From contig JAJHRM010000009.1 of assembly GCA_020832965.1 (NCBI GenBank), positions 1 to 39,161 on the forward strand: a stretch of 39,161 nt of DNA. The letters run 5' to 3'. This stretch comes from Thermofilum sp. (GTDB lineage Archaea > Thermoproteota > Thermoprotei > Thermofilales > Thermofilaceae). Positions 1-39,161 of the stretch are shown in pieces. Numbering within the stretch: position 1 is the first letter of the stretch; each line of letters begins with the position of its first letter. Under the pieces are notes generated by a model that saw nothing but the letters and a program-made list of their open reading frames with translations, ran no database searches and was not told where the DNA came from. Made by a program: the position numbers and the translations under genes.

Positions 1-362
1 CTGGAGCCCGAGTCGCTCGTCATGTACAGAGCTCTGCCGAGATTCAAAGTTAGTCCATCCCAGAGGTACATGAGACTTCTTTCCAAGAAGGGTCTATCCA
101 AGCCGACCCTTTGAAACTCGAGCTTTACTTGTTCATCTATTAACTTCTGAAGTTTATCCCTCGGCATACCCTTATACGCGGGATTATTCATGTACATTGT
201 GTATATGCGTTCAGTAATCTCCGCTTTTTTAATCTCATCAACGTACCCTCCCATATTGGCTATAATTATGGTCAAGTATGTTGCCACAATAACGGTGACC
301 AGTACAGTAACCCCCCTCTTCAGCAGATGCAGAGCAACCTTCTGCACAGGTTTTGACAGCAT
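1..362 (-). CDS. ABC transporter permease, DppB/OppB family (partial, N-terminal part)
   Basis: Only the first ~120 codons lie in the window; the rest runs off the left edge. The frame opens with ATG at 362, followed by a short basic segment and a long hydrophobic helix (about residues 14-36) rich in V, T, I and A. A loop follows that contains a tyrosine/methionine-rich stretch and the Leu-Gly-Arg-Ala segment typical just before the second part of DppB-type permeases. The family forms one of two membrane subunits of peptide or oligosaccharide importers. It is divergent from the solute-binding protein gene at 459, the usual arrangement for one transporter split across a shared promoter region. 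A TATA-like sequence at 387-397 would start the message within a few bases of the ATG. The assignment rests on the N-terminal layout and the neighbour, so subfamily and substrate are unknown. Confidence 0.72.
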   Translation of the reverse strand, partial: MLSKPVQKVALHLLKRGVTVLVTVIVATYLTIIIANMGGYVDEIKKAEITERIYTMYMNNPAYKGMPRDKLQKLIDEQVKLEFQRVGLDRPFLERSLMYLWDGLTLNLGRALYMTSDSGS

Positions 363-386
363 ACCACGTTCAACCTGGTAGTATAA

Positions 387-397
387 TTAATAAATTT
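387..397 (-). promoter_or_regulatory. TATA box for the permease gene
   Basis: The minus strand reads as an A/T-only box (AATTTATTAA). Its centre is about 28-30 bases upstream of the ATG at 362, the archaeal TATA-to-start distance for a leaderless message. Confidence 0.5.
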
Positions 398-426
398 TAC
401 CTTTGTTTGGTATCTAAAGGATAAAA

Positions 427-434
427 CTTAAATA
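427..434 (+). promoter_or_regulatory. TATA box for the solute-binding protein gene
   Basis: The box CTTAAATA is centred about 28 bases before the ATG at 459, preceded by a purine-rich stretch (AAAGGATAAAA) that could act as BRE. The predicted start site is within a few bases of the ATG, so the message is probably leaderless. Confidence 0.6.
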
Positions 435-458
435 CTTGTCTGAGCAAGTAATACCGCT

Positions 459-2690
459 ATGAAGACAATAAAAACCCTCTTGGTAGCTGCTGCCATCCTT
501 TTGCTGGCGGTGAGTCTTCTCGGGGCTCAGCCTCAGATGCAGATAAGCCCTAGTGGCTGGCTTGACCAGGTAGTCTTCGTGCCCGTCGCGGATAGGGCTA
601 AGGCTGTAACCATGCTGAAGACGGGCGACTTGGACATCTACTTCATCGACATTGGAGACCCTGGCCTTTTTAAGACGATTAAGGAGTCTCCGGAGCTCGC
701 GTACGACTTCTCCTTCGGCCTGTACTACGAGTTGACGTTTAACCCTGTTGGCCCGGAGTTCCAGGATGGCAGGCTTAACCCGTTCTCTGTTCCAAGGATA
801 CGTGAGGCGATGAACTACATCGTGGATAGGAAGTACATTGTGGACGAGATTATGGGTGGGCTTGCTACGCCCAAGTGGCTGCCGGTGAGCAGGGGGTTCC
901 CGGAGTACGAGAGGTACAAGGACGTCATACAGGGCATTGAGAACGAGTACCGGTACGACTTCGAGAAGGGTAAGCAGATAATAGCCGAGGAGATGAAGAA
1001 GCTGGGCGCGGAGCTTAAGGATGGGAAGTGGTACTACAAGGGACAGCCTGTGGTGATAAAGTTCCTCATAAGGACTGAGGACAGGAGGAAGCTCATAGGC
1101 GACTACGTTGCAGACCAGCTCGAGAAGCTGGGCTTCACAGTTGAGAGGATGTACAAGACCTCGAAGGAGGCAAGCCCCATATGGCTGCGTGGAAACCCAG
1201 CCCTGGGGCAGTGGCACATCTACACTGGTGGATGGATAACCACAGCCGTAAGCAGGGACGACAGCAGCAACTTCGGATACTTCTACACGCCTCTCGGGAG
1301 ACCAGAGCCTTTATGGCAGGCCTACAAGCCTAGCCCGGAGTTCTACGAGGTGGCTAGGAAGCTTTGGACAACAGAGTTTAAGACTGTTGAGGAGAGGCAC
1401 GGGTTGATGAGGAAGGCTTTCCAGCTCGCGATCAAGGACTCTGTGAGGGTTTGGCTTGTGGATCAGAATGCTGTCTGGGTTAGGAGGAAGAATGTTAATG
1501 CTGTCGCAGACTACTCTGGAGGATACCCCGTGGCGGCGTGGCCCTACACATTGAGGTTCGCGGACAAGACTGGGGGCACAATGCGTGTCGGTAGTAGTGA
1601 GGTGATAGTTGAGCCCTGGAACCCTGTCGCCCCCACGAACTGGATCTACGATGTGGCACTCATGTACGGGACTGTGAACAACGCGTACGTGACTGACCCA
1701 CACACGGGTCTGCCTATACCTATCAAGATGAAGAGTGCTGTGCTTGAGACCCTGAAGACGACGCCGACCGCGCAGAACCCTGAGAGCAAGGACTGGCTGA
1801 CTGTCAAGTTTGTTGACAGGGTTGAGGTGCCTAGTGACGCTTGGTATGCTTGGGACGTCAAGGGGAGGAGGTTTGTCACAGCGGGCGAGGCAGGCGTTAA
1901 GGTTGCCCAGAACAAGGTGACGGTGGACTTTGGCGACGTGATTGGTAGCGAGTATTATCATGACAACTCTACGATGAGCCTGGCTGACTGGATCATATGG
2001 TTCCCACTGTACTTCGAGAGGGCAGACAATAGTAGCCCGCTTTACGACGAGTCCTGGGTTCCCAGCTTTGAGGCTTGGAGGTCCCAGTTTATTGCTTGGA
2101 AGATTGCTAGTGAGCACCCGCTCAAGATAGAGTACTACTTCAACGCGACGTACCTGGACGCCGAGCTGATAGCTGTCTGGCCCATAAGCTGGGCTGCCTA
2201 CCCGTGGCACGTGTATGCTATCGGTATACTGGCTGAGAGTGATGGTAAGCTTGCGTTTAGTAGTGATAAGGCGGATGCGAGGAAGGTTGAGTGGATGAAC
2301 TATATTGGGGGGCCGAGCCTCGACGTCCTCAGAGATGAGCTCAGCAAGGCTATTGCTGGCAAGTACATACCCTTCAAGGAGGCTCTGGGCAAGTACGTGA
2401 CTGAGAGCGATGCTGTTGAGCGCTACAACAACCTCAAGTCCTGGTTCAGCAAGTACGGGCACTTCTGGGTCTCAAACGGCCCATACTTCCTCGCAAAAGC
2501 CGACGCCACAGCCCACACAGCAACACTATCCAACACGAAGCTCCTGGCAAGACCCGTCAAGGCGGCGGCATTTCCAATTGAAATGCTCATTGCCGTCCTA
2601 GTAGTAGTAATCATCGTGATAGCAGTTGCCTACGTTTTAGTCAGGAGGAGAAAGGGCAAAAAAGAGCAAAAGCAGACCGCGGCTCAATGA
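459..2690 (+). CDS. ABC transporter solute-binding protein, family 5 (SBP_bac_5), membrane-anchored, apparently circularly permuted
   Basis: 743 residues. It binds peptides or oligosaccharides outside the cell for the ABC importer whose permease is divergent. Residues 1-23 form a signal peptide. A C-terminal transmembrane helix (about 707-728) is followed by a basic tail, so the protein is membrane-tethered. The order of family-5 landmarks is unusual. Residues 30-350 carry features normally in the C-terminal half: a Leu-Asp-x-Val-Val-Phe strand, the Leu-x-Thr-Gly-Asp-Leu-Asp-Ile motif, and an Arg-x-Ala-Met-Asn-Tyr-Ile-Val-Asp-Arg segment. The start of the usual mature protein (Gly-Gly-Thr-Met-Arg-Val-Gly) appears only near residue 372, and the 'GPYFL' motif normally in mid-protein comes close to the end. 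Substrate is unknown. Promoter and ATG position agree. Confidence 0.85.
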   Translation: MKTIKTLLVAAAILLLAVSLLGAQPQMQISPSGWLDQVVFVPVADRAKAVTMLKTGDLDIYFIDIGDPGLFKTIKESPELAYDFSFGLYYELTFNPVGPEFQDGRLNPFSVPRIREAMNYIVDRKYIVDEIMGGLATPKWLPVSRGFPEYERYKDVIQGIENEYRYDFEKGKQIIAEEMKKLGAELKDGKWYYKGQPVVIKFLIRTEDRRKLIGDYVADQLEKLGFTVERMYKTSKEASPIWLRGNPALGQWHIYTGGWITTAVSRDDSSNFGYFYTPLGRPEPLWQAYKPSPEFYEVARKLWTTEFKTVEERHGLMRKAFQLAIKDSVRVWLVDQNAVWVRRKNVNAVADYSGGYPVAAWPYTLRFADKTGGTMRVGSSEVIVEPWNPVAPTNWIYDVALMYGTVNNAYVTDPHTGLPIPIKMKSAVLETLKTTPTAQNPESKDWLTVKFVDRVEVPSDAWYAWDVKGRRFVTAGEAGVKVAQNKVTVDFGDVIGSEYYHDNSTMSLADWIIWFPLYFERADNSSPLYDESWVPSFEAWRSQFIAWKIASEHPLKIEYYFNATYLDAELIAVWPISWAAYPWHVYAIGILAESDGKLAFSSDKADARKVEWMNYIGGPSLDVLRDELSKAIAGKYIPFKEALGKYVTESDAVERYNNLKSWFSKYGHFWVSNGPYFLAKADATAHTATLSNTKLLARPVKAAAFPIEMLIAVLVVVIIVIAVAYVLVRRRKGKKEQKQTAAQ

Positions 2691-2698
2691 AAAATTGA

Positions 2699-2722
2699 TA
2701 TTTTTTTATTATTTTATTTTTT
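2699..2722 (+). terminator. T-rich terminator after the solute-binding protein gene
   Basis: Immediately after the stop codon the plus strand has runs of 7, 4 and 6 T interrupted by single A residues. This matches archaeal poly-T termination without a hairpin. It lies between two convergent genes and overlaps the 3' end of the Lrp gene. Confidence 0.6.
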
Positions 2723-3137
2723 CTAGGACTATTGCCGGGCAAACTCTTTTTACCCCGGGGATTTTTCCGATATCTTCGACTACTTGTGTTAGGTGTTTAT
2801 TGTCTTTTGTCCAGGCCTCGATCATTATCATGTGGTCTCCCGTTGTTAGGAATACTTTGGACGCGTAGTCTTTTTGCGATAGCTGGGATGCTACTTCTAG
2901 TATTTTTTCCGGCTCTGTGTCTACTCCTATTAGTGCCACGTTTTTGTAGCCTAGCTTGCTTGCATCCACCTCGATGGTGTACTTCTTTATGACTCCTTCT
3001 TTTTCTAGCTTTTTAAGTCTCTTTTTTACTGCTACGTCGGTCATGCCGAGCTTTTTTCCGAGAAGGGTTAGTGGTGCTCTGCTGTTTTCCATGAGCTCCT
3101 TTACCAGTAAGTAGTCTTTTTCGTCCAAGTAATTCAC
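2709..3137 (-). CDS. Lrp/AsnC family transcriptional regulator
   Basis: 142 residues, the usual size of the family. The N-terminal winged helix-turn-helix (about residues 4-60) starts with a Leu-Asp-x-x-Asp opening and contains a 'LGKKLGMTDVAVKKRLKKLE' recognition region. Residues ~64-138 form a RAM (ligand-binding, oligomerising) domain with the pattern VALIGVDTEP and a GDHMIMIE strand. Such proteins bind amino acids or related metabolites and act as dimers or octamers at promoters. It starts at GTG 3137, and a TATA box (3165-3175) lies about 30 bases upstream. It is convergent with the solute-binding protein gene; whether it controls that transporter cannot be told from the sequence. Confidence 0.9.
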   Translation of the reverse strand: MNYLDEKDYLLVKELMENSRAPLTLLGKKLGMTDVAVKKRLKKLEKEGVIKKYTIEVDASKLGYKNVALIGVDTEPEKILEVASQLSQKDYASKVFLTTGDHMIMIEAWTKDNKHLTQVVEDIGKIPGVKRVCPAIVLEKIK

Positions 3138-3164
3138 CAGCGGTTAGGATTTAGAACCTTTCCT

Positions 3165-3175
3165 GTTTATTAAAG
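3165..3175 (-). promoter_or_regulatory. TATA box for the Lrp-family gene
   Basis: The minus-strand box CTTTAATAAAC is centred about 33 bases from the GTG at 3137, giving a predicted leader of only a few bases. Confidence 0.45.
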
Positions 3176-3295
3176 TTTGCAGCTGTTGCTGGGCATTTTT
3201 TTCTGCCGAGTCTTCGGGAGGTTGACATTAAAAAGTGGAGTGCTGCGTGGCGTCTTGCCTACTTGGGAAGTATGGGTCTCCCCTTGCTATGGACT

Positions 3296-4720
3296 TCACT
3301 TGCGCTTCTTCTTTGTTAAGCAAGCAACTAGCACTGTTGCAGCGATCATTGGGGTGAAGAGGAGGAGCGGCGTGTTTCTTTCAACGAGCTTGATTGCTTC
3401 CCTAGCTAAGTCGATTTTTCTCGCGTAAGGCTGCGTGGTTATGGACAGGCTTGCTGTTGAGAGGTTCATTTTCAGGAGTTGCTGTTGGAGTTCCGTGACG
3501 TAGAGTTTGGGTTTTTCTCTCCTCTTAACTACCGAGTAGGTTGGTTTCCATCCATGGAGTGTGTAGAGGAGGCTTGCCACGTATTCTTTGAAGTCCACCA
3601 GGGTTATTGCGAGAGGTGGGCAGTCTCCGCCTATGCACAGCGCCTTTTCTTCGGGGTAGATTTCTGCTACGAGGTTGCTTGTCTCTATTACGAGGCCAGT
3701 GCTGTGTGATTTTAGTGGGGTTGTGTCGCCGACGCTGGAGTTGGCGATGAGAACAGACTGCAGCTCTAGGTCCCGCCGAAGGGTGTAATTCAGTATTAGG
3801 GTATGCGTCTTTTCTTCCTCGAATTCGCCGTGCAGTGCTATGAGGTAGGAATCTTTGAGCTTCGACGCTGAAATTGCGTACTCGTTTCCGTATCCCGTGA
3901 CTGCTGTCAAGTATAGTAGTCCTTCTACCTCTGAAACTCTCGCGATAAACGCGTCTGCAGTCCCGTCCCTTCCGGTAGTGCTGCCAACGATTAGCAGTGT
4001 GCCGTCAGCCGTTAAGAGCGCATCTTCCACGCATTCTGGTCCAGCTCCCCCTATAGCCATGTCGTTGACGAGCGTAAGGTCTGGCTTGAGTTTGACTACG
4101 AGAATGTCGCTTTGTGACACGTTATAGCTGTAAGTTTCTCCAACGATAATTATGTTCTTGCCGTCTGAAAGTAATCTCTTTGGGTAGTCGTCATACGCTA
4201 TGCTTCCAAGCACTGCTGAGTCTTCGATCTCGCCAGTCACATAGTTGTACTTTACCAGGATGATGTCCGATTCTCTGAGTGGCGAGTAGCGGTAAACGTA
4301 GCCCGTAATGTAGAGCGTGCTGTTTACGGGTAGGAGGTCAACTCCAAAGAGAGGGAGCTCAGAGTATATGACCTTGGGTGCTAGCGTCTCGTTACGCATC
4401 ACTACGAGTAATATTGCTGGGAGACCGCGGAGGTACGTCGTCCCAGCGAAGAAGAAGTAGCCTCTGTGCGCGGCAGCACTTAGCATGAAGCCTGTGCTCT
4501 CTATGAAGTATGCTTCACGCTTCGTGCTAGTTGCAAGGCCGAAGAGCGGGAATGATGCACCTCCATGCCTAACAAACCCACCATAGAGAAGTGCTTCATT
4601 CTCAGCGCTTGCGAACAAGATTACCGGCTCTATCTGCTCACTGGGTTGTGAGTAGAAGCTCTGCGGAAGCAGGAGTGCAACTAGCAGGAGGAGAAGTGGA
4701 AGAGAGCTGCATTTTCCCAT
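3296..4720 (-). CDS. Secreted, C-terminally membrane-anchored beta-propeller-like protein of unknown function
   Basis: About 474 residues. A signal peptide (a Leu-rich core right after MGKC) leads into a long extracellular region of repeated beta-strand units: hydrophobic strand, D/N-rich turn, 'IIIVGETYS', 'TLLIVGSTTGRDGTADAFIARV'-like blocks. These resemble SBBP/propeller blades that report 'this datum differs from that'. A terminal hydrophobic helix followed by KKKRK anchors it. Several N-x-S/T sequons fit an S-layer-associated exterior protein. A longer frame begins at TTG 4756, but the TATA box at 4756-4764 overlaps that codon and would start the transcript near 4737, so ATG 4720 is chosen. 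I do not recognise a named family. Confidence 0.6.
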   Translation of the reverse strand: MGKCSSLPLLLLLVALLLPQSFYSQPSEQIEPVILFASAENEALLYGGFVRHGGASFPLFGLATSTKREAYFIESTGFMLSAAAHRGYFFFAGTTYLRGLPAILLVVMRNETLAPKVIYSELPLFGVDLLPVNSTLYITGYVYRYSPLRESDIILVKYNYVTGEIEDSAVLGSIAYDDYPKRLLSDGKNIIIVGETYSYNVSQSDILVVKLKPDLTLVNDMAIGGAGPECVEDALLTADGTLLIVGSTTGRDGTADAFIARVSEVEGLLYLTAVTGYGNEYAISASKLKDSYLIALHGEFEEEKTHTLILNYTLRRDLELQSVLIANSSVGDTTPLKSHSTGLVIETSNLVAEIYPEEKALCIGGDCPPLAITLVDFKEYVASLLYTLHGWKPTYSVVKRREKPKLYVTELQQQLLKMNLSTASLSITTQPYARKIDLAREAIKLVERNTPLLLFTPMIAATVLVACLTKKKRK

Positions 4721-4755
4721 TTTAAGGCTCGCCAAAGTAAAAGAGTTTTTTGACA

Positions 4756-4764
4756 ATATAAAGT
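4756..4764 (-). promoter_or_regulatory. TATA box deciding the start of the secreted protein gene
   Basis: CTTTATATT on the minus strand overlaps the stop codon of the upstream nuclease gene. It sits about 40 bases before ATG 4720 and directly on the upstream candidate start TTG 4756, which excludes the longer reading frame. Confidence 0.55.
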
Positions 4765-5378
4765 TACTGAGCTAGGAGGAGGAGCTTGCACTGGAGCCGT
4801 AGTAGCCGGTATGGCGAGGTTGAGGTGATTGCCCCCTTCTCCCTCAGCTCGCTTACTTTTCTTCCTAGCTCGTGGGTCCCGATTCCGAGCTTGTTTGCCG
4901 CCTCTTCGAAGGTGTTGGAGAGCGCTATCGCCCTGACTACCTGCAATTCTTCTTGGGATAGCTCGTTAACTGGGTTTGGTAGCAGCTTTTCGAGGGTTAG
5001 GTGGACAGCCGCCTCGACTATCTGTAGTATTTCCTCGGGGCTTATCAGGTGGAGGTAGTCTGGGATGAGCAGCACTTCTACTCCCAGCTCTTTCGCTGTG
5101 ATCCTCGCAGCATCGTCTGAGAAGCCTCTTGCAACTATGAGCGGCTTCACACCCGCCAGCCTGGCGTTTGTGTACGCTTGCCTGACGTCCGTGACGGAGA
5201 CTTTACCCGACTTGACTTCAACGTAGTATGTTTCTCCGTCCTTTTTTGCCACTACGTCTATTTCTGCTACGGGTCTGCCTTCAACGCTGAGTACGTGCCT
5301 AGTCTTCTCGACCGTGTACCCCTCGAGCTCTAGAATTATCTGTGCGAGCATCTCCACCCATAGACCCTTACTCGCCAC
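4764..5378 (-). CDS. RecB-like PD-(D/E)xK nuclease with C-terminal winged-helix-like region
   Basis: 204 residues. The first ~110 have the restriction-endonuclease-like core: a helix with a conserved Glu (VEMLAQIILELEGY), then 'VAEIDVVAKKDGETYYVEVKSG'-type strands in which Asp, Glu and Lys form the E-x-D ... E-x-K metal site. Residues ~140-195 form a small helix-turn-helix-like domain (NTFEEAANKLGIGTHELGRKVSELREKG). The combination is common in crenarchaeal proteins annotated RecB-family nuclease, whose substrates are undefined. It starts at GTG 5378 and overlaps the end of the PP-loop gene by 11 bases, so the two are translationally coupled. Confidence 0.75.
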   Translation of the reverse strand: MASKGLWVEMLAQIILELEGYTVEKTRHVLSVEGRPVAEIDVVAKKDGETYYVEVKSGKVSVTDVRQAYTNARLAGVKPLIVARGFSDDAARITAKELGVEVLLIPDYLHLISPEEILQIVEAAVHLTLEKLLPNPVNELSQEELQVVRAIALSNTFEEAANKLGIGTHELGRKVSELREKGAITSTSPYRLLRLQCKLLLLAQ

Positions 5379-6435
5379 GGGTAGTCACCCACAGGCTTGA
5401 AAACATTTCCTGCACCTGCCTAATGGTGATTTTCTCGTTGGTGCTCGTCGCCTGCTCCTCTGAGAGTCTGAGTTTCGCGAGTGTGGGGGTGAAGCGCCAG
5501 AGGTGGTAGTTGAGGAATTCCTCTCGGCTGGACACGTTCGAATAGTACTCCCTATGCGTCCTTGCGAGTATGGACTCCACTAAGCCTTCGTCTTCTACTT
5601 CGTGCTTTTCCGATGCTTTTAGCTCGTACAGCCCCCTGTAGGGGCAGAACCTGCAGCTCACCCTTGGCAGGCCTTGCAGGTAATGAGGGTGTATTAGCCC
5701 GGTCTCCCTAAGGATCCCTGCCACATCAGTGATTGTGAGGTCGTGCACCAGATTCACTACCCCGCCACTGAGGAATGCGCCTTTGGTGGCGAGGCTTGAC
5801 AAGCGCTCGTACCTCTTGCCCGCTTCTAGGGCTCTCTCAGCCTTAGCCTCGAAGTCGGCCTTGATCCTCTTTTTCGCCTCCCGGAGGCTTCGAGTCTTCA
5901 GGTATGTGCACCACCTGTCCCCCCTCTTTGGGAGCCCCTGGGTAGCCAGGTAGTAGAGGAGCTTGCTCCTGTCGGGCGTGGCTGTTTCCAGGGGGACTCC
6001 GAGCTTGGAGGAAACTTCCTCGACGAATTTGTAGTTTTCCACAGGCTCTAGGAAGGGCATGTGGACGTATACAGCTGTTAGCTTGAAGTTTACTCTTTCT
6101 CTCAGCCTTTGCAGGAGCATGAGGTTTGCAGTGCTGTCTTTTCCCCCGCTAAGGTCTGCCATTACATGCTTTCCTTCGAGGTGTTTGCCGTGCCTCGCGG
6201 CTATCTGGTTTATTCTCTCCTCAAGAGAGTCAAGGCTCTTGCTTGGGATCCCGCTTGTGGGCGGCTCGTAGACCGCGTTGTAGAAGGGACCGTTTCCCGC
6301 GTATAGGCTTCCAGCATCACCGGACCAAAGATAGGTTTTCGTGGTTGCATCGCATGTGCACTCGACGAAGTCGGAGAAGGTCCTCACGTAGCCTCTGACC
6401 TGCCCATTGCTGATCACTGGGTATCTTTCCATCAC
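5368..6435 (-). CDS. PP-loop ATP pyrophosphatase, PAPS-reductase-like family
   Basis: 355 residues. The SGGKDST PP-loop (residues 96-102) binds ATP or adenylated substrate. Two cysteine sites follow: Arg-Trp-Cys-Thr near residue 180, and a Cys-x-x-Cys in 'VSCRFCPYRG' near residue 270, which could hold a metal or iron-sulfur centre. An N-terminal segment also has C-T-C. The family includes PAPS/APS reductases, tRNA thiolation enzymes and DndC-type DNA sulfur-modification proteins; the sequence does not let me choose. GTG 6435 and ATG 6432 are both possible starts. The 3' end of RNA element C supplies a purine-rich GGGGGAG just before them. It is coupled to the downstream nuclease by an 11-base overlap. 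Confidence 0.72.
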   Translation of the reverse strand: MMERYPVISNGQVRGYVRTFSDFVECTCDATTKTYLWSGDAGSLYAGNGPFYNAVYEPPTSGIPSKSLDSLEERINQIAARHGKHLEGKHVMADLSGGKDSTANLMLLQRLRERVNFKLTAVYVHMPFLEPVENYKFVEEVSSKLGVPLETATPDRSKLLYYLATQGLPKRGDRWCTYLKTRSLREAKKRIKADFEAKAERALEAGKRYERLSSLATKGAFLSGGVVNLVHDLTITDVAGILRETGLIHPHYLQGLPRVSCRFCPYRGLYELKASEKHEVEDEGLVESILARTHREYYSNVSSREEFLNYHLWRFTPTLAKLRLSEEQATSTNEKITIRQVQEMFSSLWVTTRGE

Positions 6436-6651
6436 GGCGCACTCCCCCTATTCCGCCCCTTCATTGATCGAAGGTTCCCCAAGATGTGTGGCATGGAGTG
6501 CCAAGGGCTTAACACCTCCTAGCGCCCCCTCGGTCCCACACGAAGACCCCCAAGGATTTGCGGGCTGCGCTTGTGACCGCCCACCCTGGGGAGCGGGTTT
6601 GGGTTAGGCTGTAGCGTTGCCGTCGCTCCCCTCTGCTTGGCTGTATAGCCG
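6436..6651 (-). ncRNA. Structured RNA element C (same family as element A); leader of the PP-loop gene
   Basis: A gene-free, G/C-rich stretch between the hydrolase stop (6674) and the PP-loop gene start. On the minus strand it shares colinear blocks with element A. These are CAAACCCGCTCCCCAG (6586-6601; 15 of 16 match), a GCGGT-x-AC and GC-x-GCCCGCA pair, an ACCGA block, a hairpin followed by CCATG, and AATGAAGGGGCGGAATAGGG (6445-6465 region), which matches AATGACGGGCGGAATGTGGG in A. A TATA box at 6672-6681 predicts a transcript start near 6651. It ends exactly at the next start codon, so it could be a cis-acting leader, an independent RNA, or both. An 8-bp stem GGGGAGCG/CGCTCCCC is possible (6588-6595 with 6624-6631). 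No known RNA family recognised. Confidence 0.6.
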
Positions 6652-6671
6652 CTTCACGGATGCTCAGCTAT

Positions 6672-6681
6672 GGTTAAATTA
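6672..6681 (-). promoter_or_regulatory. TATA box for RNA element C
   Basis: The minus-strand box TAATTTAACC lies in the last codons of the upstream hydrolase gene. It is 76 bases before the CAAACCCG block of element C; the equivalent box of element A is 69 bases before the same block. Confidence 0.5.
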
Positions 6682-7318
6682 CTTCTACTCGGATCCTGCC
6701 GGCAAGCTTCTTTGCGAAGTTTTCGGCGTCTCTCTCGCTTCCCACGATTGAGCCGTAGTGCATCGGGATGGCTATGTCTGGTGAGATCGTTTCAGCGGCC
6801 TTCACGGCTTCGCTCCAGTCCATGACGTATGTGCCGCTGACTGGCAGGAGAGCGACGTTGACTTTCCCCTTGAGGTTCGCCATTTCGGGTATGAGGTCTG
6901 TGTCGCCTGCATGGTACACTGTGACTCCCCCTACTTTGACCAGGACTCCTATCCCCCTATACTCCTTTGGATGGAACTTCTTCCCAATGTTGTATGCGGG
7001 TACAGCCTCCACCGCGACACCCCTCACCTCTATCCTGTCCCCGGGGTTGAGTAGCTTGTACTCGAAGCCCAGTGCCCTCACTTTCCCCGCGCAGTTTGTA
7101 CTCGCGATTATCGTTGTGCCCTTTTTAGCCACCTTCCTTATGTCCTCCGGGCTGCAGTGGTCGTAGTGGTCGTGGGTGCATATCACGATGTCTGCGTCGT
7201 GTGGCTCTGAAGCTACTTGGAACGGGTCAACGTATATGGTCACGTTTGCCCCGGCTATTTTGAAGGCAGCGTGCGACAAGTGGGTGATCACAACCCCTTT
7301 AAATTCGATGCTACCCAT
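6674..7318 (-). CDS. Metal-dependent hydrolase, metallo-beta-lactamase fold (UPF0173/YtkL-like)
   Basis: 214 residues, close to the family's usual ~220. The T-H-D-H-Y-D-H metal motif is at residues 48-54. A Y-H-A-G-D-T-D motif near 143 and a late P-M-H-Y-G motif near 190 supply the remaining ligands, so both zinc sites look complete. The family is the UlaG-like hydrolase branch; natural substrates are largely unknown. A TATA box at 7341-7349 predicts a start site at about 7319, so the ATG at 7318 is leaderless. The gene precedes RNA element C on the same strand. Confidence 0.85.
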   Translation of the reverse strand: MGSIEFKGVVITHLSHAAFKIAGANVTIYVDPFQVASEPHDADIVICTHDHYDHCSPEDIRKVAKKGTTIIASTNCAGKVRALGFEYKLLNPGDRIEVRGVAVEAVPAYNIGKKFHPKEYRGIGVLVKVGGVTVYHAGDTDLIPEMANLKGKVNVALLPVSGTYVMDWSEAVKAAETISPDIAIPMHYGSIVGSERDAENFAKKLAGRIRVEVI

Positions 7319-7767
7319 AATCTAATGCTTGTAGAACAGCAATTTATTCTTTTTGTGCTATCGCGTAGACCGCGCGCGGCGCGCGCTAAGAGCTGGAAGT
7401 TACTTCTGAATGCTTAAATTGTGGTATAGGAAAGAAGTCATAAAAGCATCGAAGGAAAAGAAAATTAATTTGAAAAGGAGATTAGAAGGGTTGAAAAGAC
7501 AGTGTTTTCCTTCCCTAATAACAACTGAAATTCGACTTAAATTTTTAAAGGACTCATTGCAGAACTCTCAGGTAGACGGGTATGCATGCAATGCATAGGA
7601 ATGTTAAGGCCAGCCTCTCACACCTCGCCAGATGGTTTCGCGACAGGTTCAAGGCATCTGTGAACACTCTCTATATGCGCATCCACCCCTACATTCGGTG
7701 CGCGCGCTCACGAGTTAAAATAACTCGTGGTGGGCCCTTCCCGTACCCTGGAAGGAATATACAAATT
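7319..7767. other. Intergenic region with AT-rich centre, strong hairpin and GC-alternating repeats
   Basis: The first 30 bases hold the promoter of the leftward hydrolase gene. At 7370-7392 there is an alternating CGCGCG tract. Bases 7410-7560 are A-rich and could encode a basic 62-residue peptide (7410-7598, plus), but I see no supporting signal. A TATA-like ACTTAAATTTTTAAA (about 7535-7550) is followed by a possible 65-residue reading frame (7582-7779), also unsupported. The right end holds the hairpin and inverted repeat listed separately. Confidence 0.5.
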
Positions 7768-7789
7768 TTAGCTGCCTAGCGCGCGCACC
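7697..7789. repeat. 12-bp perfect inverted repeat GGTGCGCGCGCT / AGCGCGCGCACC
   Basis: The arms are 7697-7708 and 7778-7789, exact reverse complements separated by 69 bases. The right arm lies within the last codons of the biotin carrier gene (encoding Val-Arg-Ala-Leu). The left arm abuts the hairpin at 7709. The same arm sequence ends RNA element B (22511-22522). Confidence 0.7.
7709..7729. terminator. 9-bp perfect stem-loop downstream of the biotin carrier gene
   Basis: CACGAGTTA and TAACTCGTG pair perfectly around an AAA loop. It is about 40 bases beyond the stop codon of the leftward carboxylase operon, so it may mark the 3' end of that message. Archaeal termination normally needs only a T-run, so a role as a processing or protein site is equally possible. 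Confidence 0.35.
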
Positions 7790-8136
7790 CGGATTATCGC
7801 TTGTCCCTGCTTCACGATATCTCCTTCCTTGACGAATACCTCCCCTACTGTGCCCTCCACGCTTGACTTGACTTCCACGAGTGTCTTCATGGCTTCTATC
7901 TTCGCGACGGTTGCCCCTCTTGTGATCCTCTGCCCCGGGGAGACGAGTAGCTGGTTAATTTTCCCAGTGATCGGCGCAACTACGCAGTCTTTGCTTTGTG
8001 GCTGCGCTTCCACTTTCCTCACCACTCCTGTCTGGAGTACAGACAGCACTGCCTGTAGGGGTGACTCGCCCTCCGGGACCTCGACCTCGACTTCGTAGGC
8101 TTCCCCCTCGAAGATCACCAGGAACCTTTTCCTCAC
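7768..8136 (-). CDS. Biotin carboxyl carrier protein of an acyl-CoA carboxylase/decarboxylase
   Basis: 122 residues. Residues ~50-119 form a biotinyl domain with the attachment lysine at K84 in E-A-M-K-T; the usual motif is EAMKM, and the Thr is a known tolerated variant. Ahead of it lies a short Pro/Gln-containing linker and an N-terminal segment with an FLVIFEGEAYEVEVE strand pair. The carrier shuttles carboxyl groups to the carboxyltransferase encoded upstream. It starts at GTG 8136, where a TATA box (8163-8171) predicts initiation about 5 bases upstream, so it can be made separately from the rest of the operon. Its last codons carry one arm of a 12-bp inverted repeat. Confidence 0.9.
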   Translation of the reverse strand: MRKRFLVIFEGEAYEVEVEVPEGESPLQAVLSVLQTGVVRKVEAQPQSKDCVVAPITGKINQLLVSPGQRITRGATVAKIEAMKTLVEVKSSVEGTVGEVFVKEGDIVKQGQAIIRVRALGS

Positions 8137-8162
8137 CTACCCCTCACCCTCAAGCCGTCTTT

Positions 8163-8171
8163 GCATATAAC
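8163..8171 (-). promoter_or_regulatory. Internal TATA box before the biotin carrier gene
   Basis: GTTATATGC on the minus strand is centred about 31 bases from the GTG at 8136. It lies in the ~80-base gap after the small subunit gene and gives the carrier its own near-leaderless promoter. Confidence 0.45.
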
Positions 8172-8217
8172 ATTGTCCTCCTGCGCACGTCGATCCATTT
8201 TAGCGCGCCTCGCCAGC

Positions 8218-8385
8218 CTAGCATGATGCTAACGGGTCGTGCTCTGAAATGTCCATGAATGAGGCTATCCGCCAGGCGTTCGTCGGGGCTTCTCTTCGAA
8301 GCCCGCCGGGCCTCACTCTCCTCCTTTTGGCTTCCAGGTACGCGATGACTGCTGCAAGTATTAATGCTCTCCTGGTCGAGTCCAC
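8218..8385 (-). CDS. Small subunit of a biotin-dependent acyl-CoA (de)carboxylase, MmdE/OadG-C-terminus-like
   Basis: A 55-residue frame starting at GTG 8385 and ending with TAG. A GAGGTG ribosome-binding sequence lies about 8 bases before it, just after the carboxyltransferase stop. It starts with a hydrophobic alpha-helical segment (RALILAAVIAYLEAK), then a basic stretch, then Asn-Ala-Trp-Arg-Ile-Ala near residues 36-41. This order (Ile/Ala helix, short linker, W-R-x-A/W-x-x-A-G-like motif) is that of the C-terminal piece of OadG/MmdD-type subunits and of the stand-alone epsilon subunit of methylmalonyl-CoA decarboxylase, which is also about 55 residues. In those enzymes it stabilises the complex. 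Its position between the carboxyltransferase and carrier genes fits. It is easily missed because of its size and GTG start. Confidence 0.7.
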   Translation of the reverse strand: MDSTRRALILAAVIAYLEAKRRRVRPGGLRREAPTNAWRIASFMDISEHDPLASC

Positions 8386-8399
8386 TCCTCCAGCACCTC

Positions 8400-9941
8400 T
8401 TAAACCGGTGGCACGCCGTGTTTTCTCGGCGGCCTTTGGTGCTTCTCCCTCTTATCCCTAAGGAAGAGTAGGGCCTTGTACATGTAGGCCCTCGTTTCTC
8501 GTGGTAGGATCACGTCATCCACGTACCCCCTCGAGGCGGCGAAGAAGGGGGTGGTTATTTCCCTCCTGTACTTTTCGACGAACTCCTTGGCTACTTCCTC
8601 CGGGTTTGGAGCCTTCTCCAGCTCCCTCTTGTAGATTATCTCTATGGCTTCTCTCGGGCCCATGACCGCTATCTCCGCAGTCGGCCACGCCAGGACGTAG
8701 TCTGCTCCAAGGTGCTTGCTTGACATTCCGATGTAAGCCCCTCCATATGCCTTCCTCATGATCACGGTTATCTTGGGCACTGTTGCCTCCGAGTACGCGT
8801 AGATGATCTTCGCCCCGTGGCGGATTACTCCGCCGTGCTCTTGGAATGTCCCCGGCAGGAAGCCCGGCACGTCGACTAGCGTCACTATTGGGAAGTTGAA
8901 TGCGTCGCAGAAGGTGACGAACCTAGCTATCTTGTCCGAGGAGTCTATGTCTAGGCAGCCGGCGGAGACTGCTGGCTGGTTTGCGACTACGCATACTGGG
9001 AAGCCCCCCAGCCTCGCAAAGCCGACGACCGCGTTTGTGGCGAAGTATGCGTGAACCTCGAGGAAGGTGTTCCTGTCGAAGACTCTGGCAATTACCTCTT
9101 TAACATCGTAGGGTTGGATGGGGTCGTCAGGCACTATGTTGTCGAGTTGGGGTTCCTCTCTGAGGGGGTCGTCGCCGGTCTCGAGGAATGGTGGGTCTTC
9201 TACGTTGTTGCTTGGAAGGTAGCTTAGGAGGAGTTTTATGATCTGTATTGCGTGGTCGTCGTCTTCCGCTAGGAAGTGGGCGCACCCGCTCCTGGTCGCG
9301 TGTACTTCTGCCCCGCCGAGTTCTTCGAAGGTGACGTCCTCGCCTATCGACGCTTTAACAATCTTGGGACCTGTTATGAACATGAAGCTCTTCTTTGTCA
9401 TGACTATGAAGTCGGCTAGTGCGGGGGAGTAGACTGCACCGCCTGCTGCCGGGCCCATTACCGCAACGATCTGGGGGATCACGCCGCTAGCCATCACGTT
9501 TCTGTAGAATATCTCCCCGTAGCCCTTGAGAGAGTCTACACCCTCCTGTATCCTCGCCCCGCCAGAGTCGTTTAAGCCAATGAGGGGTATCCCGAGCTTT
9601 AGCGCGAGCTCGATTGTCCTGGCTATCTTCGAGGCGTGCATTTCGCCGACGCTGCCCCCCATGAAGCTGAAGTCCTGCGCGTACACGGCTACCCTCCTGC
9701 CACTCACTGTTCCGAGTCCTGCCAGCACCCCGTCTCCGTAGGCTCTCCTGCTCTCCATCCCGAAGCCTGTCGCTCTGTGGGTAATGTAGCGGTTGATGGG
9801 TATGAAAGAGTCCCTGTCCAGCAGTTTCTCTAGCCTCTCGTGCGCTGTGAGCCTGCCCTGCTCGTGGACCTTCCTTATGAATTCCTCCGTGGGCCTCAGC
9901 GTCGAGCTTCTCCTAGCGACGAGCTCAGAAAACTTGTCCAT
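8400..9941 (-). CDS. mmdA: Acyl-CoA (methylmalonyl/propionyl-CoA) carboxyltransferase subunit
   Basis: 513 residues, the normal length of the MmdA/PccB/AccD5 family. It has the two crotonase-like halves. The N-half includes a VYAQDFSFMGGSVGEMHASKI acyl-CoA region, L-N-D-S-G-G-A-R-I-Q-E-G and G-P-A-A-G-G-A-V-Y-S-P oxyanion motifs, and the F-E-E-L-G-G-A motif. The C-half contains V-D-V-P-G-F-L-P-G and K-A-Y-G-G-A-Y-I-G-M-S-S-K. It transfers a carboxyl group between biotin and an acyl-CoA. SD GGAGG is placed upstream of ATG 9941, 17 bases after the AHS2-like gene. No biotin carboxylase or membrane beta subunit is in the window, so carboxylase and decarboxylase roles cannot be separated; the symbol is by family. 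Confidence 0.92.
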   Translation of the reverse strand: MDKFSELVARRSSTLRPTEEFIRKVHEQGRLTAHERLEKLLDRDSFIPINRYITHRATGFGMESRRAYGDGVLAGLGTVSGRRVAVYAQDFSFMGGSVGEMHASKIARTIELALKLGIPLIGLNDSGGARIQEGVDSLKGYGEIFYRNVMASGVIPQIVAVMGPAAGGAVYSPALADFIVMTKKSFMFITGPKIVKASIGEDVTFEELGGAEVHATRSGCAHFLAEDDDHAIQIIKLLLSYLPSNNVEDPPFLETGDDPLREEPQLDNIVPDDPIQPYDVKEVIARVFDRNTFLEVHAYFATNAVVGFARLGGFPVCVVANQPAVSAGCLDIDSSDKIARFVTFCDAFNFPIVTLVDVPGFLPGTFQEHGGVIRHGAKIIYAYSEATVPKITVIMRKAYGGAYIGMSSKHLGADYVLAWPTAEIAVMGPREAIEIIYKRELEKAPNPEEVAKEFVEKYRREITTPFFAASRGYVDDVILPRETRAYMYKALLFLRDKREKHQRPPRKHGVPPV

Positions 9942-9958
9942 GGGGGAGACCTCCTCTA

Positions 9959-10525
9959 CTACTCCAACTCTAAGACCCAGGCTTCGAACTCTCCCCCGCT
10001 AACTCTCACTCTCACGAGCTCCGCCCCCCTTTGAATAGCGTCGTAGACGAGGGTGATGTGCCTTTGGAGCCTTGAAACGGACTCTAGCCAGTCCCCGCTC
10101 GGAGCCCTTAGGCCTTGAGGTATTTTCAGCGCTGTAAGTAGCTTATCCGGGATGCTGTTGGAATTTACCGCAGAGAGGACTGCCCCCTGCTTTAAATGCT
10201 GGATTGTGTCGGCTTGCGAGACCAGACCCCTTATAGCTAGGTATGCTACCCCGTCGGTCGAGGCGGAGATGCTTCTCTCAGCGGCGCCGGCTCTCCACGC
10301 CTCGTACCTCTGTCCGTCAGCTGCTACAGTGGCCTCGCCCGCCACGCTGAAGACCACCCTTTCGCGGAGATCCAGGGTCAAGTAGCCCTGCTTTAGCTCT
10401 ATGGCTGGAGCTGTTGCCGGGTTGAGGACCAGTATGTTGGCTGCGGAGTGCAGGTATTTATCAATCGATGTAAGTATGGATGGCGATAGGTAAGCCCTGC
10501 TCGATGAGCGTATCGTGATCATCAT
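9959..10525 (-). CDS. Short AHS2/PxpC (KipA)-like protein, biotin-dependent carboxyltransferase superfamily
   Basis: 188 residues from ATG 10525 (or the adjacent ATG 10522). Residues ~20-100 follow the order seen in PxpC/KipA and urea amidolyase AHS2 domains. There is an Ala-Ala-Asn-x-Leu-Val-x-Asn-Pro ... Ala-x-Glu-Leu segment, a strand pair, a Val-Ala-Gly-Glu-Ala-x-Val-x-x-Asp-Gly stretch, a Trp-Arg-Ala-Gly motif, then Val-Ala-Tyr-Leu-Ala-Ile-Arg-Gly. Full-length members are ~300 residues, so this is a short form whose C-terminal ~85 residues I cannot match. A much longer frame (to 11164) is open upstream but overlaps the glycosyltransferase. The TATA box at 10563-10571 supports the short start. 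It heads the carboxylase operon, which fits the family's link to biotin enzymes. Confidence 0.55.
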   Translation of the reverse strand: MMITIRSSSRAYLSPSILTSIDKYLHSAANILVLNPATAPAIELKQGYLTLDLRERVVFSVAGEATVAADGQRYEAWRAGAAERSISASTDGVAYLAIRGLVSQADTIQHLKQGAVLSAVNSNSIPDKLLTALKIPQGLRAPSGDWLESVSRLQRHITLVYDAIQRGAELVRVRVSGGEFEAWVLELE

Positions 10526-10562
10526 ACATTGAGACACCGGTGTTGCTACTTTGCATTTTTGT

Positions 10563-10571
10563 GGTATAAAA
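10563..10571 (-). promoter_or_regulatory. TATA box for the AHS2-like / carboxylase operon
   Basis: The minus-strand box TTTTATACC is centred about 41 bases from ATG 10525, giving a leader of about 15 bases. The 10526-10677 gap contains nothing else I can identify. Confidence 0.5.
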
Positions 10572-10677
10572 CAGTTGTGTAAATATTGTTTGCCAATTGT
10601 CGAAAAGCAAGCTACAGGAAAACGTACCTGTGCAGACCGCCTTGTGCTGGGGGCAGCGCTGGCGCCCGAGGAGGGGC

Positions 10678-11832
10678 TTAGACAACCCAGTCGTCTACAG
10701 TCTTCTTCCTGAGGACGAGGACTCGCAGGAAGCCCGCGAGGAGGACTGTGAGCCAGCATAGCTGGTAGAAGAAGAGGTAGACTGGGTAGAGGTAGAGGTA
10801 AGATTTTGCTCTGACGACGCGTGATGCCAGTAGGTGCCACGTGGAGAAGAGTAGGAGTGATGCCAGGAGGGCGCCCGCAGTTGCGAGGTATGATAGATGC
10901 AGGTTGATGGCGAGTAGGGAGGCGAAGGGCAGTGCTTGGTTGATAAGGGTTGAAAGTGTGAGTGCCATTAGGTACGCAGTTTTCTCGAGGGAGTGGTTGT
11001 ATAGTGCGAAGGCAGTAATCGTAGTGACCAGGGAGGGCAGGGAGCATATCAGGGCTGGAATGATTATGTGGGGCATTTTCAGCATTGCCTTCAGGGCGTC
11101 GAGGGAGTTTTCCTCTAGCCAGCTTGCTAGCCCGACAGCCCACCTCCTCCTCTGCTTGAACCATTTAGCTAGGCTCTCTGGGGGGTAGTTTAAGACGTAT
11201 GTTTCCCCTATGAAGGTGAATTTGTGCCCTTTTTTGAATGTTCTCAGAGCAATGTCGAAGTCCTCGGACAGAGATGGGTGGAAGTAGCCTATTTCTTCCA
11301 GGGCTTTTCTCTTGATGACGAAAGCCGCACCGTTTATGGCTACTGTCCGCTTGGCAAGCTTCGCCATTAGCATGCTTGCGAAGTTGTAGGAAGTGTACTC
11401 GATGTAAACCATCTTTGACAACAGGTTTGATGTCACGATCACCTTCTTGATGTCCCCCACGTCGCTGTCCCTCATCCTTTCAGCTATCTTGTGGAGGAAT
11501 AAGTCGTCCTCTACTGCCACGTCGTCGTCCAGGAAGACTACCAACTCGCCCGTGGAGCACTTGATGGCTGTGTTCAGCGCGGAGACCTTGCCGGCCCTCG
11601 CCCCCCTCTCAATGAGGGTGACACCCCTAAGCTTCCTTAGTTCCTCCGCTACGCCTGGAAGGGGCTCGTCGAGTACAACGATTACTTCCCTGTTTGGGTA
11701 CGGTAGGCTCAGCATCCTTTTAACCAGCTTTACTAGTCTCTCCGAGCCCTTGAAGGAAGGAATAATTACTGAAATCTTTCCGCGAGCTTCTTCCCGAGAC
11801 AAATGTGCTTGGACAAGCGCCGCGCGCGGCAT
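10678..11832 (-). CDS. Membrane-bound family 2 glycosyltransferase
   Basis: 384 residues. The GT-A domain begins at ~residue 19 (ISVIIPSFKG), with the acidic D-D-D cluster at 102-104 binding nucleotide sugar and metal, an E-D pair near 190-191 and the Q-R-R-R-W (QxxRW) motif at 227-231. That combination is typical of processive or polyprenyl-linked GT2 enzymes. Four or so transmembrane helices fill residues ~250-375, so the enzyme works at the cytoplasmic face of the membrane, probably on a lipid-linked glycan or polysaccharide. ATG 11832 follows a bidirectional A/T-rich promoter shared with the gene at 11881. Its first codons contain a CGCCGCGCGCGGC palindrome. Confidence 0.9.
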   Translation of the reverse strand: MPRAALVQAHLSREEARGKISVIIPSFKGSERLVKLVKRMLSLPYPNREVIVVLDEPLPGVAEELRKLRGVTLIERGARAGKVSALNTAIKCSTGELVVFLDDDVAVEDDLFLHKIAERMRDSDVGDIKKVIVTSNLLSKMVYIEYTSYNFASMLMAKLAKRTVAINGAAFVIKRKALEEIGYFHPSLSEDFDIALRTFKKGHKFTFIGETYVLNYPPESLAKWFKQRRRWAVGLASWLEENSLDALKAMLKMPHIIIPALICSLPSLVTTITAFALYNHSLEKTAYLMALTLSTLINQALPFASLLAINLHLSYLATAGALLASLLLFSTWHLLASRVVRAKSYLYLYPVYLFFYQLCWLTVLLAGFLRVLVLRKKTVDDWVV

Positions 11833-11848
11833 GGCAACAACCTGGGGG

Positions 11849-11872
11849 CTTTTATCTAGAAAAGAAAATAAG
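11849..11872. promoter_or_regulatory. Divergent promoter region between glycosyltransferase and small plus-strand gene
   Basis: CTTTTATCTA (11849-11858) is a TATA box for the plus strand, predicting initiation at about 11880, right at ATG 11881. On the minus strand the AGCTTATTTTC box (complement of 11863-11873) gives a start about 10 bases before ATG 11832. Both genes would have almost no leader. Confidence 0.5.
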
Positions 11873-11880
11873 CTTTTCTA

Positions 11881-12108
11881 ATGGTTTTAGGATGCGTGGG
11901 CAGCGTTGAGGATTGTAGCAGGGCAATTCTTCAGGAGGCCATGAGGGGCCAGCTTAACGGTGTGGGTAGGGTTTTCATCTCAGAGCTGATGAGAAGGGGG
12001 TTTAGCCGCGACACCATAACAGATGCTTTGAGGAGTCTCAGTTCGAGGTACCGCATAGTTGTTGTGGGTGACGTGATCAAGGTGTACTTTAGCACGCGGG
12101 CGCGCTGA
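11881..12108 (+). CDS. Small winged-helix-like protein of unknown function
   Basis: 75 residues. The middle reads as helix-turn-helix-wing: a first helix (CSRAILQEAMRG), a second region (GRVFISELMRRGFSRDTITDAL), then two beta strands (YRIVVVGDVIKVYFS) that could form a wing. That would make it a DNA-binding protein. The ATG is leaderless relative to its TATA box. The last codons contain a GGGCGCGC tract. Divergent from the glycosyltransferase and followed by the alkyltransferase gene. Function is inferred from shape only. Confidence 0.6.
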   Translation: MVLGCVGSVEDCSRAILQEAMRGQLNGVGRVFISELMRRGFSRDTITDALRSLSSRYRIVVVGDVIKVYFSTRAR

Positions 12109-12179
12109 ATTATCTAGTTTTTCATTTTTCAGTGCGCTAAGCACCATACCCACGAAAAGCTTTTTACCTTACCCCAGGA

Positions 12180-12701
12180 GTGAATACCGTAGCCCCGCGA
12201 AAGGTGGGGTTGCACGATGGCGCACGCGCCGGGTGGGCTGCAGTGGAGTACGGCTGTTTTTCGACGATTATTGGAACTCTGTGCGCGCTTGTTGATAGCT
12301 ACAGAGTCTACTACCTCGATGCTCTAGACTTGGCGTCGTACAGGAAGTATGAGGGTGGGGCATTCGTACGTAGGCTTGAGGCTGAGGTTGAGGACTACCT
12401 TGATGGGGAAAGATGCTCCTTCTCGTTTCAGCCTGTTATCAGGGGTTCTGGCTTGAGGAGGAGCGTTCTCGAGGAGGTAATGCTTATACCTTGTGGAGCA
12501 ACTGCCACTTATAAGGAGGTAGCTATGCGGGTGGGGGCTAGTTCTCCGAGGCTTGTGGGGAGGATCCTCTCGTCGAACGACATATTGATTGTTGTCCCGT
12601 GCCACAGAGTCGTATCTGTAAGGGGGCTTGGCGGCTATAAGCTCGGCGTAGATGTGAAGAAGAAGTTGCTCAGCATTGAGAGAGAAATGTGCGGCGGGTA
12701 G
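12180..12701 (+). CDS. ogt: Methylated-DNA--protein-cysteine (O6-alkylguanine) methyltransferase
   Basis: Up to 173 residues. The C-terminal domain has the I-P-C-G-x-x-x-T-Y-K-E-V-A helix, a winged-helix recognition region, and the reactive cysteine in V-P-C-H-R-V (Cys near residue 141), followed by G-G-Y-K-L-G. It directly reverses O6-alkylguanine in DNA by suicidal transfer. The N-terminal domain is short and poorly conserved. The start is uncertain: GTG 12180 is the longest, GTG 12204 and GTG 12243 are alternatives, and the AAAGCTTTTTACC box at ~12155-12168 is too close to 12180 for standard spacing, which favours a later start. It is separated from the ATPase gene by one base. Confidence 0.88.
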   Translation: MNTVAPRKVGLHDGARAGWAAVEYGCFSTIIGTLCALVDSYRVYYLDALDLASYRKYEGGAFVRRLEAEVEDYLDGERCSFSFQPVIRGSGLRRSVLEEVMLIPCGATATYKEVAMRVGASSPRLVGRILSSNDILIVVPCHRVVSVRGLGGYKLGVDVKKKLLSIEREMCGG

Positions 12702-12702
12702 T

Positions 12703-13593
12703 ATGGTTGCCAGGAGGATTTTAAGCTTCTGGGGTAAGGGTGGGGTTGGTAAGACTACCCTTTCTTCAGCGCTGGCGGTTGCTTTAGCGGAGGAGGGTTA
12801 CAGTGTCTATCTGCTGTCGACCGACTTTATGCCGTCACTATGCGATGTGCTTGAGCTTCCCTTGTCCTGCGAACCTGTAAAGCTTTCGGATAACCTTGTC
12901 GTGGAGCAGCTTTATGAGGACAAGGTCATAGACCTGTGGAAAAAGCGTTTCGGCGACGAGGTTTATAGGGTTGCCTCGAGCATCTTCCCGGTAGGTCGAG
13001 AAATAATTGATTACGTTGCCGGCGCGCCCGGCATAGTTGAGGAGTTTACCCTCTACTACATCTACGAGCTATACAGGATCCTGAATTGCGACGTAATAGT
13101 CTGGGATACTGTGGCCACGGGTGGAGGGCTAAGGATGCTCAAGATCGAAAAGGAGTTTTACGAGCACTTAGGTGAGGCTGCGAAGCTCTACCTCAAGGTG
13201 AAGGGTGTGCTGGACAAGATAAGGACTGGTTCAGAGGAGCCATTGAAGCTGATAGAGTCTTGGCGTATGCTTGCTCAAGATGTTCTCAGCTTCTTAAAGT
13301 GTGCGTCTCATTTCTCGTCGCTTGTCTCCAGGGCTTACCCTGTTGACTACTTTGTCGCGGTCAGGGCGTATAGGGAGTTGAGCCAGTTTGTTCCTATGAG
13401 GTTCTTGTTTGTTAACATGGTTTCATCCTCTGAGGAGGAAGAAAGGTATCTGGGCAGGTTTGAGGAGGAGTTTGGAGGCAAGCTGGACATATTTAAGGTG
13501 CCAAGGTTCGAGGTTTCCCCGAGAGGCATTAGCGGTCTCAGGAGAGTGATAGGTAAGGAGGACATTGAGAAAATAATTTCAGTCCTTCTTTAG
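12703..13593 (+). CDS. ArsA/Get3-like P-loop ATPase
   Basis: 296 residues from ATG 12703, one base after the alkyltransferase stop; a longer frame from ATG 12676 would overlap. The deviant Walker A G-K-G-G-V-G-K-T-T is at residues ~11-19. The switch I-like S-T-D-x-x-x-S-L (family: STDPAHSL) and the D-T-x-A-T-G-G-G-L-R-M-L motif (family: DTAPTGHTLRLL) place it in the ArsA/Get3 branch of SIMIBI ATPases. These target tail-anchored membrane proteins or drive arsenite pumps. Family arsenite or zinc cysteines are not obvious. The body is shorter than a full Get3 and the His of 'GHTLR' is replaced by Gly, so function may differ. The stop is followed immediately by GCGCGC. Confidence 0.78.
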   Translation: MVARRILSFWGKGGVGKTTLSSALAVALAEEGYSVYLLSTDFMPSLCDVLELPLSCEPVKLSDNLVVEQLYEDKVIDLWKKRFGDEVYRVASSIFPVGREIIDYVAGAPGIVEEFTLYYIYELYRILNCDVIVWDTVATGGGLRMLKIEKEFYEHLGEAAKLYLKVKGVLDKIRTGSEEPLKLIESWRMLAQDVLSFLKCASHFSSLVSRAYPVDYFVAVRAYRELSQFVPMRFLFVNMVSSSEEEERYLGRFEEEFGGKLDIFKVPRFEVSPRGISGLRRVIGKEDIEKIISVLL

Positions 13594-13752
13594 CGCGCAG
13601 ACAGCGCTGACAGTTTCCAACAGCACACACAGGTACTCTCTCCACTCTAAGATCTCCCGGAGCCTCCACGCCTGAACAGAGTGCGCGCTTTCCTTGTTAA
13701 TGCTGGAGATTCCTGGCAATGGGTTTATAAGGGTTTTGTCGCACATTGAGAC
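13594..13752. other. Intergenic stretch before RNA element A
   Basis: Contains two GCGCGC tracts (13593-13600, 13682-13689) and no reading frame I can support. It ends with the TATA box of element A. Confidence 0.5.
13724..13730 (+). promoter_or_regulatory. TATA box for RNA element A
   Basis: TTTATAA, preceded by GGG, lies 26 bases before the predicted start at about 13753. No start codon with a meaningful frame follows, supporting an untranslated transcript. Confidence 0.55.
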
Positions 13753-13990
13753 GAATGGAAGTAAGCGGGCGCGCTGAAGAGGCATTAGGGTTCCTCAAAC
13801 CCGTTCCCCAGAGGAGCGGTAACCGCAGATGCGGCCCGCAGCTACTGGGGCTCCAGCGCGCGGTACCGAAGAGGGGGTGAATCCCGGCAACGGGCAGACC
13901 CCATGACACCCCCAAGCCGATACAGCGAGGGCTGTGAGGGCGCTCTGACCAAAAAATGACGGGCGGAATGTGGGGTGAGCGCACGCTTAG
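13753..13990 (+). ncRNA. Structured RNA element A, founding copy of a repeated RNA family
   Basis: About 240 G/C-rich bases without a credible gene. It can fold into several stems. CCCCAG (13806-13811) pairs with CTGGGG (13845-13850) enclosing a GCGG-UAA-CCGC hairpin. GGGG pairs with CCCC around an inner CCCG-GCAA-CGGG stem with a GNRA loop (about 13873-13902). Compared with element C, the blocks at 13796-13811, ~13816-13850, 13865-13870, 13873-13905 and 13955-13975 match in order. With element B the blocks at 13847-13863 (16 of 17), 13897-13910 (13 of 14), 13927-13934 (8 of 8) and 13962-13990 match in order. It has its own TATA box. The 3' end is uncertain (13990-14030). I looked for RNase P and SRP RNA signatures and found neither. 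Confidence 0.65.
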
Positions 13991-14078
13991 GGCAGGAAAC
14001 GAGTTTAATGTGCGCTAGTTAGCAGTTTTCAATAAGCATGGGAAAACTTCCAAGAGGAAAACCTGTGAGGGGGGCTTA

Positions 14079-14088
14079 AAGTTTAAAA
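14079..14088 (+). promoter_or_regulatory. TATA box for the DUF4129/MoxR operon
   Basis: AGTTTAAAAG centred near 14083 predicts initiation about 14110. A GGAG ribosome-binding sequence then lies just before ATG 14120. Confidence 0.5.
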
Positions 14089-14119
14089 GTGTCGAGTAAA
14101 GATTTTCTTTCAGGAGATT

Positions 14120-15031
14120 ATGAAGAGGTACAACCACGTGATCAAGGTCTTTCTCTACGTGCTATTACTCTTCCTGGTCTCTAGCTATCAAGAGTCAGAG
14201 TTCCAGTTAAGGGAAACTAGTGTTGGAGAAGTTTTTAGCTGGCTTGCCTACCTGTTCCTCGGTTTACTTAGCATCGTGGTAGTTTTTTATAGGCGAGTAA
14301 TTGTTAAAGTTCTCCTTGAAGTTCTGAGAATGAAGACGAAAGTAGAGAGATATCCGCTGAATCGTCGAGAACCCTTATGGGAATTGCTAGTACTCCTCGC
14401 AATGCTTCCAGTGCTCCTCGCTGTGCTCAATGAGAAGGGGAGACAAGCAGGTGGAAATGAGACATTTGCATTCCCAGGCAATGTTGCTGGCCTTGCTAAT
14501 TCCTCTAGACCAGCGCTAAGTATGCCGGCTAATGCTTCAGCAGCTAAATTGAATATCACGACCTACCTTCCTCAGCCGCCTATTCTCCTCGTCCTCGCAG
14601 TATTTTCTTGCGTGGTTCTCCTAGCTTTACTTGTCGGCTACTTTGAGCTACAGCGTGAGATGAGGGAAAGCGGAAACGACGTTCTTCAGAAGGAGGTAAA
14701 AACTGAGGTTGAAACGGCGTTGAAAAGACTGGAGGGTAAAGAGGGTGACCTTAGGCACGAAATAGTTAGGCTTTACAACTCTTTTTGCAGGGCGATCGAG
14801 GTGCGTGGTGTTAAGCTGGAAAAGTTTTGGACTGCGCGCGAAATTATGGTCGTCATTGCTCACCTAGTACCTGTCCTCCCCAGAAATGCTGTTGAAGAAC
14901 TCACAAGCCTCTTTGAATTAGCACTTTACAGTAATCATCCCCTAAGTGAGGAGCATCGAAGACTCGCAGTCGGCGCGCTTAACAAAATATTTTTGGCACT
15001 GAGTATCCTGGAGGGGGCGACTGGAACGTGA
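14120..15031 (+). CDS. Membrane protein with C-terminal DUF4129 domain
   Basis: 303 residues. Transmembrane helices lie at about 8-24, 34-54, 88-108 and 154-176. The loop at ~109-150 is rich in Asn and Ser/Thr and presumably extracellular. The cytoplasmic C-terminal ~115 residues carry the DUF4129 pattern: a helix (IVRLYNSFCRAIEVRGV), 'TAREI', then 'VEELTSLFELALYSNHPL'. DUF4129 is found with MoxR, DUF58 and transglutaminase-like proteins. It is the first gene of that operon here and overlaps the next by 4 bases (GTGA). Function is unknown, with a proposed link to assembly or maturation of cell-surface complexes. Confidence 0.78.
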   Translation: MKRYNHVIKVFLYVLLLFLVSSYQESEFQLRETSVGEVFSWLAYLFLGLLSIVVVFYRRVIVKVLLEVLRMKTKVERYPLNRREPLWELLVLLAMLPVLLAVLNEKGRQAGGNETFAFPGNVAGLANSSRPALSMPANASAAKLNITTYLPQPPILLVLAVFSCVVLLALLVGYFELQREMRESGNDVLQKEVKTEVETALKRLEGKEGDLRHEIVRLYNSFCRAIEVRGVKLEKFWTAREIMVVIAHLVPVLPRNAVEELTSLFELALYSNHPLSEEHRRLAVGALNKIFLALSILEGATGT

Positions 15032-15315
15032 GGAAGAGAGAGCTAGTGATGGCGTCATATATCATGGTGATTTTGACCCTTAGTACTGTTAGCCTGTTCA
15101 ACGAGATTTTTCCCAGGGTCGTTCTCTGGCTAATGACTCTTTTCCTCCTCCCCTTTGTGTTTTATGAAATTCTTGCACCACTCCTCAAATATTCTCCGAG
15201 GATCGCCTCCGCCTCTAGTGAGAAAGATGGTTGCTTGCTTGAGAATGTATTGCGGGGAAAACTAGGTGTTAACGATGAGAAGAAGCTTCTTAAACTTATT
15301 TTTCAAGTGGAGTAG
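15028..15315 (+). CDS. Small two-helix membrane protein of the MoxR operon
   Basis: 95 residues starting at GTG 15028, which overlaps the DUF4129 stop codon. Two hydrophobic helices (about 7-25 and 30-50) are followed by a 40-residue cytoplasmic tail with charged ends. No family recognised. The overlap and the 17-base gap to the MoxR gene indicate one transcript and probably one membrane assembly. Confidence 0.65.
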   Translation: MRKRELVMASYIMVILTLSTVSLFNEIFPRVVLWLMTLFLLPFVFYEILAPLLKYSPRIASASSEKDGCLLENVLRGKLGVNDEKKLLKLIFQVE

Positions 15316-15332
15316 GTGGAGAGTGCCCTGAA

Positions 15333-16331
15333 ATGGCGGCAACGGAGAGTAGGAGGCTTGAAAAAGTTTTCCTGGAAGTTGAGAAGGCTGTAGTTGGCAA
15401 GAGGAGGGTTGTTGAGAAGCTGCTCGTTGCACTTCTCTCCGGTGGACACGTATTGATTGAGGATTATCCTGGGCTAGCAAAGACCCTCCTAGCGTCTACC
15501 TTTTCAAAGGTACTGGACCTGGAGTTTCGAAGGATACAGTTCACCCCGGACCTGTTGCCAGCCGATATTACTGGGAGCTACATCTACGATCTGCATAGCT
15601 CAACTTTCCGGTTTAGGCGTGGACCAATCTTCACCAATATCCTTCTTGCAGATGAGATTAACAGGGCACCTCCAAAAACTCAGAGCGCCTTGCTTGAGGC
15701 AATGCAGGAGAGGCAGGTCACAGTTGATGGCGTAACTTTCCCATTGGAGCCACCTTTCATGGTCATAGCGACGCTTAACCCCATCGAATACGAGGGAACC
15801 TATCCGTTGCCGGAGGCTCAGCTAGATAGATTCCTCTTGAAGTTAAGGATGGGGTACCCCAGCTACGATGAAGAATTATTGATTCTTAAGAGGCGAGTTG
15901 AAAGGAAAAAAGATCAGCCGGATATAGTGAAGGTTTTGAGTAAAAGCGAGCTTCTAGAGCTCGCTAGGAAGGTTGAAGACGTTTACGTCGATGAATCAAT
16001 ATTCAGCTACATTGTCGATATTTGTCGCGCAACACGCGAGTTGAGGGAGGTGGAGGTGGGTGTAAGCCCCAGGGGGACTGAGTGCCTATTAAAGGCGAGC
16101 CGCGCTCTCGCATTCATAAAGGGGCGCGACTACGTTTTGCCGGATGACGTAAAGGAAGTGGCCGTGAGCGTTTTAGCTCACAGGCTGGTAATGAAGTCAG
16201 AGTCGCTTGTAAGGGGGGTTACCCCTGAAATCCTCGTTGAAAGAGTCCTTCAGAGAGTTGAAGTGCCGAGAGATTTCAGTGGCAAGGGTGCGCGCTCGCC
16301 AGGCGCCCTGAGGGGAGAAGGATATGGCTAA
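15333..16331 (+). CDS. MoxR-family AAA+ ATPase
   Basis: 332 residues. The Walker A region is E-D-Y-P-G-L-A-K-T (family G-x-P-G-x-x-K-T) near residue 52. Walker B is L-L-A-D-E-I-N-R-A near 110, sensor 1 is 'VIATLNPIEYEGTYPLPEAQLDRF', and the small lid domain ends with the family's VLxHR motif. MoxR ATPases act as chaperones that mature or insert metal or subunits into surface or enzyme complexes, together with DUF58/vWA partners. Here it sits between DUF4129 and DUF58 genes, the classical set. The last ~25 residues are Gly/Arg-rich and probably disordered. Confidence 0.92.
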   Translation: MAATESRRLEKVFLEVEKAVVGKRRVVEKLLVALLSGGHVLIEDYPGLAKTLLASTFSKVLDLEFRRIQFTPDLLPADITGSYIYDLHSSTFRFRRGPIFTNILLADEINRAPPKTQSALLEAMQERQVTVDGVTFPLEPPFMVIATLNPIEYEGTYPLPEAQLDRFLLKLRMGYPSYDEELLILKRRVERKKDQPDIVKVLSKSELLELARKVEDVYVDESIFSYIVDICRATRELREVEVGVSPRGTECLLKASRALAFIKGRDYVLPDDVKEVAVSVLAHRLVMKSESLVRGVTPEILVERVLQRVEVPRDFSGKGARSPGALRGEGYG

Positions 16332-16629
16332 GAAGAAATTCAATCACGCCAGCAGCGACCCTGGGGCAAGGGTGGGGCTCCGGGGATTGGCTCTTCAAGC
16401 TGTTCATTGTTCGAGAGCTTGGAGCAGTAGCGATGTGCACATCGAGGCTTTGAATGTTTGGACCCGGCTCCTGTTGGGGCGGAGATTATTCTCGCTGCTG
16501 GTGCGTGCGAAGCTCTGGGGATTGGGGCTAGCTGCTAGATCGCACTACAACGAAAAGCTTTTATCAACACTCTCACGAATAAGCGCGCGAAAATGCGGGG
16601 TAATAGGTGGCGCACGCGCTGACCGCTAA
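16324..16629 (+). CDS. Possible 101-residue protein between MoxR and DUF58 genes
   Basis: ATG 16324 overlaps the MoxR stop, and the frame runs past the DUF58 start by 23 bases, as coupled genes often do. The product starts basic (MAKKKF) and has an amphipathic, Leu/Trp/Arg-rich middle (NVWTRLLLGRRLFSLLVRAKLWG), with no family resemblance. Against it, the DNA holds a 14-base perfect palindrome (CGATGTGCACATCG, about 16430-16443) and its own TATA box (GCTTTTATC at ~16557) for the next gene, so the stretch may instead be untranslated. Confidence 0.35.
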   Translation: MAKKKFNHASSDPGARVGLRGLALQAVHCSRAWSSSDVHIEALNVWTRLLLGRRLFSLLVRAKLWGLGLAARSHYNEKLLSTLSRISARKCGVIGGARADR

Positions 16630-17875
16630 GGCTTCTTTCCTGATTCTTACTGGGCTTCTCATATTTTCGGCCTCGCTTATCCTTCAGAAATGGTTCCTCT
16701 CTATGCTTTCGTTGCCATTTCTACTGCCGGTCCTGGTGGCCGCATCTCATAAACCAGTGGAAGCCTCGCAGCTCCGAGTTTCTCGAGAAGTTTCTCCCAG
16801 TAATACATTTGCTGGAGACGTTATACGGGTGAAAATCAGTGTAGCAAACCTTTCAGGTCGGGATGCATTGTTGGAGATAAGGGATAATATACGTGGAGAC
16901 TTAAAAGTTTTGGATCGCTTCCCGCACCTTCTAGTAGCTCTGGAGCCGCGTGGAAGTTTTCAGTTCGCTTACAGCTTAACTTCCCATGCTAGGGGACACT
17001 TTTCAATCGGACCCCTGGAGGTGTGGTGTTTAGACCCTTTCCTGGTAACGCGGAGAAAGGTTTTAGAGCTCCCTGCCGAGGGGGTAGCCTTCCTCCCCAG
17101 CGTTAGCAGGATTGCCTATCTGCGGTTGCCGTATGCGCGGACAACGCGTATAGCTGGGGAGATTCCTTCGAATAGCCCGGGGGAGGGCTTCGAATTTATG
17201 GAGATCTCGGAGACTGATGTGCTTGCGGGGAAAAGGATAAACTGGAGAGCGGTTGCTAAGGCTAGAAGACCCTTCGTAAACACCTATCGGGCAGAGAAGT
17301 CTGCAGAGTGCTTAGTAGTGCTCGATGTCCCCTCTCGTAGGCTGCTCGGCAGAGAGTTGACGAGCATTCTTGTAGATAAAATGGTTGAACTTGCCGCTAC
17401 CCTCGTGTATTATCTAAGTGAGAGGGGGAATAGGGTTTCCCTACTTGTGGTCGGGAATTATCGCGACTGGGTTAAGCCCGGATTTGGTAAGAGACATTTG
17501 CTTCGAATCCTGCACTCGCTTGCGGACGTTAAAAGCCTTGAGTATAAACCGCTGGTTGACTATTCAGAGGTTTTCCAGCTTACCGCCCCCTTCTTAACAA
17601 AGTCGGGATCCCTCATCTTCGTGATCTCAACCTTCACCGAGCCCTCTGGGAACCGTGTTCTCGAGGAGGCGGTTTATAGGGGCTACAATGTTGTTCCCGT
17701 AGCGGTTAACCCGTTTAAGTCCGTGGAGGGCGTGTGCAGCGTGGAGGAAAGAAGAGTTATTGTCCGCCTGAGCGAGCTATGGGACAAGGGCGTAATTGGA
17801 GTGCTAGGTTCGCGAGAAGGACTGAAAGTTGACTTTCAATTACTGAAGCTGGTAGAGGCGATGCTATGTGCTTAG
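16607..17875 (+). CDS. DUF58 protein (vWA-like), MoxR partner
   Basis: 422 residues from GTG 16607. Two N-terminal helices (about 8-24 and 27-46) anchor it. A beta-rich domain resembling a conserved repeat of surface proteins fills ~50-160. The DUF58 signature follows: 'GEGFEFMEISETDVLAGKRINWRAVAKARR' region, then a vWA-like fold beginning L-D-V-P-S-R, whose D-x-x-S is a degenerate metal-site motif. DUF58 proteins partner with MoxR ATPases. The stop overlaps the GTG start of the next gene by 8 bases. The local TATA box near 16557-16565 suggests additional transcription independent of MoxR. Confidence 0.85.
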   Translation: MAHALTAKASFLILTGLLIFSASLILQKWFLSMLSLPFLLPVLVAASHKPVEASQLRVSREVSPSNTFAGDVIRVKISVANLSGRDALLEIRDNIRGDLKVLDRFPHLLVALEPRGSFQFAYSLTSHARGHFSIGPLEVWCLDPFLVTRRKVLELPAEGVAFLPSVSRIAYLRLPYARTTRIAGEIPSNSPGEGFEFMEISETDVLAGKRINWRAVAKARRPFVNTYRAEKSAECLVVLDVPSRRLLGRELTSILVDKMVELAATLVYYLSERGNRVSLLVVGNYRDWVKPGFGKRHLLRILHSLADVKSLEYKPLVDYSEVFQLTAPFLTKSGSLIFVISTFTEPSGNRVLEEAVYRGYNVVPVAVNPFKSVEGVCSVEERRVIVRLSELWDKGVIGVLGSREGLKVDFQLLKLVEAMLCA

Positions 17876-18404
17876 GCGGAGCATTTTTCTCGGGGTACTG
17901 ATTTCCTCGTTCATTTCCCTAGAGATAGCCTTCCTTATCCCATCCCCATTCATCCAGCTAACTCTTTTCCTGCTATTATCTGGGTTTCTAGCGTCCTTCT
18001 TCGCCGGGAATGCATTTTTCCTTAATGCTTTTTCCAGCATGTACTGCATGCTTGTAGCCCTTCTCGGAGCACTAGGTTATCCTCTAACCGTGCTCTTCGT
18101 CCACATAGTCACAATGCTTGTCTCACGTGATTTCCTGGAGATTCTCACATACGGCGGGGTATGGGGTGCACGCCACCTGGCGAGGTATTACCTGCCCTTC
18201 TACTCGGTTATCATTCTCGTTTTCTACGCCTGGCTCATGCTCAGAGAGAGGCTTTCTCCGCTGCTCCCCTTCCAGGCCGTAATCCTCTGCGCGGTGGGGG
18301 TCATGCTGCTCTACATTTTTGCTACGCGCTCAGCGAGGAGGATTGAGGCTCAGGGACCGGGTGTTTGCAGTCACAGCGCCGTACTCGACGCGAAAGCTAG
18401 CTAA
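17868..18404 (+). CDS. Polytopic membrane protein ending the MoxR operon
   Basis: 178 residues from GTG 17868, overlapping the DUF58 gene by 8 bases. About five hydrophobic helices (roughly 5-25, 27-47, 50-85 as one or two, 108-125, 132-152) are followed by a ~25-residue cytoplasmic tail. No recognised family. Coupling to DUF58 implies a role in the same envelope complex. Confidence 0.7.
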   Translation: MLRRSIFLGVLISSFISLEIAFLIPSPFIQLTLFLLLSGFLASFFAGNAFFLNAFSSMYCMLVALLGALGYPLTVLFVHIVTMLVSRDFLEILTYGGVWGARHLARYYLPFYSVIILVFYAWLMLRERLSPLLPFQAVILCAVGVMLLYIFATRSARRIEAQGPGVCSHSAVLDAKAS

Positions 18405-18601
18405 GATGAGCATGGGCATCGTCCTCATAGGCTATCCGTGGAACATCCGCGGAATGAGTCTGATAAGGGGCGCGAACATATGGCTTAGAGACGGCTACCA
18501 AGCAGCATGCACGCGAAAAAGCTTCCTGGCGACCTCATCGGGAAAAACGGTGGAAAAACCATAGCCCTGCGGAGGCGGAGTAGCAACTGGCGTGCTGAGG
18601 C
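18405..18601. other. Gap between the MoxR operon and adenylate kinase gene, with a weak 52-codon frame
   Basis: A frame from ATG 18406 to 18564 (plus) begins one base after the preceding stop and contains M-S-M-G-I-V-L-I-G-Y. It resembles no family, lacks a ribosome-binding sequence and may be chance. Nothing else is seen here. Confidence 0.3.
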
Positions 18602-19243
18602 TCAGCATCTGTATAGCTGTAGCAATTTGTCAATAACTATGGGTATGACTTTCTCGGCTTGCTCATTAGCGTCGACTTCTATAAGCCTCCCATGCTCCCT
18701 ATAGAAGTCTATTATTGGTGCGAACTGTTCCCTGTAGATCTTCAGGCGCTCCATTATCACCTCGTGTGTGTCGTCTCTTCTCTGGATCAGCTTTGAGCCG
18801 CACTTATCACAGATTCCTGGGATCTTCGGGGGCATGTATACGACGTGGTAGATGGCGCCGCATACAGGGCACACCCTCCTCCCACCTAGCCTCTCTAGAA
18901 TTGTTTCGTCCCTAGCGTTGAACAGGAAAACCCACTCGGGTCTTGCGAACTCCTCGAGCGCTTCCGCCTGCTTGAGCGTTCTGGGGAAGCCATCCAGGAT
19001 AAAGCCCCTCCTGCAATCCTCCATAGATAGGCGCTGCTTGACAACTTCAATGACTATCTCGTCGGGGACAAGCAGGCCTCTGTCCAGGAACGCCTTCACT
19101 CTCTTCCCGAGGTCTGTGCCCCTCTTCGCCTCTTCCCTGAAAATGTCCCCAGTCGATACGTGGGGGATACCGAATCTTTCCGAGACGGCATTCGCATACG
19201 TGCCCTTACCTACGCCGGGGGGACCGATGAATACTAGTCTCAT
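18602..19243 (-). CDS. adk: Adenylate kinase (bacterial-type, zinc LID)
   Basis: 213 residues, the size of long-form adenylate kinases. The P-loop G-P-P-G-V-G-K-G-T is at residues 7-15, then S-T-G-D-I-F-R, the D-G-F-P-R-T AMP-binding segment, and a long LID carrying C-P-V-C and C-D-K-C, a four-cysteine zinc site. It interconverts ATP + AMP with 2 ADP. This is the bacterial/eukaryal type, not the compact archaeal AdkA type. Convergent with the MoxR operon and divergent from tldD. Confidence 0.95.
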   Translation of the reverse strand: MRLVFIGPPGVGKGTYANAVSERFGIPHVSTGDIFREEAKRGTDLGKRVKAFLDRGLLVPDEIVIEVVKQRLSMEDCRRGFILDGFPRTLKQAEALEEFARPEWVFLFNARDETILERLGGRRVCPVCGAIYHVVYMPPKIPGICDKCGSKLIQRRDDTHEVIMERLKIYREQFAPIIDFYREHGRLIEVDANEQAEKVIPIVIDKLLQLYRC

Positions 19244-19343
19244 ACCTCATTTCAGCAGAAAGGCATGCTCTTTAACTTTACTGCTGGTTGTGCTGGTGTG
19301 CGCGTTAGAGGCAGGGCTTTTCAGCTGTGACTAGCAGAAAAAG

Positions 19344-19353
19344 ACATATATTT
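19344..19353 (+). promoter_or_regulatory. TATA box for tldD-tldE
   Basis: ACATATATTT is centred about 31 bases before ATG 19380. It predicts initiation at about 19375, so the in-frame TTG at 19371 is unlikely to be the start. Confidence 0.55.
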
Positions 19354-19379
19354 CTCGCCTCCTTGTTTTCTTGAAGCAA

Positions 19380-20825
19380 ATGACGTGGGAATACGAAGAC
19401 CTTGTTTTGAAGGCTGTTTCTCATGGTGAAAAGTTAGGGGCGAGTTACGTTGAAGCGCGTTTCCATATGGTCTCTGGGAGCGGGATCTCGGCCAGGAATG
19501 GTGAGATCATTGGGGCTGAGAAGTCTTTTTTGAGGGGGATCGCTGTAAGGGTGATCGTTGACGGGTCTCTGGGCTTTGCATCAACGAGTACTCTTACGCT
19601 GGGCGATGTTCAAGCCGCTGTCGAGAAGGCTTACAGGAGGGCGAAAGCCCACTCTAGGCTTCAGAGGAGGCCGATAGCTCTCAGCGAGGAGAGGCTGGGA
19701 AGGGCTACTTACGAGGTTCCTGCAAAAACCAGGCCTGAAGATGTTGATTTTCAGGAGAAGTGCGGCTATCACCAGGAGCTTTGGAGGAATGTTAGCTCAG
19801 CCACCACCCAGGCTAAGGTAGCAACCATGACTTCGTTTTACAGTGAGGGTGTGGAGGAAAAGGTTGTTGTGAGCAGTGATGGGGCATACGTTAAGAGCAG
19901 GATTCCGAGGCTCTCCCTGGGCTACAATGTCGTGGTATCCCTGCCCAGCAGGGGCGTTGTACAGAGGTTCTTCTCACATGCTGCTTCGGGTGGGTACGAG
20001 CTCATCGACAAGTGGAACGTCCACGGCTACCTGCCGGGGGACGTTAAAACGTTTGAAAAGATACTCGTTGAGGCTGCTAAGCCTCCGGTTGACACGCCCG
20101 TGGACGTCGTTGTAGGGAGTGAAATTGTCGGCTTAATGGTTCATGAGAGTTGTGGTCACCCGAGCGAGGCTGACAGGATCCTTGGGAGGGAGGCTGCTCA
20201 GGCTGGAAAGAGCTTTATTAAGCCGGAAATGCTTGGCGAGAGGATAGGTAGTGAGTGTGCAACTGTCATAGACGACCCAACGATCCCGGGCAGCAATGGC
20301 TTCTACCTATACGATGATGAAGGCGTCCCGGCAAGGCCACGCTACCTCTACAAGAACGGCGTAATTAACGAGTTCCTCCACAATAGGTGGACAGCGGCAC
20401 TATTCAACACTCGTAGTAACGCTGCCGCGAGGGCGATGAGCCATGAGGGGGAGCCAATAATCAGGATGGCGAACACTTACTTTGCGCCGGGCGACTACAC
20501 ATTCGATGAGCTAGTTGAGGACATCAAGCTTGGCGTCTACATTAAGAGCTACATGGAGTGGAATATTGACGATGAGCGGTGGAGCCAGCGGTACGGCGGG
20601 CTAGAGGCATACCTCATTGAGGGCGGGGAACTCAAAGGTCTAGTTCGAAACCCCGTCCTAGAGTTGACGACGAAGACGTTTTACTCGAGCGTAGATGCGG
20701 CTGATAAAAACTTGGAGTTCTACGCTGGGACGTGTGGGAAGGGTGAGCCGATGCAGGGTGTGCCTGTGTGGTTTGGCGGCCCAAATGTTCGCGTGAGGGG
20801 TATTAAGCTGAGGGTGATCGGATGA
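19380..20825 (+). CDS. tldD: Metalloprotease subunit TldD
   Basis: 481 residues from ATG 19380. The zinc-binding H-E-S-C-G-H (HExxxH type) is at residues 255-260, and later 'GTCGKGEPMQGVPVWFGGP' is the conserved C-terminal segment in which a Cys supplies another ligand. The N-terminal domain has the 'SARNGEI' and 'GSLGFASTS' patterns of PmbA/TldD proteins. TldD forms a heterodimer with TldE and hydrolyses unfolded or modified peptides. The two genes overlap by four bases (ATGA), so they are made in equal amounts. Confidence 0.93.
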   Translation: MTWEYEDLVLKAVSHGEKLGASYVEARFHMVSGSGISARNGEIIGAEKSFLRGIAVRVIVDGSLGFASTSTLTLGDVQAAVEKAYRRAKAHSRLQRRPIALSEERLGRATYEVPAKTRPEDVDFQEKCGYHQELWRNVSSATTQAKVATMTSFYSEGVEEKVVVSSDGAYVKSRIPRLSLGYNVVVSLPSRGVVQRFFSHAASGGYELIDKWNVHGYLPGDVKTFEKILVEAAKPPVDTPVDVVVGSEIVGLMVHESCGHPSEADRILGREAAQAGKSFIKPEMLGERIGSECATVIDDPTIPGSNGFYLYDDEGVPARPRYLYKNGVINEFLHNRWTAALFNTRSNAAARAMSHEGEPIIRMANTYFAPGDYTFDELVEDIKLGVYIKSYMEWNIDDERWSQRYGGLEAYLIEGGELKGLVRNPVLELTTKTFYSSVDAADKNLEFYAGTCGKGEPMQGVPVWFGGPNVRVRGIKLRVIG

Positions 20826-22162
20826 GCAGGGAGCAGCTGCTAGATATCGGGGAGAAGGTAGAGCAGCATGCCTTGAAGACTGGCTTTGACGAAGTAGCAG
20901 TGCTGGTTTATAGCCGTGAAAGCGTGATGGTTAAGTTTGCCAATGGCGAGCCTAGCGTTGTGCAGAGCTGGGTTAACCGCGTTGCCGAGGTTTACCTTGC
21001 AAAGAACGGGAGGATCCTGGGAACTTCTGCTCCCGTCCACGACCTAAGTGAAGTCTACAGGATTATTGACTCGCTTCTACCCATCCATGAGAGAATACCG
21101 CCCTCCATGCTCTACGCCCCGCTACCCGAGCCGGAGGAGCCGGAGCCTTTGCCCGGTCTTGTGGACCGAAACCTCCTAAAGGCGATTGAGGACCCCTCGC
21201 CCATTTCTGAGGCGGTTGTAGAGGCGGCTAACAGGTACAAGGTTGACACGTTCGCCGGCATGCTGCAACTCGCCTACGAGGAAAGGTGCCTAGTGAACAG
21301 CAAAGGTGCACGCATGGCTGAAGACTCTACGTCTCTGAAAGTCTATTTGAGGTCTTTCGCTGGGGAGGGTTCCGGCCAGTGGAGCTTCGGCTCCAGGCGC
21401 CTAGACGTGAGGAAGATCGAGGAAGTCGCTGAAACAGCGTCAAGGCTGGCGTTTGAGTCCAGGAGGCAGGAGGATTACCCTCCAGGAAGAACCAACGTGC
21501 TGCTTTCACCGATGGTTGCTGGGAACCTCTTCAACTACGTTGCAGGCATGGCTACCGCTTCCTCGGTGATGATGGGTTTCTCGATCTTCATGGAGAAGAA
21601 GCCCGGGGACAGAGTGGCCAGCGAGGAGTTGACGGTGCTCGATGATCCCAGGAATCCCGAGCTCCCAGGCTCAGCTTCCTTCGATGATGAGGGGCTCAGG
21701 ACATTCAGCAAGCCAATAATTGAGAGGGGCACCTTGAGAAACATTCTACACAACTCCAAGACGGCTTCAAAGATGGGTGGGAAGTCGACGGGCAACGCGG
21801 GGATCGTCTTCCCGAGGGTCTGGAACATAAGTGTCCACCCGGGAGGCTACAGCTTTGAGGAGCTGCTCTCCGAGATGAGGGAGGGCTTAATTGCTACCAA
21901 CAACTGGTACACAAGGCTGCAGAACTACGTTGAGGGGACGTTTAGCACCATCCTTAGAGACGCGATCCTGGTCGTGAAGAATGGAGAAATCGTTGGAGCG
22001 GCGAGGAAGCTGAGGATTGCGGATAGCTTCCCGAGGATCCTGGAGAACGTGGTTGCGCTTGGGAAGGAGACTTACGACATGTACTGGTGGGAGGTGGAGA
22101 CCCCCACGAGGACCCCTTACGTCCTGGTAAGAGACGTTGGAACATCGAAGCATACTGCTTAG
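20822..22162 (+). CDS. tldE: Metalloprotease subunit TldE/PmbA
   Basis: 446 residues, full length for the family. It shares the PmbA/TldD fold but lacks the HExxxH motif, as expected for the non-catalytic partner. The conserved 'LDDPRNPELPGSASFDDEG' and 'GNAGIVFPRVWNISVHPGG' blocks are present (about residues 265-345). It pairs with TldD to form the protease chamber. A one-base gap separates it from the following small gene, suggesting a three-gene message. Confidence 0.92.
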   Translation: MSREQLLDIGEKVEQHALKTGFDEVAVLVYSRESVMVKFANGEPSVVQSWVNRVAEVYLAKNGRILGTSAPVHDLSEVYRIIDSLLPIHERIPPSMLYAPLPEPEEPEPLPGLVDRNLLKAIEDPSPISEAVVEAANRYKVDTFAGMLQLAYEERCLVNSKGARMAEDSTSLKVYLRSFAGEGSGQWSFGSRRLDVRKIEEVAETASRLAFESRRQEDYPPGRTNVLLSPMVAGNLFNYVAGMATASSVMMGFSIFMEKKPGDRVASEELTVLDDPRNPELPGSASFDDEGLRTFSKPIIERGTLRNILHNSKTASKMGGKSTGNAGIVFPRVWNISVHPGGYSFEELLSEMREGLIATNNWYTRLQNYVEGTFSTILRDAILVVKNGEIVGAARKLRIADSFPRILENVVALGKETYDMYWWEVETPTRTPYVLVRDVGTSKHTA

Positions 22163-22163
22163 C

Positions 22164-22352
22164 GTGCGCTACAGGTGTCCAAGGTGCGGCTTAAAGTGGG
22201 AGCGTGACAAGGGCGTAGAGTACTGCCTCATCTACGCCTACTTCGCGGGGATGGCGAGGGAGGAGTCGGACGACTACATGGTGATGGCTGCGAGGATCCT
22301 CGAAGCCGTGAGGAAGTGGCTGGAGGGGCACGTAAACGTGCTCACCTACTAG
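22164..22352 (+). CDS. Small zinc-ribbon-like protein coupled to tldDE
   Basis: 62 residues from GTG 22164, one base after the tldE stop (a TTG 10 codons earlier is possible but inside tldE). Y-R-C-P-R-C-G begins the protein, with one further Cys at about residue 20, so only half a classical zinc ribbon is visible. The rest is a helix pair (DDYMVMAARILEAVRKWLEG). It could bind zinc as a dimer or with a partner. Unknown function; operon position hints at a role with TldDE. Confidence 0.6.
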   Translation: MRYRCPRCGLKWERDKGVEYCLIYAYFAGMAREESDDYMVMAARILEAVRKWLEGHVNVLTY

Positions 22353-22388
22353 CACCCTTCGCCTGGGAGCAGAGGATCATTCAAGCCT

Positions 22389-23576
22389 CTAAGGGGCTCC
22401 TGCGCGCGGGAGCCCAAAGAGAGGATGAGGCGACGACCCCATGACTCCAGAGCACCCCAACAGCAACGCTGAGGGCTGCGATGAGGCCGCCGCAACGTGG
22501 CGGGGATGAGGGTGCGCGCGCTTAGCTTTTAGCCGGATCTCTCTTCTCCTGTAGAGAAGTACCGCCGCGACCATTAGTGCCGCCGCAGCGAAAGCTATCG
22601 CAATTACGATGTGTGGACGCCAGTAGGGTGGCACGGTTAAGCCTTGACGCCTCGTAGCAGTCGCCCTATGTAGCAGGGCATCGCCTGAGTAGAGCTCAAC
22701 GTCTACCGGGGCGTTCCTTACATCTGGGAAGACCAGCTCGACTCTCTCATTGACGTACAGGTATGCCTTCCTGGCTTGGTCCGGCGTTGAGTGCACCCAG
22801 ACGTATACGTAGCCGCTTGTAGCCCCGGTATTCTCCACTACTACGTGTAGTCCGTCCCCGAGAACCTCGGCAGTCCTTATAACCGCTCTTACTTCCGGGG
22901 GTTCCCCCACCTTGATCAGCCCAGGTATGACCAGCTGGAAGACGTAGAAGTCTGGAGCTTCCTGCTCATTGTGGTTTATCCAGGTGAGCCCACCCAGGGT
23001 GCTCTGGGGTCCGTGGGAGTAGGGAGGCTCCCACCTGTAGTTAAGAAGCTTTGTCCCGTTGAGGAACACCTCTAATACGTCTATCCAGCTTCGTGGATCG
23101 GTGCTTGTGAAGCTGTCCCTGACCTTGACTTCAAAGATTGAGCCGTTGATTTGCCTCACATAGTTGCTGGTGTTGAGCCAGACCCTTACCGATACTATGT
23201 AGGCCCCTGGGAGCTGCTGCATCTTGCCTGTGCCTGTAACGTCGCATAGCACAGTTTCACCGTAACTCTTCTCGAGGGCCTTCAGCACCCAGAACCTTAA
23301 TAGCCTGGGGTTGTCGCTGAACATCAGCAGGGTGTAGTCGATCATCCGCGGGAGTGACTGGTTCATGTCCCTCGCGACGTCTGGGTCGTCGAGGAGACTC
23401 TTGCCGTCGATTGTGAATGGGTGGAGCTTCTGGTCCACGATGACTGTGCCGTCCGGGTTGAAGGTTAGGCGGAAGTTAAGTGCTATCCAGTACCTCGGCT
23501 GCGCGTGGACGCGTGCTGCTTGCCATAGGAGGCACATCGCGAGGAAAACCAGGATTACTGCCGATTTCCCCCTCAT
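22389..23576 (-). CDS. Secreted membrane-anchored protein, partner of the transglutaminase-like protein; tail encoded by element B
   Basis: 395 residues. A signal peptide (to about residue 25) leads into a ~300-residue extracellular domain rich in Trp/Tyr and beta strands with several N-x-S/T sequons. A transmembrane helix (about 329-350) follows, then R-R-R-E-I-R and a cytoplasmic tail. Start ATG 23576 abuts the stop of the upstream transglutaminase-like gene, so they are co-translated. The last ~45 residues (Pro/His/Ser/Ala-rich) come from the DNA of repeat element B read antisense. The ancestral protein probably ended a few residues after the basic segment. Function is unknown. Confidence 0.72.
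   Translation of the reverse strand: MRGKSAVILVFLAMCLLWQAARVHAQPRYWIALNFRLTFNPDGTVIVDQKLHPFTIDGKSLLDDPDVARDMNQSLPRMIDYTLLMFSDNPRLLRFWVLKALEKSYGETVLCDVTGTGKMQQLPGAYIVSVRVWLNTSNYVRQINGSIFEVKVRDSFTSTDPRSWIDVLEVFLNGTKLLNYRWEPPYSHGPQSTLGGLTWINHNEQEAPDFYVFQLVIPGLIKVGEPPEVRAVIRTAEVLGDGLHVVVENTGATSGYVYVWVHSTPDQARKAYLYVNERVELVFPDVRNAPVDVELYSGDALLHRATATRRQGLTVPPYWRPHIVIAIAFAAAALMVAAVLLYRRREIRLKAKRAHPHPRHVAAASSQPSALLLGCSGVMGSSPHPLFGLPRAGAP
22393..22525 (+). ncRNA. Element B, a degenerate third copy of the structured RNA family
   Basis: Blocks matching element A in order: 22393-22409 (16 of 17), 22435-22448 (13 of 14), 22471-22478 (8 of 8) and 22499-22525 (a GGCGG-rich block ending GCGCGCTTAG). The 5' third of the family (CAAACCCG block) is not recognisable, and the central stem pairs poorly. 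No convincing promoter is seen just upstream, where a zinc-protein gene ends. It lies antisense to the 3' end of the neighbouring gene. Probably an inactive or truncated copy. Confidence 0.5.
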
Positions 23577-24560
23577 TTAGCCACCTCTGAAGTGGTACTC
23601 GGCGTATTCGAGGGTTAGGTAGCTTGGGATAGCTGTGCTGGAGAGCGCTGAGCCGTAGTACTTCGTCTCCTCCACTCCAAAGACTATGTGTCGGGCGCTG
23701 TATATCCCCACGTTTGGCGCCATGCCGTCAAGCATGTCCACGTCTATCCAGCCGTAGGGGTCTACGTATACTTGGGGCCACATGTGGCCACCCCAGTGGG
23801 TGAGGATGTATTCTCCCTCGGCTTCGATCGTTGAGTAATTCAGCCACATGTCTTGCTCGTACCTCTCGAGTAGTATTCCAAAGACCGTTCTCGACGGTAT
23901 GCCCAAGATCCTCGCCATAGCTACGAAGACGTCTGCGACTTCGACGCAGTCCCCGGTTATGGCGTAGCCGCGCCACGTGCGTGTCACCGCGTGGTCGCTC
24001 CCGGCCCTTCCCAGGTAGACCTGGTAGTTTACCCTGGTTGAGACCCACCTTGCTAAACGAGTGACTGCCTCGAGAGGTGTGTTCGCGTACGCTATTTCCC
24101 TTGCGAGCTTGATAAGCGTTAAGTTGTATATGTTCCAGTAGCCAGAGGTCGTTGTGTACTTCCTTACCAGCTCGTATGTCGGCCAGGTGCCTCTCGACTC
24201 TGATTCGTTTATGTAGTAGCTGTAAACCTCCACTCTGTAGGTTACATTTATCCAGTACTTCCTGCCTGGTAGTGCTTCGAGAAAGACGACTGCGTACGCG
24301 TTCCCATCCTCATCTACCACGTACCTCGCGGGGGGCGGGGTCATTGAGGCAACGTAGCTCCTCTGATACGAGGTGTTCTGCGGTAGCGATACGTACACGT
24401 AATCCCTGACTGTGGTGTTGCACTCATTCTTCAGTAGGAAGCCTCCAGTGATCGTGTAGGTAACGCTGCCGGTGATTACTACTCCTCTACCCTCTTCCTT
24501 GGAGACGAGGGAGGCTGCCACCAGCAGTGCGAGGAGCGTTAAGAGAGCTACCTTCCGCAA
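23577..24560 (-). CDS. Secreted transglutaminase-like (cysteine protease fold) protein
   Basis: 327 residues from TTG 24560. It has a signal peptide, an N-terminal beta domain (to ~150), then a transglutaminase core. The catalytic Cys is in G-D-C-V-E-V-A near residue 204, followed by 'ARILGIPSRTV'. The His is in G-G-H-M-W-P-Q-V-Y near residue 260, and the Asp in the D-P-Y-G-W-I-D-V-D segment. The triad is complete. Such proteins often accompany MoxR/DUF58/DUF4129 systems; that operon is ~5 kb away here. It could cleave or crosslink surface proteins. A TATA box (about 24593-24602) gives a short leader. Confidence 0.85.
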   Translation of the reverse strand: MRKVALLTLLALLVAASLVSKEEGRGVVITGSVTYTITGGFLLKNECNTTVRDYVYVSLPQNTSYQRSYVASMTPPPARYVVDEDGNAYAVVFLEALPGRKYWINVTYRVEVYSYYINESESRGTWPTYELVRKYTTTSGYWNIYNLTLIKLAREIAYANTPLEAVTRLARWVSTRVNYQVYLGRAGSDHAVTRTWRGYAITGDCVEVADVFVAMARILGIPSRTVFGILLERYEQDMWLNYSTIEAEGEYILTHWGGHMWPQVYVDPYGWIDVDMLDGMAPNVGIYSARHIVFGVEETKYYGSALSSTAIPSYLTLEYAEYHFRGG

Positions 24561-24800
24561 CTACGCTCACTAATTACTGAGATCACTGAGCGACTTAAAA
24601 ATCTACGTGCCTGGGAGGGAAAGATCAAGCCGCGCCACATTCTCCTCAGACCCTCTTCGAAGGCTCCTAGCCGGGCGCGAGCTCGCGGAACACCCGCCTG
24701 AAATTCGTGTGGAGGAAACGAGAACTAACCTTTCTCCGAGTGCGCGCCCCCACCAGAGCATCTGCCGTCCATCTACATGCTTCTCTTACCCGCGCGCGTC
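24561..24800. other. Intergenic region with a 12-bp palindrome and GC-alternating tracts
   Basis: Holds the promoter of the leftward transglutaminase gene (to ~24602). It then has CGCGAGCTCGCG, a perfect palindrome at 24676-24687, and GCGCGC tracts near 24742 and 24790. No reading frame or RNA family is supported. Confidence 0.5.
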
Positions 24801-25724
24801 TCAGCACGGAAGAATCCTTGTCCCAGCCCCATACTCCACTGCTTCGAGGATTCTATCGAGGTGGGAGATGACGGAAATTCTTCCAGTTCTCAAGCTGAAC
24901 AGTGATGCTGCCTCCACCTTCGGTCCCATGCTACCTTTCGGGAACACCCCCTCATTGGCCATTCGTAAGGCATCTTTCGCGCAGATCTCTGGGAGCAGCT
25001 TTTGGGTGGGTTTGCCGTAGTCCAGGTATGCGCCTTCGACGTCTGTGAGTATTACGAGTCTCGAGGCGTTGAGTTCTGCGGCTAGCAGGGAGGACGCCAT
25101 GTCTTTGTCTATTACTGCGTCTACGCCTACGTAGCCCTTGTCGCTTCTGATGACTGGTATGCCTCCACCGCCTACAGCAACTATGATGTCAGAGTTACCT
25201 ATGAGACTCCTGATCACTTCTAATTCGAGGATCCTTCTCGGTAGGGGGGAGGGGACTACCCTCCTCCACCCTTTGCCGGGTACGTGTACGAGGCTCCACC
25301 CTCTTCTCCTTAGCTCCTCTAATCTGCTCTCTGGGTAAAACGGGCCCACGGGCTTTGTTGGTGAGGTGAAAGCCGGGTCATTCGGGTCTACTTCTACGCG
25401 CGTGGTTACGACGGCAACTCTGAGATCCGGCTTGACCGTGGAGAGAGCTTGCTGAATCATGTAGCCTATGAGGCTCTGGGTCATCGCTCCACATGCGTGT
25501 AGGGGCATTGGTGGCACGTCCGGCGTGGACTCTTGCTGCAGGTAGAGGTTACCAACCTGTGGACCGTTTCCGTGCGTCACTATGAGGCTGTACTTCTCTG
25601 AGAGGCTTGCCAGGTGGCTGGCTATCCGCGTTAGATTAGATAATTGCTGATCAAATGTCCCTTCCTCGCCTCTCCTGATCAGGGCGTTTCCGCCCAGAGC
25701 GATTACTACAAGCTCCTTGGTCAC
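24801..25724 (-). CDS. arcC: Carbamate kinase
   Basis: 307 residues, the usual length. Amino-acid-kinase motifs are A-L-G-G-N-A-L at ~9-15, T-H-G-N-G-P-Q-V-G near 50, V-G-G-G-G-I-P-V near 200 and K-G-S-M-G-P-K-V-E-A near 268. The last is specific to carbamate kinase. It makes ATP from carbamoyl phosphate in the arginine deiminase-type pathway, or in archaea can supply carbamoyl phosphate. GTG 25724 is the predicted leaderless start (TATA at about 25745-25755). No other arginine pathway gene is in the window. Confidence 0.94.
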   Translation of the reverse strand: MTKELVVIALGGNALIRRGEEGTFDQQLSNLTRIASHLASLSEKYSLIVTHGNGPQVGNLYLQQESTPDVPPMPLHACGAMTQSLIGYMIQQALSTVKPDLRVAVVTTRVEVDPNDPAFTSPTKPVGPFYPESRLEELRRRGWSLVHVPGKGWRRVVPSPLPRRILELEVIRSLIGNSDIIVAVGGGGIPVIRSDKGYVGVDAVIDKDMASSLLAAELNASRLVILTDVEGAYLDYGKPTQKLLPEICAKDALRMANEGVFPKGSMGPKVEAASLFSLRTGRISVISHLDRILEAVEYGAGTRILPC

Positions 25725-25849
25725 AAGCGTATTTCTGGAACTCTCTTAAAAGCCTTTTGCAAGGTATTTGTGAGACCTTACTCAAGCCGATAACTTGTTT
25801 CTAGGCACATACACCTGGGGGTGAGCCATTTGCAGAGCAGCTGGGGGAG

Positions 25850-26158
25850 TCATAGAAGATTCTTAAGGGTTTTCTCAATTTCGGACTCAACCCTTAAGTA
25901 GAGGTTTATCAGTTCTCGCCCCTCATCTGTGAGCTTTGCGCTGCCGCCCCTGCACCCGCCCCTGGAAAACTTCACCAGCTTCGTGCCCAGGCTCTTCTCC
26001 AGCCTCCTTATGTAAGTCCACGCAAAGCTGTAGGAGTAGCCCAGCTTCTTCGCTGCCGCATGCAGTGAGCCTGCCTCGTCAATTGCCATGAGGAGCTCTA
26101 CTCCACCCCTACCCAGAACGGGCTTGTCGTCCTTTGTGAACCAGACCTTGAATTTCAC
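25850..26158 (-). CDS. ModE-type winged helix-turn-helix regulator (DNA-binding domain only)
   Basis: 102 residues. It matches the N-terminal domain of ModE: an F-T-K-D-D-K-P-V-L-G-R-G-G opening, then 'LLMAIDEAGSLHAAAKKLGYSYSFAW' and 'RRLEKSLGTKLV' (a LysR-like HTH), and 'GGSAKLTDEGRELI'. The molybdate-binding (TOBE) domains are absent, as in many archaeal stand-alone forms, so effector sensing would need another protein or a redox/cysteine response (one Cys in G-G-C-R-G). Its place beside MoaD and AOR suggests control of tungsten/molybdenum genes. Starts at GTG 26158; a TATA-like CTATATATC lies at 26223-26231. Confidence 0.85.
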   Translation of the reverse strand: MKFKVWFTKDDKPVLGRGGVELLMAIDEAGSLHAAAKKLGYSYSFAWTYIRRLEKSLGTKLVKFSRGGCRGGSAKLTDEGRELINLYLRVESEIEKTLKNLL

Positions 26159-26370
26159 CTTTAGTTCCAGGCTTTTTAAGCTCGTAGCGCCCCACTGTCA
26201 AGCTTATTGATATTTTCATTAGGATATATAGATTTTTCGACCGTTCCTGCGAGCTCAGGATGCAAGGTTGTGGTGTGCGCGCCAGCTTATATGCCCTAGG
26301 AGCGGCTCCGAGGGACAACACGGGAGGTCGTCCTCGCTAGGGAGAGGGGACAAAGGTGCTGTGCCTGCAG
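26159..26370. other. Intergenic region between moaD and the ModE-like gene, with a strong stem-loop
   Basis: Contains a self-complementary TATA-like AGCTTATATGCC (26285-26295). There is a hairpin of CCCT-A-GGAG with CTCC-G-AGGG (26294-26314), then a weaker GAGG/CCTC stem (26324-26335). An A/T-rich promoter zone (26205-26240) lies closer to the regulator. It may be a control region for the regulator, but I recognise no riboswitch. Confidence 0.4.
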
Positions 26371-26643
26371 CTACCCGCCGGCGATCGGTGGGAAGACTGC
26401 AATTGTGTCTCCATCTCTCAGCTCCTGGGAGGACACGAATTGTATGTGTCTGCCGTTGATGAGGATGATGCGGTCCCCCCTGTAGGTGTCGTTTTCGAAG
26501 ATTTCGCTGTAAAATTCCTTCCCCAGCTGTTCCGAGGCTTTCAGGACTGCGTCTCGCAGAGTGCCATTGCACTCTACTTCGACCTCCTTCCTGTTGTACT
26601 TGTCCCTCAGTGTTGCGAATAGCAGGAACCTTACCTTAACCAT
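26371..26643 (-). CDS. moaD: MoaD/ThiS-family sulfur carrier (molybdopterin synthase small subunit)
   Basis: 90 residues, ubiquitin-like fold. It ends F-P-P-I-A-G-G; the C-terminal Gly-Gly, thiocarboxylated for sulfur transfer, is intact. 'VKVRFLLFATLRDKY' and 'LINGRHI' match the MoaD form. It delivers sulfur to molybdopterin (tungstopterin) synthase. SD GGGAGGGGG precedes ATG 26643, and a TATA box lies at about 26671-26683. It is directly downstream of the AOR gene on the same strand. Confidence 0.92.
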   Translation of the reverse strand: MVKVRFLLFATLRDKYNRKEVEVECNGTLRDAVLKASEQLGKEFYSEIFENDTYRGDRIILINGRHIQFVSSQELRDGDTIAVFPPIAGG

Positions 26644-26701
26644 CCCCCTCCCTTCTAGTTACCGGGTCATGGATTAAAATTTTACCCTCAGCAAAATTAG
26701 T

Positions 26702-26716
26702 GCAGGGAAAAAAGAA
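26702..26716 (-). terminator. T-run after the AOR gene
   Basis: On the minus strand, 16-30 bases after the AOR stop codon, there is CTTTCTTTTTTCCC, preceded by an A-run. This suggests poly-T termination before moaD, which has its own TATA box. Confidence 0.4.
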
Positions 26717-26731
26717 AGATTGTTTTTTAGT

Positions 26732-28597
26732 TTAGAGCTCTATTCCGAGCTCCTTGAGTTTCTCCTTTGTTGGTACTCCGTTGACCCAGCCTCGCAGCTT
26801 GTAGTACTCTTCAAGCATCTTGTCGAGCTCGACCACCTGTCCCTTTGACGGTCCTTCGGGCATTGGCTCCTTTGTTAGCCTGGGTGGCAGGGTGTCGTCC
26901 TTTGCGGTGAAGCCGTAGAGCGACATTATGTACCTTTCTAGGTTGTAGATCCTCTCACCGATCCTCATTACGTCGCTCTCCGTGAAGTTGAAGCCAGCGA
27001 TCTTGTTGAAGAGTTCTGCGTAGTCCTTTGCTCCTATCTCGAACGTCGTGAAGAGGCAGTTCACAGCGGAGTTGACGACGCATGTAAGGTCCTGGAGGGT
27101 TTTAGTCCACTGAGCCTTTCCTTCGGGGGTGAATCGGTCTATCTTCTGCGGTATTCCCAGGATCTCGGGCGAGATTGTGTAGCCCGTGACGTGGCATCCT
27201 CCCCTGTTCGCAGTCGCGTAGTTCAGCCCTATGCCTTTGGCTCCTCTCGGGTCGTAAGCGGGCATCTCAAGCCCTTTAACGCTCATGGATAGCTCGGGTG
27301 CGCCGTACATTTCTGCGAGCCTTCTGCTGCCCAAGGCGAGCTTGGCTCCGAAGCCGGCTTTGTACGCGGTGCGCCAGACTGCTTCAACGAGTGCAGCAGC
27401 GTTCCCGAACCTCATGTCTAATCCTTGCAGATCCTCCTCGGGGATGTAGCCCTTCTCGTACAGCTCCATCGCTGCTGCAATGGTGCTTCCCATCGAAATG
27501 GTGTCTATGCCGAACTCGTCGCAGAAGTGGTTTGCCTTTACGATTGCCGCCAGATCCATCACTCCTGTGGAGTTCCCTAGAGCCCATATGGACTCGTATT
27601 CTGGACCCTCGGTGTACAGTATCTGGTAGGGCCCTGAGGGCACCTTCGTGACTCTTCCGCAGCCTATCTGGCAGCCCCAGCAGGGTCTCCTCTTGATGAG
27701 GTAGGTCTTCTCAAGCGTCTCTCCGCTGATCTTGTCAGCTTCAGGGTTGTAGCCGAACTGCCAGTTCTTGAAGGGCAGCATCCCGGCTTGGTTAATTATG
27801 TTGATTAGGATCGCCGTGCCGTACTTCGGCAGTCCCTCACCCGTGACGGCGTTCTTTTTCATCCTCTCTGTCAAGGTCTTGGAAAGCTCGCGGAAGCCCT
27901 CCGGATCCGCTACTTGGGGCTTCTGGGTCCCGGAGACCACGATCGCCTTTAGCTTCTTGCTCCCCATAACCGCTCCGGCGCCTGTTCTGCCGGCAGCCCT
28001 GTGCTCATCATTCATTATGTTCGCGAAGAGGACCAGGTTTTCCCCTGCGGGCCCTATGCATGATACGCTCACATTTTCGCCCTTCACCCTGCTCCTCAGT
28101 ACGCGCGTGGTGTCGAAGACGTTTTTGCCCCAGAGGTCTGATGCATCCTTTATCTCCACGTGTCCGTCAGATATCTCCAGGTATACTGGTTTTTCAGCCG
28201 CCCCCTCGACGAAGATCATGTCGTAGCCCGCGAACTTCAGGTAGGCGCCGAACTCCCCACCCGTGTCTGCGCTAGCGAGGGAGCCTGTGAGCGGAGATCT
28301 GAGAGCCATGACGTGGTGCCTTCCGGGGGATGGGGCTCCAGCAACGCCTGTTATTGGTCCCGTGGTGAATGCCAGGACGTTCTCGGGGCCCAGCGGGTCG
28401 ATGTCCTTTGGGGAGATTCCCTTAGCCATGTACTCCTTGAGGTACTTGTAGTAGAATACGTAGAGGGCGTATCCCTTGCCACCGATGTACTTTTCAGCAA
28501 CTGCGGGGTTTATTGGTTCCTCGCGGATGGTGTTGTCTGCTAGGTTTACTGTGAGAATTTTGTTTACGTAACCGCCTTTTATTGGCATGCTGGTCAT
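26732..28597 (-). CDS. aor: Aldehyde ferredoxin oxidoreductase (tungsten-bispterin enzyme)
   Basis: 621 residues, typical for AOR. Features are: 'YIGGKGYALYVF', 'GPITGVAGAPSPGRHHVMALRSP', 'EHRAAGRTGAGAVMGSKKLKA' (pterin binding), the [4Fe-4S] site C-W-G-C-Q-I-G-C near residue 305, and a late T-C-V-V-N-S-A-V-N-C block where AORs carry the fourth cluster ligand. Archaeal AOR oxidises aldehydes to acids with ferredoxin. ATG 28597 (SD GAGG) or ATG 28588 is the start; the TATA box (28615-28623) favours a leaderless message. Lies with ModE-like, MoaD and MobA genes, which would supply cofactor and control. The subtype (AOR, FOR, GOR or WOR) cannot be told. Confidence 0.93.
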   Translation of the reverse strand: MTSMPIKGGYVNKILTVNLADNTIREEPINPAVAEKYIGGKGYALYVFYYKYLKEYMAKGISPKDIDPLGPENVLAFTTGPITGVAGAPSPGRHHVMALRSPLTGSLASADTGGEFGAYLKFAGYDMIFVEGAAEKPVYLEISDGHVEIKDASDLWGKNVFDTTRVLRSRVKGENVSVSCIGPAGENLVLFANIMNDEHRAAGRTGAGAVMGSKKLKAIVVSGTQKPQVADPEGFRELSKTLTERMKKNAVTGEGLPKYGTAILINIINQAGMLPFKNWQFGYNPEADKISGETLEKTYLIKRRPCWGCQIGCGRVTKVPSGPYQILYTEGPEYESIWALGNSTGVMDLAAIVKANHFCDEFGIDTISMGSTIAAAMELYEKGYIPEEDLQGLDMRFGNAAALVEAVWRTAYKAGFGAKLALGSRRLAEMYGAPELSMSVKGLEMPAYDPRGAKGIGLNYATANRGGCHVTGYTISPEILGIPQKIDRFTPEGKAQWTKTLQDLTCVVNSAVNCLFTTFEIGAKDYAELFNKIAGFNFTESDVMRIGERIYNLERYIMSLYGFTAKDDTLPPRLTKEPMPEGPSKGQVVELDKMLEEYYKLRGWVNGVPTKEKLKELGIEL

Positions 28598-28614
28598 GTT
28601 AAATTTCCTCGCAA

Positions 28615-28623
28615 AAATTTAAG
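28615..28623 (-). promoter_or_regulatory. TATA box for the AOR gene
   Basis: CTTAAATTT on the minus strand is centred 22 bases from ATG 28597 and 31 from ATG 28588. The spacing fits the second ATG better if the message is leaderless. Confidence 0.45.
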
Positions 28624-28677
28624 CTTTTCGTTATTTTTATTTAAAAATATCAAAAATCTTCGGCGGCGCGCTGCAGG

Positions 28678-29307
28678 TTAGCGTGCTATGTTCGCGCATA
28701 TTTCTTCTGCTCTTTCCAGGTCTTCTGGAGAGTTGATGTTGAGAGTCTCCACTTCGGGTGAGTCGAAGACTTCGCTTACGGGGACGTAGCTTGCCCTTAG
28801 CCTTCTCAGGGCGCTTGACACTTGGAAGCTTCCTCTGACTAGAGACCCCTCCACTGCTCTTAGGGTCGGCTGTACCCTGTAGATGGCTATCAGCGGCTCG
28901 ATGTAGCCGTTTGGCCACAGTGGGATCGATGCATCAGAGTCTTTTAGCTTGTCATGGAGTCTCAGGAGAGCGGCGGGGTTTAGGAATGGAGTGTCGCTCG
29001 GCATGACCCCGATAACTTCCCCGGAGGCGTTGATTAGAGCTGTGTATATGCCTACTATTGATGCCTGTTTGTTCAGTGCGTCGAGGAGCACTCTCCACCC
29101 AGCTTTGACTCCCGCGTTTACGAGCGCCTCTTCGATTTTCTTCTTCTGCTCCTCGTCGTGAACGATTATAAGCGGCTTGAGTCCCAGTACTTCTAGCTTT
29201 TCGAGGAGTCTTAGCAGGATTGGTTTACCGCAAACCTGCAGTAACGGCTTAATGCCTGTGCCGAGCCTCTTCCCCTCCCCGCCCGCCAAAATCGCGACTT
29301 CGAGCAA
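28678..29307 (-). CDS. mobA: Molybdenum/tungsten cofactor guanylyltransferase, MobA-like
   Basis: 209 residues from TTG 29307. The nucleotidyltransferase signature L-A-G-G-E-G-K-R-L-G-T is at ~7-17, with K-P-L-L and 'GKPILLRLL'. 'VMPSDTPFLNP' is the metal-binding Asp segment (MobA: CDxPxL). The C-terminal 'NINSPEDL' matches the MobA 'NxNTPEDL'. It attaches GMP or a related nucleotide to molybdopterin, or by family resemblance could act on another sugar phosphate. Located just upstream of the AOR gene on the same strand. The stop is followed by GCGCGC (28663). Confidence 0.82.
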   Translation of the reverse strand: MLEVAILAGGEGKRLGTGIKPLLQVCGKPILLRLLEKLEVLGLKPLIIVHDEEQKKKIEEALVNAGVKAGWRVLLDALNKQASIVGIYTALINASGEVIGVMPSDTPFLNPAALLRLHDKLKDSDASIPLWPNGYIEPLIAIYRVQPTLRAVEGSLVRGSFQVSSALRRLRASYVPVSEVFDSPEVETLNINSPEDLERAEEICANIAR

Positions 29308-29352
29308 CTCAGGGCACCACTAGCAAGGTAACCGCCGGGAGACGGTGGAGCA

Positions 29353-29922
29353 CTATGGGCAAGGCGTAGCGTGGCTGGGCATTTTGCACCTGAACACTTC
29401 TCTGAATTTTTCGAAGGCTTCCCTTCCCCATAGGCAGACAACAATTTCAGTGACGTTCTTCAGTCCTGGCGAGAGCTCTGCAATTACTTCTGCCATTACC
29501 TGTGCGCACCTCTCATATGGGTAGCCGAAAATTCCTGTCGAGATTGCTGGCAGCGCCACCTTCCTGAGGCTTAGTTCCTCCGTTTTGAGGATTGAGTTGC
29601 GTATGGCGTTCCTCAGCTTCTCGTCGCCCTGGGGGTCCCCGTATCTTGGCCCCACAGCGTGAACAATGTACTTCGCTCGCAGCTTCCCGGCGGAGGTGAC
29701 CGCTACCTCGCCCTCCTTCACGGGCCCGCGCGTCCTCACCCATTCATCACTCTCCCTCTGAATGGTTTCCCCGCCCTTACGCACGATCGCAAGTGCGACG
29801 CCTCCCCCATGCTTTAGAAAGCTGTTGGCAGCATTGACTATGACGTCTGCTTCTTGCTCTGTTATGTCGCCCTCTACGAGCCGCACGAGGACTCCCCCAG
29901 CCCTGTAGCACTCCTCACTCAC
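29353..29922 (-). CDS. Macro-domain ADP-ribose-binding hydrolase
   Basis: 189 residues from GTG 29922. Macro-domain motifs: G-D-I-T ... D-V-I-V-N-A-A-N near residues 19-33, the G-G-G-V-A-L-A-I loop, and the G-I-F-G-Y-P phosphate loop near 128. These proteins bind ADP-ribose and many remove ADP-ribose from O-acetyl-ADP-ribose or proteins. The last ~15 residues (Cys/Pro/His) are atypical. Leaderless start from the overlapping divergent promoter at 29943-29954. Confidence 0.9.
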   Translation of the reverse strand: MSEECYRAGGVLVRLVEGDITEQEADVIVNAANSFLKHGGGVALAIVRKGGETIQRESDEWVRTRGPVKEGEVAVTSAGKLRAKYIVHAVGPRYGDPQGDEKLRNAIRNSILKTEELSLRKVALPAISTGIFGYPYERCAQVMAEVIAELSPGLKNVTEIVVCLWGREAFEKFREVFRCKMPSHATPCP

Positions 29923-29925
29923 AGC

Positions 29926-29954
29926 AAAAAATATTTTTGCAAAGATAAAAAGTT
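29926..29954. promoter_or_regulatory. Overlapping divergent promoters of macro-domain and Clp1-like genes
   Basis: The plus strand AAAAAATATTTT (29926-29937) predicts initiation at about 29958 for the kinase at 29966. The minus strand CTTTTTATCTT (complement of 29943-29953) predicts initiation at 29922, the GTG of the macro-domain gene. The TATA centres are only ~16 bases apart, so the two polymerases would compete. Confidence 0.55.
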
Positions 29955-29965
29955 ACTGGAGCTTG

Positions 29966-31243
29966 ATGCCGAAGGTGACTGTTCCAGAGGGCTACACACT
30001 GATTGTTGAGGGCGAGGCCTGCTTTAGGGTGCTGAGTGGCGAGGTGAGGGTTTTCGGCTCTGCGATCGAGGGGGGTAAGGAATACCTTGTCGAGCCTTTT
30101 AGAGCTGTTCCCCTCTATGCCTCGAAGGAGACTGAGGTGGAGGTACTCTCGGGGAAGTTTTCCTTCGCTAAGGGCGATACGGTGCCCTCCTCCTGGGAAG
30201 AGGCCTTTGAAGAGTTGAAGAGGGGTGTGAAGAGGGTGATGGTTGTTGGTGGCGTTGACTCAGGGAAGACCTCCCTAGCTACTTTCCTTGCAAATAGGTT
30301 TGCTGAGGGTGGGGAGAGAGTTGCGGTTATTGATGCTGATATTGGGCAGAAGAGCATCGGTCCCCCAGCCTCCGTGGGGCTTGGACTTGTGGAGAGGCCT
30401 GTTATCTCGTTGTCGGAGGCTGAGTTCGTGGACGGCTTCTTCGTGGGGAATATTACTCCGGCGGGTCTGCTGCATCGACACCTGGCGGGGGTTAAGCTTC
30501 TCCTGGATAAGGCGGAGGGGGAGCTTGGGGCAAGCAGAGTGGTAATCGACACCACTGGGTGGGTTACTGAGTGGGAGGGTAGGGAGCTGAAAGTCTTCAA
30601 GGCGCTTGTGGTGAAGCCTGACGCTGTGCTGGTGGTTTCTAAGCCTGGCGAGTGCGTGCAGATGGTTAAACTCCTGGGTCAGGTTTCTAGGGTTATCAGG
30701 GTTGATTCTCCTCAGCTCGTTAGGCCCAGGGATAGGCTTGACAGGAAGGAGTACAGGAAGTACCTTTACAGGAAGTTTTTAAGGAATGCAAAAACTCAAA
30801 GGGTCAGTTTTGCTGGCGGGAGATTCCTCTACACCACCACCTTCTCGGGAATGGAGCTCGACAGGAATGAGGCTTCAAGGCTTGAGTACATAATTGGCAG
30901 CAGAGTCTTTTTCGCAGAGAAGTCAGATGACCACTTGAGCATTATAGCTGAGAAGGCGGTGCCAGAGGAGGTGCTCTCTTTCCTGAAGACGATCTACGGG
31001 CATCGCCGTGTCAGGGTGTTCACGGGTGCTGAGTTTATGCACAGCCTTGTAGGCATTAGTGGCGGTGGAAGGCTTCTCAAGGGGATAGGAGTCATCGTGG
31101 GCCTGGACTTCTCATCGCGGAGCTTCGAGGTCATGTCAGGCGCAGAGGTTACTGGGGACGATACCGTGATGCTTGGATTCGTGAAAGTTAACCCGGCTTC
31201 CCTCGAGGAGGAAACGATAATAGAAAAAGCTAGCATTTTCTAG
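29966..31243 (+). CDS. Clp1/Grc3-type polynucleotide 5'-hydroxyl kinase
   Basis: 425 residues from ATG 29966 (one codon after an in-frame TTG). The N-terminal beta domain (to ~90) is followed by Walker A G-G-V-D-S-G-K-T-S near residue 99, D-A-D-I-G-Q-K near 126 (switch region of Clp1) and Walker B-like V-I-D-T-T-G-W near 195. A C-terminal beta domain follows, rich in G and V. It phosphorylates 5'-OH ends of RNA in tRNA splicing or RNA repair; archaeal homologues act on both RNA and DNA. No partner genes lie adjacent. Confidence 0.9.
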   Translation: MPKVTVPEGYTLIVEGEACFRVLSGEVRVFGSAIEGGKEYLVEPFRAVPLYASKETEVEVLSGKFSFAKGDTVPSSWEEAFEELKRGVKRVMVVGGVDSGKTSLATFLANRFAEGGERVAVIDADIGQKSIGPPASVGLGLVERPVISLSEAEFVDGFFVGNITPAGLLHRHLAGVKLLLDKAEGELGASRVVIDTTGWVTEWEGRELKVFKALVVKPDAVLVVSKPGECVQMVKLLGQVSRVIRVDSPQLVRPRDRLDRKEYRKYLYRKFLRNAKTQRVSFAGGRFLYTTTFSGMELDRNEASRLEYIIGSRVFFAEKSDDHLSIIAEKAVPEEVLSFLKTIYGHRRVRVFTGAEFMHSLVGISGGGRLLKGIGVIVGLDFSSRSFEVMSGAEVTGDDTVMLGFVKVNPASLEEETIIEKASIF

Positions 31244-31266
31244 GCTAGGGGCTTTTAACCTTGGAG

Positions 31267-32373
31267 CTACTCGGCTTCAACCGGTACAAATCTGCTCTTC
31301 AGCTTCTCGAGGACGATGGGCAGCGAGGTGTACTCCATTTCCTCCATTCCCAGCCTGTGGGGCATGAAAGGTCCGTGCCTTCTCATGTAGTCGGCTACGA
31401 TCTGCGCCTGTCTCCTCGTCTCGTCAAATGCCGGGTCGTCAAACAGGTCTACTGGACCCTCTAGTCTGCCTTCGTGTATATTGAAGCCTAGCCCGACGAC
31501 CCTGGGTGGACCGTCGAATCGCGTGCACTTGGCGTCCCGAAGTGAGACTGGCATTAGGGGGCCGGTGTGGGAGCCGCGCATCCACCCCGCTACCAGGTGT
31601 GGGAATGCGAATGCCTCTAAGACTTCCCCGGTTGCGGGAAGGCCGTGCTGTGTCCTCACTATCAGGACAGGGTCGTCTTTGCCCACGTATCTGCCGGCTA
31701 TTAGGCTGAGGCGCGTAGCTGATGATACTGCTGCAATTTCGCCGTCACTTTTCCTGTAGACGCGCTTAATTACGTACCGGCCTGTTGTGCCTATGAGTGC
31801 GAGCAGGTCGTAGCTTTCCTCGGGGGTTGAAATCTTCACCCCCTTATGCTCATACACGTCGTAGACTTCGAAGACAAAGCCGCTGTGCATAGCGGGGTCG
31901 ATGACTAGGCCAGCGGTGTTAAATGGGTCCGCGAAGACCTTGTAGAGGACGTAGTTCCATGCGCCTGGCTCCGTCTTGTCGGCGGAGAAGATGAGTACAG
32001 GCTCGCTTTTCCTCTCCTCGAACTCCATTTCAGCGACTCCCGGACCCATCCCGCGAATATTTCCAGAGAAAGCTTCCTTGAGCAGATCCTGCCCGGCTCC
32101 GTAGAGTTTTAGTGGCTTGCTTATTTTCTCAGTAGCTTCTACGAAGATTTCCCAGGCGAGCTTGTGTATTTCGGGATCGTTTTCTCCCCTGGTGTGAGTC
32201 ATGAATAGCTGGAGATCGTCGCCAGCGTGGTACACGTAAAAATCTATGATGAGCCCTGTTTCCTTTGCCTGCTTGAGCTTGTCCCTGGCAAACTCCTCAA
32301 GCTTGGGGGGTACTACTACGTGCCCTGCCAAGCCGCCTATATCCGCCTTTATTAAACTAGTTGTAATTTTCAT
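31267..32373 (-). CDS. fbp: Fructose-1,6-bisphosphate aldolase/phosphatase (FBPA/P)
   Basis: 368 residues, family length. It has the N-terminal S-L-I-K-A-D-I-G-G-L-A-G-H motif (Asp and His bind Mg), 'YHAGDDLQL', 'GMGPGVAEMEFEER', 'LIFSADKTEPGAWNYVLYKVF', 'DPAMHSGFVFEVYD' and 'FDGPPRVVGLGFNIHEGRLEGP'. This one bifunctional enzyme converts triose phosphates to fructose 6-phosphate in gluconeogenesis. It is a hallmark of hyperthermophilic archaea and some deep-branching bacteria. A TATA box (32403-32411) predicts a short leader to ATG 32373. Confidence 0.96.
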   Translation of the reverse strand: MKITTSLIKADIGGLAGHVVVPPKLEEFARDKLKQAKETGLIIDFYVYHAGDDLQLFMTHTRGENDPEIHKLAWEIFVEATEKISKPLKLYGAGQDLLKEAFSGNIRGMGPGVAEMEFEERKSEPVLIFSADKTEPGAWNYVLYKVFADPFNTAGLVIDPAMHSGFVFEVYDVYEHKGVKISTPEESYDLLALIGTTGRYVIKRVYRKSDGEIAAVSSATRLSLIAGRYVGKDDPVLIVRTQHGLPATGEVLEAFAFPHLVAGWMRGSHTGPLMPVSLRDAKCTRFDGPPRVVGLGFNIHEGRLEGPVDLFDDPAFDETRRQAQIVADYMRRHGPFMPHRLGMEEMEYTSLPIVLEKLKSRFVPVEAE

Positions 32374-32402
32374 GTATCTTCAGATTTCTACTCCAAGTTA
32401 AC

Positions 32403-32411
32403 CTATAAAAG
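32403..32411 (-). promoter_or_regulatory. TATA box for the FBPA/P gene
   Basis: CTTTTATAG on the minus strand is centred 33 bases from ATG 32373, giving a leader of about 7 bases. Confidence 0.5.
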
Positions 32412-32439
32412 GATGTGTTAATAGCGTGCGGCAATATCT

Positions 32440-35055
32440 TTAGCGTAGCGCGCGTAGAGCTGCTTTCCCGAGTTCTATGGATGCCAGGGGGACGGCTATG
32501 AAGGAGATCACTATGAGTAGGTCGGCTGGCGCTAGGGGCGTAACCTCGAAGACCGATGCTAGGGGTGAGTAGAGGGGGAGCAGTGACAGCGCTGCTGTAA
32601 GTGCAACGCTGACTAGCAGCGTCTTGTTCTGTAGTAAGCCCTTGAAGAAGGGTCTCCGCTCGCTGCGGAACGCTAGTGAGCGCAGCACCTCGCCAAGCGT
32701 GAAGAAGACGAAAGCCGCTGTCCTAGCCTCCACGAAGCCCAGGGGGGCGTAGAGGTGTAGCATGAGCAGAGTCAAGCCAGCAACCAGCGCACCCATTAGC
32801 GTGTAGGCGAGAAGCCTCCTAGCGCTGATCAGCCTCTCACCTCTGCCCCTGGGCGGCTTCTCCATCACGGCTGGCTCGCCCGGCTCGAGCCCGAGCGCGA
32901 AAGCTGGCAGGGAGTCTGTGACGAGGTTCACCCAGAGAAGCTGGGCTGCAGTCAGCGGTGGCGGGTAGCCCATCAGCTCCGCCCCCATTACAGCGAATAC
33001 CTCGCCGAAGTTGCAGGAGAGCAAGTAGTCGATGGGCTTCCTCACATTCTCGTAGATGATCCTCCCCTCCCTGACAGCCTCAACTATTGTCACAAAGTTG
33101 TCGTCGGCGAGCACAAGCTCTGAGACCTCCTTCGCCACATCAGTCCCCTTGACACCCATCGCCACGCCCACGTCTGCAGCCTTAAGCGCCGGTGCGTCGT
33201 TCACTCCATCCCCGGTCATCGCAACCACGTAGCCCTTGCGCTTCAGCAGCCTGACTAGGCGCAGCTTGTGCTCCGGGGTCACGCGGGCGAACACGTTCAC
33301 CCCGTCAAGCGCCCTCTCAAGCTCCTCGTCGCTCATCCTGTCCACCGCGGAGCCCGTCAGCACGGCCTCCGTTTGTATGCCCACCTCGCTGGCTATAGCC
33401 CTCGCCGTCGCCTCGTGGTCACCCGTAACCATGATCACCCTGATGCCAGCCCTCCTAGCAGTCTCTACAGCCCCGCGCACGCCCTCGCGTGGCGGGTCGC
33501 TGATGCCGATCACAGCCAGGAAGGTGAGTTCCCTCTCAACCTCCTCCACCTCCACATCTAGAAGGGAGTTGTCGCCCACCCTGTATGCCGCACCCAGCGT
33601 CCGGAGACCCTTCGCGGCATACCCCTCAATCACCTTGAGGAGCCTGCGCATATCCTCGCCTCTAAGCTCCCTCACTGCGCCGTTCTCCTCGACCCACCTG
33701 CACCGCTCGAGCAAAAGCTCTGGGGCGCCGAAGGAGAGCACGAGGACGCTGCCGTCCGGCAGGGCGTGCAGGGTGCTCCTCCTCTTCCTGACTCTGTCGA
33801 AGTGGAGGGTGCGGAGGACGGGGTATCCCTCGACGCTCCTCAAGCCCGCCCTGAGCGACAGCTCCCGGAGCGCTGCCCCCGTGGGGTTGCCCTTCACCAC
33901 TAGCCTGCCGCTGTGCTCCTCCACTGTCGCGTCGCTGTGTATTGCGCAGGCGAGGACTAGCTTCTCGAGGCCTCGGCCGTCGAGGGAGGGATTACCCACG
34001 TGGAGCCTGGGGCCCAGCTCGAGGTCTTCACCGTCCACGTAGACCCGCCTTACAAGCATCTCGCCCCTAGTGATTGTCCCGGTCTTGTCGCTACAGATCA
34101 CGTTGCAGGCGCCCAGGGTTTCGATTGCGGCGAGCCGCCTGACGATGGCGTTCTTCCTAGCCATGCGGAGCGCGCCTATGGCAAGGACAGCGGTGGCTAC
34201 GGCCGGTAGGCCCTCCGGGACGGCGGCGACGGCCAGGGCTGCAGCTGTCAGGAGCGAGTCGAGGATGCTCTCCCCCTGCAGGATTGTCAGTAGGAAGACT
34301 ACGGCTGCCAGTGCGATGAGTACTGTGCCGATGAGCTTCCCGAACCTGTCCAGCTCCACCTCCAGGATTGTTCTCTCGCTCTCGACCTCCTCAAGGCTTG
34401 AAGCTATCCTGCCTAGCTCCGTCCGCATCCCCGTTGCAGTGACTACAGCTCTCCCACGCCCCTTCACCACGTAGGTTCCCATGAAGACCATGTTCCTCCT
34501 GTCGGCTACCAGCGTGTCCTGCGGGAGCACCTCGCCGGGGTCCTTCTCAACGGGAGTGCTCTCGCCTGTGAGAGGCGACTCATCCACCTCGAGGTCCTCG
34601 GCCTCTATGAGGCGCGCGTCTGCGGGCACCTTATCCCCCTCCTCGAGCAGTATGATATCGCCTGGCACGAGCTCGCGGGCGTCCACCTCCTCCGCAACCC
34701 CCTCCCTCACGACCTTCGCGCGGGGGGCAGCCATCTCCCTTAGTGCCTGCACGGCTTTCTCCGCCTTGTACTCCTGTAGGAAGCCGGCGACGCCCATGAG
34801 GAGGATGATCGCGATGATTAGGGCCGCGTCCAGAACCTCCCCCAGGAGCAGCGAGATCGCCGTAGCGGCGAGGAGTATGTATATGAGGAAGCTTTTGAAC
34901 TGTCCCAGGAACATCGCTAAGGCGCTGACCCTCCTCTCAGCTATCTCGTTCCTGCCGTACTCGGAGAGCCTTCTCTCGACCTCGCTGCGGCTGAGTCCCC
35001 GGGGACTCGAACCCAGAAGGCGTAAAACCTCCTCAGCAGCCACGCTGTGCCACAT
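32440..35055 (-). CDS. P-type cation-transporting ATPase, Ca2+-type (P2A)
   Basis: 871 residues. N-terminal cation-ATPase domain, then A-domain (T-G-E-S), M4 motif V-A-A-V-P-E-G-L-P (SERCA/PMCA-type calcium site II), catalytic D-K-T-G-T near residue 322, K-G-x-P ATP site, T-G-D and M-T-G-D-G-V-N-D-A-P-A-L hinge. M6 is 'LLWVNLVTDSLPAFALG', which carries the Asn/Asp calcium ligands, followed by four C-terminal helices. It exports Ca2+ or a similar divalent ion at the cost of ATP. A TATA box (35084-35094) gives a ~7-base leader with AGGGAG. The final codons contain a GCGCGC tract. Confidence 0.93.
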   Translation of the reverse strand: MWHSVAAEEVLRLLGSSPRGLSRSEVERRLSEYGRNEIAERRVSALAMFLGQFKSFLIYILLAATAISLLLGEVLDAALIIAIILLMGVAGFLQEYKAEKAVQALREMAAPRAKVVREGVAEEVDARELVPGDIILLEEGDKVPADARLIEAEDLEVDESPLTGESTPVEKDPGEVLPQDTLVADRRNMVFMGTYVVKGRGRAVVTATGMRTELGRIASSLEEVESERTILEVELDRFGKLIGTVLIALAAVVFLLTILQGESILDSLLTAAALAVAAVPEGLPAVATAVLAIGALRMARKNAIVRRLAAIETLGACNVICSDKTGTITRGEMLVRRVYVDGEDLELGPRLHVGNPSLDGRGLEKLVLACAIHSDATVEEHSGRLVVKGNPTGAALRELSLRAGLRSVEGYPVLRTLHFDRVRKRRSTLHALPDGSVLVLSFGAPELLLERCRWVEENGAVRELRGEDMRRLLKVIEGYAAKGLRTLGAAYRVGDNSLLDVEVEEVERELTFLAVIGISDPPREGVRGAVETARRAGIRVIMVTGDHEATARAIASEVGIQTEAVLTGSAVDRMSDEELERALDGVNVFARVTPEHKLRLVRLLKRKGYVVAMTGDGVNDAPALKAADVGVAMGVKGTDVAKEVSELVLADDNFVTIVEAVREGRIIYENVRKPIDYLLSCNFGEVFAVMGAELMGYPPPLTAAQLLWVNLVTDSLPAFALGLEPGEPAVMEKPPRGRGERLISARRLLAYTLMGALVAGLTLLMLHLYAPLGFVEARTAAFVFFTLGEVLRSLAFRSERRPFFKGLLQNKTLLVSVALTAALSLLPLYSPLASVFEVTPLAPADLLIVISFIAVPLASIELGKAALRALR

Positions 35056-35258
35056 CTCCCTTCGTGTGCCTTTTACATGCCTAGCTTATATATATATTTA
35101 CTTCCCTTATGTACATTTAACTCTATGTTGATCTTATGACGCGTACCGGAAAAGCTACTTGTAGCTCGCGCTAAAAGTGACGTTTCCGTGTCTCTGAGCA
35201 ATCAAAAGAGGCGTCCTGTAGCGCGCGGTGCACGCTAAACTGGTGTGGAGGATGTGGG
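35056..35258. other. Intergenic region upstream of the P-type ATPase gene
   Basis: Holds the ATPase promoter (TATA at 35084-35094), a small AGCTAC/GTAGCT hairpin near 35151-35168 and a GTAGCGCGCGGTGC tract at ~35219-35232 next to the 3' end of the PAC2 gene. No gene seen. Confidence 0.5.
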
Positions 35259-36029
35259 CTATACGTACCAGCTTGGGAACTGTTCACCCTCCTTTTGCTT
35301 TGCTGTCTCTGCTATTCGTAGGGCTTCCTCCTCTTTCTCCTTGATCTTTGCAATCACCTTCTCTATTTCTTCGAGGTTCACGTTTAGTCCATAGAGTTTT
35401 GATAGGGCGGTTATTACTTCTTTTGCCGCGATGAAGTTCGGCTCGGAGGTCTGGGTGCTGCCCATTAGAACGAAGGCGTCTAGGCCTCTTAGCGACGCTA
35501 GTGCTGGTAGAAGGCCGCATGCGCCGGTTATTGTGCCTCCTCCACTCCTCCTTGCTCCGAGGGCTTCCAGCTTGTCGATCACCGAGCCTGACGCTAGGGC
35601 GTAGTAAACTCTTGCCTCAGGCTCCTCTACAGCGGTTCCGCATACCCCTACGACCTCCCTTCCCCCCATGGATACGAACAGATCTAGTACTCTCTCTGCA
35701 ACTTCGTGCTGCGCCCAGGTGGCTGGCTGAACTTCGCTCGTTAGGAAGAGGATGTCCCTTTCGCTGCCGTTGTATACGTAGAACTTGTAGGAGGGCAGCT
35801 GTAGCCAGCCTTCATTTGTCACGTATACGCCCACGTTGCCTGAGGGGAGCATGATGCCTGGACCAATGATTTCAGCCACCTTCTCCAAGTTTAAGCTGGA
35901 GACTATGTAGTCGACGGCTATTTTCCCAACAAGCCCTATCCCAGGTAGCCCCTGGACTAGCACGCCGTTCCTTAGCGTGAAGTCTTTGTATGTTATGAGC
36001 GTATACCCGTTTAACTTTTGCACCTTCAT
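35259..36029 (-). CDS. PAC2-family proteasome assembly chaperone-like protein (PbaA/PbaB type)
   Basis: 256 residues. The PAC2 core starts with 'GVLVQGLPGIGLVGKIAVDYIV' and includes 'VCGTAVEEPEARVYYALASG', 'SGGGTITGACGLLPALASLRGLDAFVLMG' and 'SKLYGLNVNLEEIEK'. A charged helical segment precedes the C-terminus, which ends S-W-Y-V. That is a hydrophobic-Tyr-any (HbYX) tail of the kind that docks into 20S proteasome pockets, as known for archaeal PbaA. It would assist proteasome assembly or another 20S regulator. TATA at 36059-36068, ATG 36029. Confidence 0.86.
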   Translation of the reverse strand: MKVQKLNGYTLITYKDFTLRNGVLVQGLPGIGLVGKIAVDYIVSSLNLEKVAEIIGPGIMLPSGNVGVYVTNEGWLQLPSYKFYVYNGSERDILFLTSEVQPATWAQHEVAERVLDLFVSMGGREVVGVCGTAVEEPEARVYYALASGSVIDKLEALGARRSGGGTITGACGLLPALASLRGLDAFVLMGSTQTSEPNFIAAKEVITALSKLYGLNVNLEEIEKVIAKIKEKEEEALRIAETAKQKEGEQFPSWYV

Positions 36030-36371
36030 CTTTACCCCTGCACTTTAACTCTTTTCGTGAATAAAAAGACTTGCATGCTAGAGCAAGGCGAGATGTTATT
36101 AGTGCTGCTGGCACCAGTAGCTAGCTTTTCCGGGGCTTCCAGAGAGCTGGAGACAGCCTAGATGGCTCTTAGTGCAAGAAAAGGGCAGGAGCGTGCCAAA
36201 GAAATCGTGCAGCACAATTTTATTGTGCTGCCAGGCTTACACCTTACTTTGACCACGGTGTCTCCCATCCATGCAAAACACTGACTATTGTGGCTTAAGA
36301 TGCTGTAGAGAGGAAGAACGGAGGCACCTAATCGAAAAAAGCTAATTTATTGTGGGGCACGCATAGGATTC
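36030..36371. other. Gene-free region between the Nramp-like gene and PAC2 gene
   Basis: Contains the PAC2 promoter at its left end. Possible hairpins are GCTGCTGG/CCAGTAGC near 36105-36122, AGCC/GGCT near 36155 and the strong stem at 36209-36231. No tRNA-like T-loop, no reading frame and no similarity to the A/B/C elements that I can see. Confidence 0.45.
36209..36231. other. 9-bp perfect stem-loop GCAGCACAA / TTGTGCTGC
   Basis: Arms 36209-36217 and 36223-36231 around a TTTTA loop. It lies about 140 bases past the Nramp-like stop and ~180 bases before PAC2. It could be a processed 3' end or a dyad-symmetric protein-binding site. Confidence 0.4.
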
Positions 36372-37850
36372 CTAGATTGTAACTCCGAAGAACGTGGCTA
36401 GCGTTGACAGTATTGCGAATGTGAGCCAAAAGATCACTCCTATGGCAAGTATTACGGCGCTCCACATGGGCATTCTTATTTCTCTTGGGAGCCACTTCCT
36501 ACCCATGTATATTGTTGCTGCTGCTACTAATGCAAGCACAATGTTAGATATGTTCGCAACCATTAAAATCCATGCAAATGGCACAATGCCGAATACGTAG
36601 TTTAGCGCGAAGGCAAATATGATCCATGCCACTATGAAGGCTAGTACCGTGTAGTAAAGTTTCTTGATCTCCCCCCTGCACCAGTTTCTAACCTTTTCAC
36701 TCGCCTGCCACACAAGATCGACAAGCGTTCTCGTGATCATATCCGTTGAGCCTAGCTGTGTTGAGAACAGAATCCATATGCCCGCAAGCAAAGCTACTAC
36801 CCAGCCAATGGGTCCCCACAGCTTTGAAAAGTACTCTCCTTGGTATGCTGCTATTCCCCATGTGGGTAGCTTTGTACCTCTAGGTATTAATGCTGTAGCT
36901 AGTGCTGTTGGTAGATACATTCCAATAAATGCACCAGTAGTGAATATGCCAACTATGTCTATCCAAGCTATTGTTCTCCACGCCTTCCACCTCTTCAAAT
37001 TCTCTGGGTCGATTCTAAATACCTTGCCCACAGGGCTCACGGTAACTTTCTTACCTTTTATCAGTGATGGAATTGCTCCAACCTTAGCACCCATACCGAT
37101 ACCCTTATCACGATAGTAGTTGGATACGGTTGTATTGTTGAGACCGCCTGCACCAGCATAACCTGCTAAAGCGCCAAGTAAAACGAGCGTCGCACCTTTA
37201 GGGAGATATCCAAACGTAAAGAATCCTGCAAACGTCTCAGCAGCAACGCTTCCAGGTACAGCAGCGATGCACAGCACAACAAGCGTTCCAATTATTGCAA
37301 ATATCATTATCCATTGTACTATTTCTAAAGCTTTCTCGACGACGCCGCCCACGGATACTAGAGCAACTATGATGAGTGCTAAAACTACACCTGTAATCAT
37401 TACGTATAGAGACTCCGCAGCTCCGGGGATTTTCCCAAGCATTGCCGCAGCAACAGCTGTAGCACACGTAAATGCCCACGCGGGCCAGGCTCTCTCAAGA
37501 ATGGATAGCACCACTAGGAAAGGCCCCCAGAATCTTGGTCCTGGCCATAGCCTTAGCATACCATTGAATATGGGCTCACCGGTGTACATGGTGTATCTGA
37601 CCATCTCAAGATTGAGGATCGTTTGAAGCAGTATGGATGCTGTTGCTATCCAGAGAATTTGAGGCCCGTAGAGCACGACGTTGCTAGGCCCAATGAGCCA
37701 TTCCCCAGAACCTATAGCGACGCCTAAAACTATTGCACTGGGTCCAATGAACCTTAAAATGCTTGAAAGGCTCATGGGTGGCGGAGGAGGCAGCTCGTTG
37801 ACCTCTAGCTCTGGTCCATGGCCCAACTTAAGCTTGGGCTTCTCACTCAT
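36372..37850 (-). CDS. Nramp-superfamily-like membrane transporter (divergent)
   Basis: 492 residues with 11-12 hydrophobic helices. The first helix holds G-P-S-A-I-V-L-G-V-A-I-G-S-G-E-W in the place of the Nramp 'GPGxxxxxxxxDPGN' metal-binding motif, so the DPGN residues are replaced (GSGEW). The sixth helix region has the 'GALAGYAGAGGLNN' pattern, where Nramp has a conserved Met/Ala metal site. This places it in the Nramp-related family rather than classical MntH, with a different ligand likely. The N-terminal tail has a run of five prolines. TATA box at 37879-37887 and ATG 37850 give a ~7-base leader. Confidence 0.8.
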   Translation of the reverse strand: MSEKPKLKLGHGPELEVNELPPPPPMSLSSILRFIGPSAIVLGVAIGSGEWLIGPSNVVLYGPQILWIATASILLQTILNLEMVRYTMYTGEPIFNGMLRLWPGPRFWGPFLVVLSILERAWPAWAFTCATAVAAAMLGKIPGAAESLYVMITGVVLALIIVALVSVGGVVEKALEIVQWIMIFAIIGTLVVLCIAAVPGSVAAETFAGFFTFGYLPKGATLVLLGALAGYAGAGGLNNTTVSNYYRDKGIGMGAKVGAIPSLIKGKKVTVSPVGKVFRIDPENLKRWKAWRTIAWIDIVGIFTTGAFIGMYLPTALATALIPRGTKLPTWGIAAYQGEYFSKLWGPIGWVVALLAGIWILFSTQLGSTDMITRTLVDLVWQASEKVRNWCRGEIKKLYYTVLAFIVAWIIFAFALNYVFGIVPFAWILMVANISNIVLALVAAATIYMGRKWLPREIRMPMWSAVILAIGVIFWLTFAILSTLATFFGVTI

Positions 37851-38080
37851 TTTTTGTCATGAAAAAACATTTGGGTTACTTATAAACCTTTGCTTTTAGA
37901 CTTATCTTTATGGCGATAAGCTGCTGGGAGTGTGGTGACAGATTTTGCTCTCGTAGCCCTAGCTGTTGGTGACTCCTTTCTGTATGTGCGTAACAAGTAT
38001 TGGAACCTGTAGCGCGCGCTCAGTTGGGTAAGTTGCCTTCACTGGGGACCTCATTGCCGGGAGTACTCATCACCGCCGTT
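37851..38080. other. Intergenic region upstream of the Nramp-like gene
   Basis: Contains the TATA box at 37879-37887 and a weak CTTATC/GATAAG dyad near 37901-37920. A GTAGCGCGCGCTCAG tract (~38010-38024) lies on the TatD 3' side. No gene is supported. Confidence 0.45.
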
Positions 38081-38818
38081 TTACGTTTTCTCGTGAAACA
38101 GTTTTAAGTAATTTTCGTAGATCTTTTGCTTTATGTCTTGGAGGGGTGCGCCCTTGATTTGTGCAATCAATTGGAGGGCTTCGGGCAGTAGCTTGGGGGA
38201 GAGGTAGAGACCCCTGTAACTGTAGGGACCATCGCTCTCGGTCAGCAGCAGGTTTAGGGGTGCTTCTTCGACTATTTTCCTAGCCTTTAACTGTATCCTG
38301 AGGGATGCGTTTACGGTTACCATGAAGCCTGACCAAATGATATCCTTCAAGAGGTTTAGGGGTCCTGTCCACCAGTGTAGGATAACTTTTTCAGCGCGCT
38401 TCATGTGTAAGTAGTGGAGTACTTCCTTCCATGCGCCCGCGGAGTGAACGTTGACGGGCTTCCCCGTCTCCGCAGCCTTTGCCAGGAATGTTGCGAAGAG
38501 GCTTGTCTGCCCTGGAAAAGTGGTTTCGGGCATGAAGCTTCTGTCGAGGCCTATCTCCCCTACGCAGTCTGCATCTCTTACTAGATCTAGGGTGTTTTCA
38601 ACTTCCCTGTTCAAGTTGTCCAGCTCTCTTATCTTCCATGGATGTATCCCGACGCACGCCTTAACACTCTCTGGGTAGGAGTCCCTAAGCTCTAGGTTTC
38701 TTACCGAGGATTCGTAGTCCTCCGAGACAGCGACTAGAACGTACCCATCGCGTACGAATTCTTCTACTTCTTCCTTTCTGAAATCCGAGAGGTGCACGTG
38801 GGCGTCGACGATCCTCAC
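38081..38818 (-). CDS. tatD: TatD-family metal-dependent deoxyribonuclease/hydrolase
   Basis: 245 residues. TIM-barrel amidohydrolase motifs are D-A-H-V-H-L near residue 5 (two His ligands), G-E-I-G-L-D near 91 (Glu ligand), V-H-S-A-G near 128 (His; classical TatD has HxR), an H-W-W site near 152, and 'TESDGPY' near 203 (Asp ligand). The set is complete for a binuclear metal centre. TatD enzymes are DNases/exonucleases. It starts at GTG 38818, one base after the upstream gene's stop, so it is in an operon with the inositol-monophosphatase-family gene. Confidence 0.88.
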   Translation of the reverse strand: MRIVDAHVHLSDFRKEEVEEFVRDGYVLVAVSEDYESSVRNLELRDSYPESVKACVGIHPWKIRELDNLNREVENTLDLVRDADCVGEIGLDRSFMPETTFPGQTSLFATFLAKAAETGKPVNVHSAGAWKEVLHYLHMKRAEKVILHWWTGPLNLLKDIIWSGFMVTVNASLRIQLKARKIVEEAPLNLLLTESDGPYSYRGLYLSPKLLPEALQLIAQIKGAPLQDIKQKIYENYLKLFHEKT

Positions 38819-38819
38819 T

Positions 38820-39161
38820 TCACCGCATCACCTTGAAGAGTTCCTGCAACTTGTAGCCGAAGCTCTCCTCGTAGACTGAAGCTATTTTCTCAGCTAAGCC
38901 CTTGCTCGCAGCTACAAGGATGTAGAGCCTCTCCTTCAAGGAGATGCTCGGGGGATCGTTCTCCTTCCCCCCGATCAGTGAAAATGCCCCGGCCTCGCGC
39001 GCTATTAGCTCTGCTGCCGCCACGTCGATTACGCGCATCGTACCCCATGCATCTATGTAGGCGTCAACCCCTCCTGAGGCTACCATCGATAATTCAAGGC
39101 TTGCTGACCCCATGATCCTTGGAGCTGCGCCGTAAGTTGCCAGTTTTAAGATGAACAGCGA
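38820..39161 (-). CDS. Inositol monophosphatase / archaeal FBPase IV-family protein (C-terminal part, partial)
   Basis: Only the last ~113 residues are in the window; the start lies to the right. The visible part has 'RIMGSASLELSMVASGGVDAYID', the metal-site segment Trp-Gly-Thr-Met-Arg-Val-Ile-Asp-Val-Ala-Ala (where the Asp binds metal), and the usual 'REAGAFSLIGG'. The family normally has W-D-x-A-A; here the Trp is separate from the Asp. Substrate (inositol monophosphate, fructose bisphosphate or other) cannot be assigned. Confidence 0.82.
   Translation of the reverse strand, partial: SLFILKLATYGAAPRIMGSASLELSMVASGGVDAYIDAWGTMRVIDVAAAELIAREAGAFSLIGGKENDPPSISLKERLYILVAASKGLAEKIASVYEESFGYKLQELFKVMR

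Follow-up and report, generated by a model that had tools for sequence, protein, structure and literature searches.

Solo repeats in a Thermofilum contig are probably right-end omega RNAs left behind by TnpB elements

Results

Elements A, B and C

The window (the whole analyzed stretch of 39,161 nt, contig JAJHRM010000009.1 of Thermofilum sp.) carries three related elements, named A, B and C. The next gene after element A, an unrelated DUF4129 gene, starts about 130 nt past the end of A. Element B overlaps the end of a convergent gene in antisense orientation. Element C is flanked by two same-strand genes and extends to the start codon of a gene for a PAPS_reduct-domain protein. Their features are listed below with scores from covariance model R2, which is described in the next section.

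6416..6435, minus strand: putative guide of C, coinciding with the start of the downstream PAPS_reduct-domain gene
6437..6600, minus strand: probable omega RNA scaffold of C (25.8 bits, E 0.009; A–C alignment far above shuffles)
6601..6650, minus strand: 5' leader of C up to the presumed insertion border, without a TATA box (border placed by eye against genome G014)
13681..13688, plus strand: GTGCGCGC in the window sequence, presumed left boundary of A
13724..13731, plus strand: TATA box of A, TTTATAAG (7/8 match, 73 nt before the first model position)
13759..13796, plus strand: possible tnpB 3'-end remnant in the leader of A, stops included (frame comparison)
13797..13986, plus strand: probable omega RNA scaffold of A (55.9 bits, E 2e-7)
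13987..14006, plus strand: putative guide of A, just 3' of the conserved end; first base approximate
22170..22352, plus strand: C-terminal TnpB fragment preceding B (matches P0188 over 60 aa at 68% identity)
22353..22521, plus strand: probable omega RNA scaffold of B, 5' hairpin degenerate (50.4 bits, E 1.5e-6, match from 22351)
22522..22541, plus strand: putative guide of B

An earlier reading of the letters alone (the sequence-only reading) had reported the three elements with shorter spans; they reach beyond these.

The predicted start of A is about 13750–13755. The frame K*AGALKRH*GSSNPF in its leader aligned to KYTGFLKRHAKFLNPF of P0173/P0174, and in a library of 91 TnpB relatives this stretch matched P0171, P0173, P0174, and P0175 with E values of 0.001–0.006. 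These matches continue into the RNA and are short and weak alone. The fragment before B was clearer. Positions 22170–22349 matched P0188 in the same library (E 2e-26; E 5e-7 by tblastn), followed by a stop at 22350–22352. It comprises the second half of the zinc ribbon, the RuvC-III region, the C-terminus, and the stop. At C, the library gave no tnpB remnant at E ≤ 0.01. The sequence-only reading had found no convincing protein frame in A and C, and this was borne out for both, but it had missed the fragment before B and the weak stretch in the leader of A. It had also placed TATA boxes at matching distances before A and C. The box of A stood, but for C the best match in the 130 nt upstream was 5/8, and the place proposed for its box was the stop codon of the upstream gene.

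The reading frame of the convergent gene at B (22389–23576, minus strand) enters the element, so its C-terminus is replaced by element sequence after about RLKAK, compared with NZ13 and G014. The motif GTGCGCGC was found eight times on the two window strands, 13681 and 22512 included, versus about 1.3 expected (0.67 per strand; order-1 Markov model). It may be an insertion motif or mark left-over right ends. An inverted repeat of 25 nt with 80% complementarity (7697–7721 and 7765–7789, 43 nt apart) has GTGCGCGC in both arms. In Thermofilales archaeon RSNS8 (G005), the left end of most copies is bordered, near its outer side, by a GCGCGC-type sequence. At the other end, copies are conserved up to GCGCGC and variable beyond. 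The 3' border, and with it the first guide base, is approximate.

Alignments and covariance models

The sequence-only reading had proposed that A, B and C form one repeated family. The local alignment score was 68 for A and C (500 dinucleotide shuffles: mean 24.2, maximum 43) and 79 for A and B (500 shuffles: mean 24.6, maximum 45), whereas the direct alignment of B and C scored 24, which was at the shuffle level (mean 22.5, maximum 37). Model R1 was made from 13 copies, with A, B and C among them; it scored A at 147 bits, A itself being part of R1. Because R1 includes the window copies, R2 was built from 13 sequences of other genomes and none of the window. At E ≤ 10, R2 gave three matches in the window, and these were A, B and C. 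The best R2 match on nine comparison stretches had an E value of 1.1, and that on the syntenic stretch L212 of G014 was 12.3 bits (E 4.5).

The sequence-only reading was right in calling the repeats a structured-RNA family. No Rfam family matched the window at E ≤ 1, and ARAGORN found no match in the window. RNase P, SRP, and other Rfam RNAs were rejected as candidates on the same family-model search.

RNA structure

Folding energies were modestly low, with z values of −2.26 for A, −1.80 for C, and −1.39 for B; 7/200, 7/200, and 18/200 shuffles, respectively, folded as well as the native sequence.

RNAalifold found 0 pairs in the 31-row alignment A5, so the hairpins were examined by arm swapping. 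The test covered 26 of the 31 rows; B, L107, L180, L160, and L175:3368 had no anchor and were passed over. Among the rows used, at least two (L185 and L182) had wrongly cut arms and the permutation leaves relatedness in; read with this limit, own arms of the first (5') hairpin had a mean of −13.8 kcal/mol versus −10.2 kcal/mol for swapped arms, and 0 of 2000 permutations were as low. The values were −12.6 versus −8.9 kcal/mol for A and −16.2 versus −11.4 kcal/mol for C. The second hairpin, with the loop GCGCGC, had −8.5 kcal/mol overall versus −6.8 kcal/mol after swapping (0/2000 permutations). In C it also paired better with its own arms (−7.7 versus −5.2 kcal/mol), and in A it was poorly paired (own −5.4, swapped mean −7.2 kcal/mol). 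B is able to form it as GGCUCC-UGCGCGCG-GGAGCC.

Column-wise covariation was mixed. Six doubly changed pairs were counted versus a shuffled mean of 6.4, and 74.5% of cells were paired versus a shuffled mean of 70.6% (4/500 shuffles as high). The sequence-only reading had taken a compensatory change between A and C as support for folding. The first-hairpin arm swap agrees with this, but the column-wise count does so only in part.

The GCGCGC loop and the GCGCGC 3' end are complementary, but both are self-complementary and hardly vary. RNAalifold on R2 paired them without informative change. A pseudoknot between the two would fit omega RNAs; the RNA of ISDra2 is described as having a pseudoknot in its structure (PMC10097598).

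Orthologous sites in a syntenic genome

The window comes from a Thermofilum-like archaeon, its TldD being 83% identical to a TldD named T. pendens. Gene order around A, B and C is the same in G014, which we take to be Thermofilum pendens Hrk5. At the C site, the distance from the upstream stop to the homologous GTG start is 19 nt in G014 and 238 nt in the window; a longer listed frame in G014 would overlap the upstream gene. The gap at the A site is 50 nt in G014 and 526 nt in the window. At the B site, the convergent frames of G014 overlap (the TldE-like gene ends at 2925 and its partner at 2908), and they overlap in NZ13 also. R1 had no match in G014 at E ≤ 1 (best 150 of 669 candidates), and no TnpB match was found there at E ≤ 1e-5. 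Judged by these comparisons, all three window sites are unoccupied in G014 and the window copies are insertions. They would therefore be defective mobile-element insertions, not host non-coding RNA genes in fixed places.

Linkage to TnpB in relatives

A genome-contig scan with the PAPS_reduct-domain protein found no relative, so relatives were gathered via TldD alignment (80 loci). A DNA search with element A in six genomes gave matches at E ≤ 1 in four, strong only in RSNS8 (best E 6e-12). Two RSNS8 copies are located just downstream of a Cas12f1-like_TNB ORF, and a third follows a similar ORF.

R1 was then run on the 17 family genomes, with up to 150 first-look candidates scored per genome, and matched at E ≤ 1 in seven. 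In NZ13 (G001), 8 of 18 R1 matches at E ≤ 1 were on the same strand and 31–119 nt after a TnpB match. NZ13 is a fair test because it contributed nothing to R1 or R2. In RSNS8, 5 of 16 matches came directly after TnpB, a biased count since all five are in R1 and two (L128 and L142) were picked by looking downstream of TnpB. In G015 it was 2 of 5, one of them in R1. Across 81 genomes of the class, searched under stricter filters, only four had a match at E ≤ 0.001, and each of the four belongs to the 17-genome family set. In database ORFs P0170, P0199, P0204, and P0206, the C-terminus contains A-type RNA translated in frame. Where tnpB is present, the RNA lies within tens of bases 3' of the gene and ends at the right border of the element, so flanking host DNA would be the guide.

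Asp215, Glu345, Asp411, and CxxC...CxxC were invariant in 12/12 aligned TnpBs (12 of 66 match rows); the three acidic residues are the putative RuvC catalytic residues. Pfam Cas12f1-like_TNB scored above cut-off in 5/5 TnpBs tested. A sequence search of solved structures gave four matches at E ≤ 1; TnpB was not among their names, and Cas12m ranked first (0.051). The identification as TnpB rests on Pfam and the conserved residues.

At loci L134, L137, L181, and L183 of G001 and G015, the upstream DNA is common to some TnpB copies and two tnpB-less copies. ORF pieces in this DNA presumably resemble a wHTH and a SWIM-like protein with CxC...CxH; they may be cargo or belong to a larger element.

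Copies without tnpB in relatives

Six RSNS8 matches had no tnpB directly before them: C105:17197, C95:2604, C32:5623, C45:2170, C32:30402, and C137:13957. The last has a weak TnpB match about 750 nt upstream, beyond another partial element, and C95 keeps about 15 codons of a tnpB start (E 0.038). The remaining five of the 16 matches were left out of this sorting (a contig end, a 3' fragment, and three weak ones). Ten RSNS8 copies, five with tnpB and five without, have 110 nt before the TATA region in common. Left ends of the 25 mixed pairs were 66–79% identical, compared with a shuffled mean of 44% and maximum of 55%; random stretches of the same loci, possibly including left ends, reached at most 69%. 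A AGCTCCGCTGGAGC-type palindrome was present in most of the RSNS8 left ends examined.

Four of the tnpB-less RSNS8 copies keep a TATA-like box. The RNA core begins 22 nt after it in C45 (8/8) and 23 nt after it in C32b (7/8); the layout of C137 is alike, with a poor box. Boxes of at least 7/8 also precede the RNA of C95 by 128 nt, C105 by 96 nt, C32 by 90 nt, and A by 73 nt. The RSNS8 tnpB-less copies outside the model scored 45–74 bits (three copies), versus 79–122 bits for tnpB-linked copies, all of which are in the model. An ORF at L101:7294–8139 (minus strand), which we assume to be tyrosine-recombinase-like (XerA-like), adjoins the tnpB-less copy C105:17197.

In NZ13, 4 of 11 matches at E ≤ 0.11 had no tnpB directly before them (C24:117953, C24:143013, C9:699, and C19:377), and G015 had one such match (C1:1590825). 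These matches were weak, and a 7/8 box was found in C19:377 only, too close at 11 nt.

Transposases and guides

The Y1 transposase domain PF01797 was found in 1 of the 17 family genomes (G013), and the serine recombinase domain PF00239 in 5 (G006, G007, G009, G010, and G013). Neither was found in G005, G001, G015, G016, G017, G012, or G002, some of these genomes being incomplete; hits in G015 and G017 are on single contigs of 1.83 and 1.61 Mb. G007 had two weak R1 matches with E about 0.15. Genomes with TnpB (E ≤ 1e-5) or the RNA (E ≤ 0.001) had neither a Y1 nor a serine transposase detected. G005, G001, G015, and G016, with no such transposase detected, have 6 to 30 TnpB matches each.

The putative guides were searched in IMG/VR as exact patterns. 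A (first 18 nt), B (20 nt), and C (20 nt) gave 0 matches each.

Discussion

TnpB is an RNA-guided DNA-cutting enzyme related to CRISPR Cas12. We propose, with a probability of about 0.88, that A, B and C are the omega RNAs (reRNAs) from the right ends of IS-like elements whose tnpB was lost (A and C) or reduced to a C-terminal stub (B), and that they belong to a divergent TnpB family found in Thermofilum relatives. The sequence-only reading knew of no family for these repeats, and on this proposal they do belong to one. At the level of sequence comparison, the homology of A, B and C, their insertion, the loss of tnpB, and the adjacency of tnpB in relatives are established. So are a tnpB remnant at B and, weakly, one at A, as well as the left end shared by tnpB-less RSNS8 copies, two of which have a TATA-like box 22–23 nt from the RNA core.

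A TnpB–omega RNA element would have inserted at three places and then lost its nuclease gene. The TATA box of A may drive its transcription, and C may be cotranscribed with the two genes on either side of it. A TnpB made elsewhere in the genome would bind the scaffold and use the next 16–20 nt as a guide. The loaded TnpB would cut the matching site lacking the insertion, which would help the element to persist. Should the genome have no TnpB left, the copies would be inert fossils.

Two refinements are compatible with this proposal. According to the first, which we hold somewhat more probable than its opposite, the window copies are inert, decaying remnants. Most of tnpB and the 5' hairpin are gone from B, C has diverged and lacks a TATA box, and stops occur in the leader of A; set against these is the first hairpin of A and C, whose own arms pair better than swapped partners. 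According to the second, selection maintains the solo copies as functional guide RNAs that act in trans, and a single TnpB with dispersed guides serves defence or gene control. We consider this unlikely. Trans action is supported by the promoter-like box 22–23 nt before the RNA core of two RSNS8 copies and by the first hairpin kept in A and C, and the putative catalytic residues are intact in all 12 aligned TnpBs. However, descent from the tnpB promoter accounts for the promoters, and no copy was seen kept at one site across species. The lack of exact IMG/VR matches to the A, B and C guides and the lower scores of tnpB-less RSNS8 copies outside the model lend it no support.

An explanation outside mobile elements, that these RNAs are cis-acting leaders (riboswitch or attenuator-like) of neighboring genes, is very improbable. 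It would suit C, placed between same-strand genes and ending at the PAPS_reduct-domain start codon, but it does not suit A before an unrelated gene or B antisense over a convergent gene end, and the NZ13 matches that follow tnpB (8/18) also speak against it. We rejected it because the neighbors differ and the orthologous places in G014 have no element. A host non-coding RNA (RNase P, SRP, snoRNA-like, or other) unrelated to mobile elements has a negligible chance of being correct, since GC-rich, somewhat structured RNA is all that favors it and the missing Rfam match, the three copies at sites empty in a relative, and the linkage to tnpB all oppose it.

The proposed elements can be compared with known systems. 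The reRNA of ISDra2 is encoded at the tnpB 3' end and the right end of the element, with a scaffold followed by a guide from flanking DNA (PMC8612924, PMC10097598). As in those accounts of ISDra2, the relatives have a structured scaffold 3' of tnpB at the right end, then a putative flanking-DNA guide, and a RuvC TnpB. Unlike ISDra2 as described there, the elements here have their RNA core downstream of the tnpB stop codon and a GC-rich left flank (GTGCGCGC in A) in place of TTGAT, Y1 TnpA was not found, and several copies have no tnpB; the likeness is one of layout, not of RNA sequence.

The nearest known kind is the PATEs of haloarchaea. They are transposase-free, some being described as IS605-type elements minus the core, and in Natronomonas 35/38 tnpB genes are reported without an adjoining tnpA (PMC3119063). 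As reported for PATEs, the ends match full elements: five RSNS8 tnpB-less copies share the left end and the RNA, and in the window this comparison covers the RNA end and the tnpB remnants only. Unlike the PATEs of that report, these elements belong to another clade, differ in sequence, and retain the guide-RNA scaffold in full. Some copies also have a promoter-like box, and a remnant might thus still serve as a guide-RNA gene. Stand-alone omega RNAs have been reported for IscB, where the nuclease gene is not beside them. Both cases lack an adjoining nuclease gene, and the case here involves TnpB, not IscB. TldR proteins are described as nuclease-dead, RNA-guided TnpB relatives acting as regulators (PMC13418256). 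By that description, the aligned TnpBs are set apart from TldR, since 12/12 keep the putative catalytic RuvC residues.

Among the open-licence papers on TnpB that a literature search brought up, no title or abstract opening describes this omega-RNA family of Thermofilum relatives, and words such as orphan, MITE, and remnant are absent from PMC12558985, which deals with archaeal omega RNAs. The analysis provides a covariance model for an omega-RNA family with no Rfam match in the window, linked to a divergent TnpB clade.

These results show that the loss of tnpB can leave solo guide-RNA remnants behind, some of which have a promoter-like box. A bolder idea, which we also think improbable, is that these TnpBs use dispersed stand-alone guide-RNA genes: tnpB would be removed repeatedly, the element promoter would drive the omega RNA, one nuclease would be programmed in trans with guides corresponding to landing sites, and the elements would spread with no Y1 or serine transposase in the genome. 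If true, this would resemble the guide set of CRISPR, but scattered and with no array. The use of trans guides from dispersed loci by TnpB, and spread without a detected Y1 or serine TnpA, now become testable. The findings also call for caution, as GC-rich repeated "ncRNAs" of thermophile genomes may be transposon guide RNAs.
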